Assembly (NCBI GenBank): GCA_032622095.1
Contig: CP136069.1
Location: 19,047,326-19,111,325, forward strand
From: Siphonodentalium dalli
Lineage: Eukaryota > Mollusca > Scaphopoda > Gadilida > Siphonodentaliidae
Length of the DNA stretch: 64,000 nt
Direction: 5' to 3'
The notes beneath the pieces are model-generated. The model was not told where the DNA came from. It was given only the letters and a program-made list of their open reading frames with translations, and searched no databases. Shown in pieces: positions 1 to 64,000 of the stretch; positions within the stretch are counted from its first letter, which is position 1; every line of letters begins with the position of its first letter. Made by a program: the position numbers and the translations under genes.

Positions 1-1840
1 TGTATTATAGTCTGTGCTACACTACTAGATAATGCGATTGTGGGATATATATAAGAGGCGCGGGAAAATGTCATCGAGTAGACGCGAGTAGACTGGCTCA
101 TGCTCTCCCAATAGCTTGCAATAGTATTGTTTACTGCTTTATTTTCAGGGACGTGGCTGGAAGTTCTCCGTTTTAGGGAGAGTCCTCCTTGAAATCTCCA
201 GCTGCATCCCTCCTCTGAAAATTTGTTTTGCACATCTCCCCCATTGGTTGGATTTATCCAAATAGTGTACCTCGAGCTTTCCATTTACAACCTATCACCC
301 CCTATACAATTAGAAAGTTTCCAACTCATGGCCATTTCAGTCAAAAAATTTGACAACATTTTGAAAATAATCGACTTTGGTCTAAAAAATATTGTCCCTC
401 AACTTTCAAATAAATGAAAGCAATGTTAACCTGATAAAAGTGGCCACGTAGACAACCAGGCAAGATGGCACCAAATATTGTCACCGCTTTTCAAAAGAGG
501 CAGAGTCAGTATGATCCGAAAATCTTGTCAAATATAAAGAAATGTATATTTTTTTGTGAAACACAATGTCACCTATTTGGGACAAAATTGGAACTTACCA
601 TGCATACAAGATGGCCACCAACATGGCCACTTGAAGTGGATAATAATTTCTATGTTTTACTAATATCTTCTAGATCAGTTATTGACGTTTGGAACTGGTG
701 GATAATTGTGGCTTTCTTTTACGATTGCTGCAGTTCACGCTGGTCATCCTATATAATCCCCATTGTCGTCAAAAACTCAGTAAAACCGCCGCGGGCAAGT
801 TACGAGACGACTGGTATGTTTGTTTACCGCGCTATTTTGCTTTTAGTTTTACTTTTACCGGCATAATTCCGGATTCACATGCTGTTTGATGGACACAACA
901 TATTATAATTGTTGACAGATGGAAGAATACGGCTCAATTTGGTTACAAAATGACCGATGGATGGTGAGAATAAACATTCAATATTTCAATATCGTGCGAT
1001 TTTTATTATTACGTTTCAAATTAAAGCAAATTTGAATAATGTTGAAAAAGTTCCATTTGATATAGATATCTTAGGAAGCTATATAAATCTTCATTTCCAG
1101 CAATATTTGCTGAATTTATGAAAGAAAAAAACGGAATAATTCTGATGGCACTCCCAGTTGTTCGAGTAAAATCCGTTGCTGGTTCGATTGAAACCTGCAG
1201 CAGGGTATACTGCCGCCCGCCACGGGGTTTACTTAATCGTATAGTACTGTATAAGTTTGGAAATAATTACTAATTCGGGTTACTGGATTAATATTAGGGG
1301 AGCTTACGTTCAAAACACGTCAATACATGGTTATGTCAGACAACTAGCTTCATACAATTAACCAATAACTCGATTAGTGCAAATTTCGATGGATGCAAGT
1401 CGAATTAACCTTGAAATAAGGAATGCAGTCGACAAAGATTAAGTTTTTCTGAAGAATGGTTATCTAAATTATCTCCGGACTTCTGCCACAGCCTACATAA
1501 TCGTTTCCCCATATATACGGGGACCATTTTCTAACAATATACTATTAAATGCACCACTTTAAACTAATTAAACCAACCTTGTTGTGGGAATTTTAATCAT
1601 ATGCGCGCCCGCTTCGTGTTTTACTGACGCCCGCAGCGGCATTTACTTGCCCGCAACGGGTATTATAGTATTATAGGATGACTGGCGTTCAGTTGTATAG
1701 AATGAAGTTTTATAATGGTTTTATTATATACGATGTAAACTATACTTCATTGAGTATCTGTTGTATGTGTCAGTCTCAAGGGTATATGTACGTTGTATAA
1801 GTTCTTTACCTAGATAGTAGATATATTTTAAGGATATATA
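1..1840. other. No gene seen; upstream intergenic DNA
   Basis: Reading both strands I see only short chance open frames with no recognisable domain. Two small GC-richer patches (about 1,190-1,225 and 1,600-1,665) contain related words such as cgcccgc and cgggg, and may be ends of a degenerate repeat. Nothing in this stretch can be assigned to the flotillin gene. Confidence 0.5.
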
Positions 1841-2042
1841 TATGGTGTTTTCAAAAGATCCTCGTCCTTTTAGATACGCATGCATTCTGAGTAAATACAT
1901 ATTCAAACATCTACAGGCTATAATATATAAGACACATAATTGTGCATGTTTATATAATATCATTCATTTTATTTGTTATATATGGTCGACCGAATGTGAG
2001 ACGGCAGGTCATTTCATGACTTTTCTAACGTTGGAAATTCGT
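1840..2042 (+). promoter_or_regulatory. Putative promoter/5'UTR of first exon 1a
   Basis: This stretch shares dispersed blocks with the DNA upstream of exon 1b (a 'gcatgca..ctgagtaaata' block, a 'gtttatataatatcat' block and an 'aacgttgga' block just before the ATG). A TATA-like word (ttatatatgg) lies about 65 nt before the start codon. Shared non-coding sequence before two similar first exons suggests the promoter was duplicated with the exon. That it is active is inference. Confidence 0.4.
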
Positions 2043-2094
2043 ATGATGGTGTTTTTCAATACATGTGGACCTAATGAATGCATGGTTGTTTCAG
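2043..2094 (+). CDS. Flotillin-like alternative first coding exon 1a
   Basis: Encodes MMVFFNTCGPNECMVVSG, split at the last Gly, and ends TCA-G followed by a gtacga donor (phase 1). The CGPNE.MVVSG signature is the N-terminus of flotillin-1, a membrane-raft scaffold of the SPFH family whose N-terminal domain sits on the cytosolic face of the membrane. Two ATGs in tandem are available; the second matches the start of exons 1b and 1c. The phase fits exon 2 at 33,460. The surrounding non-coding DNA is more diverged from the other two units than they are from each other, so this may be the oldest copy or no longer used. It could instead be a dead duplicate; transcript data would decide. Confidence 0.7.
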
Positions 2095-2328
2095 GTACGA
2101 TGTATGTTAATATGTTAAAAATTTGCCTTTTGTATACTTCCACAATCTTGTTTGGTCTAAGCGATTGTATGAGTCCACTCTAACAATTATTTATCGTATA
2201 GAGACAACTTGGTATAACTTTGAACTTAATAAATTATGCTTCCCTAAAATACATCTACAAATTATTTATTATGATAATTCGATATATTGTCAAGAAATTC
2301 TAAATTATGTTCTCCAATACCATTATTG

Positions 2329-3047
2329 TTAAAGGCCCACTTAATTTTCGAACCCCCAGCTCACATATATAAAATATATGCTATATTATATACCATCGAA
2401 CCCCCAGATCACATTATATAACATATGTGCCATATTATATACCATCGAACCCCCAGATCACATTATATAAAATATATGCCATATTATATACCATCGAACC
2501 CCCAGATCACATATATATAAATTATATGCCATACTATATACCATCGAACCCCCAGATCATATTATATAAAATATATGCCATATTATATACCATCGAACCC
2601 CCAGATCACATTATATAAAATATATGCCATATTATATACCATTTGAGAGAGGAAGCTCCAAAACATTGTATCCAGTGTAATAAAATGAAACATGTTGTTT
2701 TTGTTGAGTTACCGACGTGTTTTTGTCATCTAGATTGTAGTAAAATGTGCATTATTTTCAATAGAGGGAAAATAACATTTTATGCTTAATATAGATTTAT
2801 TCCCCTTCCATTGAAAATACATCTTTTTTTTAATTCTGTTGCATTCTGGGAGCCTAAACGGGGGAAATCTTTCTTTGATTTCAGCTGTTTTCTATTTCTC
2901 TATGGGCATCTTCTGAGACATAGACGTTTCAAATGGTGGTGAATTAGAGTGTTTTAATCATATTTTATGGCATAGATTGTTATTAAAACCGTATATCAAG
3001 TCACTATAAAAAATAATCGGTGACTCGAAAATTAAGAGGGCCTTTAA
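2329..3047. mobile_element. MITE (TIR AGGCCCACTTAATTTTCGA), TTAA-flanked
   Basis: The ends read ttaaAGGCCCACTTAATTTTCGA and, inverted, TCGAAAATTAAGAGGGCCTttaa. A second copy lies at 50,513-51,010 in the opposite orientation, and a truncated one ends at 22,758. No transposase is present, so it is non-autonomous. Its left half carries the 50-bp tandem repeat annotated separately. Shared internal words include 'attccccttccattgaaaat', 'tctgttgcattctggg' and 'catcttctgagacatagacg'. Confidence 0.7.
2340..2650. repeat. 50-bp tandem repeat, about 5-6 units
   Basis: Repeats of 'ccatcgaacccccagatcac' followed by an AT-rich 'attatataaaatatatgcc' half. Units differ by a few bases only. The array lies inside the MITE at 2,329-3,047 and is absent from its other copies, so it arose by local expansion. 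The open frame across it is a repeat artefact. Confidence 0.85.
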
Positions 3048-3228
3048 ATATATATGACCGCGAGGTATACCTGGGATAATCGACGAACTGTCTTTTTTGA
3101 CAATGACATATCTGAGAAATTGTTTATTTGTTATGACAAAAATATTTCTTATCAAAAGTATTGGCTGCGAGACCTCCAACATAATATAATTTATTATATA
3201 CTTGCCCATGAATTATAAGGTTTTAGCA

Positions 3229-3303
3229 GTGAGATATAAGTGATATCACACTAGTGAGATATAAGTGATATCACACTAGTGAGATATAAGTGATATCCCA
3301 ATG
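3229..3303. repeat. 25-bp tandem repeat x3
   Basis: Three near-identical direct units of gtgagatataagtgatatca plus cacta. Each unit contains the near-palindrome gatataagtgatatc. Confidence 0.85.
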
Positions 3304-3377
3304 GTGAAATTTCTGATGTATTGACATTCATTGGGGGCCATAGGCAAGTAACTATAAAGTATATAATAAACAGAATA

Positions 3378-3527
3378 TCCACACCTTTTCAGTGGATATC
3401 GGTTAAATCTCATTCGTGATGACAAAACATTTGAATTTCCACTCGTGGCTAAAGCCACTCGTGGTTCAATGTTTTGTCATCACTCATAAGATATAACCCA
3501 TATCCACTGAAAAAATGTGGATATCCT
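3378..3527. repeat. Foldback (imperfect hairpin) element
   Basis: The arms 'ccacaccttttcagtggata' and its complement, ending '..tccactgaaaaaatgtgg', enclose a second inverted pair around 'gatgacaaaacat'. The central loop repeats 'cactcgtgg'. It resembles the other 150-bp foldbacks at 32.4, 32.8, 46.7 and 62.5 kb in layout but not in sequence. Confidence 0.7.
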
Positions 3528-4335
3528 CTATATATTATATTGCTGAACCAAGATAGGCCATGTATAATGGAAGACACGGTGTAAATAATACAAAGTCGAG
3601 TCTAAAGTTTGGCAGACAGTTATACTCTATCATTACGTGCGCTCGCGCAACAGTATGGCGATCAGTCAGATTCGTAGGTACGTAGGTACGTACGTTGGTG
3701 TCACCCTACCGATTTCACTCCATGGCGTCACCCTTACGCAGTACATGCCGGCGACGTTACGGAGTAGATTATAGAGTTGACGCCCTTGGCACTGACTTCC
3801 GTTACTAGCTCGTTGCTATATAAACAAACCAGCGATGTGGCTTTTGTCGAAAATTGACAGTCAGTACATTCGCCCTGTATACATGTACTTTCAGAAAATA
3901 CAAAACACCACAACGTTATACCCCACCAATGTCAGTGTCTCGATATCATTTGACCAAATTTCTTGACATGAAACCGCGACAGACACGGTGTGAAATACAT
4001 CGCATTGAGTAAACCATTTCCCATTGTTTCAATTCAACTTCAAGATCGCGGTAAAATCAAAAGCGCAATTTGTAAGTGGTAAACATCTGAAAAAGACATC
4101 AGGTACATGCAGAAACTAATTGTTGTGCATATTTATTTCTATTTGAGGTGGCAATTTTTCATGTTTATCAGTATTTTTAACGATAAGAGCGATGGTAATT
4201 GGGGACTATATTTTATCTAGCGCATTAAATTTAAAATAAAAAGTCGTGAATTGGCTGAGTGTTTTCTATGGCCGCACATTTCGTTGATAATTACGAGCCA
4301 TTTGTTTGTCTAAATAACATTTTTAAGTTCGAAGA

Positions 4336-4486
4336 GCATTAGAATGGGGATAACAGTGTGGTGTTTTGTTATTTCGGAAAGGTACATGGCGAATATACTG
4401 TGGCAAATACCCGTAACTAAATTTGCCACAGTATATTCGCCATGTACCTTTCCGAAATCACAAAACACCACACTGTTAGCCCCTAA
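4336..4486. repeat. Foldback with ~60-bp near-perfect arms
   Basis: The left arm (taacagtgtggtgttttg, then tttcggaaaggtacatggcg) is repeated in reverse complement ending caaaacaccacactgtta. The loop is only about 20 nt. Likely a small foldback transposon; no target duplication is clear. Confidence 0.8.
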
Positions 4487-5559
4487 ATAAAACATTTGAA
4501 GATTGTAATTGTCTTTGTTTGCTAACATTATATTAAATTAAATAAATTAAGTAAAATTTCGTGAATTTTTTTTTAATTATTTGTTATTACATTTTTGCGC
4601 ACGTTAGCATCTCTCTGAGTGAATTCTAGTTTTGAATTGCAATGTGTTAATTTACAAACTAATTGCATGACCCCAAACTCCCCTTTGTCTGTATATACAA
4701 CAATATAAGCGTCCCTTGTCAAGCTATATAAATAAGGGAAGATACATCCGCGAAAATATAATCTGGGACTAGTATACTAGTCCCAGATATAATACAAGAA
4801 AACCATACAGTCCGAAATGGCTTTTAACGCCATCAAGATCATATTATTAGGCATATAGCAAATATTTTGGAGCTTTAATATGTATTTTGTTTCATATGTG
4901 TGTATGGGATGGGCTTGGCGATGAAGAATGTGAAAATATTTTTTAAATGGGACGTGCCAAACTAAATTTATGATAATTATGAAATATTTACACAAATAAT
5001 ATGTCTTCACAAAGGGCGCATACGTTCCAATTGGTTGACAGATTAATCGGTAAACATGCAACGCCCATTGCATTGATACGCCAATGACGTTGTTAAAAAT
5101 CTGATGACACCATGCAAAACATTGGTTATAACTACCCGGCATAGACAAATCGAATGGAAAGCCTTATTAATGCAGCTGATAGATAATAACCGAGACCTTG
5201 TTAATATATCCCCTCACTCGTTATGCGATGACAGTGATGTTATTCTCTCGCTTGTTAGCCCCACAATAAAAATAAGTACGCAATATACCGAGTACGTTTT
5301 AATCACATTAACTCCATCACCTCCCACGACAGGGCGGAACACCGTTGCCAATATACACCTAAGAGGGCGTAATGGTTACAAACTTTATTCATCATGATTC
5401 GTTCCAAAATGAAAATTCCTTCCATGCTTTATCTTGGAAAATCATTTTGACTAGTCATGGGCAGTGATGAAATTATAGCACACAATCGCGTGTAATGTTG
5501 GGCTCTGATGCCTTTGAATGAAGAATATGCCACGCGTTTGAAATAATATACATGTATGC

Positions 5560-5762
5560 ATGCACGCTGAGTAAATAAAGATCCGATTATCTATAGTCTC
5601 CATATATATATGAGCCATATAGGTGCGTGTTTATACAGTATCATATCATATGTCACATTCTTTGTTGTTGTTATAGTATGATATATAGGGCAACTTATAT
5701 CGTGATGAGCGAGAGGAGGGAGGCAATTTCGTCTTTATTTGTTAACTTTGGAGATTCTGAAC
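5560..5762 (+). promoter_or_regulatory. Putative promoter/5'UTR of first exon 1b
   Basis: Contains a TATA-like word (gatatatagg, near 5,685). The last 50 nt (gggaggcaatttcgtcttt...) are almost the same as those before exon 1c. The 'gtttata.agtatcat' block matches the DNA upstream of exon 1a. Duplicated promoter sequence is what I see; promoter activity is inferred. Confidence 0.45.
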
Positions 5763-5811
5763 ATGGTGTTTTTCCATGCGTGTGGACCTAATGAGTGCAT
5801 GGTTGTATCAG
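5763..5811 (+). CDS. Flotillin-like alternative first coding exon 1b
   Basis: Encodes MVFFHACGPNECMVVSG (last Gly split), 49 nt from ATG to the gtaata donor, phase 1. The predicted peptide is the same length as, and one residue different from, that of exon 1c (V/I before SG). Similarity to exon 1c extends about 40 nt upstream and more than 150 nt into the intron (ctgcgatctttgagtctgga, then agtcgcggctcaac), so the two arose by segmental duplication. Position 12 is Cys, where exon 1d has Val and human flotillin-1 has Ala. It would splice to exon 2 almost 28 kb downstream; nothing nearer fits. Confidence 0.75.
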
Positions 5812-6029
5812 GTAATATATATTATGTATAAGCTACATATGTGTATGTTCGTTTGACGACGCATATGTTGCAAATTTAAATATTCCAAATATAAGCTGCG
5901 ATCTTTGAGTCTGGACGTTCAGTCGCGGCTCAACATGATTTTCAGTTTTATCAGAATCAGAATTTTCTCACCAGATTGCATGGTTAATTCAAATAAGTAT
6001 AAGTATGTAATTAAAGATGCATTATCCGA

Positions 6030-6475
6030 ATTAACGCTCCTCAATTATTATATCTTTGGCTTCGGTGGTAAACTATAGTTGAACCCACCATCAAAGCTCA
6101 GAATGATCAGTTATCGATTTTTTAAGTTTGTTATTTATCGAGATGTGAAATTATTTGTGGCCCAGAAAAACGTCGTCAAATGGACGATCTCGGACAAAAT
6201 TGCGGATGAGGATGGATAACTCTAAAATCAACTGGTAATACGTCAACATTTCGTGATACTCAAGTCATAATACGGCCATATTTCGTTGAACAAAATGTTG
6301 ATAAATAACACGTTTTGGGAAATTTGATACCATAGTTGACAGTGGTTAGCATTATTTTGTTGCAGTTATTCGATTCTGATAACTAAAGCGTATTTTGAAG
6401 AAATGTTGTTGTATCTTGATGATATGGGGACCGCTTGATCGGATTGAGTAAATTTAATTGTCGGGATATTGATAA
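6030..6475. mobile_element. 440-bp MITE (TIR TTAAAGGTACTCAATCC), copy 1
   Basis: Recognised by internal blocks 'gatcagttatcgatttttta', 'attgcggatgaggatggata', 'aacaaaatgttgataaata' and the end 'gatcggattgagtaaattta'. Other copies: 6,600-7,013, 7,470-7,930, 38,405-38,830, 60,465-60,918 and 63,275-63,700, plus fragments near 19,577 and 21,775. No coding capacity. Confidence 0.7.
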
Positions 6476-6597
6476 TTTGATATATGTGTTGCCCACCATA
6501 CATGCATATAATTATCGCGTAACGCATGCGTCAAACAAATGACATAACATGCCACATAGGTCAGTGTGCCAGGTTTCCAGCTGGCGAGTTCAAGTTA

Positions 6598-7013
6598 TAA
6601 GTTATAAGATATTAGTTATAAGAACCGATTTATTGCAACAAATAATGTTATCCAATGTCAACTATGGTATCGAATTTTCCAAAACTTGTTATTTGTCAAC
6701 ATTTTGTTCAACAAAATATGGCCGTATTATCACTAAAGTATCACGAAATTTGACTGTATTACCAATTGATATTAGAGTTATCAATCTTCATCCGCAATTT
6801 TGTCCGAGACCCTCCGTTTACCACGTGTTTCTGGGCCACATATTATTACGCATCTCGAGAAATAACAAACTTCAAAAATCGATATATGATCACTCTTAGC
6901 GTTGATGGGGGGGGGGGGGTGGGGTTCCTCGACTCGAATCAAATATTTTTTACTCCCGAAGCCAAAGATATAATAATTTAAGAACGTCTGATCGGATTGA
7001 GTACCTTTAATGC
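6598..7013. mobile_element. 440-bp MITE, copy 2 (inverted, left end decayed)
   Basis: Inverted relative to copy 1: the 'aacaaaatatggccgtatta', 'tcatccgcaattttgtccga' and 'gatcactct' blocks run the other way. It ends at 'gatcggattgagtaccttta'. It contains a poly-G run at 6,907-6,920. Confidence 0.65.
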
Positions 7014-7469
7014 CATTCATTACAAAACCACACTGAGCCACATCCTCGCGCATTTCACCAATCAGACCATGCGACCCAAACAAAAAGGCTGTAATTTTAC
7101 GGGGCCAGCAAATTTACTCCTTCTACTTGTTATTTTTGTTTTACTATTTGTTTTCGATCTTTAAAATTGTAATTCAACCTAGAATTCCCATTTTTTTTTT
7201 TACTCAGACAGAAAGCTTTTTGTCTGTTCGCTCTCCGACTTCCCATTGGACTGCCATAATTTGGACTCGGGGTATAAAGTGGTTTCGCATATCATCAGGA
7301 TAATCACGTGTAATTGTATATATAGATGTTCAATTGTGATCATAGCATTGTATGATATGTCAAAAACTGGTCAGTTATTCGTAATGCATGTTGATATCCG
7401 ATAGTTCAATCCGATGAAGAAAGATGGGATCTCCTCCGCGGGCGTATAACTGATAACTGAAGCGGCCTT

Positions 7470-7930
7470 TAAATGTTCTCAATCCGATTCCAACAAAAAC
7501 AACAACAACTACAACAACAACAATAACAACAACATTGTTAAATGCCGCTTCAGTTATCAGACTCGATTAATTGCCCAAAAATAATGTTATCCACAGTCAA
7601 CTAAATAGTACTGGGTATATATAAAATTGGCCAAACGTGTTATTTATCAACATTTTGTTCGACGAAATATGGCCGGAATTTCAAAATTCTGATACCCAAA
7701 GCCACTAAAGATTAATGTTATCCATCTTCATCCGCAATTTTGTTCGAGACCGTCGCCTTGACGATTTATTGTCCAGACCACCAATAAGTACATATCTTTA
7801 GAAATAAAACAAATTCAAAAATCGATATCTGATCACGGTGAGCTTTGACGGGTGGGTTCCTCGACTCGAACCAAATATTTTTTACCCCGAAACCAAAGAA
7901 ATAGTAATTTTGAAGCGTTAACTTGTATTA
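7470..7930. mobile_element. 440-bp MITE, copy 3, at edge of duplication B
   Basis: Begins 'cctttaaatgttctcaatcc' and carries an (AAC)n run, then 'cttcagttatcagactcgat', 'tcatccgcaattttgttcga' and 'ccgaaaccaaagaaatagta'. A (GTT)n microsatellite follows at 7,948-8,001. Confidence 0.65.
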
Positions 7931-10508
7931 TGCATCTCAAAACAATTGTTGTGGTTGTGGTTGTTGTTATTGTTGTTATTGTTGTTGTTGTTGTTGTTGT
8001 TGGCCGAATCTTCTGATTATCTGGTGACCGGAATTAATTTCTTTGTGAAATTTGGTACAAGCTATTATTGTGAACCATCGACCAATTGGATATTATAACC
8101 TCATAAATTTACTTTTTATCATTTATGGCATGAAAGATATTTAAAATTCCGTTGTCTTCCGGAACCAAAACTTCAGTAAAATAGATTTTTTCAAGTGCAG
8201 TTCATATATCCATCCACAGGAGCATAGGTCCCGGGTGGTGGTTCCGCCAATAAAAGAGGGGTTTTGACCAAATTCCAAGCTCCTGTGACCCATCATATCT
8301 GAAGAAGAAGAGGAGACTTAATTTTTCTTGATTAATGAAATGTAATGATTATTTTCAATTAGAAATTAAGGTAACTACCCATAAATAATTTTCTATTTTT
8401 GAGAATGTTCAAGAATGTCATGTAGGCCTATGTTGACCAATGAACCATTGGGCTCATATGACTTCTGGATCAACAAACTTAAAGCTGGCCACCATATCTC
8501 TTAACACGATATAGCCTAATTCCATTTGATCAATTTCTCCCTGACTGGGTGGACCACACTGCATATAAAGGGACAAAAGAAGAAACTAATATTTGCAACC
8601 TCTCCATTGTTTTCTCGACTCTTAATAATTACTCAGATTTTATAAACAAGGAAGATGATGATATATGCCGTGAACTTCAAGATTTTTTTTCACCAGGGAA
8701 ATTATTTGCATCGCATGTTGAAAATTTCTTGCCATTTTTGGTTGGATTTATGCAAAACGTATACGTCTCCCCCTTAACTGGAGGCAGTAAAAACCATGCA
8801 CTTGAATATTACTACATCGCTGGTAACTCTGGTGTTTGCATCTTTAAGGACGGTCAGTAAAACTGTTGTTGGACAAATGACACTTCACTATTTTTCCGAT
8901 TGGAATAGGGGGGAGGTCTGCAAAATAATTCCGTATATAGGGTCGGGGCGTGTGGGTTCTCCAGAGGCTGAAAAAATTGTGCTTGTAATTTTTTTCCAAA
9001 ATGGGTTTTTTTCAAACAATTTACAAGTACTGACCATGTAATGTTGTTTGTAAGCATGTTAGTACCATGCTTGTTGGTATGGGCCAGGCTATATAGGCAG
9101 CTATAGTGACTCTTTAGCCTCAGATTTAGCAACATTCTGGATTTCACAGGATCCCGGACCACTTCACAGTGGACCACCGTAATAGCGTTCAGGAAACTTA
9201 TGATCAACGGAAGAAATATTTAGTAACAAAATTAATATATTACCCAGTTGTATTACTTGAATAAAAGTAATAAAACAAAAAAACTGTATCACAAATTGGA
9301 TACTACATGGTGGATACTCAATGATGACTAGATATCATTAACCTGATTGTTGCATAACATGAAAATGAAAAGGGTATCTCATAAATTTCAAATGTCTGAA
9401 ATACTGTCTTGTTCTGGCATGTAATCAAATTCATTCCTTCTGGTTATTTCTCATCTTGAATGATTGCAAGTAATGTTAATTTGCAACAATTATCCAAATA
9501 AAACTGAATTGTTATGATGAATGACCGTTACTGTTTACTGCTCAGACAATCCCAATTGAAGGTGACACTATTCTCATTAAATTTCCGAACTTCACATTGG
9601 AGTTTTACTGCTCAACAAGACTAAACTAAAATACTAATTGTATACTGTTATCACTTACAAATAGATGAACTGAAATATTAATGTGATGCATTCAGATGCA
9701 TTTAGAAATGACATTCAATTCTTCATTCTGATCTATCACCATGCCAAACCACATCAAAATTCGACAACGGACACTTTAACATATATTGCAAAAACTTTGT
9801 ACGGACTGAATTTCATAAAGTCGAACAGGGCCCATAACTCTGGTAGGCATTGATGGTCACAACCCGTGATATTATGCATACTCGTTCCCCATTTCTGGTC
9901 CTTCACCATGCCATAGGGCATCAAAATATGACAACCGAGTCTTGAGTTATAATGCAAAATGTTTGTACGGACGGGCGGCTCGAGATGTCAACTATATAAC
10001 CACTGACTAATATCGGGCGGTATAATAACCATAGATCTATGTGTATACCTAACCAAAAACAATTCCCCTCCCCCACCCCATGCACCCTGATGGATAAGAC
10101 TAAAGAGTCAGGGGTTCCACAATTATTTGTGCATATATAACCAAAGAACTCTTTAGTGAATGTACATACACAATGCTTTATTATTGTTGTTAGATACTGG
10201 AAACACCTGGAAATACAGTTTATTTTTTTGTTTTTTTTCTGATCTGTGTTTACCAATTAGTAAGACAGTTAACACAGTTTTTGAAGAACGGCAACAAAAA
10301 AAACTCTGAAATTTTGATAAAAACATGAGAAAGGGGGTGGGTCCCCAAAATTTTGGAGGAATTTTTTTTTTTTTTTGCAAAAATGGGGTGGTGGGTCCCT
10401 CGGGGTCGGAAAAAAACTTTTTGGGCCCTATATGTGCAATTTTTTTCCAGACCCCCCCCCCCCCTGATTGGAAGCGTTGTTAAAAAATAAGACCGTGGCT
10501 AGAGTAGG
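7931..10508. other. No gene; dispersed repeat and low complexity
   Basis: Holds a (GTT)n microsatellite (7,948-8,001) and a repeat at about 8,620-8,910 that recurs at 22,757-23,090 (shared: gctcagattttataaacaa-type start, 'ggaggcagtaaaaaccatgc', 'aaggacggtc.gtaaaactg', 'ggacaaatgacacttcact'). The open frame 8,549-8,860 is a reading of that repeat. 10,230-10,470 is rich in T, A, G and C homopolymers. Confidence 0.55.
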
Positions 10509-10987
10509 CCCCCTACCGTATGTATACGGCACTTTAGCCGAACTGTTAAAGTACCGTGTACGGTACTTTAGCCAAACTCTATTCAAACTGCTAAAGTACC
10601 GTAGGCCTATATTTTGATTCACATGACACGCGATTAATTGTGTTTTGAATAATGATTCTTTATTTCGTATATGAACGTGATGGTCTGGACAGCCCTTGAG
10701 CCATGCATGCAGAAATCGTTTTGTAATGGTATTTCGTCTATAGGCCTATAGTCTCTTTCGAGTCCATACTTTACAGTAATACTTTACGTGGATTCAAATC
10801 CCCAATTATCTCGTATTGTCTGAAAGCGCTCGGCGTTGAATAGATCAGCGCTCGGGCCAGCTCGGGCGCTGCTATTTGTGACGAACGCGCGCATTTGACG
10901 TGACAAATGACGTCATGCAAGCAGCGTATAGACAGTACATGTATACCGTACTTTAACAGTTTGGCTAAAGTACCATAGGCTATACGG
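10509..10987. mobile_element. MITE abutting first exon 1c, with a CRE-like site
   Basis: The right end reads 'tttggctaaagtaccatagg' then 'ctatacggg'. The inverted counterpart at the left is 'taccgtatgtatacggcact' plus nested copies of 'ggtactttagccaaac' on both strands. It stops where homology to exon 1b's upstream region (ggcaatttcgtcttt) begins, so it was inserted just before the leader of exon 1c. It contains a perfect TGACGTCA at 10,908-10,915. Confidence 0.55.
10908..10915. promoter_or_regulatory. CRE-like palindrome TGACGTCA
   Basis: A perfect TGACGTCA lies about 114 nt before the exon 1c start codon, inside the MITE, in a GC-richer patch with CpGs. CREB/ATF-family factors bind this site in animals. 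Function here is inferred; an 8-bp match can occur by chance. Confidence 0.3.
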
Positions 10988-12101
10988 GAGGCAATTTCGT
11001 CTTTGTTCTAACGTTGGAGATACTTAACATGGTGTTTTTCCATGCATGTGGACCTAATGAATGCATGGTTATATCAGGTATATATTCTATATATATTGTC
11101 AATTTAAATATCACGAATGATTTACGGCACAAATATAAAGGCATTTTAAAGCTGCGATCTTTGAGTCTGGACATTCACTCAGTCGCGGCTCAACTTGAAT
11201 TATTTTCAGTTTTAACAGAATCAAGCAGAACTCACCAGATTGCATGGCTAATTATAATAAGTATAAGTATATAATTAATTGTCAAGACATTGACAATTTG
11301 AATATTTGATATATCATATGTAATATTGGCTTTTATTGCTCATATTAATACATGTATTATTTGTTAGTTTTGTTTTAATATTTGTTTTCGATCTTTAAAA
11401 TTGTAATTCAACCTAGAATTCCCATATTGCTTTGTTGCGCGCGCTCCGCGTGTATATACTGGTGTAGAGATTCTTGTTTCTCCTGGGCGCATGGGGTGTT
11501 TTATTTATAGAATGGGAATTTTTGGGAGGATTAAAAGTCGAACTGCGACCGGAGGCCGAGTCCGGTAAAAGGTGTAGTTGGGAATTTCAATTTCGTTAAA
11601 AACGGTTTATTGTCGTTAATATTATGTGAATAACGTTTATTTTTGGTTTGTGATAAGCTATGCCAATTACAAATAAAAGAAATGAAAAAGATAATGTGTA
11701 AGTCTTATATTTCAACCTCTATAGACATGTTTCGTTCTGGACTGTAGCCCACTGGGAGTGGGGGTTGTGGTCGGAGACGGCCGAGTCGGCCGCCGGTTCG
11801 TTAATTAGCATTATTAGGTGCTGGTAGTTATTGTTATTTTAACGGAAGTCTGAGTTGGTCATTCGCAAAACCAATATATTTTACATTCTATAATTACAAT
11901 CATCATCATGGGTATATAATATATGATCTTGAGCGCGTTACCATTTCTGATATTGCCAATTGGGTTTCTTGCATCTCTGTCAGAAAGCTTTTTGTCGATT
12001 CGCTCTCGACTTCTCAATCTCATTGGACTGCGATAATTTGGACTCTGGATATAAAGTGGTTTCGTGTTGTTGTATATATGGAAGTTCAATTATGACTATA
12101 G
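10985..12101 (+). repeat. Segmental duplication, copy C (carries exon 1c), left part
   Basis: Collinear with copy B at 5,700-7,470. 11,430-11,970 is extra relative to copy B and contains a CpG-rich patch (ttgcgcgcgctccgcg) with no gene recognised. The copy is interrupted after 'gactatagca' and resumes at 19,313. Confidence 0.7.
11029..11077 (+). CDS. Flotillin-like alternative first coding exon 1c
   Basis: Encodes MVFFHACGPNECMVISG (last Gly split), 49 nt, followed by a gtatat donor in phase 1. The upstream in-frame codons (EILN) are leader sequence shared with the exon 1b unit and are not counted as coding. It is the exon most like 1b; only V-to-I changes the peptide. Its promoter region has been replaced beyond about 42 nt by a MITE, so expression may differ from 1b. 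It lies 22.4 kb from exon 2, with the 7-kb foldback and exon 1d between. No exon 2 or 3 follows it locally, so it is an alternative first exon or a stranded duplicate, not a complete separate gene. Confidence 0.75.
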
Positions 12102-12211
12102 CAGCCTTCAGAATTGGCTACGGCAATCAGCATTGCCGAAGCAAACTGGACCACGGCATACTGTTGCCGTAGCGGATTGCCGAAGCCAAACAATCTGAAT
12201 TAAGAGGGCTG
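12102..12211. mobile_element. 110-bp MITE (TIR CAGCCCT..AATTGGCTACGG)
   Basis: Palindromic words 'gctacggcaatc' and 'gattgccgaagcc' lie inside ends 'cagccttcagaattggc' and 'gaattaagagggctg'. A cleaner copy is at 38,203-38,325. Flanks ctatag/ctatta suggest a decayed short target duplication. Confidence 0.7.
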
Positions 12212-14079
12212 CTATTAGATGAGCGGTCTTGGCCGCAACGGGGCTTATTTTTCGAGTTTAATTTTTTTCTTTACACACGGAAAAATTATACATCATATGA
12301 AAGTAGAAGATGTAGGCTTCATGTTCCGCACTGCTGTAAAATGTGAAAGTGGTGCCGTTGCCATGGAAACAGAATGTAAACAATGTAGACACAGTTTGAT
12401 ATTAAACCATTTCCGCAGATGGTAAAAACTAATTTAAGCCCATTCTAGGACAGGAACAGACGTTGAAGATCATTTATTGGTGATTTGTCCAGTATAACTA
12501 TGTTCCAACGATTCCAGTATTAAATAGGATGCACATATAGGTATATACGGGTTTTTATTGCCATTTTGGGGTGAAAAATGGTGATTTTTGCAAAAAATGC
12601 GATAATTTTGGAATTGGAACATTTATTGAATACTACATTGGTTACAGTAATAATTTATGCATTATTATGATGGCATCATACGTGTACTTAAAATTAATTT
12701 GGATAAAACTGCCGAAAAGGCCCAATACCAAGAGAAATACCTGTTACCATGGAAACGATATTTAAAAATACAAAAAATGCCGTTATTGGAAAGAAATGAA
12801 GACCTATAACCCTTGCGACACAATATAACTTTTTGAAATTTGTTTTTTATGACATGCACTTTTAATCCGGACTTCTGTCTTGGGTAACTGATGCGGTTTA
12901 TTCAGCTGTTGTCATCGAAACGGACCAAATTTCGCCAAATAATGTTTTTTTCCCCATAGAGCTGACATTTAAAGCATGTAATTTTATGAAGCAAAGCGTA
13001 TTATGACAACCCGTTATAGATGTCTCAAAACCTTTTTCAAAGATTACTATTTCCCAATTATCCCAGTAGTAGCTAGGATCACATATTGGATATGAAGGTT
13101 TTATTGCCATTTTGGGGTAAAAACTGTTAATTTTTGCAAAAAATGCGATAATTTTGGAATTGAAACATTTATTTGATACTACATTGGTTACAGTAATAAT
13201 TTATACATATTATGATGGCTTCTTACGTGTGCTTCAACCTAGTTTTGATAAAACTGCAGAAAACGCCCAATACCCTGAGAAATACCTATCACCATGGAAA
13301 CGATATTAAAAAATACACAAAATTTCATTATTGGAAAGAAATGAAATTCTATAACCATTGCGACACAAATTAACTTTTTGAATAATGAATAATGATGTTT
13401 TCCCCTATAAACCGGACATTTAAATTGTGAATTATTTAAAGCAAAACATATTTTAACAACCTGTTATAGGTATCTCAAAATCTTCAACTCATATATATAA
13501 TACAATAGGGGATAAGAGCACCCCTAAGACGACTTTCCTGCAGGTTTGCCAGACAAATTTACCATTATGTGAACGCACCCTGACATGGTACTCATCAGAC
13601 TCAGAGCCCACGTGTTTTGATCATTTTATTCCCAATTTCACAGTTTGTTTCTGTGGATCTAGACGAAAATTGTCTAAATAGTGATGTGTTTTGCACAATT
13701 TTTTTATTATTGGAAATTGTGTGAAAAATTACGGGTATGTTTGAAAACCAACACCACGTATCTGGAAAATGCCATGATAGGATTTTAAAAGATTCGCTGT
13801 CTGGGAATTATGAAACTGATTTGAAAGCAAATAGTTGATGATTATAAGCTACATCCCTAAATAGTAATTACCTGTACTTACTCAGAATAACGGCATAACA
13901 AGTTCCTGGAATATATCACATCCGAACCCCTTTGGGTCAAATGTAGACCTGCATGATTAAAATTGGTCATGTAGTGTGATAATAGTAAGGATTGCTATGC
14001 AAATGCGGTGATATGGTACGCCATAGCTGCCTTATGTCAAGCTCAGGCAATATATCCGGTTAATATATCAATATATGTG

Positions 14080-14437
14080 GTTAGTTAGTCAATAGACGCA
14101 GCCTCTTTGCAATTATATTTGGCTACTTTGTCAATATTGGAGGTTAGTTAGTCAATATATGCAGCTAATTTGTCAATATATGTGGTTAGTTAAGTCAATA
14201 TATGCAGCTACTTTGCAAATATATGCAGCTACGTTTCCAATATATGTGGTTAGTTGGTCAATAATTTGTCCATTAATTTGGTTAGTTGGTCAATATATGT
14301 AGCAAATTAGTCAATATATTCGGTTAGTTAGTCATTATATGCAGTTTCTTTGTCAATAAATATGGTAAGTTAGTCAATATATACATCTATTTTGCCAAAA
14401 TGTGCAATTGCATTGACAAAATATCCGGCTACTTTAT

Positions 14438-14486
<49 letters not shown>

Positions 14487-15411
14487 TAGTTAGTCATTGT
14501 TTGCAGCTGCTTAGTCAATATATGTGGTTAGGTAGTCATTATATGCAACTACTTAGTCAATATTTGTGGTCAGTTAGTCATTATAGGCATCTACATTGTC
14601 AATATATGCGGTTAGTTAGTCATTATATGCAGCTCCTTAGTCAATATATGTGGTCAGTTAGACATTATATGTAGCTACATAGTCAATATATGCGACCAGT
14701 TAGTCATTATATGCAGCTACTTAGTCAATATATGCGGTTAGTTAGTCATTATATGCAACTACTTAGTCAATATTTGTGGTCAGTTAGTCATTATATGCAT
14801 CTACTTAGTCAATATGCGTGGTCAGTTAGTCATTATATGCAACGGCTTAGTCAATATATGCGGTTAGTTAGTCATTATATGCAGCTACTTAGTCAATATA
14901 TATGGTCAGTTAGTCATTATATGCAGCTAATTAGTCAATATATGCGATCAGTTAGTAATTATATGCAGCTACTTAGTCAATATTTGTGGCCAGTTAGTCA
15001 TTATATTCATCTACTTAGTCAATATATGCGGTCAGTTAGTCATTATATGCAAATAATTAGTCAATATTTGGTCAGTTAGTCATTATATGCAGCTACTTGG
15101 TCAATATATGCGGTTAGTTAGTCATTATATGCAACTAGTTAGTCATTATATGTAGATACTTAGTCAACATGTGTGGTTAGTTAGTCATTATATGCAGTTA
15201 CTCAGTCAATATAAGCAGTTAGTTAGTCATTATATGCAGTTACTTAGTCAATATAAGCAGTTAGTTAGTCATTATATGCAGCTACTTAGTCAATATATGT
15301 GATCAGTTAGTCATTATATTTAGCTACTTAGTCAATATATGCGGTTAGATAGTCGTTATATGCAGCTACTCTGTCAATATATGTGGTCAGTTTGTCATTA
15401 TATGCAGCTAC
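14080..15411. repeat. 42-bp tandem array (21-bp subunits), left half
   Basis: Alternating subunits 'ttagtcattatatgcagcta' and 'cttagtcaatatatgcggtt' give a 42-bp period. A (TA)n run sits at 14,441-14,482. Regularity rises toward the centre, where a 129-codon frame stays open because 42 is a multiple of three; it reads as 14-residue repeats and is unlikely to be a protein. Confidence 0.9.
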
Positions 15412-16200
15412 TTAGACAAAGTAGATGCATATATTGACTAACTAACCGCATTTATTGACTAAGTATCTACACATAATGACTAACTAACCACACATATTGA
15501 CTAAGTAGCTGCATATAATGACCAACTAACCATATATATTGATAAATTAGCTTCATATTGTCAATGCAATTGCACATTTTGACAAAGTAGATGTATATAT
15601 TGACTAACTGACCACATTTATTGACAAAGAAACTGCATATAATGACTAACTAGCCACATATATTGACTAATTATCTACACATAATGACTAACTAACCACA
15701 TTTATTGACTAAGTAGCTGCATATAATGACTAACTAACCGCATATATTGACTAAGTAGCTGCATATAATGACTAACTAACTGCATATATTGACTAAGTAG
15801 CTGCATATAATGACTAACTGACCACATATATTGACTAAGTAGCTGCATATAATGACTAACTGACACATATATTGACTAAGTAACTGCATATAATGACTAA
15901 CTAACAACATATATTGACTAACTAACCACATATATTGACTAATTTGCTACATATATTGACTAACTAACTAAATTAATGGCCAAAGTATTGACGATCTAAC
16001 CACATATATTGGAAACATAGCTGCATATATTTGCAAAGTAGCTGCATATATTGACTTAACTAACCACATATATTGACAAATTATCTGCATATATTGACTA
16101 ACTAACCTCCAATATTGACAAAGTAGCCAAATATAATTGCAAAGAGGCTGCATCTATTGACTAACTAACCACATATATTGATATATTAACCGGATATATT
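15412..16200. repeat. Same array, inverted half
   Basis: The same subunits in reverse complement ('tgactaactaaccacatata', 'ttgactaagtagctgcatat'). The switch is abrupt at 'ctacttagacaaagtag', a small palindrome at the axis. This half is shorter than the left one, so the arms are unequal. Confidence 0.9.
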
Positions 16201-18637
16201 GCCTCAGCTTGACATAAGGCAGCTATGGCGTACCATATCACCGCATTTGCATAGCAATCCTCACTACTATCACACTACATGACCCATTTTAATCATGCAG
16301 GTCTACATTTGACCCAAAGGGGTTCGGATGTGATATATTCCAGGAACTTGTTATGCCGTTATTCTGAGTAAGTACAGGTAATTACTATTTAGGGATGTAG
16401 CTTATAATCATCAACTATGTGCTTTCAAATCAGTTTCATAATTCCCAGACAGCGAAAACTTAAAAAATCCTATCATGGCATTTTCCAGATACGTGGTGTT
16501 GGTTTTTAAACATACCCGTAATTTTTCACACAATTTCCAATAATAAAAAAAATTGTGCAAAACACATCACTATTTAGACAATTTTCGTCTAGATCCACAG
16601 AAACAGCTGAGAAATTGGGAATAAAATGATCAAAACACGTGGACTCTGAGTCTGATGAGTACCATGTCAGGGTGCGTTCACATAATGGTAAATTTGTCTG
16701 GCAAACCTGCAGGAAAGTCGTCTTAGGGGTGCTCTTATCCCCTATTGTATTATATATATGAGTTGAAGATTTTGAGATACCTATAACAGGTTGTTACAAT
16801 GTGTTTTGCTTTATAAAATTCACAATTTAAATGTCCGGTTTATAGGGGAAAACATCATTATTAATTATTCAGAAAGTTAATTTGTGTCGCAATGGTTATA
16901 GAACTTCATTTCTTTCCAATAATGACATTTTGTGTATTTTTTAATATCGTTTCCATGGTGATAGGTATTTCTCAGGGTATTGGGCTTTTTCTGCAGTTTT
17001 ATCACAACTAGGTTGAAGTACACGTAAGAAGCCATCATAATATGTATAAATTATTACTGTAACCATGCAATGTAGTATCAAATAAATGTTTCAATTCCAA
17101 AATTATCGCATTTTTTGCAAAAATTAAAAGTTTTTACCCCAAAATGGCAATAAAACCTTCATATCCTATATGTGCACCCTAGCTACTACTGGGATAATTG
17201 GGAAATAGTAATCTTTGAAAAAGGTTTTGAGACATCTATAACGGGTTGTCATAATACGCTTTGCTTCATAAAATTACATGCTTTAAATGTCAGCTCTATG
17301 GGAAAAAACATCATTATTTGGCGAAATTTGGACCGTTTCCATGACAACAGCTGAATTGACAAATTATCTGCATATATTGACTAACTAACCTCCAATATTG
17401 ACAAAGTAGCCAAATATAATTGCAAAGAGGCTGCATCTATTGACTAACTAACCACATATATTGATATATTAACCGGATATATTGCCTCAGCTTGACATAA
17501 GGCAGCTATGGCGTACCATATCACCGCATTTGCATAGCAATCCTCACTACTATCACACTACATGACCCATTTTAATCATGCAGGTCTACATTTGACCCAA
17601 AGGGGTTCGGATGTGATATATTCCAGGAACTTGTTATGCCGTTATTCTGAGTAAGTACAGGTAATTACTATTTAGGGATGTAGCTTATAATCATCAACTA
17701 TGTGCTTTCAAATCAGTTTCATAATTCCCAGACAGCGAAAACTTAAAAAATCCTATCATGGCATTTTCCAGATACGTGGTGTTGGTTTTTAAACATACCC
17801 GTAATTTTTCACACAATTTCCAATAATAAAAAAAATTGTGCAAAACACATCACTATTTAGACAATTTTCGTCTAGATCCACAGAAACAGCTGAGAAATTG
17901 GGAATAAAATGATCAAAACACGTGGACTCTGAGTCTGATGAGTACCATGTCAGGGTGCGTTCACATAATGGTAAATTTGTCTGGCAAACCTGCAGGAAAG
18001 TCGTCTTAGGGGTGCTCTTATCCCCTATTGTATTATATATATGAGTTGAAGATTTTGAGATACCTATAACAGGTTGTTACAATGTGTTTTGCTTTATAAA
18101 ATTCACAATTTAAATGTCCGGTTTATAGGGGAAAACATCATTATTAATTATTCAGAAAGTTAATTTGTGTCGCAATGGTTATAGAACTTCATTTCTTTCC
18201 AATAATGACATTTTGTGTATTTTTTAATATCGTTTCCATGGTGATAGGTATTTCTCAGGGTATTGGGCTTTTTCTGCAGTTTTATCACAACTAGGTTGAA
18301 GTACACGTAAGAAGCCATCATAATATGTATAAATTATTACTGTAACCATGCAATGTAGTATCAAATAAATGTTTCAATTCCAAAATTATCGCATTTTTTG
18401 CAAAAATTAAAAGTTTTTACCCCAAAATGGCAATAAAACCTTCATATCCTATATGTGCACCCTAGCTACTACTGGGATAATTGGGAAATAGTAATCTTTG
18501 AAAAAGGTTTTGAGACATCTATAACGGGTTGTCATAATACGCTTTGCTTCATAAAATTACATGCTTTAAATGTCAGCTCTATGGGAAAAAACATCATTAT
18601 TTGGCGAAATTTGGACCGTTTCCATGACAACAGCTGA
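16072..18637. repeat. Two apparently identical 1,283-bp direct copies (right arm)
   Basis: 16,072-17,354 and 17,355-18,637 match everywhere I compared them by eye, at a constant offset of 1,283. The unit begins inside the tandem array and ends at 'gacaacagctgaa'. The left arm has only one equivalent. Either a very recent duplication or an assembly error. Confidence 0.85.
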
Positions 18638-19312
18638 ATAAACCGCATCAATTACCCAAGACAGAAGTCCGGATTAAAAGTGCATGTCATAAAAAACAAA
18701 TTTCAAAAAGTTATATTGTGTCGCAAGGGTTATAGGTCTTCATTTCTTTCCAATAACGGCATTTTTTGTATTTTTAAATATCGTTTCCATGGTAACAGGT
18801 ATTTCTCTTGGTATTGGGCCTTTTCGGCAGTTTTATCCAAATTAATTTTAAGTACACGTATGATGCCATCATAATAATGCATAAATTATTACTGTAACCA
18901 ATGTAGTATTCAATAAATGTTCCAATTCCAAAATTATCGCATTTTTTGCAAAAATCACCATTTTTCACCCCAAAATGGCAATAAAGACCCGTATAACCTA
19001 TATGTGCATCCTATTTAATACTGGAATCGTTGGAACATAGGTATAGTGGACAAATCATCAATAAATGATCTTCAACGTCTGTTCCTTGTCCTAGAATGGA
19101 CTTAAATTAGTTTTTACCATTTGCGGAAATGGTTTAATATCAAACTGTGTCTACATTGTTTACATTCTGTTTCCATGGCAACGGCACCACTTTCACATTT
19201 TACAGCAGGGCGGAACATGAAGCCTACATCTTCTACTTTCATATGATATATAATTTTTCCGTGTGTAAAATAAAAAAAAAAAAAAAAAATTCTGGTCAAG
19301 ACCGCTCCTCTA

Positions 19313-19404
19313 TATAGCATTGTATGCTATGCTACACAAATATATTTATAGTCCTAAATTCCGAATAGTTTCCATGACAGTGAGGTGATGTTATGTCCAC
19401 GAAT

Positions 19405-19476
<72 letters not shown>

Positions 19477-19577
19477 CAAAAACTGGTCAGTTATTCGTAA
19501 TGCATGTTGTTATCCGATAGTTCAATCCGATGAATAAAGATGGGATCTCCATCCGCGGGCGTATAACTGATAACTGA
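19313..19577 (+). repeat. Segmental duplication copy C, right remainder
   Basis: Resumes homology to copy B ('tatagcattgtatg', 'aaaaactggtcagttattcg', 'gttcaatccgatga', 'gcgtataactgataactgaa'). A (TA)n microsatellite at 19,411-19,472 and about 75 bp before it are extra. The 3' edge carries a fragment of the 440-bp MITE (ttaaaggtattcaatcc). Confidence 0.7.
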
Positions 19578-19656
19578 AGCGCATTTAAAGGTATTCAATC
19601 CGATTTCCAAAAACAATAACAACAACAACAACAACAATAATAATATTTAACAGCAT

Positions 19657-20400
19657 TTTTATGTTTACCCATACCATAGTATGGTAAACATAGTGTCGTT
19701 GTCCGGATTGACCACTCGTCGTTAGTCCGTCCGTCCGTCTGTCTGTCTGTAGACACTTTACGCATGGTGCGATAACTGAAATATTTTCTATCTGATTGGA
19801 ACCAAATTTGGTATGTGAGTTTCTCGGCCCAAAATACAGATCAAGTTCGAATATGGGTTTTATCGGACTTTTTTTTACGGAGTTATGGCCCTTTTTTTTT
19901 TACTTAGAATTCACAAATTCTATGATAACTAAAAAAAAAAATTCTGATCAGAACCAAATTTGGTATGTCAGTTTCTCCACCTAAAATACAGTTCGAATTC
20001 CAATATGGGTTTGATCAGATTATTTTTAATGGAGTTATGGCCCTTTGACATAGAATTCGTGCATGCTTCGATAAATCTACCAGTTTTCATCTGATAGGAA
20101 CCAAATTTGGTATTTGAGTTTATCAACTCAAAATACAGATCAAGTTTGAATATGGGTCAGATCCTGTTTTTATACCAGAGTTATGGCCCCTTTTTAACTA
20201 AGAAAATGAACATATTTGAGATTTGCTTACAATATATAACCATAGCAGCTTACAACTATTTACTTGTGATAGCAGTATGAGAGACAAGAGCTAACCTGTA
20301 TTATTGATAATGAAATCTGATAGTCACTGCTGCACTCTAATTGCCATCTGTTGTTTATTGCATTTCTATAATGTGTGTACAGTGTAGGCTCAAGGATTTA
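19657..20400. mobile_element. Dispersed repeat with TCCG/TCTG run, copy 1
   Basis: Begins 'cccataccatagtatggtaa' (a small palindrome), then 'gtcgttgtccggattgacca', TCCG/TCTG repeats, and several 'ggaaccaaatttggtatg' ... 'gagttatggccctttt' lines. Copies at 20,737-21,180 and 36,964-37,545. Class unknown; SINE-like or a degenerate non-autonomous DNA element. No coding capacity. Confidence 0.6.
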
Positions 20401-20736
20401 TCAACTCCAGCATAGCTCTCTGGTTATTGTTTAATAGCATTACTATTGGAGGTTAATAATGTGATTGTGTTTAGTAGATTTGTTGGAATTTTGTTGGTTG
20501 CATGGGTTCCAAGACAACTTTGGTTTTCACATTTTTTAAAACTTTAGACTTGAGAGCTCTGTATCAGTCTATGAGAACAAAATAATTGTTCATAACACTT
20601 TTAAAACTGTATGTCTAGTTTGTCCTATTTATAATTTAATGGAAAGCTTTTTTGACATTGATTACAAATGTGAATAGAAATATTAAAGGGGCACACCAGG
20701 TTTGATATATTTTGCTTGTACTCTGCATGAGATAAA
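20400..20736. other. No gene seen
   Basis: AT-rich spacer between two copies of the TCCG/TCTG repeat; nothing recognised. Confidence 0.5.
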
Positions 20737-21180
20737 ACTTTTTATGTGTACCTATACCATAGTATGGTACACATATTGTCAATGTCCGGATTGACAACTC
20801 GTCATTCGTCTGTCCATCTGTAGAGCCATCTGTCTGTCCGTAGACACTAAATTTAGGCATAATGCTATATAACTCTAATATTTTATATTTGATCGGAACC
20901 AAATTTTGTATATAGGTTTCTCAGCCCAAAATACAGTTTGAGTTTGAATATGGGTTTGATACGAGTTTTGTTTTACAGAATTATGGCCCTTTTTTTACTT
21001 AGAGTTCACGCATGCTGCCATAACTGACAAATGTTTTATCTGATTGACACCAAATTTGGTATGTGAGAATGTCAGCCCAAAATACAGATCAAGTTCGAAT
21101 ATGGGTTTAATCCAATTTATTTTAAACTAGTTATGACCTTCTATTTTTTTAAATTCAAAATTTTATTTTTTATTTTTTTT
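20737..21180. mobile_element. Dispersed repeat with TCCG/TCTG run, copy 2
   Basis: Starts 'cctataccatagtatggta' and includes 'aatgtccggattgacaactc'. The repeated 'accaaatttggtatgtga' and 'caaaatacagatcaagttcg' lines match copy 1. A possible 3' tail of the family (ctgccgatcgtgatcggcct) occurs at 21,756-21,775 and again at 38,912-38,931. Confidence 0.6.
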
Positions 21181-21953
21181 TAGATTGAATTTCCTCGCTC
21201 AATTTAACACGCAAAAAAATATAAAAAAACTTTTGTAATAATAAAAAAAATATTTAAAAAATTGTCATTGACACTAATTTGTTTTAGTTGTATACCATTA
21301 ATTAGGTGTGATGTATGAATATGAAGATTTTATTGCAATAGTTGCGTGTAATATAATGATATCAATAAATTGCCATGTGAACATCCAATATCAAGAGTAT
21401 ATGAGAGTACTTTTAATAGATGTCATACCAAGCGAAATCTGTTATTAATTGAGTGATGTTACAGAGCTCTATGGGTGGTTGTATGAAGGTAAAGATAAAC
21501 AACCTGCTGGCTGGATAATTGTTTATCCTATCTGTCAAATTGATTAATGGCTAAACCATTGGATCTCACAGTGAGAGGTCCTTGTGTGAATAGGGACAGA
21601 GTTATGAGATTTAAAATGACCCCCCCCCCCCCCAAATACTTTAACCCCTTCTTAAGACATATTATTTGAGCTTTCGATTTTAAGTTTAAGTGCTGATATG
21701 TGTATTACTGTGATCACATCTTTGACCAATTATCACCAAGGTATGTGTTAAACATCTGCCGATCGTGATCGGCCTCTCGTTTTAAATGCCGCTTCAGTTA
21801 TCAGACTCGATTAATTGCCCTAAAATCATCATCATCATCATCATCAATGTTTGGGGGAGTAAGTCGCCATGACTTTTACCCCTTTCACATAATAACATAC
21901 ATGTATAGAATAACGTAAATGAACTAATTCAGTTTTAAAGTAATCCATGACGT
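21181..21953. other. No gene; low complexity and repeat ends
   Basis: Contains poly-T/A and poly-C runs, the 'gatcgtgatcggcctctcg' repeat end at about 21,760 and a fragment of the 440-bp MITE (cttcagttatcagactcgat) at 21,790, plus (ATC)n at 21,825-21,846. Confidence 0.5.
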
Positions 21954-22300
21954 TTAGTCGTACATATACCGCTCGTTGTAACAGTTGTTATCGAATAGCT
22001 CCTTGAACTGTTGAACCGATTCAGTGGAAACAATGTAATCTGATAAACTATATTCTAGTTTGTAATCACTCAGGCTATGGGAAAAGAAATATTTTTGCAC
22101 ATCTTTGACTATTATGTTCTTTTGCATCTTAATGCTTGTGTCCATGTGTTCCTTTGTGGAGTGTGTCTTCAAAAACACACATCTGTCTATGTTGTAGAAG
22201 CCGTGTGTTAGCTTGTACAGTTCTATCATATCTCCCCGATTTCGGCTGTATCCGAGAGACATGAGGCCACATTTCACAAGGCGATTATGATATGGGTATC
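21954..22300 (-). pseudogene. LINE reverse-transcriptase C-terminal relic
   Basis: Reads on the minus strand as NRLVKCGLMSLGYSRNRGDM, then IELYKLTHGFYNID, later KYFFSHSLSDY and STESVQQFKELFDN before a stop. This is the pattern of the last ~120 residues of many animal CR1/Jockey-type LINEs (R..RGD.IE.YK..HG, then a W/F-rich block and a PSV..FK..LD end). No RT catalytic motif is present; upstream it runs into a minisatellite. A dead 5'-truncated fragment. Confidence 0.65.
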
Positions 22301-22301
22301 C

Positions 22302-22446
22302 AGACGATTGGGACCTTGGACGATTGGGACCTTGAGTCAGGACGATTGGGACCTTGGACGATTGGGACCTCGGGACGATTGGGACCTTGGACGATTGGGA
22401 CCTCGGACCATTGGGACCTTGGGTCAAGACGATTGGGACCTTTGGA
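22302..22446. repeat. Minisatellite (gacgattgggacctt-g), ~8 units
   Basis: Units of 15-18 bp built on 'gacgattgggaccttg', some with inserted 'gtca' or lost bases. It abuts the LINE relic. The unequal unit length and absence of unique spacers exclude a CRISPR-like array. Confidence 0.85.
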
Positions 22447-22529
22447 CAGATTCTATTGCTCGCGAATGTTTATATAAGTGTGTTCTGTGATTAGTTTTGA
22501 TCCAGACTGTACAATAAATACTATTATTC

Positions 22530-22758
22530 TCAATGGAAGTGGAATAACTCTATCTCTTAGTTTGAATTATGATATCATTCTGGGTTAACAAGTCTTGGAA
22601 TGAATCTGAGAACCTCTATCACTTGGTGGACACTCCAGGGCCACATCTGTTCCGTATTCTGTTGGAATATATATATTTTTGGTCCCCCTTCCAAATGGTA
22701 TATACTATGGGATATGTTGTGTATAATCTGGTCATTCGAAAATTAAGTGGGCCTTTAA
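22530..22758. mobile_element. MITE (AGGCCCACTTAATTTTCGA family), truncated
   Basis: Ends in 'tcgaaaattaagtgggcctt' then taa. The left side shares 'tctcaatggaagtggaataa' with the copy at 50.5 kb. The left terminus is missing. Confidence 0.6.
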
Positions 22759-23090
22759 TAATTGCTCAGATTTTATAAACAATGAAGATGATGATATGAT
22801 GTGCCATGAACTTCAAGATTTTTCACCAGAGAAATACTTTGCATGGCATATTGAAAATCTCTTGCCATTTTTTGTTGGATTTATGTATGTCCCCCCCCCC
22901 CCCCCTCCCACCCCCCCCCCCCCCCTTAACGGGAGGCAGTAAAAACCATGCACTTGAATATTATAACGGTAAACCTGTATACATCGCATGGTAAAACTGG
23001 TGTTTGCATAAAGGACGGTCGGTAAAACTGTTGCTGGACAAATGACACTTCACTCTGTTTCTATTCCGATTGGAAGCGTTGTTAATAAAA
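22757..23090. repeat. Dispersed repeat shared with 8,620-8,910
   Basis: Shares 'gctcagattttataaacaa', 'ggaggcagtaaaaaccatgc' and 'ggacaaatgacacttcact' with the earlier copy. A poly-C run (22,890-22,925) has expanded inside it. Confidence 0.7.
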
Positions 23091-23399
23091 TAATGCATGG
23101 AAAAGTTGCGCGTTGCGTTATGTTAATTTAGAGTTATTCCTCCTGTATCTGGGATTTAAATTTATACCGATTCTGATATCTTACTCTCAGCGAAGGAAGA
23201 ATTATAAAATTGCAGAACGAATTGTAACCGATCAGCAATCTAAAATTGAGTCAAAGACACACATATTTGCAACTACGATGAATGTGCAATATTCTACGAT
23301 ATATTAATAACAATATTATACAAATAGATCGGAGTGTGCCTTTAAAAATAATTAACTTGTAATTGATAACCGAAACCGATAGAACCTTCATTGAGCCCC

Positions 23400-23521
23400 C
23401 TCAGAACTGACCAATGGGAACTTGAGTTTAATTTTCTGGATGCGGTAAACACTTTCGGTGGATAGGGAAGGGCTGTCATTTTTTATCGGCTGGGATTTCC
23501 TAGTTGGGGTTTTCGTTGAAA
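23400..23521 (+). promoter_or_regulatory. Putative promoter/5'UTR of first exon 1d
   Basis: Has a CCAAT word (gaccaatggga, near 23,410) and no clear TATA. The sequence is unrelated to the leaders of 1a-1c. A TATA-less promoter would suit a broadly expressed gene, but this is inference. Confidence 0.35.
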
Positions 23522-23567
23522 ATGGGGTTCGAAACATGTGGTCCAAACGAGGTTATGGTGGTTTCGG
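23522..23567 (+). CDS. Flotillin-1-like first coding exon 1d
   Basis: Encodes MGFETCGPNEVMVVSG (last Gly split), 46 nt, then a gtaaaa donor in phase 1, matching the phase of exon 2 at 33,460. It is the first exon nearest to exon 2 (9.9 kb). With Val after GPNE it differs from the Cys of the other three. Its leader and intron share nothing with 1a-1c, so it is an older split and probably the ancestral or main first exon. It alone has Gly at position 2, as flotillin-2 does (where Gly2 is myristoylated), but whether this peptide is a substrate is unknown. Confidence 0.85.
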
Positions 23568-23814
23568 GTAAAATATTATTTATTGTCTACTTATATTACC
23601 GATTTCGATCTAATATTTGTTATATCGCGGTCACATATTTATGCACGAAAAATGGTGACTTGATTCATGATAAATGTCAATGATAATAATCAATTAGATG
23701 GTGCTAATGCCGTGATTTTGGCCTGACTTGGTGCTACTGACATTGTTGATAATCACTATTCTTGCATATTTTAATATAGTTCAAGTGGGGAGCTCAATCG
23801 GAGTCAGATGGAAG

Positions 23815-24053
23815 TTGTTGTTTTGATAATGATATGTTGTGTTGGTTTGTTTAGATTTGCACTGTCGCTAAGCCTCTTCTTCCGATAAAATGCAACTCCC
23901 TGCAGAAGTCTTCTGTAGGAATATGATCGCATTTGTGCGCACAGGCGGATGAGGATGTCGTTAAAAGCTAATATTGGTGAATTTAAAATAAGGATTGTGT
24001 ATAATACAAGTAAAATCATCATGAGTGGAGTTAAAAAATCGGTTCTGTCATCC
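23815..24053 (-). other. Probable LINE 3' untranslated region
   Basis: Lies directly downstream (minus strand) of the RT stop codon at 24,054. No A-tail or short-repeat tail is obvious, so the 3' limit is approximate. Confidence 0.4.
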
Positions 24054-24919
24054 TCAGTAGCCTGTTTTGAGCATCTCCTTCTGAAAGTCTTCCAGGGAGG
24101 TGCAAGCCACTGCCTCTTCAGATAGGGCATTCCACATCCGTATGGCCGACGGAAAGAAGGAGTATTTATACGCATCTACTCGCACATGATGCTGAGTGTA
24201 GCGCTGGTTATGGCCTCGTGATCTGGCGTTGGTTTTGCTCTTCACGAGTGGAGTAGCTTGATTTGTGACGACCAGTCCTTTGATACACTTGAAGAACATA
24301 GACAAGGTGGCATCTTTTCGTCTTTCTTCAAGTGATTTCCATCCAAGGTTTTTCACCATCGTTCTTGGGCTGCTCCTCCATTGGTAGTTGTTCTGGACCA
24401 TTCTGGCTGCTCTCAGTTGAACTTTCTCCAGTTTCTCGATGTTTTCCGCTGTGTGTGGGTTCCATACAGTCGATGAGTACTCTACTATTGGACGCACCAT
24501 GGCATTGTAACACTGCTCCTTGATGTTGGGGCTGCAGTTGGTTAGGTTTCTTCCAATGAAGGCTGTTGTAGAATTTGCCTTTTTACAGATCTTAGAAACA
24601 TGGTCATTCCAACTAACATCCTCCTTGATGTTGACACCGAGATACCTTGCAGAGTTCACACATCGTAGTGGTTTCCCATGAATGGTGTACTGGGTTTCCA
24701 AGACATTTTGTTTCCTTTTGTTTGTTATACGTATGATCTCGCATTTGTCCGCATTGAATTCCATCTGCCACTTCTTTTCCCAAAGTTGAAGGTTGTCAAG
24801 GTCTTCCTGGAGCAGTTTAGCGTCTTTTTTTGATTTTACTGTCCTGTACAACAAGCAGTCATCTGCAAACAAGCGGGGTGTAGCTGTCACACATTTGGGA
24901 AGGTCGTTGATGTAGATAA
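24054..24919 (-). pseudogene. LINE RT, C-terminal half (catalytic FADD)
   Basis: After the MITE the minus-strand frame continues the polymerase: LFADDCLLYR carries the catalytic aspartates, followed by NADKCEIIRI, ARYLGVNIKEDVSWNDHV, VRPIVEYSSTVWNPH, a REAARMV-type helix (QLRAARMVQNNY) and the terminal MWNALSEEAV..TSLEDF..ML. The spacing is that of Jockey/CR1-clade APE-type LINEs. The stop is at 24,054. Together with the pieces upstream it was one ORF2, interrupted by an insertion of 983 bp at the codon boundary region after GPLLFL. The base order across the insertion, minus one TAA, resumes the expected IYIND motif, so the break is clean. Non-functional. Confidence 0.88.
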
Positions 24920-25902
24920 GGCCTAAAAAAAAATTATCCGTGTTTCTGCTAACCCGACCGACCCATGTTCAATACCCCCGACCCTAATTTTTGCGTAATT
25001 TTATTTTTTTCCTGGACCACGGTGATTTCTTTGCATTGGCCTTTCCAAATATGCAAAATTATCTTCTATTTTCTATTACTTGCAGTCATTAATTTAATTC
25101 AATGAGTCATTAGCCTAATTAACTATGAAAATCATGTTCACAAAACCCATCAAACCGGAGTTAATTGGAAACAAACTTCCAAAAATGCGAATTTACGGAC
25201 TACCTCGAAAATAGGGAACATTAAACAAACATAAAACGATGTCTTTTGGTCCATGTTTGAGCCTATACAGACCTTTAACTTTGATATGTGAAGGGGTGTT
25301 GGTTAATATAACTTAAATGAGCTGGGACATATATATGACAAGTGATTGTTTCTAATTTTGTTCAAATAAAATATTGTTTAAACTAAGTGAATGTTTCATA
25401 GAATTTCTCAACATTCTGCCGTTAAATATGAGTGATTGTTAGCCAGTAAAAGGTGTATTAGCATTTTGGGTGTACATGTATTTGAGAAATAGCTGAATTG
25501 TAAGATTATATACATGAATATTATTACTTCAACAGAAATTTTCACTGTATGAAACCTACAAATTGTAAAATTAAGCCAATTTGTAATGGGGGCCTTTTAT
25601 ATGTAAATTTATGTCTTAATACATATATTTTAATACTGAATAAAATTATTCGACATTATGAATGTTATCCATCCATTCTATACCCTGTATTATAGGCTGT
25701 ATACATTATCCAATTATCTATATATCCACTCTCAATGTTTGTCAAAATGTTCCTTCCCTTTATTTAGGAATACAATTTAAGACTGTATATGACCACTGGG
25801 TTGTCCAAATAGCATAAATACAGCTTGGAACCTGTGATCGGGGTGTGAACAAAAAATAAAGAGGTCCCGTTAGCAGAAACACGGTATAATTTTTTTTAGG
25901 CC
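24920..25902. mobile_element. 983-bp MITE inserted in LINE RT (TSD TAA)
   Basis: The ends GGCCTAAAAAAAAATTAT and ATAATTTTTTTTAGGCC continue as inverted 'ccgtgtttctgctaac'. TAA flanks both sides (24,917-24,919 and 25,903-25,905), and removing element plus one TAA restores the RT reading frame. Relatives at 42,035-42,856 and 42,938-44,023, and a partial copy at about 33,762, share the TIR style (ggcc(t/a)aaaaaaa then a ...gtttct or ...ccgctaac block). No transposase. Confidence 0.85.
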
Positions 25903-27025
25903 TAAGGAACAGTAATGGTCCCATAACTGTTCCTTGTGGTACTCCTGATGTTACAGGTTTTTCTTCAGAGAGATGACCTTCTAAGATGACTCTCTGGGTT
26001 CTGTTTGAGAGAAAATCCTTTATCCATTCCAAGATGTTGTCATTTATGCCATGTCCTATGCACTTTTGTAGTAATCTCTGATGCGGTACCTTGTCGAATG
26101 CCTTGGAGAAGTCGAGTAGTGCAGCGTCGATCTGTTTGCCTTTAAATAGTCCTCTTGCTAAGTCATCCACCGTCAAGAGAAGTTGAGTTTCACATGATCT
26201 GTTCTTTCTGAAACCATGTTGAAAGTCTGTTAACTGGTCGTTTGATTCCAGATAACTGATTAGATGGTGGTGAATTATATGTTCTAGAAGTTTGCTGCAG
26301 ATTGATGTTAAAGATACTGGACGGTAGTTTGATGCAGATGTTTTATCTCCTTTCTTGTTCAATGGAGTGATATATGCCTCTTTCCAGTCAGTTGGTATTT
26401 TCCCTTGGTTGCTTGAGGATTGAAAGAGTTTTGTCAGCATTGGTGTAATTTCTGAAGTGACTGTTTTTAGTAGTCGTCCAGGAATACCGTCAGGTCCAGT
26501 GGCCTTATGTATGTTGATGTTATTTAGCAATTTAAGTACTCCATTTTCGGTGACGACTATTTCGTCCACTTTATTCACCGGGATGGGCTCAGCTGGTATA
26601 TTTGTGGTGTCTTCTGTGGTGAATACTGATGAAAATTGCTGATTGAGTATCTCTGCCTTTGTGTTGGCGTCGCTGTATATAATTCCTCTTCTCTTCAGTG
26701 GTGACACTCCAGAACTATCTTTCCTTTTACTCTTGATGTAAGTCCATAGTCTCTTTGATGTTCTCCTCCCATCGTTTTCAGTCACTAGATCCATGATGTA
26801 TTTGGACTTGGTTGCCTTGCATTGTTTGCGACTTTGATTTTTCAGTTGTTTGAAGCGTTCCCAGTCATGTTTATTCTCTGTTTTTTTGGCTTTATTATAA
26901 GCCCGATGTTTCTTTTTTGACAGGCGCTTGATTTCTCCATTAATCCATGGTTGATGGAATCTGGTGGTGCTCATTTTGGATGGTACTAGCTGGAGAAGTT
27001 GAATGCAGATGTCCTTGAAAGCCGA
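25903..27025 (-). pseudogene. LINE RT, N-terminal half
   Basis: The minus-strand frame contains, in order, a basic linker (KRLSKKKHRAYNKAKK), KATGPDGIPGRLLK, YRPVSLTSICSKLLE, QHGFRKNRSCETQL, ALLDFSKAFDKVPH and GVPQGTVMGPLLFL, the fingers/palm motifs of a non-LTR reverse transcriptase. The first catalytic Asp is in LLDFSKAFD. It is in the same frame as the endonuclease piece upstream, separated by one TGA at 27,026-27,028 where Trp is a likely ancestral codon. It ends abruptly at the MITE. Confidence 0.88.
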
Positions 27026-27028
27026 TCA

Positions 27029-27719
27029 GAGTGTTTCAATATCGTCTTTCACTGAGTAGTTGGATCTGAAATGTTCTGTCTGGATCCTTGCTGCTAGAGA
27101 TAACTCAGTCATGTCTGCCTTGGACCAGAGATATATCTTCCTTCTTGTTGGTGCCTTGTATTGTGCTGTGATGTTTGATGTCACAAAGACAATGTCATGA
27201 TCACCTAATCCCGGAGCTGGTTTACATAGGTTTATCAATGATGGTCTGTTGGTGAAGAAGGTGTCTAGGATGTTATTGCCTCGTGTTGGGAAGGTGACGA
27301 TCTGTTTCATTCCACAATCTTGCATCGTTTCGATGAAAACATTATTGATGACCTTCTGATATTGGTTTCCATCTACTGTTAGGTTTTCCCAGTTTATGTC
27401 GGGGAGGTTAGTGTCGCCTGCAATCCAGATGGTGGCATGCCTGTTTTGCTTGACTAACTTGGCTATGGCCTCACACAAGTGTTTACTGTACTCAGCGTTG
27501 TCGTCTGTCGGTCTGTAAATGGAAATAACCACAAGCTCCTGTTTGTTTTTGCAACATATCTTTACTGCTGCTAACTCAAGTCTGTTGTTCGTCTCTGAGT
27601 TTTCTATCTGGATCTCATGGCATGGGATTGATGATTTAGTGGCAATGATGACACCTCCATAGCCATCAGATCTGTCTTTCCTTGCAGCTATGATGTAACT
27701 ATCTGGCAGGACTTCTGCC
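27029..27719 (-). pseudogene. LINE AP-endonuclease domain, N-terminally cut
   Basis: The minus-strand frame reads AEVLPDSYIIAARKDRSDGY, GGVIIATK, later VVISIYRPT, WIAGDTNLPDINW and PGLGDHDIVFV. These match the central and C-terminal motifs of the APE-type endonuclease that nicks target DNA in LINEs (GD.N.P...W and SDH; here the Ser of SDH is Gly). The N-terminal catalytic N and E motifs are missing because another MITE begins at 27,720. Confidence 0.85.
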
Positions 27720-28260
27720 TAATGGGGTCGTTGTCGTAACGTTTTATACATAAATGCACACCGTGTGCATTTATGTACATAAATGCACACCAGTCTCAGT
27801 CGGCGCGAGATTGAAACGTTACCGTAAATAATTGCCGTCTGCTTTATGTTTTTATATTTATGTATGTACATAAATGCACACCAGTCTCAGTCGGCGCGAG
27901 ATTGAAACGTTACCGTAAATAATTGCCGTCTGCTTCAATCCATAACTATTTTTCTTCCGAAGTTCTGATAAAGGCATTCTTTTATCACAATTATCGAAAC
28001 TGCAATAAGATTGGTCATCGGTCGCATATTTTTCTTAGTATTAAACAGGGACGGAAAGAACTGCATGGTTGTTTGGTCGATGAACGGAAGAAAATAAACT
28101 TACAAAAAATATCAAAACGTGTGCATTTATGTAGAAAACACTACGACAATGACCCCTGTCAAATGACACTACGCGAGACTGGTGTGCATTTATGTACCGG
28201 TATACATAAATGCACACGGTGTGCATCTATGTATAAAACATTACGACAACGACCCCATTA
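27720..28260. mobile_element. 541-bp MITE, TIR TAATGGGGTCGTTGTCG
   Basis: Inverted ends of about 50 bp: TAATGGGGTCGTTGTCGTAA... and ...ACGACAACGACCCCATTA, then palindromic 'gcacaccgtgtgc'. Two near-identical direct copies of a ~90-bp block (cataaatgcacaccagtctc, tcggcgcgagattgaaacgt) lie at about 27,775-27,845 and 27,868-27,938. It interrupts the LINE endonuclease. A degenerate relative may lie at 28,500-28,600. Confidence 0.85.
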
Positions 28261-30400
28261 GCTGCACTGTCTCGCTCACTCACTAGAGTGAGGCTGAGAA
28301 TCAGACTGACTAGTCTCAACTCTTATTTGATTTTGAATCCATGCGAGTGTGACACCGTCATGATTGGTGGAAACTTCCAGTTCAATGGGCATTCATATAC
28401 CCCTAATGTTTCACGCATGTTCTGTTAATAGTCTTATACCCCGCTGTCAAGGGTGATGGGGGACATGACGATTTAAACGTGGCATTGTAGCCAATCAGAT
28501 TTCTAGTTACAGCCGGATGTGGGGACAAAACTTTTTATACATAATTTCACACCATCTGCATTTCTGTATCCATACCGGTAAATGCATTATGCACATACAT
28601 GTAGTTGTTTCTTTCAACATAAACCAGCTTACTCAGCAGTCTCAAGTTACTGAGCTAGTGAAATCGTTTGGGATAATTAATACTGGTTTCTGTCGAAGTA
28701 CAGGTGCCTTTCTCTGCTATAGCGGACTTGAAGCATAAAACATCGGCTCATCTAAAATCACCAATGACGATAATTAAATGTCACAATTGTGAAAGTAACC
28801 CGGTTTATTCCATAGAAAATATTATATTTGTTCTGAACTTCACAAGAGTTGGTGAACTGAAAGTAGTAAATTTAATGTGAAAAATATATTTAATGCTATT
28901 GCATGTTAGATGCCACGGCATTTCCCACGGCATTGTTTATTGCTGTTACCAATTTTGATGACTGCTATTGCCTATCAGTAGGTAAAAATAAGTTCATTTG
29001 GGTTACTAAAATTTCATTTCGTCAATCACAAATACAACCTCTTTAGCCAAAATCACTTCCTTTCATTCTTTTTGTATTATACATATATTGTCCCAACAAT
29101 AGCATCCATGGCACTGGGCATTTACTATAAGGGCACTGTTTGGGAGATTGTACATATACTAGTATGTTGAGTATTGGCCTGGAAACAATCTTACCCTTGA
29201 TAACTAATCATAATAAAATAACATGTACCTGGGTTGTAAGGTATATTATTGTTTCGAAATGGCAATATTGTTGCAAAAAGAAATATTATTGCAAAATTTC
29301 CTTGGTAAAATTTCTTCCACCTAGGCAAAAATATTTCCTAGGCATCTTTTCCTTCATTTCCCAGGGCTGTGAAATCATCCATGCTGATGTTTCATGATGT
29401 CATACAGGGCTCAAAATACATTACGAGAATCGATTCGGTGATTCTCGTCAAATCTTAAGGCCTGTCATATATGGGTGGGGCCAGACTGACTTGATTGAAG
29501 GTTGCTATGAGGAGACCATGTTAATGCACTGGCACATGATCTTTAATGCTGCACCAGCGCAGCTCCCATGATGAATGGGTTACTAGTAAGCACTTCTCAA
29601 TTGATGGCAAATTTAGACAACTGATGGATAATTGTATTCTCATTTACTCAGGGTTTCCACTATACTGGCATGGGATTCCCTCAATGACCCTATTCCCCTC
29701 GCCAAGTTTTCCCTTGTTGAACTACCAGTTGATTAAAAGTTTTAGGGACCCATTCCCCCAGCACAGATTTCCCCTGCTACCATACCATATGGCACATAAC
29801 ATGTGTATAAAAGTAGAGAGATTATAAAACTTATATCCATCTTGTTGGGATATAAATAAGGAATTTTAGAGGACAACTTTATTTGATATCTTAAATTGCA
29901 AGAATACAGATGCTGAACAAAAGTGCATACCGGAACCGACATGTGGCAACATCACTAGAATACATCTCTTTGGAGTTGAGCTAGTTAGGATGCAGTTTGG
30001 TTACAAAAAATCTTCTAACAGTCTTGCAGTTTAATTGTACTTGGTATTGTCTCTATGTTTTATGTCACAAAATACATTCCACTTTATACTTTTGCACAGG
30101 TTCTACCATAATTGAGGTTTAAATTCAGATCTCACGGTGCGTTACCGGTGTGTTAAAATTAAGGCATTATTCACTGTCTTTGCAACTGCCTATTCCAAAA
30201 TTTTCTGTTATGCATCTGTAAATAAATTCTGATAATTTGAATGGGTACTCCTAGCACCTGCGGATTATATATATATATATATATTGTATATTTTTTACGA
30301 TCACAATAAATTTCTGTTGCTTTTGAAGTTAGAGGGTTTGATAGCTTGACAACTTTGGTAGAAAATATATGCAGGTAAAACGATCTGCCAATTGCAATAA
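28261..30400. other. No gene seen
   Basis: Both strands give only short frames. The first ~70 bp may be the 5' continuation of the LINE beyond the MITE, but no motif proves it. 29,515-29,570 carries 'ctgcaccagcgcagctccca', which recurs at 45,030-45,060. A (TA)n run lies at 30,266-30,285. Confidence 0.5.
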
Positions 30401-30403
30401 TCA

Positions 30404-31564
30404 TACACTGAGAACAATAAACTCACCGTGAACACTGATAAAACTAAATGTGTGGTGTTTAGAAGTAGGAAAACAAAAACTTTACCAGACTTTCACATTG
30501 GAAATCAAAAGTTGGAAATTGTTAATGAATACAATTATCTTGGAATTAAATTTAGTAATACGGGTAGATTCTCACATGCAATGGAAGAATTGAGTGCTAA
30601 AGGACTCAAAGCAATGCATTCTTTATTTAACGCATGTACAAACGACGCACCGATTCCACTAGTGACTTCTGTGAAACTCTTCGATAGATTAATTAAGCCG
30701 ATATTGTTATATGGTAGCGAAATATGGGGTGTGGAAATAACCACTAAAAATCACGACCGCCTTCCATGTGAGAAGGTACACATAAAATATTGTAAGCGGT
30801 TACTCGGAGTCGGCAGATTTTCTTCGAACAACGCGGTTCGCGCCGAGTTAGGGAGCCATCCATTATTTATTGACGTGGCATGCAGACTTTCATCTTATGT
30901 AATTAAGATAATTTCACGGTCGGACTGTAATCTGCTCCGTAATGCTGCGTTGGAACAACAAGTGGCATCGGTTAAGAAATCAATCTTCAAAACGGCAGAA
31001 TCACTGGGGTGGAATATTGCAGACCTAAACAATCCGGGTCCAGTTCTGAGTCAATTCAAAAGAAATCTTATTGAAGATTATTATATATATTTCAGACAGA
31101 GTCTCACTGATGAATGCTCAAAAACGGGAAGTAATAAATTACGAACATACCGACTTTTCAAACTTAAGTACGAAATAGAACCTTATCTTCTTCACACACC
31201 ATCAATAGAAAATAGAATCGTTTTTACTAGACTGCGTATAAGTAATCATAAACTGGCTATTGAAAAGGGACGCCACACCCAACCACCGACGGCATTGGAA
31301 CAAAGACTATGTATATTTTGTTCCGATGATGCTATTGAAGATGAAAAACACTTTCTTTTGGAATGTAGTGCTTACCGCACACCGCGGCTCGAACTAATAA
31401 CTCTTATGAAGACACAGTTCCCAGACTTTGAAAACATGACACAAACTGAACAGCTTGTCAAAATCCTATCCAACAATATTTCAAATTCATGCACTCCAAT
31501 ATGTCATATAATCCGAAAATTATTTTCCGCACGCGATGAGCTTCGCCTCATAAGCAATGAATAA
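30404..31564 (+). pseudogene. 5'-truncated LINE ORF2 C-terminus
   Basis: The open frame begins within the RT thumb (ENNKLTVNTDKTKCVVFRS, YNYLGIKFSNTGRF, RLIKPILLYGSEIWG) and ends with a C-terminal zinc-knuckle-like block CIFC..(D)..DEKHFLLECSAYR. This is the usual end of several animal LINE ORF2 proteins. The frame is intact to its TAA at 31,562, but all catalytic and endonuclease parts are missing, so it is a classic 5' truncation at about 30,404. A different family from the LINE at 24-27.7 kb. Its intactness suggests a fairly young insertion. Confidence 0.85.
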
Positions 31565-31738
31565 ATGAAGACGAGACGACCCTATGCACATTCAGCTGTA
31601 CTTAAATGGTTATATATTACCATCTATTATTATATCATTTATTGTATTGTTCAATGTACAACTATATATTAATATGTTTGCATACTGTCCTTATAAGGAT
31701 GTTTTGCCTATTAAACTTATCTTATCTTATCTTACACT
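31565..31738 (+). other. LINE 3'UTR and (TTATC)n tail
   Basis: A short 3' leader ends 'gcctattaaacttatcttat' followed by further TTATC units, a tandem-repeat 3' end used by some LINE clades in place of poly-A. The insertion therefore runs 30,404 to about 31,738. Confidence 0.75.
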
Positions 31739-32390
31739 TCTTGATTATACTTTTATAAACCTATATGGCAAAAGTACATGTAGATACATTCGTAACATTG
31801 AAATTATTTACTGGATTCCCCCCCCCCTTATCAGATACCGGCCACATTCCCTGACCCCAAGTGGAAGCCCTGCATTAGGCCAAAACAAAAAAGTTCTCTG
31901 TTTCCGATAACAATGGGATAATTTTCCAGACAGGCAGGCAGGGATTTTTTTTTTTTACAATTTTTTTTTTTTTTAAACCTTTCAGCCGTAAGTGATATAA
32001 TAGTGTAGTTACAGCCCCATGGAATATGGTAGATCAATGTGCATTGAAAATGAGCCAAGCATTGGGTAAAAACATGCTGTCCCTTGAATTCATTCAATCT
32101 GCAGTATGATCTCTACCAATAACTGACTTATTTTTGTTTTCGGGATTGGGGAAAAAACAGTAAATATTCACATTGACACTCTAACAGGTAACTTTTGACT
32201 AGCCTTCTGGAGAAAATTGAAAAAAAAAAATTGAGGCAGGCAAGAAAATCTCAACCAGGCAGGGTATCGGAAACAAACAAGTTTTTTTTTTTGGCCTTAC
32301 TCAAATGTACAGTTCTGATGTACATAGTCAGACAGTCTCTACCTCAATTTTGTGAGCGGACATACAGCAGATATTGGTTTGTGGTGAAGA
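31739..32390. other. No gene; homopolymer-rich
   Basis: Poly-C, poly-T and poly-A tracts interrupt short frames. 31,925-31,940 and 32,240-32,275 share inverted 'ggcaggcaggg'/'caggcagggt' words; possibly ends of a degenerate element. Confidence 0.45.
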
Positions 32391-32660
32391 TATTATACAG
32401 TTATCGCATTGTTTCGAGGTTGACACGATGTATTGTCGACCCGATGAAGTCAATATTCACCAAGGCCGTAGGCCGAGGTGAATATTGGCTTCCGAGGGCT
32501 GACAATTCCTCGTGTCAACCAAGAAACAATGCGATAACTGTTTTATTATATGAAACGCGCTCTGATTGGACAAGACGTTGTGACGTTGAACGTCGCTGGA
32601 AACCTGATTAATTTTCAGGTCTGATAATAAGTTATGTTAACCCGTGAAGTTTCTGACGTC
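32390..32660. repeat. Foldback: cgcattgtttc..gaaacaatgcg
   Basis: The arms 'agttatcgcattgtttcgag' and 'aagaaacaatgcgataactg' enclose a second inverted pair (caatattcacc/ggtgaatattg). Followed by 'ctctgattggacaa', as after the other members of this layout. Confidence 0.65.
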
Positions 32661-32764
32661 ACACACAACTGATATTAACCTGTTGTTTCATTAATGAGGT
32701 GAACATCGTTAGATATCTCGATTTTTTCGTTACGTTTTAACATAGGAATTGGTGAAAGAAACTT

Positions 32765-33100
32765 ATGATCATATAATAATATAAGTTACGGGATGCTTAG
32801 TGGTCAGATATGGTGTCATGTGAGGCGAAGTGAGATCATTATTAGACGAGGCCATAGACCCAGCCTAATATTGATCTCGCTGAGCCTCACATGACACCAT
32901 ATCCGACCACTAAGCGTCCCGTAACGTATTTATTATGTCAGTGGACAAAATCCAGCATATCCATTTAATTAATCGTCGCTGTAATTTATTGTAATTTGGT
33001 AAGATAAATGTGTCGTCTATGGCCATTAACTTATGTAACGTCACAGTGACGCGTCATAGACGTTGAACGACGTCAACGCATTGAGTCAATGGCTAATTAC
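32765..33100. repeat. Foldback: ggtgtcatgtgagg..cctcacatgacacc
   Basis: Arms of about 50 bp (ttacgggatgcttagtggtc / gaccactaagcgtcccgtaa) with an inner inverted pair. A third, smaller one (acctaatatt/aatattaggt-like) follows at 33,315-33,350. Confidence 0.65.
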
Positions 33101-33459
33101 CAGAAGTAGGACAACTTGTTGAGTTTGATAGTTAATTTAGAATTCCTCAAATATATCGCATGCAGGTTTTGGTACATGGTACTATGTCTTTATATTCACA
33201 GAAAATGATTTCCGACGTATATCCCCTTTCTTGGCACCAAAATACACCAAAAATATTCCCGAGGCGACTGAGTTTCTGAAAAAACAAGATGGCGGATAAT
33301 ATGATGGATAAGCACCTAATATTGATTTCATATTAGGTCACCGACCTAATATGTGTTCATTATACCGTCACTATATATTGACGCTGATTGGCTAATTGCA
33401 AGAGCTGAAGTAATAAAGTACATTACATGTAAATAACTAACTCATACTGATACTTTCAG

Positions 33460-33535
33460 GATGTTGCAAAGGGAGATCAGAATATATTGTCGGAGGACGG
33501 GTATTTGTGTGGCCTGTCATACAGACTATAGAAAG
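33460..33535 (+). CDS. Flotillin exon 2 (constitutive, single copy)
   Basis: 76 nt between a 'tactttcag' acceptor and a gtaatt donor; phase 1 in, phase 2 out. With the G from exon 1 it reads GCCKGRSEYIVGGRVFVWP then VIQTIE-R. Human flotillin-1 has the same length here with the GGRVFV.P.IQ.I.R core, so identification is strong. It forms the start of the SPFH domain, which in flotillins lies against the membrane. Two features are odd: the Cys at the flotillin-1 palmitoylation site (Cys34) is Val, and a Cys-Cys pair sits at the start, where flotillin-2 has its palmitoylated Cys19/Cys20. I found no second copy, so all first exons would have to share this one. Confidence 0.92.
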
Positions 33536-35189
33536 GTAATTGACTCGTCAATCTCTTTCAATTTCATTCCATACTGATAACTTAGTTTTTGATGTTTTTT
33601 ATATGTCTCATGCAAGTTATTGATGAAGAAGTACTAATATATCATTTAATTGTTCATGGTGCATTTAGACCTTTGTATAATATATATCTGTAAGTTGAGT
33701 GGAATAGGGCAGAATGATTATCGGAACATATCTACATATATGGTCAATATTTTCAACTTAGGCCAAAAAAAAAATACCTGAGTTTAGGGTTTCCCTACCT
33801 ACCCTACAAAAAGGTGCCTACCCAAAACTTTATATTGGACTGTAGGCACAGATAACTTTTTTTTTAAGTTGGAAGGGTAGTGCTGGGTGGTATTTCGGTA
33901 TACCGATTATAATGAGTAAGATTTTCAATACCGTTACCGTCATTTTTGTCCATAATCGGTAAACCTTGAAGACGGTATTATCGTGGTTACAGGTCATACC
34001 AGCCCGTTACCAGGTACATTGTGGTTTACCTTTATCGGAATACAAAGAGACTACTTGGTTTCTCTTCACCATAGTTATCTTTCAGTTGAAAGAAACTGTT
34101 CATTCTTCACTTATGTCACTTCTTTCTTCACTTATGTCACTTCTTTCTTGATGACATTTGCCAAAAAATGCATTCCATTGCTACCGGGGAAAAAATCCAA
34201 CCCAATATTATATAGCAATTTATGATTGCATCATTCTGAGCTATTTTTAAACCACTGAATGCGTGGGACAGCTTATTATTTCCCGAGGTGTTATCGAGTG
34301 GGAATGATTGATCATGTTCATAAACGTGGATTTATATGTATCATTTGTAATAATTCAACCGGGAAGTGAATAACAGTCTACAAATTAATTACCTTGAAAG
34401 AAATACACCTTATTTCTCGGCATTTAATAAAAACATTATACATATTCACACCTGGCAGAACATTCCAATATCAACTTAACAGCACGTGCTCTGTGCGAGT
34501 CAGCCAGGGTTATTTCAAAGCTCTTGGATGTATTTACTGAATGATGCTTCCATAATTCACAATTATTACCTGTAGATCAGCATACCTTGCATGCAAACAA
34601 ATGATACATTGCCACTGTTTGTTAATCCATAATTTTTTAAACAGAGAGTTGGGTGTGTGTGTTTCCTCATTTATTGTAAGCTATTCGATTTCCTCCAAAA
34701 AACTGTTGACTTGTGTACCAAACGATCACTACTCAGCATTCCAGTTTCCAGATCCTACATAAAATACGGGCATGGCTTTATAATAACAACACATCGCGAT
34801 ACATATAATAATAACACGCTAAAGACGTTTAATTGTGAGAACTGCGATGTATTTGCATTCGCAGTGTTCTCCCATAATGCGACAAACTTCAAAAGCCGCA
34901 ATCGAATTCATGATCGCTTTGCTCGTGCAAACTTTATATGGTATCGTTGCATATCTATGCGTTGTCTATGAGTTACCACGTGATCGATCATGTGACTATG
35001 CTTCTGTTTACACGTGACAATCATGTGATCGGGCCGATGATCACATGACTCGTCTACAACACAAAATCTTCGGAATTTTTTTAATCATAAAAATAACGAT
35101 TAGCAGCCGAATATTAGATTATATGTGCAGAATGGACATTTTATGTATAAATGATGATCGACTGCCATTTCTGAGAAAACAACGTTTGA

Positions 35190-35650
35190 CAAGCCTGCAA
35201 ATAGTGTGTCTGTCATTTGTAGAATGAGGTCCCCAGAGGGTGAATTTAGTGACGCTATCACGCATAGCGGGCTAGCATCACTAAATTCACCCTGTGGGGA
35301 CCTCATTCTGCATAGGCCCTCAACTGCTATGGTATATGTACATCTAGATCTAGGATCAGATTGAAGTTCCCCAGTTGAAGTTGGTGATGGTCACCCATTG
35401 GGCACCTCGATTATGCATTTTACCTTGAACTGCAAATTAGGGGATATAGAAACTTCCCAGATGAGAAAACGTAACTAAAAACAATGTTAATTTGATACTA
35501 TAGATACTTCCCAGAAGATGAGGCCAAAGCAGAATGAGGTCTCCAGAGGGTGAATTTAGTGATGCTAGCCCGCTGTGCGGGATACCATCACTAAATTCAC
35601 CCTCTGGAGACCTCATTCTGCAAATGACAGACACGCTATTTGCAAATTTA
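35190..35650. mobile_element. Double-hairpin MITE, copy 1 (full)
   Basis: Two hairpins with arms 'gaatgaggtccccagagggt' and complement 'ccctctggggacctcattct' are joined by a middle part with 'gatcagattgaagttcccc' and 'cacccattgggcacctcgat'. Termini are inverted 'gtgtctgtcatttg' and 'caaatgacagacac'. A poly-G run (35,662-35,682) follows. Other copies: about 39,165, 40,003, 40,264, 46,065, 48,391, 49,618, 52,090, 57,428 and 59,290. Confidence 0.8.
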
Positions 35651-35689
35651 TGAAAATAACTGGGGGGGGGGGGGGGGGGGGGCGGATGG

Positions 35690-36160
35690 GGGTTGACGGA
35701 GCTTAGAGCTGCCACAATGCAGGGGCTGTCCTGGTGTCACCAGCGATATAATTCACCTGGTGTGGCATTATTAATTTTAAATTACCTCTCCCCAATTAAC
35801 ATGTACATATTATATGGAGCTTGAAATAAGCCATGTTCAGTTAAATTTTGTCCATATTGATAACAATTGTCTATGATTCATTTGTTTGCAATTTGAAAAT
35901 TATATAATTTAGCTCATCTTCAGCAACATTGACGATAGACAGAGATTTTATTCTTTGATATTTAAGGCTCAAGTGATTTTGAGGTCTGAAAATAAACAAA
36001 TGCATAGATTTGTCCCCAAAAGAATAATATCAGTACTTTCTAAGTTTCCGGTCTTTCAAAGCATTCTATTATATTCATCAATGCATTCAGAAGTTTTTCA
36101 GTGACTGATTAATGATACATATATCTGATGATATGGGACCATCGAATAGGTTTGAGTACC
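35690..36160. other. No gene seen
   Basis: AT-rich intronic DNA; the last 35 bp resemble the end of the 440-bp MITE (gtttgagtaccttta). Confidence 0.5.
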
Positions 36161-36161
36161 T

Positions 36162-36561
36162 TTAACCCTTTACCCAACAGTTATGCCCTGTGCCAATGCA
36201 TTCTCTTATATATGCGAGTCGACCATAGGTCGCCTCGCATATATAAGAGAATGCATTGGCTTAACACATTAAAAATTATAAAATTGTTAAAGAATGTAAG
36301 AAAAAATGGTAAAAAGTTTTTAAAAAAGATTTTTTTTAGGCCAATGCATTCTCTTATATATGCGAGGCGACCTATGGTCGACTCGCATATATAAGAGAAT
36401 GCATTGGCACAGGGCATAACTATAACCATCACAATGTGGTCAAGGAGTCGGTTCCAATGATATCCATATTTGTATGGTTCTATTGAGACAGACCGAAGAT
36501 ATTTTAGGCTGTTGAAGCTTTATTTGGCCGGTTTTGGCCGGTTTGTTGGGTAAAGGGTTAA
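36162..36561. mobile_element. piggyBac-type MITE (TTAA, TIR CCCTTTACCCAACA), full
   Basis: TTAA on both sides, terminal inverted CCCTTTACCCAACA / TGTTGGGTAAAGGG, 400 bp including both TTAAs. Inside are two large hairpins, each with arms 'gccaatgcattctcttatat' and 'gcgagtcgaccataggtcgc' in opposite orders, separated by an AT-rich stretch. TTAA target plus CCC-starting TIR is the piggyBac signature; no transposase. Open frames such as MLSQCILLYMRGDLWST are translations of the hairpin arms. Confidence 0.85.
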
Positions 36562-36713
36562 TGATACACATATCTGTCAGATGATGTGAAACAAAACATG
36601 ACAGTTAGCCTAGAATAGGTGTGACATTTTCTGATTTAACTGCATTTAGCGTGTCTCAAACAACTCACAACTGTATGATGTCATTCAGCATTAAGATTTT
36701 GAAAAGCTTTTTA

Positions 36714-36966
36714 TTAACCCTTTACCCAACAAAACGCCCAGAAAAATAGCCCAAATGAAGCTGCAACAGCCTAAATTATCTTGGGTCTGTCTCAATAGAA
36801 GCATACGAATATGGATATCATTGGAACCGGCTCATTGACCACATTGTGATAGTTACAGTTATGCCCTGTGACAATGCATTCTCTTATATAGCCTCGCATA
36901 TATAAGAGAATTTTTTATAATATTTTTATAATATTTTTCTACATTCTTTGACAATTTTATCATTTT
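36714..36966. mobile_element. piggyBac-type MITE, truncated copy
   Basis: Has the left TTAACCCTTTACCCAAC end and the 'gcctaaattatcttgggtct' subterminal block. Its hairpin is partly deleted. It stops where the TCCG/TCTG dispersed repeat starts. Confidence 0.75.
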
Positions 36967-37545
36967 TATGTTTACCCATACCATAGTATGGTAAACATAG
37001 TGTCGTTGTCCGGATTGACCACTCGTCGTTAGTCTGTCTGTCTGTCTGTCTGGCTGGCTGTCTGTAGACACTTTACGCATGGTGCGATAACTCGAACATT
37101 TTATATCTGATCGGAACCAAATTTTGTAATAGAATTTCTCAGCATAAAAGACAGATCGAGTTCGAATATGGGTTCGATCCGAGTTTTTATTACGGAGTTA
37201 TGGCCCTTTTTCGACTTAGAATTCATGCATGCTACCATAACTCAAAAAAAAATTATCTGTTCAGAATCAAATTTGGTATGCAAGTTTCTCGGACCAAAAT
37301 ACAGATTGAATTCGAATATGGGTCAGATCCTGTTTTTATACCAGAATTATGGCCCCTTTTAACTAAGAATTGAACAGATTTGAGATTTGCTTACAAGAAA
37401 TAACTGTGGCAGCTTCCAACTGAGGTATCAGTAAAGAGAGACTAGAGATAATCTCTATTATTAATACCTGGTAATGAAATCTGATACTGCTGCACTTTAA
37501 TAGCTATCTGTTGTTTATTGAATTTCCATAGTGTGTGGACAATGA
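36964..37545. mobile_element. Dispersed repeat with TCCG/TCTG run, copy 3
   Basis: Same start (cccataccatagtatggtaa) and the same 'gagatttgcttacaa' and 'gaaatctgata' downstream blocks as copy 1 at 19,657-20,400. It lies in the AT-rich part of the piggyBac-type copy. Confidence 0.65.
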
Positions 37546-38202
37546 CTTTGCATGGATTTTGGGATTAATATTAACCCATTCCATAGACACATGATATCTG
37601 ATAGGCAGATATTAAATTATATCTTTCACTTTGAGCCATGTTCAGTAAGGATTTATAAAAACATTAGAGGAAATGTCTTATTTTGAAATTCCCTCTATTG
37701 CGTTTGGGGTGCAGGATAATAATTATGTTGCTTGTATTCTTGAGACTGACTTATTGTGTGGGCTTCTAAATCCATATACATGCATTTATAGACTATTTTG
37801 ATCAGTTCATTAGTGTGATTAAGATCAACCCCTTGCTATCTCATTTAATAACTCAAATATTTGTCATTGATTATATTATATTTCAAGTCATAGTTTATGA
37901 TAACACACCCCTAACCTGTACAGAGAGGGTCATTTGGTTTAAAATATTATCAAAATTAACCCACCCATTCCATAGACATACAGTATGCTATCCAATGTAA
38001 TAAATCTAATATCTTCAATCTCATATCCCTGGTGACCTCTAGTTATCTCATAATTATGCATTAAAGTATGTTATATCCAATCATTATCAATCATATTTTA
38101 CGAAATTTTTAAAATAGTTTATCTTTAACTGTTATGTATGGTTCTTCTGCCTGACTATGGACTGAGCTCTATAAGACTATATATCTATTTTAAACTGACT
38201 TA
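37546..38202. other. No gene seen
   Basis: AT-rich intronic spacer; two 'aacccattccatagac'-like words (37,573 and 37,963) hint at an old repeat. Confidence 0.45.
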
Positions 38203-38325
38203 CAGCCCTCATAATTGGCTACGGCAATCGGCAATGCCGAAGCCATTTGCTGAAGCAAACTGGGCCACGGTAAAGGGTTGCCGTAGCAGATTGCCGAAGC
38301 CAAACAATCTGAATTAAAAGGGCTG
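38203..38325. mobile_element. 123-bp MITE with 6-bp target duplication GACTTA
   Basis: Ends CAGCCCTCATAATTGGC and GAATTAAAAGGGCTG, with internal palindromes gctacggcaatcgg / gattgccgaagcc. GACTTA is repeated exactly at 38,197-38,202 and 38,326-38,331. The other copy is at 12,102. Confidence 0.8.
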
Positions 38326-38404
38326 GACTTAATAGGTTGGAATCAAATGCCATATCCATGTTCATATGGACGGCGCCCAATAAGTCTTATGCCACTTGTG
38401 AACT

Positions 38405-38830
38405 TAAAGGTACTCAATCCGATTTGATGGTCCCCATATCATCAGATTCCAACAACAACAGTTTTTTTGAAATTCCGCTTTTGTTATCAGAGTCAATTAA
38501 TTGCCCAAAAATAATGCTAACCACAGTCCACTGGTATAAAATTGCCCAAAATCTGTTATTTATCAACATTTTGTACAATGAAATTTTGCTACTTTGTCAT
38601 ATATCTGACACAAAAAAAACACTTGATTTTAGAGTTATCCATCTTCATCAACTTTCATACGGCCACTAAATATTGCAGGTGGTTAAAGATAATAGATTTT
38701 AAAAATTGATATCTGCTTATTCTGAGCTTTGAGGAATGGGTTCCTCGATTTGAATAAAATATTTTTTACCCCCGAAGTCAAATAAAACATAACTGAGGAG
38801 TGCTTAATCGGATCGAGTAGCTTTAATAGT
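38405..38830. mobile_element. 440-bp MITE (TIR TTAAAGGTACTCAATCC), copy 4
   Basis: Begins 'ttaaaggtactcaatccgat', carries 'atcagattccaacaacaaca' and 'cttttgttatcagagtcaat', and ends with the degenerate inverse 'aatcggatcgagtagcttta'. Confidence 0.7.
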
Positions 38831-38934
38831 AAGATGTGAATTGTTGAAAAGGTTGGTGTAAGGATTTATGAAAATAGCTAATCGTTATCGCCAAGGTATG
38901 GGTTAAACATCTGCCGATCGTGATCGGCCTCTCG

Positions 38935-39047
38935 TTAATATGTGTTAAGCCAATGCATTCTCTTATATATGCGAGGCGACCTATGCTCGACTCGCATATA
39001 TAAGAGAATGCATTGGCACAGGGCCGTTTTGTTGGGTAAAGGGTTAA
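38935..39047. mobile_element. piggyBac-type MITE, right half
   Basis: One hairpin plus the TGTTGGGTAAAGGGTTAA end. The left flank (ctgccgatcgtgatcggcct, then ctcgttaa) has an uninterrupted counterpart at 21,756-21,785, an empty site. Confidence 0.75.
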
Positions 39048-39164
39048 AGCTAAAATCTTGGTTTTGGAGTTGCTCTAATTTTGGAGTTTCACTGTGGATT
39101 ATACATGTATACTGGTAATCAAGACTAGCTGCATCATTATGAAAACCTGATAATGAGATAACAA

Positions 39165-39275
39165 GCCTGAGTTTAGTGTGTCTCTCATTTGCAGAATGAG
39201 TTCCCCAGAGCATGAATTTGATTATGTTAGCCTGCTGTGTGGGATAGCATCACTAAATTCACCCTCTGCCAGATA
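39165..39275. mobile_element. Double-hairpin MITE fragment
   Basis: Left hairpin only: 'gcctgagtttagtgtgtctc', 'gggatagcatcactaaattc'. The right side is lost before the mariner-type copy at 39,294. Confidence 0.65.
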
Positions 39276-39293
39276 ACCAGTGTAGTAATGCTC

Positions 39294-39495
39294 TAAGTAA
39301 TCGAACCCTTAACCACAGCAGAATTATGGGTAACTTTTAGGGATTTAGTCGGAAATATGGCTTGTTACCATTCATCGGAAAGCTCTGAGTGAGAGCTTTC
39401 TAATGAATGGCAACAAGCCATATTTCCGACTAAATCCTGAAAAGTTACCCATAATTCTGCTGTGGTTAAGGGGTCGATTATTTAGGGCATTACAG
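39294..39495. mobile_element. Mariner-type foldback MITE (TA, TIR CAGTAATGCCC), copy 1
   Basis: Almost the whole element is one hairpin: arms of about 95 bp (aatcgactccttaaccacag, attatgggtaacttttcagg, ggaaatatggcttgttgcca) with a few unpaired bases at the centre (ctctgagtgagag). TA dinucleotides flank the best copies. Thirteen copies occur between 39 and 63 kb and none before. Confidence 0.8.
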
Positions 39496-40002
39496 TACAT
39501 GTATATGAACTTGGCTAAAATTGTATGTTTCATTGTAGAGTCTATAAGAATGTCTATTTTCAAGGATATCTTGTATTTATTGTTTTTATATGAATGCAAA
39601 CTATATCTTTGTTGTCCTATAATAATATACGTCAAATTCCTGTGAACTATATAATGGACAGTGATGGCATAGGATACAATAAAGCTTTTATGACTACAGT
39701 GAAGTGATTTTGGTTTCAATTACGTTTTGTGACCTTTGTGTGATAAAGAAACAAACATTACTTCACTGATGTAGAACAAAAAAATTTCTTTCACAGAAGT
39801 CCACACTGAATTTTGAGGGTTATGTTGATCGTATTTGTTGGGTCTGTTCTCGGTAATTTCCTATGAAGTTCGTAATTTTAGTAATCAGTCTTTGTCATTT
39901 CTGTGAGAGGTGACCTGTGGTAGATTTTTAATTGCTCGTGGAAAGTGGATCATGTTATCAGTAGGAATGGGAAATACAGCTGATGCACCAGTGAATCGCT
40001 AT

Positions 40003-40115
40003 CAAGCCTGAGATTACTGAATGAGGTCCCAAGAGGGTGAATTTAGTGACGCTATCCGTTCACCTTCTGGGAACCTCATTCTGCAAATGACAGACACACT
40101 AAACTCAGGATTGTA
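40003..40115. mobile_element. Double-hairpin MITE, deleted copy
   Basis: Only a short version of one hairpin between 'tcaagcctgagatta' and 'cagacacactaaactcagga'. Confidence 0.6.
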
Positions 40116-40263
40116 TGGAGTGTAGGCTACGTTCTGTCAACATATACTTGGTTATCAGGCCTTGTAAAAATTTGTTAATGTACCATTCATGCAAAATCTG
40201 TTGGCATAACTTTTTTTCTGTTCATGCAAAAATGGTCCAAATAAGTTGCGCAAATCATGTTCA

Positions 40264-40630
40264 CGACTGAGTTTAGTGTGCCTGTGATTTGCAGAATGAG
40301 GTCTCCAGAGGGTGAATTTAGTGACGCTATCTCGCACACTGGGCTAGCATCACCAAATTCCACCTCTGGGGATCTCATTCTGCATGGCCTCATCTGCTAT
40401 GGGAGACATAAACTCAGATTGAAGTTCCCAAATGGTGAAGAAATAGAATCTAAAATTTCTATAGAAATTTGATAATAAAGAAACTTACCAGAGAAGATGA
40501 GGCCTAAGCAGAATGAGGTCACCAGAGGATGAATTTAGTGATGCTAGCCTGCTGTGTGGGATAGCATCACTAAATTCACCCTCTGGGGACCTCATTCTGC
40601 AAATGACAGGCACCTTATTCTCAGGCCTGT
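40264..40630. mobile_element. Double-hairpin MITE, full copy
   Basis: Both hairpins present (first arms at 40,300 and 40,365; second at 40,510 and 40,580), bounded by 'gactgagtttagtgtgcctg' and 'aggcaccttattctcaggcc'. Confidence 0.75.
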
Positions 40631-40633
40631 GTA

Positions 40634-40836
40634 CAGTAATGCACTAAATAATCGACTCGTTAAATTATGGGTAACTTTTCAGGATTTAGTCGGAAATATG
40701 GCTTGTTGCCATTCATCGGAAAGCTCTCACTGAGAGCTTTCCGATGAATGGCAACAAGCCATATTTCTGACTTAATCCTGAAAAGTTACCCATAATTCTG
40801 CTGTGGTTAAGGAGTCAATTACTTAGGGCATTACTG
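40634..40836. mobile_element. Mariner-type foldback MITE, copy 2
   Basis: TA-flanked; the hairpin has a short deletion in the left arm (the 'ccacagcagaa' block is missing). Confidence 0.8.
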
Positions 40837-40996
40837 TACTTCAGGTAGAAATCTATGTGTAATTAATGCTGTTGAAAATATTTTTGCAAAACCTTTTTTG
40901 TGGTTATGCAAATTCTCTATTTTTCTGGGCCTGGGTTATCTTATCTATAACGAAAGCTTGTTGCTATATTTCTATCTGCTGGCAGTTTCCCTCCTA

Positions 40997-41352
40997 TTAA
41001 CCCTTTACCCAACAAAACGCCCAGAAAAATAGCCCAAATATAGCTGCAACAGCCTAAATTATCTTGGGTCTGTCTCAACAGAACCATACAAATATGGATA
41101 TCATTGGAACCGGCTCATTGACCACATTGTGATAGTCACAGTTATGCCCTGTGCCAATGCATTCTCTTATATATGCGAGTCGACCATAGGTCGCCTCGCA
41201 TATATAAGAGAATGCATTGGCCTAAAAAAATTCATTTATTAACATTTTTTTCTTACATTCTTTAACAATTTTATAATTTTTTCTTATATTTTTTAACAAT
41301 TTTTAACAATTTTTCTACATTCTTTGACAATTTTTATCATTTTTAATATGTG
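40997..41352. mobile_element. piggyBac-type MITE, left part, nested with next copy
   Basis: Left TIR at 40,997, one hairpin at 41,154-41,221, then AT-rich repeats of 'ttaacaattttta'. The right end is replaced by the next copy beginning at 41,353. Confidence 0.7.
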
Positions 41353-41850
41353 TTAACCCTTTACCCAACAAACCGGCCAAAACCGGCCAAATAAAGCTTC
41401 AACAGCCTAAAATATCTTCGGTCTGTCTCAATAGAACCATACAAATATGGATATCTTTGGAACCGGCTCCTTGACCACATTGTGATAGTTACAGTTAGCC
41501 CTGTGCCAATGCATTCTCTTATATATGCGAGTCGACCATAGGTCGCCTCGCATATATAAGAGAATGCATTGGCCTAAACAAAATATTTGTTTAACACTTT
41601 TTACCACTTTTTCTGACATTCTTTAACAATTTTATAATTTTTAATGTGTTAAGCCAATGCATTCTCTTATATATGCGAGGCGACCTATGGTCGACTCGCA
41701 TATATAAGAGAATGCATTGGCACAGGGCCGTTCTGTTGGGTAAAGGGTTAAGCCAATGCATTCTCTTATATATGCGAGGCGACCTATGGTCGACTCACAT
41801 ATATAAGAGAATGCATTGGCACAGGGCCGTTTTGTTGGGTAAAGGGTTAA
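41353..41850. mobile_element. piggyBac-type MITE, full copy plus an extra right half
   Basis: Complete TTAA-to-TTAA element at 41,353-41,751 with both hairpins. A second 99-bp right-end unit (hairpin, 'cacagggccgttttgttggg') follows immediately to 41,850. The extra unit could be unequal exchange or a second half-element. Confidence 0.8.
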
Positions 41851-42034
41851 CTTGAAATTTCCCCTTCCGCATGATTTACTGGGAAAATACTTGACAAGTT
41901 TGTCTATGGTCAAGAAATTCTCCACTAAGTGTTGGGATTATTATGGTCTAAATAACCCCATACCGGTAGGGCTTTTTCGTTGAAAACAATTTGAATTTGA
42001 TGTTTATTTTGGCTTGCAAACTAAGTTTTACATA

Positions 42035-42856
42035 GGGCCAAAAAAAAAAAAGATTGTATCTTTCCGCTAACAGAGTGAAAAAATTAGGGTAGGTACATGT
42101 AGGTAGGGAAATTTTTTTAAAATATTTTTTTATCTAGCTGCAGATATATTGAACTACCTCGACCGAAGTGACATAAAATTCCAACTTGTGTTATGGGGCG
42201 AGTATTACTTGAACAAAACAGTGGAAATATACATTAAGATTGAATAAAAGATCAAACTTACTTTAAATATGCTTAAGTGTGTACTTTATTATTCACATAC
42301 ATGTACATGTGCTACATTTTCATGATTTTGGCTATAAACTTGCAATGAAATTGATGTCACTTTTAAAGCTTTAAGTATTTTACCCGTAATACCGCAATTA
42401 TACCGGTACTTGTATTGTGACGACTACATCCCATTGTCTGGAGGTAGCCAGTACATGTACATGTACACCCAACCTAGTATGTCTGTTTTTTGGCAACAGT
42501 AGCTATATCCCTAACATGTGGTGATAACCTCTATATACATGTACATGTATATTCAGATACACACCCACCAAATAAGGAATAAAGCAGGTCTGAGATCCAC
42601 TCTGGAAATTAAAATTGCAAAAATCATGCCCATCAATCCACAACCCATCACACACCTGGGGTTTTAACTTTTGAGACAGATGTCACTTCATTGTCACTTT
42701 TCACAGGGATATGTTAGAAACCATGTGTTTTGTACACTAATGATCATTAATATTTATGAGCATTGGTGGTAAAAAACCAATAAAAAGTTCAGGGTCTGAA
42801 GTTATTTTTAGGGTCAGTCGATGTGCGGAAACATAGAATCATTTTTTTTATGGCCC
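42035..42856. mobile_element. MITE, GGGCCAAAAAAA family
   Basis: Inverted ends 'gggccaaaaaaaaaaagatt' + 'gtatctttccgc' and 'gcggaaacatagaatcattt' + '...atggccc'. The interior has no coding region. Confidence 0.65.
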
Positions 42857-42937
42857 AACCTATATATTGCATGAAAACACCCAACCGGTACTACAATAAT
42901 AATTCAGACACTTATATTGTTGAGTACATGTATATAA

Positions 42938-44023
42938 GGCCAAAAAAATATATACCTGTGTTTCTGGTGACATGCAAGAAAAAACAGGGGCGGGCGGGTG
43001 GCATTTTATTTTATTTTTTCATTTTATTTTCAACTTTGCTCAAAATAAATATGAATACCCACCCCTCCCGGGACTTCTTCTCCTTGTTTGTAATGTACTA
43101 TAAAATAATAAAACTAAGTACATAATATTAGAATATACATGTAGTGTAATTTATTGTTTTGTTGAATAAAACATGATAAAATTAATTTGATTCAGCTGTG
43201 ACCTAACTGAAGTGTGGTATAATTTCCAGTTTAACAGTACACATGATGTTTTCAAATGAAATGAATCGGTATACAAGGAAAACAAGAAAACCATAGTCAG
43301 AAATGGTAACGCCACCAAGATCATATTATTAGCCATAAATATAAATTATAATATAAAATATATTGATTACATGAATGCACCGCCTCAGAATTCCGTTAAA
43401 ACAACTAATCCTTCAAATTATTACAAAAAACTACGGCTTATTACTGCAGGTTTTTCATTCACCAAACCAGAAAGCTTCTAAATGCGGATAAAACATTGGG
43501 TTCCCGCCATAAAATCTTCAAGTGTGCATGGCCCAGCCATTGTTCATACCTAAACATTGAACGCTATTAACGCGGTCATAATAGTTACATATATACTGCA
43601 ACTATATGACATCCAGCGAATACACACCCCACGAAAACCCGAAATGTGTTGTCCTGCGAGATATCCCATCGCTATAGCTCAATTTAACATGGCCAGATTA
43701 GCCTTTCTACAATATCCTAAAACAATAAAGCTTCTCAAATCATCGGCATAGTCAATAGAACTTTCACGAACTTGGACATTCCAACTACAGCTTTTACCGG
43801 ACTCGGGGTCGCAGTACAACTTTAACGCGTCCCAAAATAACCGGAAAAATAAATTATCTACACAGGTCCACAGATTTCTAAAAATTGCCCAACAGTATAC
43901 ACCGGTGGCGTTAATAAAATCTGATGCATAATAATTTTGCAAAATCAATAAAATGAAAATGGTCAGGGGCACCGGAATAGGGGCGGGCGGGTCACCAGAA
44001 ACACAGGTCTTTTTATTTTGGCA
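42938..44023. mobile_element. MITE, GGCCAAAA family, TAA-flanked
   Basis: Inverted ends 'ggccaaaaaaatatatacct' + 'gtgtttctggtgac' and 'gtcaccagaaacacaggtct' + 'ttttattttggc', with TAA (or ATAA) on each side. Same structural family as the element in the LINE at 24,920. Confidence 0.75.
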
Positions 44024-44276
44024 TAACTAACTAGCTTAAAAAACCAAACAGAAACAATTATTTGATACTATTAAAAGAATATTGATGGTGTGTAGTTAAA
44101 CACAGAGCCTCCCAGTCATGTGAAGGAACTGAACAACATCACACTTGTTTATTATGCTGCAGTACACAACTCAAGTCTGACATCTCATGTAACATTTCAC
44201 AATAACAAATTCAAGCAATTACGTTCACCTCCTTCACATTTCTTTGCGACTCTGTTTATGCATTGTATCCAGAATA

Positions 44277-44489
44277 CAGTAATGCCCTAAGTAATCGACT
44301 CCTTAACCACAGAAGAATTATGGGTAACTTTTCAGGATTTGGTCGGAAATATGGATTGTTGCCATTCATCGTAAAGCTCTCACTGAGAGCTTTCCTATGA
44401 ATGGCAACAAGCCATATTTCCGACTAAATCCTGAAAAGTTACCCATAATTCTGCTGTGGTTAAGGGGTCATTTACTTAGGGCATTACTG
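44277..44489. mobile_element. Mariner-type foldback MITE, copy 3
   Basis: Full hairpin, TA on both sides (aaTAcag ... ctgTAca). Confidence 0.85.
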
Positions 44490-44639
44490 TACATCTTCAA
44501 GATAATACAGAAAAAAACAATATTTTGTGATTTCACATGTTTTCAACAGCAATTTCCAGTCGGATTCACTAAGTTTCTGCTTGCTTTTATTAACACTCCA
44601 TGATTTGAGCTTCCTCCAGTTTTGCGAAAACCATGACAT

Positions 44640-45015
44640 GTGCCAATGCATTCTCTTATATATGCAATTCGAGAATGTACTGGTCTACATGTAGCCGTCT
44701 TAACAATATGTACCTTGACCATAGATATTGTCAGGCCAATGCATTCTCTTATATACAGTAATGCCCTAAGTAATCGACCTCTTAACCACAGCAGAATTAT
44801 GGATAACTTTTCAGGATTTAGTCGGAAATATGGCTTGTTGCCATTCATCGGAAAGCTCTCGGGGAGAGCTTTCCGATGAATGGCAACAAGCCATTTTTCC
44901 GACTAATCCTGAAAAGTTACCCATAATTCTGCTGTGGTTAAGAGGTCGATTACTTAGGGCGTTACTGTATGCAGGCTCCCTATGGGAGACTCGCATATAT
45001 AAGAGAATGCCTGGC
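44640..45015. mobile_element. Decayed piggyBac-type hairpin split by mariner-type MITE (44,756-44,967)
   Basis: 'gccaatgcattctcttatat' occurs at 44,641 and 44,735; the closing arm 'gactcgcatatataagagaa' is at 44,989. The mariner-type foldback sits between them inside the 'tatata' of the arm, flanked by TA. The order of events is therefore piggyBac-type first, mariner-type second here. Confidence 0.75.
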
Positions 45016-45019
45016 ACAT

Positions 45020-45836
45020 GATATTTTAATTTAATGCTGCACCAGCGCAGCTCCCATCATGATAGGGTTAATAATGGACTTTCTGGCTGTAGCATATTAA
45101 CCCATTCACCCCTGAATGAATTCTCCCATTCAGCCTTAAAAGAATGCTTTGGAATGGTCTATTCTTCATGCAGGATGTTCTGATAATATAAGCAGACGAC
45201 TGGCAGATTAACATCCTATTTGAATCCCATTAATTTATTTGCAGGTATGTTCCGCCAATAAGTTCAGCAAACTGTTGAATTCTACAGCTGAACATTCCTC
45301 CAAATGAATGAATGGGAATCAGAGTAACCACAAGTATCCAGTTATCTAAGGGCAGGCCTTAACATTCGATGAGAATCACCAAATCGATTCTCGTAATGAT
45401 TCTCACGAAACTTTTCAATTTCACTGCTTTACGACTAACTTGATTCAGCATTTGATTCTCGCAAAACTAAATTTATTTTGAGCCCTGCTAAGGGCCAACC
45501 ATTAGACGTTATTAGAAATGTTTTATCCCGTCAGTTACAAAAGTTTACATTGGAATGGTCTATTATTCATTTGGAGGGGTGTGTAGGAAAATGTAGCAGA
45601 CAACAGACAACAAAAAGATAGTACAAGTGCAGAAGGATTCTTATACATTGGGGGGAAATGGTTAGATAATAAGTTCAACAAATGACCTATTGTCGTTTGT
45701 TGAACTTATTATCTGAATATTTCCTAAGGGAATTGCTCGTCAATGAGTATTTAGTATAAAATTTTCCAATTAATTTAACAATTGCTTGTTTAATTGTAAT
45801 ACTGTTTGAATGTTTCATTTCCGCTACCCTTGGCAG
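45020..45836. other. Intron upstream of exon 3a; no gene
   Basis: Contains 'ctgcaccagcgcagctccca' repeat (45,031), an inverted 'gagaatc' cluster (45,369-45,412) and a hairpin at 45,660-45,715 with arms aataagttcaacaaa / tttgttgaacttatt. 'ctcgtcaatgagtatttagt' at 45,738 resembles 'ctcgtcaatgcgtatttagt' after exon 3e. Confidence 0.55.
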
Positions 45837-45927
45837 GCTGCCATTGAATACATTGACACTGTGCATTGAGACTCCGTGTGTTTACTCCAAACGTGGAATT
45901 GGACTATCAGTAACTGGTATAGCACAA
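45837..45927 (+). CDS. Flotillin alternative exon 3a
   Basis: 91 nt between 'cccttggcag' and a gtgagt donor, phase 2 in and 0 out. It reads (R)LPLNTLTLCIETPCVYSKR then GIGLSVTGIAQ. Human flotillin-1 has an equal-length segment (..LNTLTL....VYT..GVPISVTGIAQ). The segment is two beta-strands and a turn of the SPFH domain. It is the most divergent of the five copies, with Pro after the first Leu, two extra Cys, and Leu at the SPFH 'I' position. The frame and both splice sites are intact. It is first in the array and 12.3 kb from exon 2. Confidence 0.9.
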
Positions 45928-46064
45928 GTGAGTGGGACTCAACATGTACCAAATTCTAGTTCTCTTTCTAGACCAGCGTATATGTTTTCAGGAAACATGT
46001 GCTATCTCCGCATGCCTAGTCTTTATACCAGTCATTCTCGTGGAAATATAGCAAATACATGGCC

Positions 46065-46530
46065 CATACAAACTGTGTGCCTGTCATTTGCAGAATGACG
46101 TCCCCCAGAGTGTGAATTTAGTGACGCAATCCCACACAGTGCGCTGGCATCACCAAATTCACCCTCTGGGGACCTCATTCTGCATGGCCTCACGCTATGG
46201 GAGACATACTAGTAGACTCAGATTGTACTAAGTTCCCAAATGTTGAATATTGTGATGTACACCCATTGGGAACCTCAATTATGCAATGTGTCATCTGCCA
46301 ATTTGGGGATATATTGGTAGAAAAACTAAACTAAAAAAGAAATATAATCTATGTGAAGAATATTTATTTTATTTTAAAGAAACTTTCCAGAGAATATGAG
46401 GCCTAAGCAAAATGAGGTCCCCAGAGGGTGAATTTACTGATGCTTGCCTGCTATGCGGGATAGCGTCTCTAAAGTCACCCTCTGGGGACCCCATTCTGCA
46501 AATGACAGGCACACTAAACTCAGGCTTGGG
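46065..46530. mobile_element. Double-hairpin MITE, full copy
   Basis: Hairpins near 46,090-46,180 and 46,410-46,500. The middle part has 'gtgatgtacacccattggga' and 'acctcaattatgcaatgtgt'. Lies 140 nt after exon 3a. Confidence 0.75.
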
Positions 46531-46654
46531 ACCTTGGTGTAAATACATTGCCCATAGTTTAGAAGTACAGTCAAAAGTTTTGAGTCCATACCAACCTATA
46601 ATTAGCGCTTTTATGTGAAATCTATTCAGAGGCCAAGAATATGAACTAATGTCG

Positions 46655-46815
46655 CTACCAGAACATATATAGAGGATATGAAATGAGTGTTTCTCTCATA
46701 TGATATTTATGAAACGAGTCTAAGAATTTTCAGTTTTCTCGAGCCTCCGGCAAGAGAAAACTGAAAATTCGTGACGAGTTTCATAAATATCATATGAGAG
46801 AAACAAGAATTACAT
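46655..46815. repeat. Foldback: tctcatatgatatttatgaa...
   Basis: Arms 'tttctctcatatgatattta' / 'taaatatcatatgagagaaa' with inner pair 'ttttcagttttctc'/'gagaaaactgaaaa'. The following 500 bp (to about 47,330, ending in 'gattgagtcatatgataaat') may belong to one larger element; 'tacatattctattt' occurs at 46,811 and 47,050. Confidence 0.65.
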
Positions 46816-47349
46816 ATTCTATTTATCATATGACACCTATAAATTGATTATGATGTTCAAAACACACACAAATCACTAAATAGCTATATGACATCGGCAG
46901 CAAAAGGTTAATGTGACGTCACTTCATTGCACCGGAAGCCCAATTACACCTGGGGAACTAGCAGAAATAATATGCACGCGAAGATATAGTGCGCTATTCT
47001 GTTCTCAGTTTGTGACATTATATCGTATGTTTGTTAGATAAATACGAATTACATATTCTATTTTCGTATAACAATGTCCAAAACTATATATTTCAAGATT
47101 ATAATTTCTAGAATTTCGGCATCGCGTTGATTGAGGCGCACGAATTTGACCTGCATTTAGTTAGAGATGCGGCTCGGCCCAGGCTGCCATTCAGCCAATC
47201 AGAACACACTTTTTGTCAACAAACCAATCAAATTATCGGAAGGTGATATGAACTAGTAGTTCATATGAAATTGATTTATGACATACTTTCCAACGTAAAT
47301 AATGATTGAGTCATATGATAAATATATATATATATAATAATTGAGTCAT

Positions 47350-47754
47350 AAACTATTACAAAAAATAATGTCCAAATTTCATGACATATCCATAATTTGT
47401 GGAGCTATCTTGACAAGGGGGCTCTTTTAATATACTGGTACATCTATAAAAATCAGTGAATCAAATTTCATAGACAATTAGTGCCCAGAGATAATTATTC
47501 ATTGTAAACTGAAGCTTCTAAACCCATTTCAGGTCCTTTACACCCTTAGTATATATCGGTAAAGTAGGTCCACATTTAGTTTCTATTTTGGTCTAATAAA
47601 CCCTGGTTTTGGTGATAACAAAATTACCAAAATTACCAAAAGCCAGATAACTTCAAGCTTGACACCAATTATGGTAAATAGCTGGCATTTCATGTGGTGG
47701 CACCTAATATTAGATGTATACAAAGCATGACTGGGATAAAGATCAGCACTGAGT
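47350..47754. other. No gene seen
   Basis: AT-rich intronic DNA between repeats. Confidence 0.45.
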
Positions 47755-47755
47755 A

Positions 47756-47925
47756 CACTAATGCCCTAAATAATCGACTCCTTAACCACAGCAGAATTAT
47801 GGGTAATTTTTCAGGATTTAATCTGATTTAATGGGAAATATGGCTTGTTGGGCAACAAGCCATATTTCCGACTAAATACTGAAAAATTACCCATAATTCT
47901 GCTGTGGTTAAGGAGTCCATTACTG
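47756..47925. mobile_element. Mariner-type foldback MITE, copy 5 (internally deleted)
   Basis: Arms are shorter at the centre ('ggcttgttgggcaacaagcc'); the outer left end is degenerate. Confidence 0.75.
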
Positions 47926-48059
47926 TAAGACCTGGTGTAGATCTGGGACTGGAATTTCGTCCATGGAGTTTATAGCTTGGCTGCATCATGGATACTGTAG
48001 CAAACCTTGGTACATTTTATTGTGAATGTCAAAATAAGTTGCTCGTAAAACTGAGACCG

Positions 48060-48360
48060 GAAATGAACAAATGGCTGCCTGTCATTTTTTTATTTTGCAG
48101 AATCATTTTGTCATTATTTTTCTGCTAATTTTTTTCCAGCCAGTGTAATGTCCCTTGACTTTCCCAATATTAGTTAATGTTGGAATTTTTTTTAAAAACA
48201 TTCAGAAACATTTCGAAACTTAAAATATCATAGGATATATGGCATCTTAAGGCTTGCTTAAAAACCGCTATGGATTTTGTTCCGATATTTGTTTTCTACT
48301 TGGAAACATTTTTCAACCTCATCATTATGACACTGGTTGCTCTGGTACATGTAATCACAA
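48060..48360 (+). pseudogene. Relic of an exon-3 unit (exon decayed)
   Basis: The DNA here matches the intron in front of exon 3c: 'cttaaaatatcataggatat', then 'atggcatct.aaggcttg.tt', 'aaaaacc.ctatggatt', 'ccgatattt..ttttct'. Where the exon should start (about 48,305-48,345) I can find no AG acceptor in register and only weak traces (ctcatcattatgacactgg). So the array once had at least one more member, now lost. A double-hairpin MITE at 48,391 has cut its 3' side. Confidence 0.6.
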
Positions 48361-48390
48361 TAAACACAGTCAAAATTACACGTGAGAGGA

Positions 48391-48785
48391 GCACGCCTGA
48401 GTTTAGTTTGTCTGACGTTTGCAGAATGAGGTCCCCAGAGGGGGAATTTAGTGACGCTATCTCACATAGTGGGCTATCATCACCAAATTCACCCTCTGGG
48501 GACCTCATTATGCTTAAGCCTCATCTTCTGGGGAGTAGCTATATTAACATTGTTTTTAGTTACTTTTTCCCTTCTGTGATGTTTCTATATCCCCTAATTT
48601 GCAGAAGATAAAATGCATAATCAAGGTGACTAATGGGTGAATATCACCAACTTCAACTTCAATATGATCCTGGATCTCCCATAGTAGTGGAGGCCTAAGC
48701 AGAATGAGGTCCAAGAGTGGGATAGCATCACTAAATTCACCGTCTGGACCTCTGCAAATTACAGACACACTATAATCAGGCTTGA
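48391..48785. mobile_element. Double-hairpin MITE, full copy (inverted order)
   Basis: First hairpin 48,424-48,510, second shortened at 48,700-48,750. Ends 'cctgagtttagtttgtctga' and 'cagacacactataatcaggc'. Confidence 0.75.
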
Positions 48786-48837
48786 GTTGGAGGAGGGGAA
48801 GGGCTTTGTATTCATTGAAAATTATTTTTATATAGAT

Positions 48838-49343
48838 TGCAATGCCCTAAATAATCGACTCCTTAACCCTTTACCCAACAAACCGGCCAAAACCGGCCAA
48901 ATAAAGCTTCAACAGCCTAAAATATCTTCGGTCTGTCTCAATAGAACCATACAAATATGGGTATCATTGGAACCGGCTCCTTGAACACATTGTGATAGTT
49001 ACAGTTATACCCTGTGCCAATGCATTCTCTTATATATGCGAGTCGACCATAGGTCGCCTCGCATATATAAGAGAATGCATTGGCCCAAAAAAAATCTTTT
49101 TTTAACACTTTTTACCATTTTTTCTTACAATCTTTAACAATTTTATAATTTTTAATGTGTTAAGCCAATGCATTCTCTTATATATGCGAGGCGACCTATG
49201 GTCGACTCGCATATATAAGAGAATGCATTGGCACAGGGCCCTTCTGTTGGGTAAAGGGTTAACCACAGCAGAATTATGTGTAATTTTTCAGGATTTAGTC
49301 CGAAATATGGCTTGTTGCTATTCATCGGAAAGCTCTCACTGAG
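48838..49343. mobile_element. Mariner-type MITE (left arm only) interrupted by piggyBac-type MITE
   Basis: 'aatgccctaaataatcgact' + 'ccTTAA' is followed by a complete piggyBac-type element (48,863-49,262), then 'TTAAccacagcagaattatg' continues the same arm. Intact copies of the arm read ccttaaccacag, so exactly one TTAA was duplicated. The right arm is missing after 'gctctcactgag'. The half-copy ends about 85 nt before exon 3b. Confidence 0.85.
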
Positions 49344-49428
49344 GCTCACTGATAAGTCCTCACAGTATATTACGATTTCTTATCCAATAGTGATAATTTT
49401 GTCATATCTGCTGCTCTTGTACATGCAG

Positions 49429-49519
49429 GCTTCAACTGAGTACCATTACGCTATTGATTGAGAGCCAAAATGTCTACACCAAACAGGGTGTCGGTATATC
49501 CGTAACTGGCGTCGCCCAA
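49429..49519 (+). CDS. Flotillin alternative exon 3b
   Basis: 91 nt, acceptor 'gtacatgcag', donor gtgagt, phases identical to 3a. It reads (R)LQLSTITLLIESQNVYTKQ then GVGISVTGVAQ. The framework residues (L.L.T.TL.IE...VY.K.G.G.SVTG.AQ) are kept, and changes concentrate at residues 10 and 13-20 of the segment. No stop or splice defect. Upstream lies the half mariner-type arm; downstream, at 49,618, a double-hairpin MITE. Confidence 0.9.
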
Positions 49520-49617
49520 GTGAGTCGACACTCTACTTACCTAGAGCTCAATGTACCTCTGCATTGTGGCTCGAAGTAGTCTCAGATTTTAGTCCAAATA
49601 AGTTGCGCAAATCAAGT

Positions 49618-50030
49618 TCAAGCCTGAGTTTTGTGTCTGTCATTTGCAGAATGAGGTCCCTAGATGGTGAATTTAGTGACGCTATCCCGCATAGCGGGCT
49701 AGCATCACTAAATTCACCATCTGGGGACCTCATTCTGCATGGCCTCATTGGCGATATAGATGCAGATTTAATTTCCCAAATGTTGAATATTGTGATATAC
49801 ACCTATTGGGAACCTCGATTATGCAATGTGTCTTCTGCCAATTTGGGTATAGAGAAACCAAACTAACAAAGAAATTGAATCTGTGAAGAAGTTTCTATAG
49901 AAAATTGTTAATAAGGATACTTTTCAGAGAAGATGAGGCATAAGCAGAACGAGGTCCCCAGAGGGTGAATTTTGTCATGCTAGCCCTCTTCTGCATTCTG
50001 CAAATGACAGGCACCTTATTCTCAGGTCTG
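49618..50030. mobile_element. Double-hairpin MITE, second hairpin deleted
   Basis: Hairpin 1 is near perfect (49,649-49,738). Hairpin 2 retains only one arm (49,950). Ends 'caagcctgagttttgtgtct' and 'caggcaccttattctcaggt'. Confidence 0.75.
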
Positions 50031-50512
50031 GTCAAGTTACATTTTTGGAAATTTAATTTTATATGTGTTTTCCTTTCAAAAGAAAGAAAATAATTATCCA
50101 GTCCCACTGAGTCCCAGGGATTTTCTGATGCCAGTGATAAATTGATAATCCGATCAAAGTCAGATCCTATGTTTGAAGCAACTTGTTTTGACTATAAATT
50201 GTCAGATGTCTGCATTTATTTGGCTTATGTTTCATAGTTATGCATGACATTTATGTCTGTTGTTCGTGCATGCTGCACATACATCCTAAATTTCTTCCTG
50301 GCTTGCTTTCTCTTTTGTGTCCTATTTCTCTTTTTTTTTGCACAAATATTTTTTTGACAGCAAAAATGACTTTACGTACCAGTATATTGGAAACTAATGA
50401 TGCAGAAATATTAAAAACTTAGCCTCCAGGTGAATTTTTTTTTTAGATGTGGTTGTCACTAAATCTCATCATTTAACCCTTCCATGACTGGAGCTGCACT
50501 GGCACCTGATCT
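50031..50512. other. No gene seen
   Basis: Intronic AT-rich DNA; the end (ctgcactggcacctgatctt) belongs to a small repeat also at 29,527 and 45,012. Confidence 0.5.
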
Positions 50513-50681
50513 TTAATAACCCACTTAATTTTCAGGTCACCTATTTTTTTTTTTATAGTGCCATGATATATATATGGTTTTAATAATTGATCAAAATACT
50601 ATAATTCATCACCATTTGAAACGTCTGCGTCTCAGAAGATGCCCATAGAGAAATTGAAAACAGCTGAAATCATAGAAAGAT

Positions 50682-50728
<47 letters not shown>

Positions 50729-51010
50729 TTATGGCTCTCAGAATGCAACAGAATTCAAAAATGTATTTTCAATGGAAGGGGAATAACTCTATATCTTAAG
50801 ATATAGAGTTATTCCCCTTCCATTGAAAATAATAAAACTTGAGCACAGAACACAAGTCGATATCTCAACAAAAACAACATGTTCTCAGTTTATTACACCG
50901 AATAAACTGATAATTCAATGTTTCCGAGCTTCCTCTTTCAAATGGTTAAATAATATGGCATATATTTTTTATAAATTATCTAGGGGTTCGAAAATTAAGT
51001 GGGCCTTTAA
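50513..51010. mobile_element. MITE (AGGCCCACTTAATTTTCGA family), full, inverted
   Basis: Ends degenerate on the left (aacccacttaattttc) and good on the right (ttcgaaaattaagtgggcct + ttaa). It carries a poly-C run of about 45 nt (50,683-50,727) and an internal palindrome 'tatatcttaagatata' joining two copies of 'ggaaggggaataactcta'. It lies inside the 'gatctttaatgctgcacc' repeat at a TTAA. Confidence 0.75.
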
Positions 51011-51387
51011 TGCTGCACCTTCAGGAAAGGGTTAATCAGTCAATCAATAATTAATTAATAACTAAATTGCAAGTCAGGATGTATTTAGGCATATAATTTA
51101 TGGTTTCTTTTTAGTTTGGTACATTGTAATATAGCTCTAGGATTGGCTTTTGGGTACTGGTAAGGTATACATGTATATTAAATTAAAATGTGATTTATAA
51201 TACATGTCCATTTTCATTTCTTCACAATTATTTTTGTACAGTTTATATATCTACGTGTAATCAGGTTTTGTTCTAGTGTATTTTCCCTCCACTTGGCATT
51301 TCCCTGGATTCCCAATATCAGCTAATGATGAAAATTATTTTTAAAATGTTCAGAAACATTTTTAAACTTAAAATATCATAGGATATA
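51011..51387. other. Intron before exon 3c; no gene
   Basis: Its last ~120 bp match the relic unit at 48,060. Confidence 0.5.
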
Positions 51388-51551
51388 CAGTAATGCCCTA
51401 AATAATCGACTCCTTAACCACAGCAGAATTATGGGTAATTTTTCATGATTTAGTCGGAAATATGGCTTGTTGCATCCATCTGAAAGCTCTCAGTGAGAGC
51501 TTTCCTATGAATGGCAACAAGCCATATTTCCAATTACTTAAGGCATTACTG
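51388..51551. mobile_element. Mariner-type foldback MITE, copy 7, 86 nt before exon 3c
   Basis: TA-flanked (ataTAcag...ctgTAaat); the right arm has an internal deletion, 'ccgactaaatcctgaaaag' region missing. The homologous site at about 48,233-48,240 (aggatatatggcatc) has no insertion. Confidence 0.85.
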
Positions 51552-51637
51552 TAAATATGGCATCTCAAGGCTTGGTTAAAAACCACTATGGATTATTTTT
51601 TCCCCGATATTCTTTTCTAATTTGCATATTATTTCAG

Positions 51638-51728
51638 ACTAAGCTTGAATACAATAACATTGACGATAGAGAGTGGAAATGTTTATACCCAAATGGGTGT
51701 GCCAATCATCGTAACCGGAATAGCACAG
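51638..51728 (+). CDS. Flotillin alternative exon 3c
   Basis: 91 nt, acceptor 'tattatttcag', donor gtatgt, same phases. It reads (R)LSLNTITLTIESGNVYTQM then GVPIIVTGIAQ. With GVPI before VTGIAQ it is the copy closest to human flotillin-1 and may be the ancestral exon. Ile replaces the usual Ser before VTG. Frame and sites intact. The junction codon is AG+A, whereas the other four use AG+G (all Arg). Confidence 0.92.
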
Positions 51729-52089
51729 GTATGTAGAGGCACCACATCTCATATAGGCTCACAGGTCTCTGAGGTGCTTGTCTAACCATAAATGCATCTC
51801 CGAGACTCAAAATGGCCTGTTTTCCTGGTTTTCCAGGTTTTTTCTTGCTTTTTTTTTATTGCTTTTTTTTTATTATTATATTTTTTTGGGGGGAAAATGA
51901 TATACATATAGTGAAGTTAACCCCTATAATGGATCTTGTATGGAAGTCAGGACATCAAACAGCTGATATGGACTATCAAATTGATTTAATTTTTACTTTC
52001 AAGTCATCTTTTATTTAAAAAAATATAAAAAAAGATAAAATGAATTATAGACCATGAATAGAAAGAATTTCCTTAAAACATTATGGCCA
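51729..52089. other. Intron; no gene
   Basis: T-rich tract at 51,835-51,890; nothing else recognised. Confidence 0.5.
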
Positions 52090-52835
52090 GACACCAATCT
52101 GAGTTTAGTGTGCCTGTCGTTTGCTGATTGAGGTCCCCAGAGGGTGAATAATTTAGTGATGTTATCCCGCACAGCGGGCTAACATCACCAAATTCACCCT
52201 CTTGTTACCTCATTCTGCATGGCCTCATCTGCTATGGGAGACATAGACTCAGATTGAAGTTCCCAAATGGTGAATATTGTGATGTGCACCCATTGGGAAC
52301 CTCGATTATGCAATGTGTTGTCTGCCAATTGGGGATATACAGAAACTAAACTAAAAAAGAAATAGAATCTAAGTCTCTATAGAAGTTTGATAATAAAGAA
52401 ACTTTCCAGAGAAGATAGGCCTGAGGGTGAATTTAATTACGCTACCCCACACAGCGGGCTAGCATCATTCTGCCTCTAAGGGCCTCATCTCCTCTCAAAA
52501 GTATCATTATTATCAAATTAACAATCTTTTTAGTTTCTTTCGGAACTTCTGTAGAAAGTTTCTTGTTATTTTTTAGTTTAGTTTCTTTATATCCCCAAAT
52601 TGGCAGACTACACAGTGCATAATCGAGGTTCCCAATGGGTGTACATCACCATCTTCACCAGTTGGGAACTTAAATTTCCGTCTAGGTCTCACATAAATGT
52701 AGCAGATGAGGTCATGCAGAATGAAATTCCCAGTGGATAAATCTGGTGATGCTAGCCAGGCTATGCGGTCTAGCATCACTAAATTCACCCACTGGATACC
52801 TCGATCTGCAAATGTCCAGCAACATATTTTGAGAC
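52090..52835. mobile_element. Two double-hairpin MITE copies in head-to-head layout
   Basis: 52,097-52,495 is a full but degraded element. 52,495-52,830 carries the middle part and one hairpin in the opposite orientation (compare 'gtttctttatatccccaaat' with 'ttggggatatacagaaac'). The pair forms a large imperfect inverted repeat. Confidence 0.65.
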
Positions 52836-52911
52836 CTGGTCAAATCAGTTTGTTGATATCCTGATGCTGGAAGGGATTTGTAATAACACCTGATTACACG
52901 GCTGTGTTGTA

Positions 52912-53107
52912 CAGTAATGCCCTAAGTAATCGACTCTTTAACTACAGCAGAATTATGGGTAACTTTTCAGGATTTAGTCGGAAATATGGCTTGTTGCCAT
53001 TCATCAGAAAGCTCTCCCTGAGCAACAAGCCATATTTCCGACTAAATCCTGAAAAGTTACCCATAATTCTGCTGTAGTTAAAGAGTCAATTACTTATGGC
53101 ATTACTG
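52912..53107. mobile_element. Mariner-type foldback MITE, copy 8, 57 nt before exon 3d
   Basis: Target TA duplicated: 'gtgttgTA' + element + 'TAgcttacagctgg'. The empty site 'gtgttgTAgcttacagctgg' is present before exon 3e at about 53,494-53,513. The hairpin arms are near perfect. Confidence 0.92.
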
Positions 53108-53164
53108 TAGCTTACAGCTGGTTAACTTCATAATCACGTAAAAAAAAACTTTGACACCTTTCAG

Positions 53165-53255
53165 GCTCTCGTTGAATACTATCACCTTAACTATCGAAAG
53201 CCACAATGTTTACACCCTGAAGGGAGTGGGCATTTCAGTAAATGGTATAGCACAA
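53165..53255 (+). CDS. Flotillin alternative exon 3d
   Basis: 91 nt, acceptor 'cacctttcag', donor gtaagt, same phases as the others. It reads (R)LSLNTITLTIESHNVYTLK then GVGISVNGIAQ. It differs from 3e by three bases; two change residues (T/I at residue 10, N/T in the V(T)G motif) and one is silent. The Asn replaces a Thr that is kept in the other four copies and in human flotillin-1, so this copy may be starting to lose function, or it may be a real variant. A hairpin-forming MITE sits close before its acceptor. Confidence 0.87.
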
Positions 53256-53428
53256 GTAAGTAAATTGTAGTTAGCGATTACGGAACTACTTGTCAATGCG
53301 TATTTAGTAAAGAAAGGATTAAAAGTCTCTTTCTCATGAATCTCTACTCTGGCTGTTGCCCGTAGAGATCATATTCCACCAGTACAAAACCTGGGAACTT
53401 TATTGAAGGTTTGACAGGGAACCTTATG

Positions 53429-53880
53429 TAAAATCAGTTTGTTGATGTTCTGATGCTGGAAGGGATTTATAATAACACCTGATTACACGGCTGTGTTGTA
53501 GCTTACAGCTGGTTAACTTCATAATCATGTAAAAAACTTTTGACACTTTTCAGGCTCTCGTTGAATACTATCACCTTAATTATCGAAAGCCATAATGTTT
53601 ACACCCTGAAGGGAGTGGGCATTTCAGTAACTGGTATAGCACAAGTAAGTATAGTAGACAGGTTTTGCAAACTCATAGTTAGCGATTACGGAACTACATT
53701 GTACTCGTCAATGCGTATTTAGTAAAGAAAGCATTAAAAGTCTCTTTCTCATTAGATCATGCCATGAATCTCTACTCTGGCTGATGCCCGTAGAGATCAT
53801 ATTCCACCAGTACAAAACCCGGGAACTTTTTTGAAGGTTTGACAGGGAACCGTATCAAGTCGAAAAAATAACATGGAGAT
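53429..53880 (+). repeat. Tandem exon-3 duplication unit, copy E
   Basis: Carries exon 3e and continues past the point where copy D stops, into the foldback at 53,750-54,240. Copy D therefore ends inside what was that foldback's left arm. Confidence 0.8.
53554..53644 (+). CDS. Flotillin alternative exon 3e
   Basis: 91 nt, acceptor 'cacttttcag', donor gtaagt. It reads (R)LSLNTITLIIESHNVYTLK then GVGISVTGIAQ, with the conserved VTG. It lies 389 nt after exon 3d, from which only 298 nt of intron separate it. If both were spliced in, the 182-nt total would shift the frame. It is the last copy I can find; the next constitutive exon (expected to begin V-K-I/V) lies beyond 64,000. Confidence 0.9.
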
Positions 53881-54240
53881 ATATTTCTTAGTTATTATCT
53901 GTTTCATAATAATGTACTTCACTGTTGGTGAAGGTCCCAATTAGAAATTGCATGCTTTTCTGTGAGCCGATATTGCAACAAGCATTGAATTAATTACCCG
54001 GGAGAAATTCCATAATTCTGAGCGATTAATACACAATCGCTGTTGGGACCATCACCTACAGTGAAGTACATTATTAAGGAACAGGTATTAATTTACTAAG
54101 AAATATATTCCCCGCTTTATTTTTTCGACTTTATAATGTTCCCTGTCAAAACTTTAAAAAGTTCCAAGGTTTTGTACTGGTGAAATATGATCTCTATGGG
54201 CGTTAGCCAGAGTAGTTATTCATGACATGACCTAGTTTCT
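53750..54240. repeat. ~490-bp foldback after exon 3e
   Basis: Left arm 'ctactctggct' + 'gatcatattccaccagtaca' + 'aatgtacttcactgt' pairs with the right side 'acagtgaagtacatt' + 'ttgtactggtgaaatatgat' + 'agccagagtag'. The arms are about 85% similar with a ~100-nt loop. Part of its left arm was copied with exon 3d (53,330-53,424). Confidence 0.75.
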
Positions 54241-54773
54241 CATAAAATAAGTTTGAAGTACTGATGTGATACTCCCATGAATCGGCTAACAGCTTCATAT
54301 TCTCCTACTTGTTAACAGTGATCATAATTTTGCAAAACCTTTCTATTAGTATTATCAATTATTTGCAAACGCACATTTAATTGCATATAAGAATAACATC
54401 AGGAGGTATTGGTTTTACTTATTTGATGCTTAATGCTTATTGTTTTAAAAGTGGTGTCAATCATGCTTATATACACTGCTTGTGTATTGACGTCATCCAT
54501 GTACATGTACATTTATTAATCCGCCTGCCTCTTCATAACCAAACTTTATTGGTGAGATGAAATCATGATTATATTTTAATCCTGGAATAAAAATAGGAAG
54601 AAATTATAACTCCTTATACTTGCCATAATAAATTGATGAACATTAGACATCATGGTTTGAATTAAGTTCAGAACTGGCTCACACTTTGTCGACTGTTCCG
54701 TAATCGTTGTTGCTAATGATGATTTTGTGAAACCTCTCTAATTTCAGAGACACCATAAAATGTACATGTTTAT
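54241..54773. other. No gene seen
   Basis: AT-rich intronic DNA; 'tccgtaatcgtt' and 'agctattt' words only. Confidence 0.5.
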
Positions 54774-54985
54774 AGTAATGCCTGAAGTATATGACCATTT
54801 AACCACATCAGAATTATGGGTAACTTTTCAGGATTTAGTCGGAAATATGGCTTGTTGCCATTCATCGGAAAGCTCTCAGTGAGAGCTTTCCGATGAATGG
54901 CAACAAGCCATATTTCCGACTAAATCCTGATTTTTTTTCCATAATTCTGCTATGGTTAAGGAGTCGATTATTTAGGGCATTACTT
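54774..54985. mobile_element. Mariner-type foldback MITE, copy 9
   Basis: Full hairpin; part of one arm has mutated to poly-T (54,928-54,938). Confidence 0.8.
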
Positions 54986-55210
54986 TATGTTGATATCTAT
55001 AAGACTAAAATGAAGTGCATTTAGAAGTTTTCTCTTTTGTCTCTAGTTTCTCCCCACCCATAAAGCCACTTTCACAGACCTGCGGTTCACATAAGCAGTA
55101 AAAATGCAGCGTGGCTATCCATTTCACACGAATGCAGCCAATGTTGTATTTAATTGATGCAGCTACGTATATAACGTATATATTTAACGTATATAATCAC
55201 CAAAAGGAGT

Positions 55211-55610
55211 TTAACCCTTTACCCAACAGAACGGCCCTGTGCCAATGCATTCTCTTATATATGCGAGTCGACCATAGGTCGCCTCGCATATATAAGAGAA
55301 TGCATTGGCTTAACACATTAAAAATTATAAAATTGTTAAAGAATGTAAGAAAAAATGGTAAAAAGTGTTAAAAAAAGATTTTTTTTAGGCCAATGCATTC
55401 TCTTATATATGCGAGGCGACCTATGGTCGACTCGCATATATAAGAGAATGCATTGGCACAGGGCATAACTGTAACTATCACAATGTGGTCAAGGAGCCGG
55501 TTCCAATGATATCCATATGTGTATGGTTCTATTGAGACAGACCGAAGATATTTTAGGCTGTTGAATCTTTATTTGGCCGGTTTTGGCCGGTTTGTTGGGT
55601 AAAGGGTTAA
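55211..55610. mobile_element. piggyBac-type MITE, full copy
   Basis: TTAA at 55,211 and 55,607; both hairpins intact; 400 bp including both TTAAs, same length as the copy at 36,162. Confidence 0.88.
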
Positions 55611-56858
55611 TACACTGGAACACTGGCTAGAAGATAGTCAGGTAATTATTGGATTTGATCTATCTCCAGGCAAGTGAGAATATGAATCTTCATACACTAC
55701 ATAAATTTTGCTCTCAGATTTTTCTACTGTGCTGACTTCCGTGTGACTAGCTGTTATTTGTGGGCTTTCATTTGTGATAAGCAGAAGTTATAGAAGGACT
55801 CTAATTATACTAATATAATTAGTATAATTATACCCCCCTTTTAAGAAAAAAAGGGGTATACTGTTTTGCACCTGTCTGCTTCCATCCATCCGATGTCTGT
55901 TCAGGTCATAACTTGAACAGTAGTCCTCAGATCTCAAAGAAATTTTGTATGTTTGTATGGATGTTCACTGCTATGGGGACATTCAATAGAGGATTCAATC
56001 ATTTAGTTCAGGTTTTCCATTCTAGAGCTATCTTGGTTTATCTGGAAATGTTGGCTTTTTGGTCCGTCCGATGTCTGTTCAGGCCATAACTTGAACAGTA
56101 ATGCTCTGATCTCAATAAAATTTGGAATGGATGTTCACCACTATGAGGACATTTAATGGTGTTCAACCATTTTGTTTTGGTTATTCGTTCTATAGTTATT
56201 CATCTTTGGGTCCATCTGTGTGAGTGCATCAGTCATAGGTTATAGATATGCCGACACTAGGTGGTATGCCACAAGCGGTATGCACCATACGACAGTTCAT
56301 CTCTTGTGTCTTCTACTTCACCCAGCCATCTTCATGTAGTTATGATGCTGACTGGACCTTGCGTTGTGTGTTTGACCCAGTCAAAATGTTTTGTTATTGG
56401 ATGCGCTTAACTGCATCAGCCGCAACCCTGTGTAAGCACCAGTGATATAAGCATGGTTGAAATGTTGCATTGGCTGCATGTGTCAGCTGCAGGTCTATAA
56501 AAGTAGCTTAATGCTTTCAATCCTTGGCCTAAACCCTACATGAAGGGTAATATTTCTCGAAAATAACATATAGCCCCATTTACATGTAGGGCTTCATGGT
56601 ATTTCTGTATTTAGTCATATCGCGATAATGTTTTTGACACTGTATAGACGGTTTCACTTTATGTAAATAATCGGTATATCGTAGCCGCCGGTATGGATAA
56701 CGATTTTGACGATATCACTATCAGTGTCCAGTATTTAATTACCCCCCCAACGCTGAAAGAAAGGCCATGGCTAACAGATTCGGTTTAGCGTTGCATGAAA
56801 AATAATGAACTCTCACAGCTCCCTAAGCATTTGTCAACAAACTGCAGACCACCAACTA
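55611..56858. other. No gene; old tandem repeat
   Basis: 55,800-55,830 is a (taattata)-like palindrome. 55,885-56,070 and 56,072-56,220 are two diverged units ('gtctgttcagg.cataacttg', 'gatgttcac..ctat..ggac'). No gene recognised; frames at 56,248-56,445 have no domain. Confidence 0.5.
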
Positions 56859-57071
56859 CAGTAATGCTCTAAGTAATCTACTCCTTAAACACAGCAGAAT
56901 TATGGGTAACTTTTCAGGATTTAGTCGGAAATATGGCTTGTTGCCATTCATCGGAAAGCTCTCAGGGAAAGCTTTCTGATGAATGGCAACAAGCCATATT
57001 TCCAACTAAACCCTGAAAAGTTACCCATAATTCTGCTCTGTTTAAGGAATTGATTACTTAGGGCATTACTG
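56859..57071. mobile_element. Mariner-type foldback MITE, copy 10
   Basis: Full hairpin; left TA kept, right flank TG (mutated). Confidence 0.8.
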
Positions 57072-57427
57072 TGGGCATGCGTCACACAATGGACAGCAAT
57101 TTGCGTTTATATTAGCTGATATCAGCTCAATATTTCTGGAAGGTATCCTGGACAAATACTATGGGAATGTGTGGTGTTTGTATAATCTGGACAATGACAT
57201 GCTGTTGTTATTATTTACATAAACGACTGTTAATAACATTTAATTTTATAAGCGACCCGCAATTGGTAGGGAATTCAAGATGACTCCGGACAATTTATAT
57301 TCACTATTTATTTTTTGTACCTGTCAAAGCAACATTTGTTCATGATTATTATCAGCAAATAAATGCAACATATTGCCAAGTATATCAAATTATTAAATTT
57401 ATAAATTCTATAGCATGCTCAAACAGT
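57072..57427. other. No gene seen
   Basis: AT-rich intronic DNA. Confidence 0.5.
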
Positions 57428-57685
57428 CAAGCCTTGAAATAGGGTGTCTGTCATATGCAGAATGAGGTCCCCAGAGGGTGAATTTAGTTATGCTACCCCG
57501 CATAGTGTGCTAGCATCACCAAATTCACCCTCTGGGAACCTCATTCTGCTGAGATGTAAGCAGAATGAGGTACCCAGAGGGTGAATTTGGTGATGCTAGC
57601 CCGCTATGCGGGGTAGCATCACTAAATTCACCCTCTGGGGACCTCATTCTGCAAATGACAGACACACTATTTCAAGGTTTGTTTG
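57428..57685. mobile_element. Double-hairpin MITE lacking the middle part
   Basis: Two nearly perfect hairpins lie back to back (57,455-57,550; 57,558-57,652) with only about 10 nt between. Inverted termini 'aagccttgaaatagggtgtc' and 'gacacactatttcaaggttt' give the clearest view of the family's ends. Confidence 0.8.
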
Positions 57686-57886
57686 TGACGATATTTAGTC
57701 ATACGGCTATTTTCAGTATCTGGATATCGTGAAGCCCTATTTACATGTACTTTTAATCCTCAATAGATTCTCTCGTTATAAAAGTATACATTGTAGTGTT
57801 TTATTTTGCCCCCTGACCCCCATGGGAGGTTCGGGGCATATAGCCAAGGGCTCTGTCCGTTCTTCGTGGCATCCGTCTGTCCGAAC

Positions 57887-59164
57887 TAGTGCTGAAGCGG
57901 TTTCCCTATTTTTGTAGCCGGTTAACCTCGCCGTGTAACCGGATCATAACCGGTTATCCGCTATTTTCAACCTATGACTTTATACTGATTATTTATACTA
58001 TAATTTGTACCAATATATCAGCATAATTTGATTTATTAACTATATGGCAAACTCGCGTAATGTTTACACAGACAGAGCTTGTATTAAACGAATGTAAATC
58101 ACCAAACACGAACGTCACAAAGCCACGTGTTGACAACTTGGCAGATGACACAGTGAACTAAAACTCGCAGTGTTTATAAATAGACGTGTCATGCTTGACC
58201 TGTTTGTACTGCAGTTGCGACTGCTACCTGACTTGTTATCATTCTCCTTTTGGGAAGAATATTGTGTGACCTATATACATGTTCGTACATGCAAATATCG
58301 ACAGTTTTTTATTGCCATTATAGCGATTGCGGGACTGGACGATTATTAAGTCATGTGACTCAGGTATTCTTACCGCTGGGTGTTCTTTGGCGATTTGAGA
58401 TGGATAGGATGACTGACGACTGATAAACACAATTATGAAGTTTGTGAACTTTATGTAGTTAACAAATGAAAATTAAAAAAACAGCTGTTAGAAGACAATC
58501 AAATGCTGAGAATTAGTCATTAGGATGCAAATAAGTCCGACTGCAGGGGAACACCATTTTGATTTGAGTTCATTTGAACTTCATCGACTGAGATTACTCA
58601 AACTCAGTAATGTTAGAAGTATAGACCGAGCGTATGTAAATATGGTTGGTTCTCAGAGTTTGCATTCTGCCAATTTCTCTTTGAAATGTGCCCAGACATC
58701 TGATTTCCTCATTTCTTGGGTATCCATGATACTATCTACAAGTAGTCAGTCGGAGAGTAGATGTCAAATGACCACGCCGTATACTGCAGTGAAAACGATT
58801 GTATTGATCTTTGCCGATGACCCAGTGGCGTCAGTGCACATGTTTTACCGGACATCGGAACATCAAAGATGACGCCTTGCATCTTGATGTTTAGCCGCCA
58901 ATGCCAGACTATGTAATCTGTCATTCATGGAAGACTTGATCTGGCACCAGATTTTGACTTTTAATACGCGTAATTTCGAATGTATACCCATCTGAGTGAT
59001 AACGTTTGTAGCAAAATTGATAAAGTACCCGTGTTTAAAAGCTACTGTTATCAGTGGCATTGCATGTGTGTATTACATAGCGGTTAACCGGTCGATCGTA
59101 GTTCAACCGGTTGCCGACGATAGCCGGTTGTCAACCGGATATCCGGATATCCGTTACAGCACTA
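57887..59164. mobile_element. Non-autonomous hAT element with 8-bp TSD
   Basis: Ends TAGTGCTG and CAGCACTA (perfect inverted). The 8-bp GTCCGAAC is repeated exactly at 57,879-57,886 and 59,165-59,172. TAG...CTA ends with an 8-bp duplication are the hAT signature. Subterminal repeats of accggtt/aaccggt cluster within 90 bp of both ends, as transposase-binding sites do in hAT elements. 1,278 bp; the longest inner frame (58,525-58,872) shows no transposase motif. Its target was another dispersed repeat ('tccgtctgtccgaac|atatcaccttgtaactc'). Confidence 0.9.
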
Positions 59165-59284
59165 GTCCGAACATATCACCTTGTAACTCTGGTGTTTATT
59201 ATCCGATTTTGTTGTCCTTTGGCGTGTTGATAGCACAGATTGGGGGAAATGAGACCATTAATTTTTAACAGAGTTACCACCCTT

Positions 59285-59380
59285 GTTTGTCAGAGGGTGA
59301 ATTTGGTGATGCTAACCCGACTTGCAGGATAGCGTTGCTAAATTCACCATCTGGGGACCTCATTCTGCAAATGTCAGATA
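59285..59380. mobile_element. Double-hairpin MITE fragment
   Basis: One hairpin (gagggtgaatttggtgatgc / cctcattctgcaaatgtcag) cut by the mariner-type insertion at 59,381. Confidence 0.65.
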
Positions 59381-59593
59381 CAGTAATGCCCTAAGTAATC
59401 GACTCCTTAAACACAGCAGAATTATGGGTAACTTTTCAGGATTTAGTCGGAAATATGGCTTGTTGCCATTCATCGGAAAGCTCTCCCCGAGAGCTTTTCG
59501 ATGAATGGCAACAAGCCATATTTCCGACTAAATCCTGAAAAGTTACCCATAATTCTGCTGTGTTTAAGGAGTCGATTACTTAGGGCATTACTG
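59381..59593. mobile_element. Mariner-type foldback MITE, copy 11 (reference quality)
   Basis: 213 bp, TA on both sides (gaTAcag ... ctgTAtc), arms of about 100 bp with very few mismatches. Confidence 0.9.
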
Positions 59594-60464
59594 TATCTAT
59601 AACTTTCCTATGTATTAACTGATGGCAAAATATAATTACTTACATGTTCATATGTGATATTGATTATTCTATTTATTTTTCTGGTGTCTCTGATAAAAAA
59701 TATTATTTGAATTTTGTTAGCTGGTAAGTATTTAACAGAGAAAGAGACCTTATTTCAGATAAATGATTTCTTCTTCATTAGTTAATGTAATATTATGTTT
59801 TTTTTATCCTTTTCAAAGTGAGTGTTTTTTTCCAAACTTTTGATCTAAACTATTTGGGATTATTTCTTTAATATATTGAACGCAATTGAAGAAAAAATAA
59901 ATCTGTTTCAGTCAGCTGGTCCAGTATTTTAAATTAAAGGTGGATTATCTCTTTGTAAACATGTATTATATAGTTACCGAGGTATAAACTATTTATTTGA
60001 ATCGAAGACTACTGCCCGGAAATGCTTCTATCGATTAATATTCATTTTATTTTGAATATTTTCTGGTCTAAAAAGGTGTAGTTGTTTAGTTAACGAGCAA
60101 TAGTGGTTACTTTTAACAGAGACCAGAAATTTTATTGTGTAATTTTGTCACAAAAAAAGGTTAATTATACTCATTATCGCTTATAACTATGGAATAAAAC
60201 AATTATATACAACCAATCAATCTGGGACATTTGACGTTCAGTACGTAGCCATAGGAACAACCTAATGCTCTCTATCGCTATATGGTATCACCTGAATGGT
60301 CTGTTCTAAAAATAGACAAATAAACGGGCCCAATAAAATATTCGAAATAAAATCAGTATTAATTGATAGAAGCCTTTCCGAACAGGGGTCTTCTGTTCAT
60401 ATTTATTATTTTATACCACGCAACTATTTCAAATTAGTTATTTAAAGAGATAATCCATCTTTAA
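59594..60464. other. No gene seen
   Basis: AT-rich; three 'taacagag(a)' and 'agtt' words recur but no defined repeat. 'ggattatctctttgta' at 59,941 and 'gagataatccatcttt' at 60,448 are inverted and may be the ends of an undescribed ~520-bp MITE (59,935-60,465). Confidence 0.45.
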
Positions 60465-60918
60465 AGATGCATAACCGAATTAATGCTTCCAATTTACTAT
60501 TTCTATGGCTTTGCGAGTAACAATAATATTTTATTCGAGTCGATGAACCCACCCATCAAAGCTCCGAGTGATCAGATATCAATTTTTGAAGTTTGTTATT
60601 TCCCGAGATATGTAACTTTTGGCAGCCTGGCAAATATTCAAGAATCCGAGGGTCTCAGACCAAATTGTGGATGAAGATGGATAACTCTAAAATAAGGTGG
60701 CTTTGCTTGTTAGATATTTGACAATCTGGTCAAATATCGTTGAACAAAATATTGATAAATAACCTGTTTTGGGAAATTTTATACCATATTTTACAGTGGT
60801 TAGCATTATTATTTTTTAATTAATCAATTCTGATAACTAAAACGTCTCTTGAAGAAATGTTTTTATTCGAATCTGATGATACGAGGTCCACCTAATTGGA
60901 TAATGTACCTTTAAATGC
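60465..60918. mobile_element. 440-bp MITE (TTAAAGGTACTCAATCC family), copy 5
   Basis: Starts 'aaagatgcataaccgaatta', holds 'tggatgaagatggataactc' and 'aacaaaatattgataaataa', and ends 'ggataatgtacctttaaatg'. Confidence 0.7.
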
Positions 60919-61675
60919 GGATAGCTGAGAAGAGCCCACTGAAAATTAATTAACTACAGATTGGTGTTTATTGGAATGATGAATAATAATCGAGAATTTA
61001 TGTGAAGTTTGGTCTCATGGAGTGGAATATACCATTTCATATACTAATGATACATGTTCATTACATAATGATTGCATTCTCATGAGATTAAAATGGCATT
61101 CACTTATTCTATGTTTATGCCATTGTTATACTGTTTCTTGATATTCTGAACTACCATGTCGAGAACAAACAAGTTATTCCTCTATATTATATAAACCGAT
61201 TTATTTTAATTTAAACACGGCATATTTTATTCTTATGTTTAACATCTAAAAATATCTGAAATATTTTCATTGTAAAAAAAAAAAAGAAGCCAGATTTAAA
61301 AAGTCTATGGTGACAACAATTTTTAACAGATATAAAACTTGGAGAAAGAATTTAAAGAGCAGATTATCTTTTTAGAAATAAAATCGTCAATCAAATTTTA
61401 GTAAATGTTTTCATTTTTTTGAGTAAGACACTTTTCATTAGAGAAATTCTGCTTCTTGTGGATTGTGTGCGTGTGCAGGTTATTTTAACTCTAACGTCAC
61501 TTATCACTTCTATACGCTCATTGTTAATAAGCGAGTTTTGGTCTACAGGGGCGGAGTGGAGGAGCTGGTTGGTTGGTTGCAGTTGGAAACTAACCACTAC
61601 CACCAAGCCATGACCCTGGTTATAAGTAAATGTCAAAATACAAATACTTGTGTAAAGTCATGTTCAGTAACATCC
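60919..61675. other. No gene seen
   Basis: AT-rich; 'aaagagcagattatcttttta' near 61,358 is like the ends noted at 59,941. A frame after the AG at 61,478 has an early stop, so no exon is called. Confidence 0.5.
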
Positions 61676-61876
61676 TCTTATAATCAACTCCATAACCACA
61701 GCAGAATTATGGGTAATTTTTCACAATTTAGTCGGAAATATGGCTTGCTGCCATTCATCGAAAAGCTCTGTGAGAGCTTTCCGATGAATGGCAACAAGCC
61801 ATATTTACAGCTAAATCATGAAAAGTTACTCATAATTCTGCTGTGGTTAAGGAGTCGATTAAATAGGGCATTACTG
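61676..61876. mobile_element. Mariner-type foldback MITE, copy 12
   Basis: Left terminus degenerate; the hairpin and right end (gggcattactgTA) are intact. Confidence 0.78.
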
Positions 61877-62420
61877 TAGTATGCAGACACAGTAACTGAC
61901 CCTATTAATGCACATTGTGATCCAGTAGTATGATTTAAAATATGGCACAGAATTATTCTATGTCACCACACAATTATATGTGGCTCGGTCTAAATGGCCC
62001 CTTACAATATAAGTCACTCGAGGCTACTTCAGTCTGTGTATTTTGGGCTGTATAATTAGATAATTGCACTGCAGATCTTTTTGTTTACATATGTATTGAT
62101 CTGGGAATAATGAAAATGACCCATTTTAAATTTAATGCAGTATTTATATTGATATCAATGGCTTAATTCAGGACATATTAAATTTTATTACACTCTTGTT
62201 CCTAGAAGTACAGTGTTATTGCTGTTGCATATTCACAAATCCGTATGGAACGTACGTTCCATACACATCTCGTTGACATAAAATGACGTACATGACGTTC
62301 GCCTCAACCATGAAACTGGAACTATTTAAATAAAAGAATCATCACACATGACAAACACGCCCTGTATGAGCCTAAATAAACATTCTAATCATGTATTTTT
62401 AATGCACGGATTCTAGGACG
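61877..62420. other. No gene seen
   Basis: AT-rich; a perfect small palindrome 'ggaacgtacgttcc' lies at 62,247-62,260. Confidence 0.5.
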
Positions 62421-62424
62421 CGAA

Positions 62425-62575
62425 GCGTGTAATAAACACAGAACGACACGATGTGTAAATGGGTTTGTCGATACGGCACTCGTGCAAGCGCCTCTCGTTC
62501 TATCCTTCCGCGACATCACTCGTGCCGTATCGACAAACCCATTTACACATCGTGTCGTTCTGTGTATAAATAACG
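62425..62575. repeat. Foldback: ~55-bp arms, acgacacgatgtgtaaatgg
   Basis: Arms 'cacagaacgacacgatgtgt' + 'ttgtcgatacggcactcgtg' and their reverse complement, around a ~30-nt loop. Single copy in the window. Confidence 0.75.
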
Positions 62576-62767
62576 TCTTTTTTGCATAAATTTTTATCTC
62601 ATAATTTAAGTGTGTCCAAACAATTAAAGAATGATAAATTGCCAAGGAATATCAATGTGGTCATGTTTGTAACATGCATAGTATAGAAACCAGTAACTTT
62701 AAGGCATTCCAGGTTGATTTTAATGAATAAAAATAGTATTTGCAGCATATTTGTCAACAGTCAACTA

Positions 62768-63038
62768 CAGTAATGCTCTAAATAATCGACTCCTTAACCA
62801 CAGCAGAATTATGGGTAACTTTTCAGGATTTAGTCGCAAATATGCCTTGTTGCCATCCATCGGAAAGCTCCCCTAACTTTTCAGGATTTAGTCGCAAATA
62901 TGGCTTGTTGCCATTCATCGGAAAGCTCTCACAGAGCTTTCCAATGAATGGCAACAAGCCATATTTGCGACTAAATCCTGAAAAGTTAACCATAATTCTG
63001 CTGTGTTTAAGGAGTCGATTATTTAGAGCGTAATACTG
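62768..63038. mobile_element. Mariner-type foldback MITE, copy 13 (arm partly triplicated)
   Basis: The left arm block 'aacttttcaggatttagtcg' to 'catcggaaagctc' occurs twice in tandem (62,816-62,872 and 62,875-62,928) before the right arm. Confidence 0.8.
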
Positions 63039-63274
63039 TACCATAGGAATAAATTTTCTGCTATATGGTTGCTGTTGAGATAACAGGAAAACATTTGCTT
63101 TCATTGATCAAGCTGGTGGAACAAAGCCATTTTGAAGTTTTATGTCATCTGAAAAAAGTGCTGTTACACACAGGTAACATTTTGGGGGAAATAATTTAAA
63201 GTGTTGATGTAATCTGCTCCTTCAGGATATGAGCATTTTAGTGATTGTAGCAATACACAATTTCCACCAATTTT

Positions 63275-63700
63275 GATGCATAATCCGATTAAGCGTCCCT
63301 CAATTACTATTTATTTGGATTCGGGGTAATAATATTTGAGTCGAGGAACCCATCTATCAAAACTCAAGAGTTATTAGATATAGATTTTTGAAAAATATTA
63401 TTTTTTACCCTCGAGACTTATTAGTGGCCCAATAAAAAGTAGACGAGCCGACAGTCTCGGTCCAAATTGCGGATGAAGATGGATAAAGTTCTCTAAAATC
63501 AGGAGGATTTGTGTTGATAATAAGGCCAAATTTCGTCGAACAACATGTTGATAAATAATACGTTTCGGGCAATTTTATGCTATAGTTGACAGTATTTTTG
63601 GGCAATTAATCGATTCTGATAACTGAAGCAGCATTTCTAAAAATATTTTTGTTGGAATCTGATTATATGGGGACTATTGAATCGGATTGAGTGCCTTTAA
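63275..63700. mobile_element. 440-bp MITE, copy 6
   Basis: Starts near 'gcataatccgattaagcgtc' and ends 'aatcggattgagtgccttta' + a, directly joined to the piggyBac-type element at its TTAA. Confidence 0.7.
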
Positions 63701-64000
63701 CCCTTTACCCAACAGAAGGCCCCTGTGCCAATGCATTCTCTTATATATGCGAGTCGACCATAGGTCGCCTCGCATATATAAGAGAATGCATTGGCTTAAC
63801 ACATTAAAAATTATAAAATTGTTAAAGAATGTAAGAAAAAATGGTAAAAAGTGTTAAAAAAAGGATTTTTTTTAGGCCAATGCATTCTCTTATATATGCG
63901 AGGCGACCTATGTTCGACTCGCATATATAAGAGAATGCATTGGCACAGGGCATAACTGTAACTATCACAATGTGGTCAAGGACCCGGTTCCAATGATATC
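63697..64000. mobile_element. piggyBac-type MITE, runs off the window
   Basis: Left TTAACCCTTTACCCAACA end and both hairpins present; the right end is beyond 64,000. Confidence 0.85.

Follow-up and report, generated by a model that had tools for sequence, protein, structure and literature searches.

A flotillin-1 gene of the scaphopod Siphonodentalium dalli with predicted arrays of alternative first exons and mutually exclusive third exons

Exons 4, 6, 9 and 17 of insect Dscam1 and the arrays of Mhc, 14-3-3 zeta and NALCN consist of homologous exons placed side by side and alike in length and phase, which lie between constant exons of one gene and are constrained at the protein level. The FLOT1 locus considered here resembles them in each of these respects, but it encodes a membrane-attached scaffold rather than a receptor, channel or motor, its copies measure 1 mod 3, which adds stops as a further block on wrong combinations, a docking/selector system was looked for in it and not found, and the use of its array in RNA is a prediction from genomic sequence. 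Early stops in wrong combinations are a feature shared with FGFR2 IIIb/IIIc, which has two copies where FLOT1 has five; exclusion of this type is said to be helped by nonsense-mediated decay, in work attributed to Jones (2001). At the 5' end, the closest parallels are the vertebrate clustered protocadherins and the chelicerate Dscam 5' cassettes (PMC4835542), in which several first exons with their own ATG and donor share common downstream exons, although in FLOT1 the coding part of each first exon comprises only 16-17 residues and a second, internal array is present.

The window analysed is a stretch of 64,000 nucleotides (C9:19047326-19111325) from a genome that was searched as 2.23 Gb in nine contigs. 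It very likely holds, together with the sequence immediately downstream, a single FLOT1 gene in which one exon 2 stands between four alternative first exons and an array of five exon-3 copies, ahead of constant exons 4-10, with one first exon and one exon-3 copy predicted per message. FLOT1 would thereby look like an unexpected addition to the genes with mutually exclusive exons; a search of the literature, in which flotillin was paired with other terms, brought up no flotillin exon array in titles or the openings of abstracts.

Human FLOT1 has one version of the exon-3 segment, as opposed to the five found here. The predicted copies, all on the plus strand, occupy 45837..45927 (copy 1, LPLNTLTLCIETPCVYSKRGIGLSVTGIAQ), 49429..49519 (copy 2, LQLSTITLLIESQNVYTKQGVGISVTGVAQ), 51638..51728 (copy 3, LSLNTITLTIESGNVYTQMGVPIIVTGIAQ), 53165..53255 (copy 4, LSLNTITLTIESHNVYTLKGVGISVNGIAQ) and 53554..53644 (copy 5, LSLNTITLIIESHNVYTLKGVGISVTGIAQ). 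The first-pass annotation had described five 91-nt copies of the same 30-residue segment with AG/GT borders, entered in phase 2 and left in phase 0, and this description held for all five: they form a tandem array of homologous exons, identical in length and phase and flanked by exon 2 on one side and exon 4 on the other, in one gene. Their donors (gtgagt, gtgagt, gtatgt, gtaagt and gtaagt in copies 1-5) each match 8 of 9 consensus places when the sequence is scored, an Arg codon split between exon 2 and exon 3 is completed by the first nucleotide, G or A, of every copy, and 14 of the 30 peptide columns are invariant. Copy 1 has two cysteines that the other four lack, and copy 3 retains the GVP of the human segment. 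The splice and reading-frame pattern by itself is unremarkable, since AG-91 nt-GT occurs at 184 places on the plus strand of the window, 43 of them open in the required phase; what stands out is the shared flotillin sequence. When copy 5, the sole copy used as a query, was compared with the sequences of solved structures, it matched residues 41-70 of Flotillin-1 (9bq2_B, E 2.6e-5) and, weakly, Flotillin-2 (E 0.78).

Exon 2 is single (33460..33535, plus strand, phase 1 in and 2 out), and its donor directly follows 33535, where it had been placed at first pass. The constant exons lie downstream of the window and, in numbering continued from it, are exon 4 (65813-65956), exon 5 (68489-68608), exon 6 (70078-70173), exon 7 (70740-70892), exon 8 (73515-73742), exon 9 (75104-75241) and exon 10 (81759-81923). 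All seven are bounded by AG/GT and have lengths that are multiples of 3, and their donors, like that of exon 2, agree with the consensus at 7-8 of 9 places. A tblastn search with a human FLOT1 sequence recovered exons 1-10 in order on one strand, co-linear over the SPFH, coiled-coil and C-terminal parts; the same co-linearity relates exons 1-10 to human Flotillin-1 (9bq2 / 9l3g), in which exon 3 corresponds to residues 41-70.

The five copies could belong to separate gene bodies, each owning one, and the whole genome was searched with both ends of the gene. Exons 1-3 gave 12 matches. Nine of them lie in the window and correspond to exon 2, to every exon-3 copy and to all first exons but one, copy 4 at 23522; the other three, outside it, are weak (E 0.97 to 2.1). 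The 348-aa product of exons 4-10 gave 17 matches, of which 7 are the FLOT1 gene and 10 a FLOT2-like gene present twice on C4, and this search did not find a second FLOT1 set of exons 4-10. With a single such set and no second one, the array is taken to belong to one FLOT1 gene rather than to five genes. Separate genes, raised at first pass as the arrangement that would overturn the array, are thus contradicted as far as the searches go, and a FLOT1 probe gave no exon-4-like match between the exon-3 copies. The Pfam Flot family (PF15975) has one match in the genome, within the FLOT1 gene and below the family cut-off, while none of the seven matches to the SPFH family (PF01145) lies in that gene. 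FLOT2 of the same genome, for which 30 kb was examined, differs from FLOT1 in having one copy of each segment: a single first exon, a single exon 2 and, for the exon-3 and exon-4 parts together, a single exon.

The copies differ greatly in age. Copies 1-4 mutually differ at 31-36 of 90 nt, a distance at which haplotype or assembly duplicates were rejected for them, and silent sites have reached saturation, or nearly so, in comparisons among copies 1, 2, 3 and 4/5. Copies 4 and 5 differ at 3 of 90 nt, so that one member of the array arose by recent duplication. As a 196-nt element (52912-53107) in the flank of copy 4 is absent from that of copy 5, the pair is not simply a repeated stretch of reads; it is best read as a tandem duplication within one contig, with some chance left for an assembly error.

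In a codon model of the five copies the array-wide omega was 0.074, and setting omega = 1 on all branches was worse by 2 delta lnL = 47.9. When the same substitutions as observed were placed neutrally, 2000 times per pair, amino-acid differences as few as those seen arose in <= 0.15% of placements for 9 of the 10 pairs, and a stop appeared in 54-70% of trials per old pair; within the 4-5 pair alone these placements detected no selection (P 0.60). The array as a whole is thus supported as being under purifying selection at the protein level. In tests of single branches, whose lengths are saturated and in some fits at the upper bound, only copy 3 rejected neutrality (2 delta lnL 8.6), and the values for copy 1 (1.7), copy 2 (1.9) and 4/5 (0.03, with a free omega of 0.79) reflect either low power or relaxed constraint.

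The failure of copies 1, 2 and 4/5 to reject omega = 1 on their branches would also fit a locus with a single real exon 3, for which copy 3 or the 4/5 pair would be the best candidate, the remaining copies being old tandem duplicates, silent or nearly so. Exon duplication without use has general precedent, and copy 1 is the furthest from human FLOT1 (16/30 identical residues, compared with 17-20/30 in the other copies). Such an origin is nevertheless quite improbable: despite silent saturation among the old copies, all five have kept the frame, the exact length, the AG/GT borders and 14 of 30 residues, where neutral placement so often expects a stop, and the low omega of the whole array strongly rejects neutrality. 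Nor are decaying copies found nearby. An nhmmer profile recovered exactly the five copies in 94 kb at E <= 6e-21, scores that are partly by construction because the profile was built from them, and the gap to the next match (E 2.7) argues against a sixth or a decayed copy in that interval.

Use of several copies under exclusive choice, the preferred reading, also agrees with the reading frame. When all 32 subsets of the five copies were spliced in silico, the five single-copy messages were open and the other 27 met a premature stop at codon 67-110. The first-pass annotation had derived exclusivity from a length not divisible by three. The outcome stood, in that only single copies leave the message open, but the reason was insufficient: with 91 = 1 mod 3, four copies together restore the frame by length, and the four-copy message is blocked because of stops inside the shifted copies. 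We infer that a productive FLOT1 message carries exactly one exon-3 copy and that several copies are used in this exclusive manner. Each message would take its single copy through splicing choice, backed by nonsense-mediated decay of wrong products, a role proposed for decay because skipping or any multiple inclusion leads to an early stop.

The coding parts of the predicted first exons, from ATG to donor, lie on the plus strand at 2046..2094 (copy 1, MVFFNTCGPNECMVVSG), 5763..5811 (copy 2, MVFFHACGPNECMVVSG), 11029..11077 (copy 3, MVFFHACGPNECMVISG) and 23522..23567 (copy 4, MGFETCGPNEVMVVSG); this parallel array was absent from the first-pass annotation. All four bear an ATG and have donors in frame to the common exon 2, that of copy 1 reading TCAG|gtacga, and the peptide of copy 4 starts with Met-Gly. 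No additional first exons were found in 30 kb upstream. A message would start from a single one of these exons, each of which probably has its own promoter, and with five exon-3 copies up to 20 isoforms are predicted.

That number presupposes free combination. It is possible, if rather doubtful, that every first exon is tied to a particular exon-3 copy and gives rise to a separate class of transcripts, yielding a few linked isoforms instead of 4 x 5. Other genes are known in which splice choice is linked to the promoter, and no convincing splice acceptor was seen by eye upstream of the four first exons. When the sequences upstream of copies 1-3 were compared, moreover, two of the three pairings had as their best match the 45 nt immediately preceding the ATG, as duplication of a first exon would predict; the match of the third pairing lies further upstream, and the region upstream of copy 4 matches none of the others. 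Yet all four first exons traverse the same exon 2, and no pairing of particular copies was noticed by eye in the sequence.

The isoforms would differ only in the N-terminal SPFH1 region, with the oligomerising wall and the C terminus constant, so that the variants could share one FLOT1/FLOT2 cage. In the human cage SPFH1 penetrates one membrane leaflet (PMC11260169), in keeping with the first-pass proposal that the array falls in the membrane-facing part of the protein. Within such a cage the isoforms could vary the surface that faces lipids or partners, for example in cysteine content. More tentatively, and with less than even probability, some 20 isoforms varying the membrane-inserted face would make each cage a mosaic, with a membrane face specific to cell type or stage. 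Flotillins generally serve as raft markers that are taken to be invariant; were cages mosaic, raft scaffolds would carry a splice code and present, for instance, different numbers of cysteines open to lipidation. With an array in which the membrane-facing region alone is exchanged, what the SPFH1 sequence does could be tested directly, by comparing the lipid, partner and curvature preferences of isoforms 30 residues apart.

Exclusive choice might instead be made by competing RNA structures, a docking site with selectors of the insect Dscam exon 6 type, rather than by splicing factors and nonsense-mediated decay. Steric and U2/U12 mechanisms are limited to clusters of two according to PMC6071210, and five copies exceed them; a palindromic element also lies directly upstream of copies 2, 3 and 4. 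The scan for docking sites compared four 1-kb regions on two sides with 250-nt flanks, a coarse procedure in a single species that does not extend to longer-range or bulged sites. In none of its eight comparisons was a 10-mer, with one mismatch allowed, complementary to the flanks of all five copies, so that the scan lends no support to the RNA structures by which large arrays are usually controlled. Two of the eight had more k-mers matching three or four of the copies than shuffled sequence did (38 and 2 in one, 8 in the other), which speaks against an absence of structure, but every one of these 48 k-mers has among its matches the palindromic element in front of two or more of copies 2, 3 and 4. 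This element occurs scattered across all nine contigs and is absent at copy 5. A choice by RNA structure is judged unlikely, and the only signals for docking/selector pairs run through the dispersed element. In the intron flanks themselves, seven of 20 pair/side comparisons of the exon-3 copies beat the best of 40 shuffles. One likeness, of 28 nt upstream of copies 1 and 5, finds no explanation in repeats or in the 4/5 duplication; four (1-2 downstream; 2-3, 2-4 and 3-4 upstream) are read, from their positions, as shared dispersed repeats, and two belong to the recent 4/5 duplication.

Tandem mutually exclusive exons are a well-known class, and the flotillin-1 gene (FLOT1) on the plus strand of contig C9, where the window covers 19047326-19111325, in a 2.23 Gb genome of nine contigs, is likely a single gene that combines alternative first exons with such an array at exon 3, premature stops and message decay serving as a backstop. 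The five 91-nt segments with AG/GT sites reported by the first-pass annotation are present on the plus strand at 45837-45927, 49429-49519, 51638-51728, 53165-53255 and 53554-53644 (exon-3 copies 1 to 5), each preceded by AG, followed by a GT donor, and separated by introns of 3501, 2118, 1436 and 298 nt. In all five, one nucleotide finishes an Arg codon begun in exon 2 and 30 flotillin residues follow, of which 14 are invariant across the copies; 16, 17, 20, 19 and 20 of 30, in order, are identical to the human segment. Copy 5, the sole query in a search of solved structures, corresponds to Flotillin-1 residues 41-70 (9bq2 and 9l3g) and matches Flotillin-2 weakly. An nhmmer profile search of 94 kb found no sixth or decayed copy. 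The intron between copies 2 and 3 contains an uninterrupted run of 45 C (50683-50727).

With human FLOT1 as query, exon 2 was placed at 33460-33535 and four first exons, an array absent from the first-pass annotation, at 2046-2094, 5763-5811, 11029-11077 and 23522-23567, all on the plus strand; none further was found in 30 kb upstream. Exons 4-10, each a multiple of three in length, follow in order on the plus strand within 30 kb downstream, starting at 65813, 68489, 70078, 70740, 73515, 75104 and 81759 in window numbering carried on past 64,000; the traced set ends at exon 10. All four first exons join exon 2 in frame, as does exon 2 to each exon-3 copy, and every exon examined has ordinary GT-AG donors and acceptors. 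Between the fourth first exon and exon 2, open frames at 24054-27718 (minus) and 30401-31564 (plus) resemble, by eye, pieces of non-LTR retrotransposon endonuclease/reverse transcriptase.

Of 12 genome-wide matches to exons 1-3, nine lie in the window and the three outside it are weak (E 0.97 to 2.1); this search misses the first exon at 23522, so short copies elsewhere could escape it. Exons 4-10 gave 17 matches, seven in this gene and ten in two FLOT2-like copies on contig C4. The latter, at 67.51 Mb and 68.17 Mb (about 660 kb apart), have equal exon-by-exon match scores and would be either an assembly duplicate or the product of a recent duplication. A search with human FLOT2 over 30 kb at one of the two copies found a single first exon, a single exon 2 and a single exon covering the exon-3 and exon-4 parts; thus, within the part of the genome examined, exons are multiplied in FLOT1 but not in FLOT2.

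No convincing polypyrimidine-AG was seen upstream of the first exons, which suggests that each begins its own transcript and that they are not internal exons. For two of the three pairings among first-exon copies 1-3, upstream sequence agrees best over the 45 nt preceding the ATG; copies 1 and 2 match further upstream, copies 2 and 3 match downstream as well, and the flanks of copy 4 match no other copy above shuffles. Copies 1-3 encode MVFF(N/H)(T/A)CGPNECMV(V/I)SG, including a cysteine missing from copy 4, which encodes MGFETCGPNEVMVVSG and starts Met-Gly. A 95-aa open frame occurs twice on the minus strand (16506-16793 and 17789-18076), 1283 bases apart, indicating a recent local duplication.

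From their N-terminal position, exons 1-3 (residues 1-72) are read as lying within SPFH1. According to PMC11260169, this domain enters one leaflet through a surface rich in Trp, Cys and hydrophobic residues, with palmitoylation on part of the cysteines, and Gly2 of flotillin-2 is myristoylated. Exon-3 copy 1 has two extra cysteines, and exon choice might, hypothetically, tune lipidation.

The first-pass annotation had derived exclusivity from a length not divisible by three. When all 32 exon-3 subsets were spliced in silico between first-exon copy 2 plus exon 2 and exons 4-10, only the five single copies stayed open, and the other 27 met a stop at codons 67-110, leaving six or more known junctions beyond it. 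Length alone does not bar four copies, since 364 nt is again 1 mod 3; there the stops lie in the shifted copies. Such stops, with presumed decay of the wrong messages, would act as a backstop to a one-copy choice. Simple steric exclusion requires short introns between copies, and those of this array are too long for it.

No published flotillin exon array appeared in the titles and abstract openings searched, and the main text of one flotillin review (PMC11775717) has no word starting "isoform", "splic" or "exon". Because subscription papers and genome annotation lay outside that search, the annotation of related animals may already list such isoforms as predictions.

Copies 4 and 5 differ at three positions, and the old copies (1, 2, 3 and the 4/5 pair) at 29-36 of 90 nt pairwise; dS starts at 1.2 and for some pairs is too large to estimate, while dN is 0.17-0.44. 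A purpose-written codon model (best of three topologies, some fits with branch lengths at bound) gave omega 0.074 over the array and rejected omega = 1 overall (2 delta lnL 47.9). On single branches neutrality was rejected for copy 3 (8.6) and not rejected for copies 1 (1.7), 2 (1.9) and 4/5 (0.03). At the level of sequence the array is thus conserved as coding exons, yet the codon test does not prove current use of each single copy. A 28-nt match between the intron before copy 1 (45729-45757) and the intron after copy 4 (53282-53310), above 40 shuffles, is possibly a trace of old tandem duplications.

In a coarse scan of eight comparisons, no 10-mer had a complement in the flanks of every one of the five copies. 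Two comparisons had a k-mer excess over shuffles, matching three or four copies, and all 48 excess k-mers trace to a dispersed palindromic element at copies 2-4. Since matches to this element occur on each of the nine contigs, the palindromes upstream of these copies look like dispersed repeats rather than a splicing code. The family, D2, is a palindrome of about 200 nt with 13 copies between 39270 and 62873, its ends being CAGTAATGCC and GGCATTACTG with TA at either side. One member (196 nt, 52912-53107), whose two ends repeat a TA, occupies the upstream flank of copy 4, whereas the matching place at copy 5 lacks it and has a single TA, as in an empty site; it most likely entered after copies 4 and 5 split. 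A second short palindromic family, D5 (CAGAGGGTGAATTTAGTGATGC...GCATCACTAAATTCACCCTCTG), occurs at 14 places between 35234 and 59385, among them 140-420 bases 3' of exon-3 copies 1, 2 and 3.
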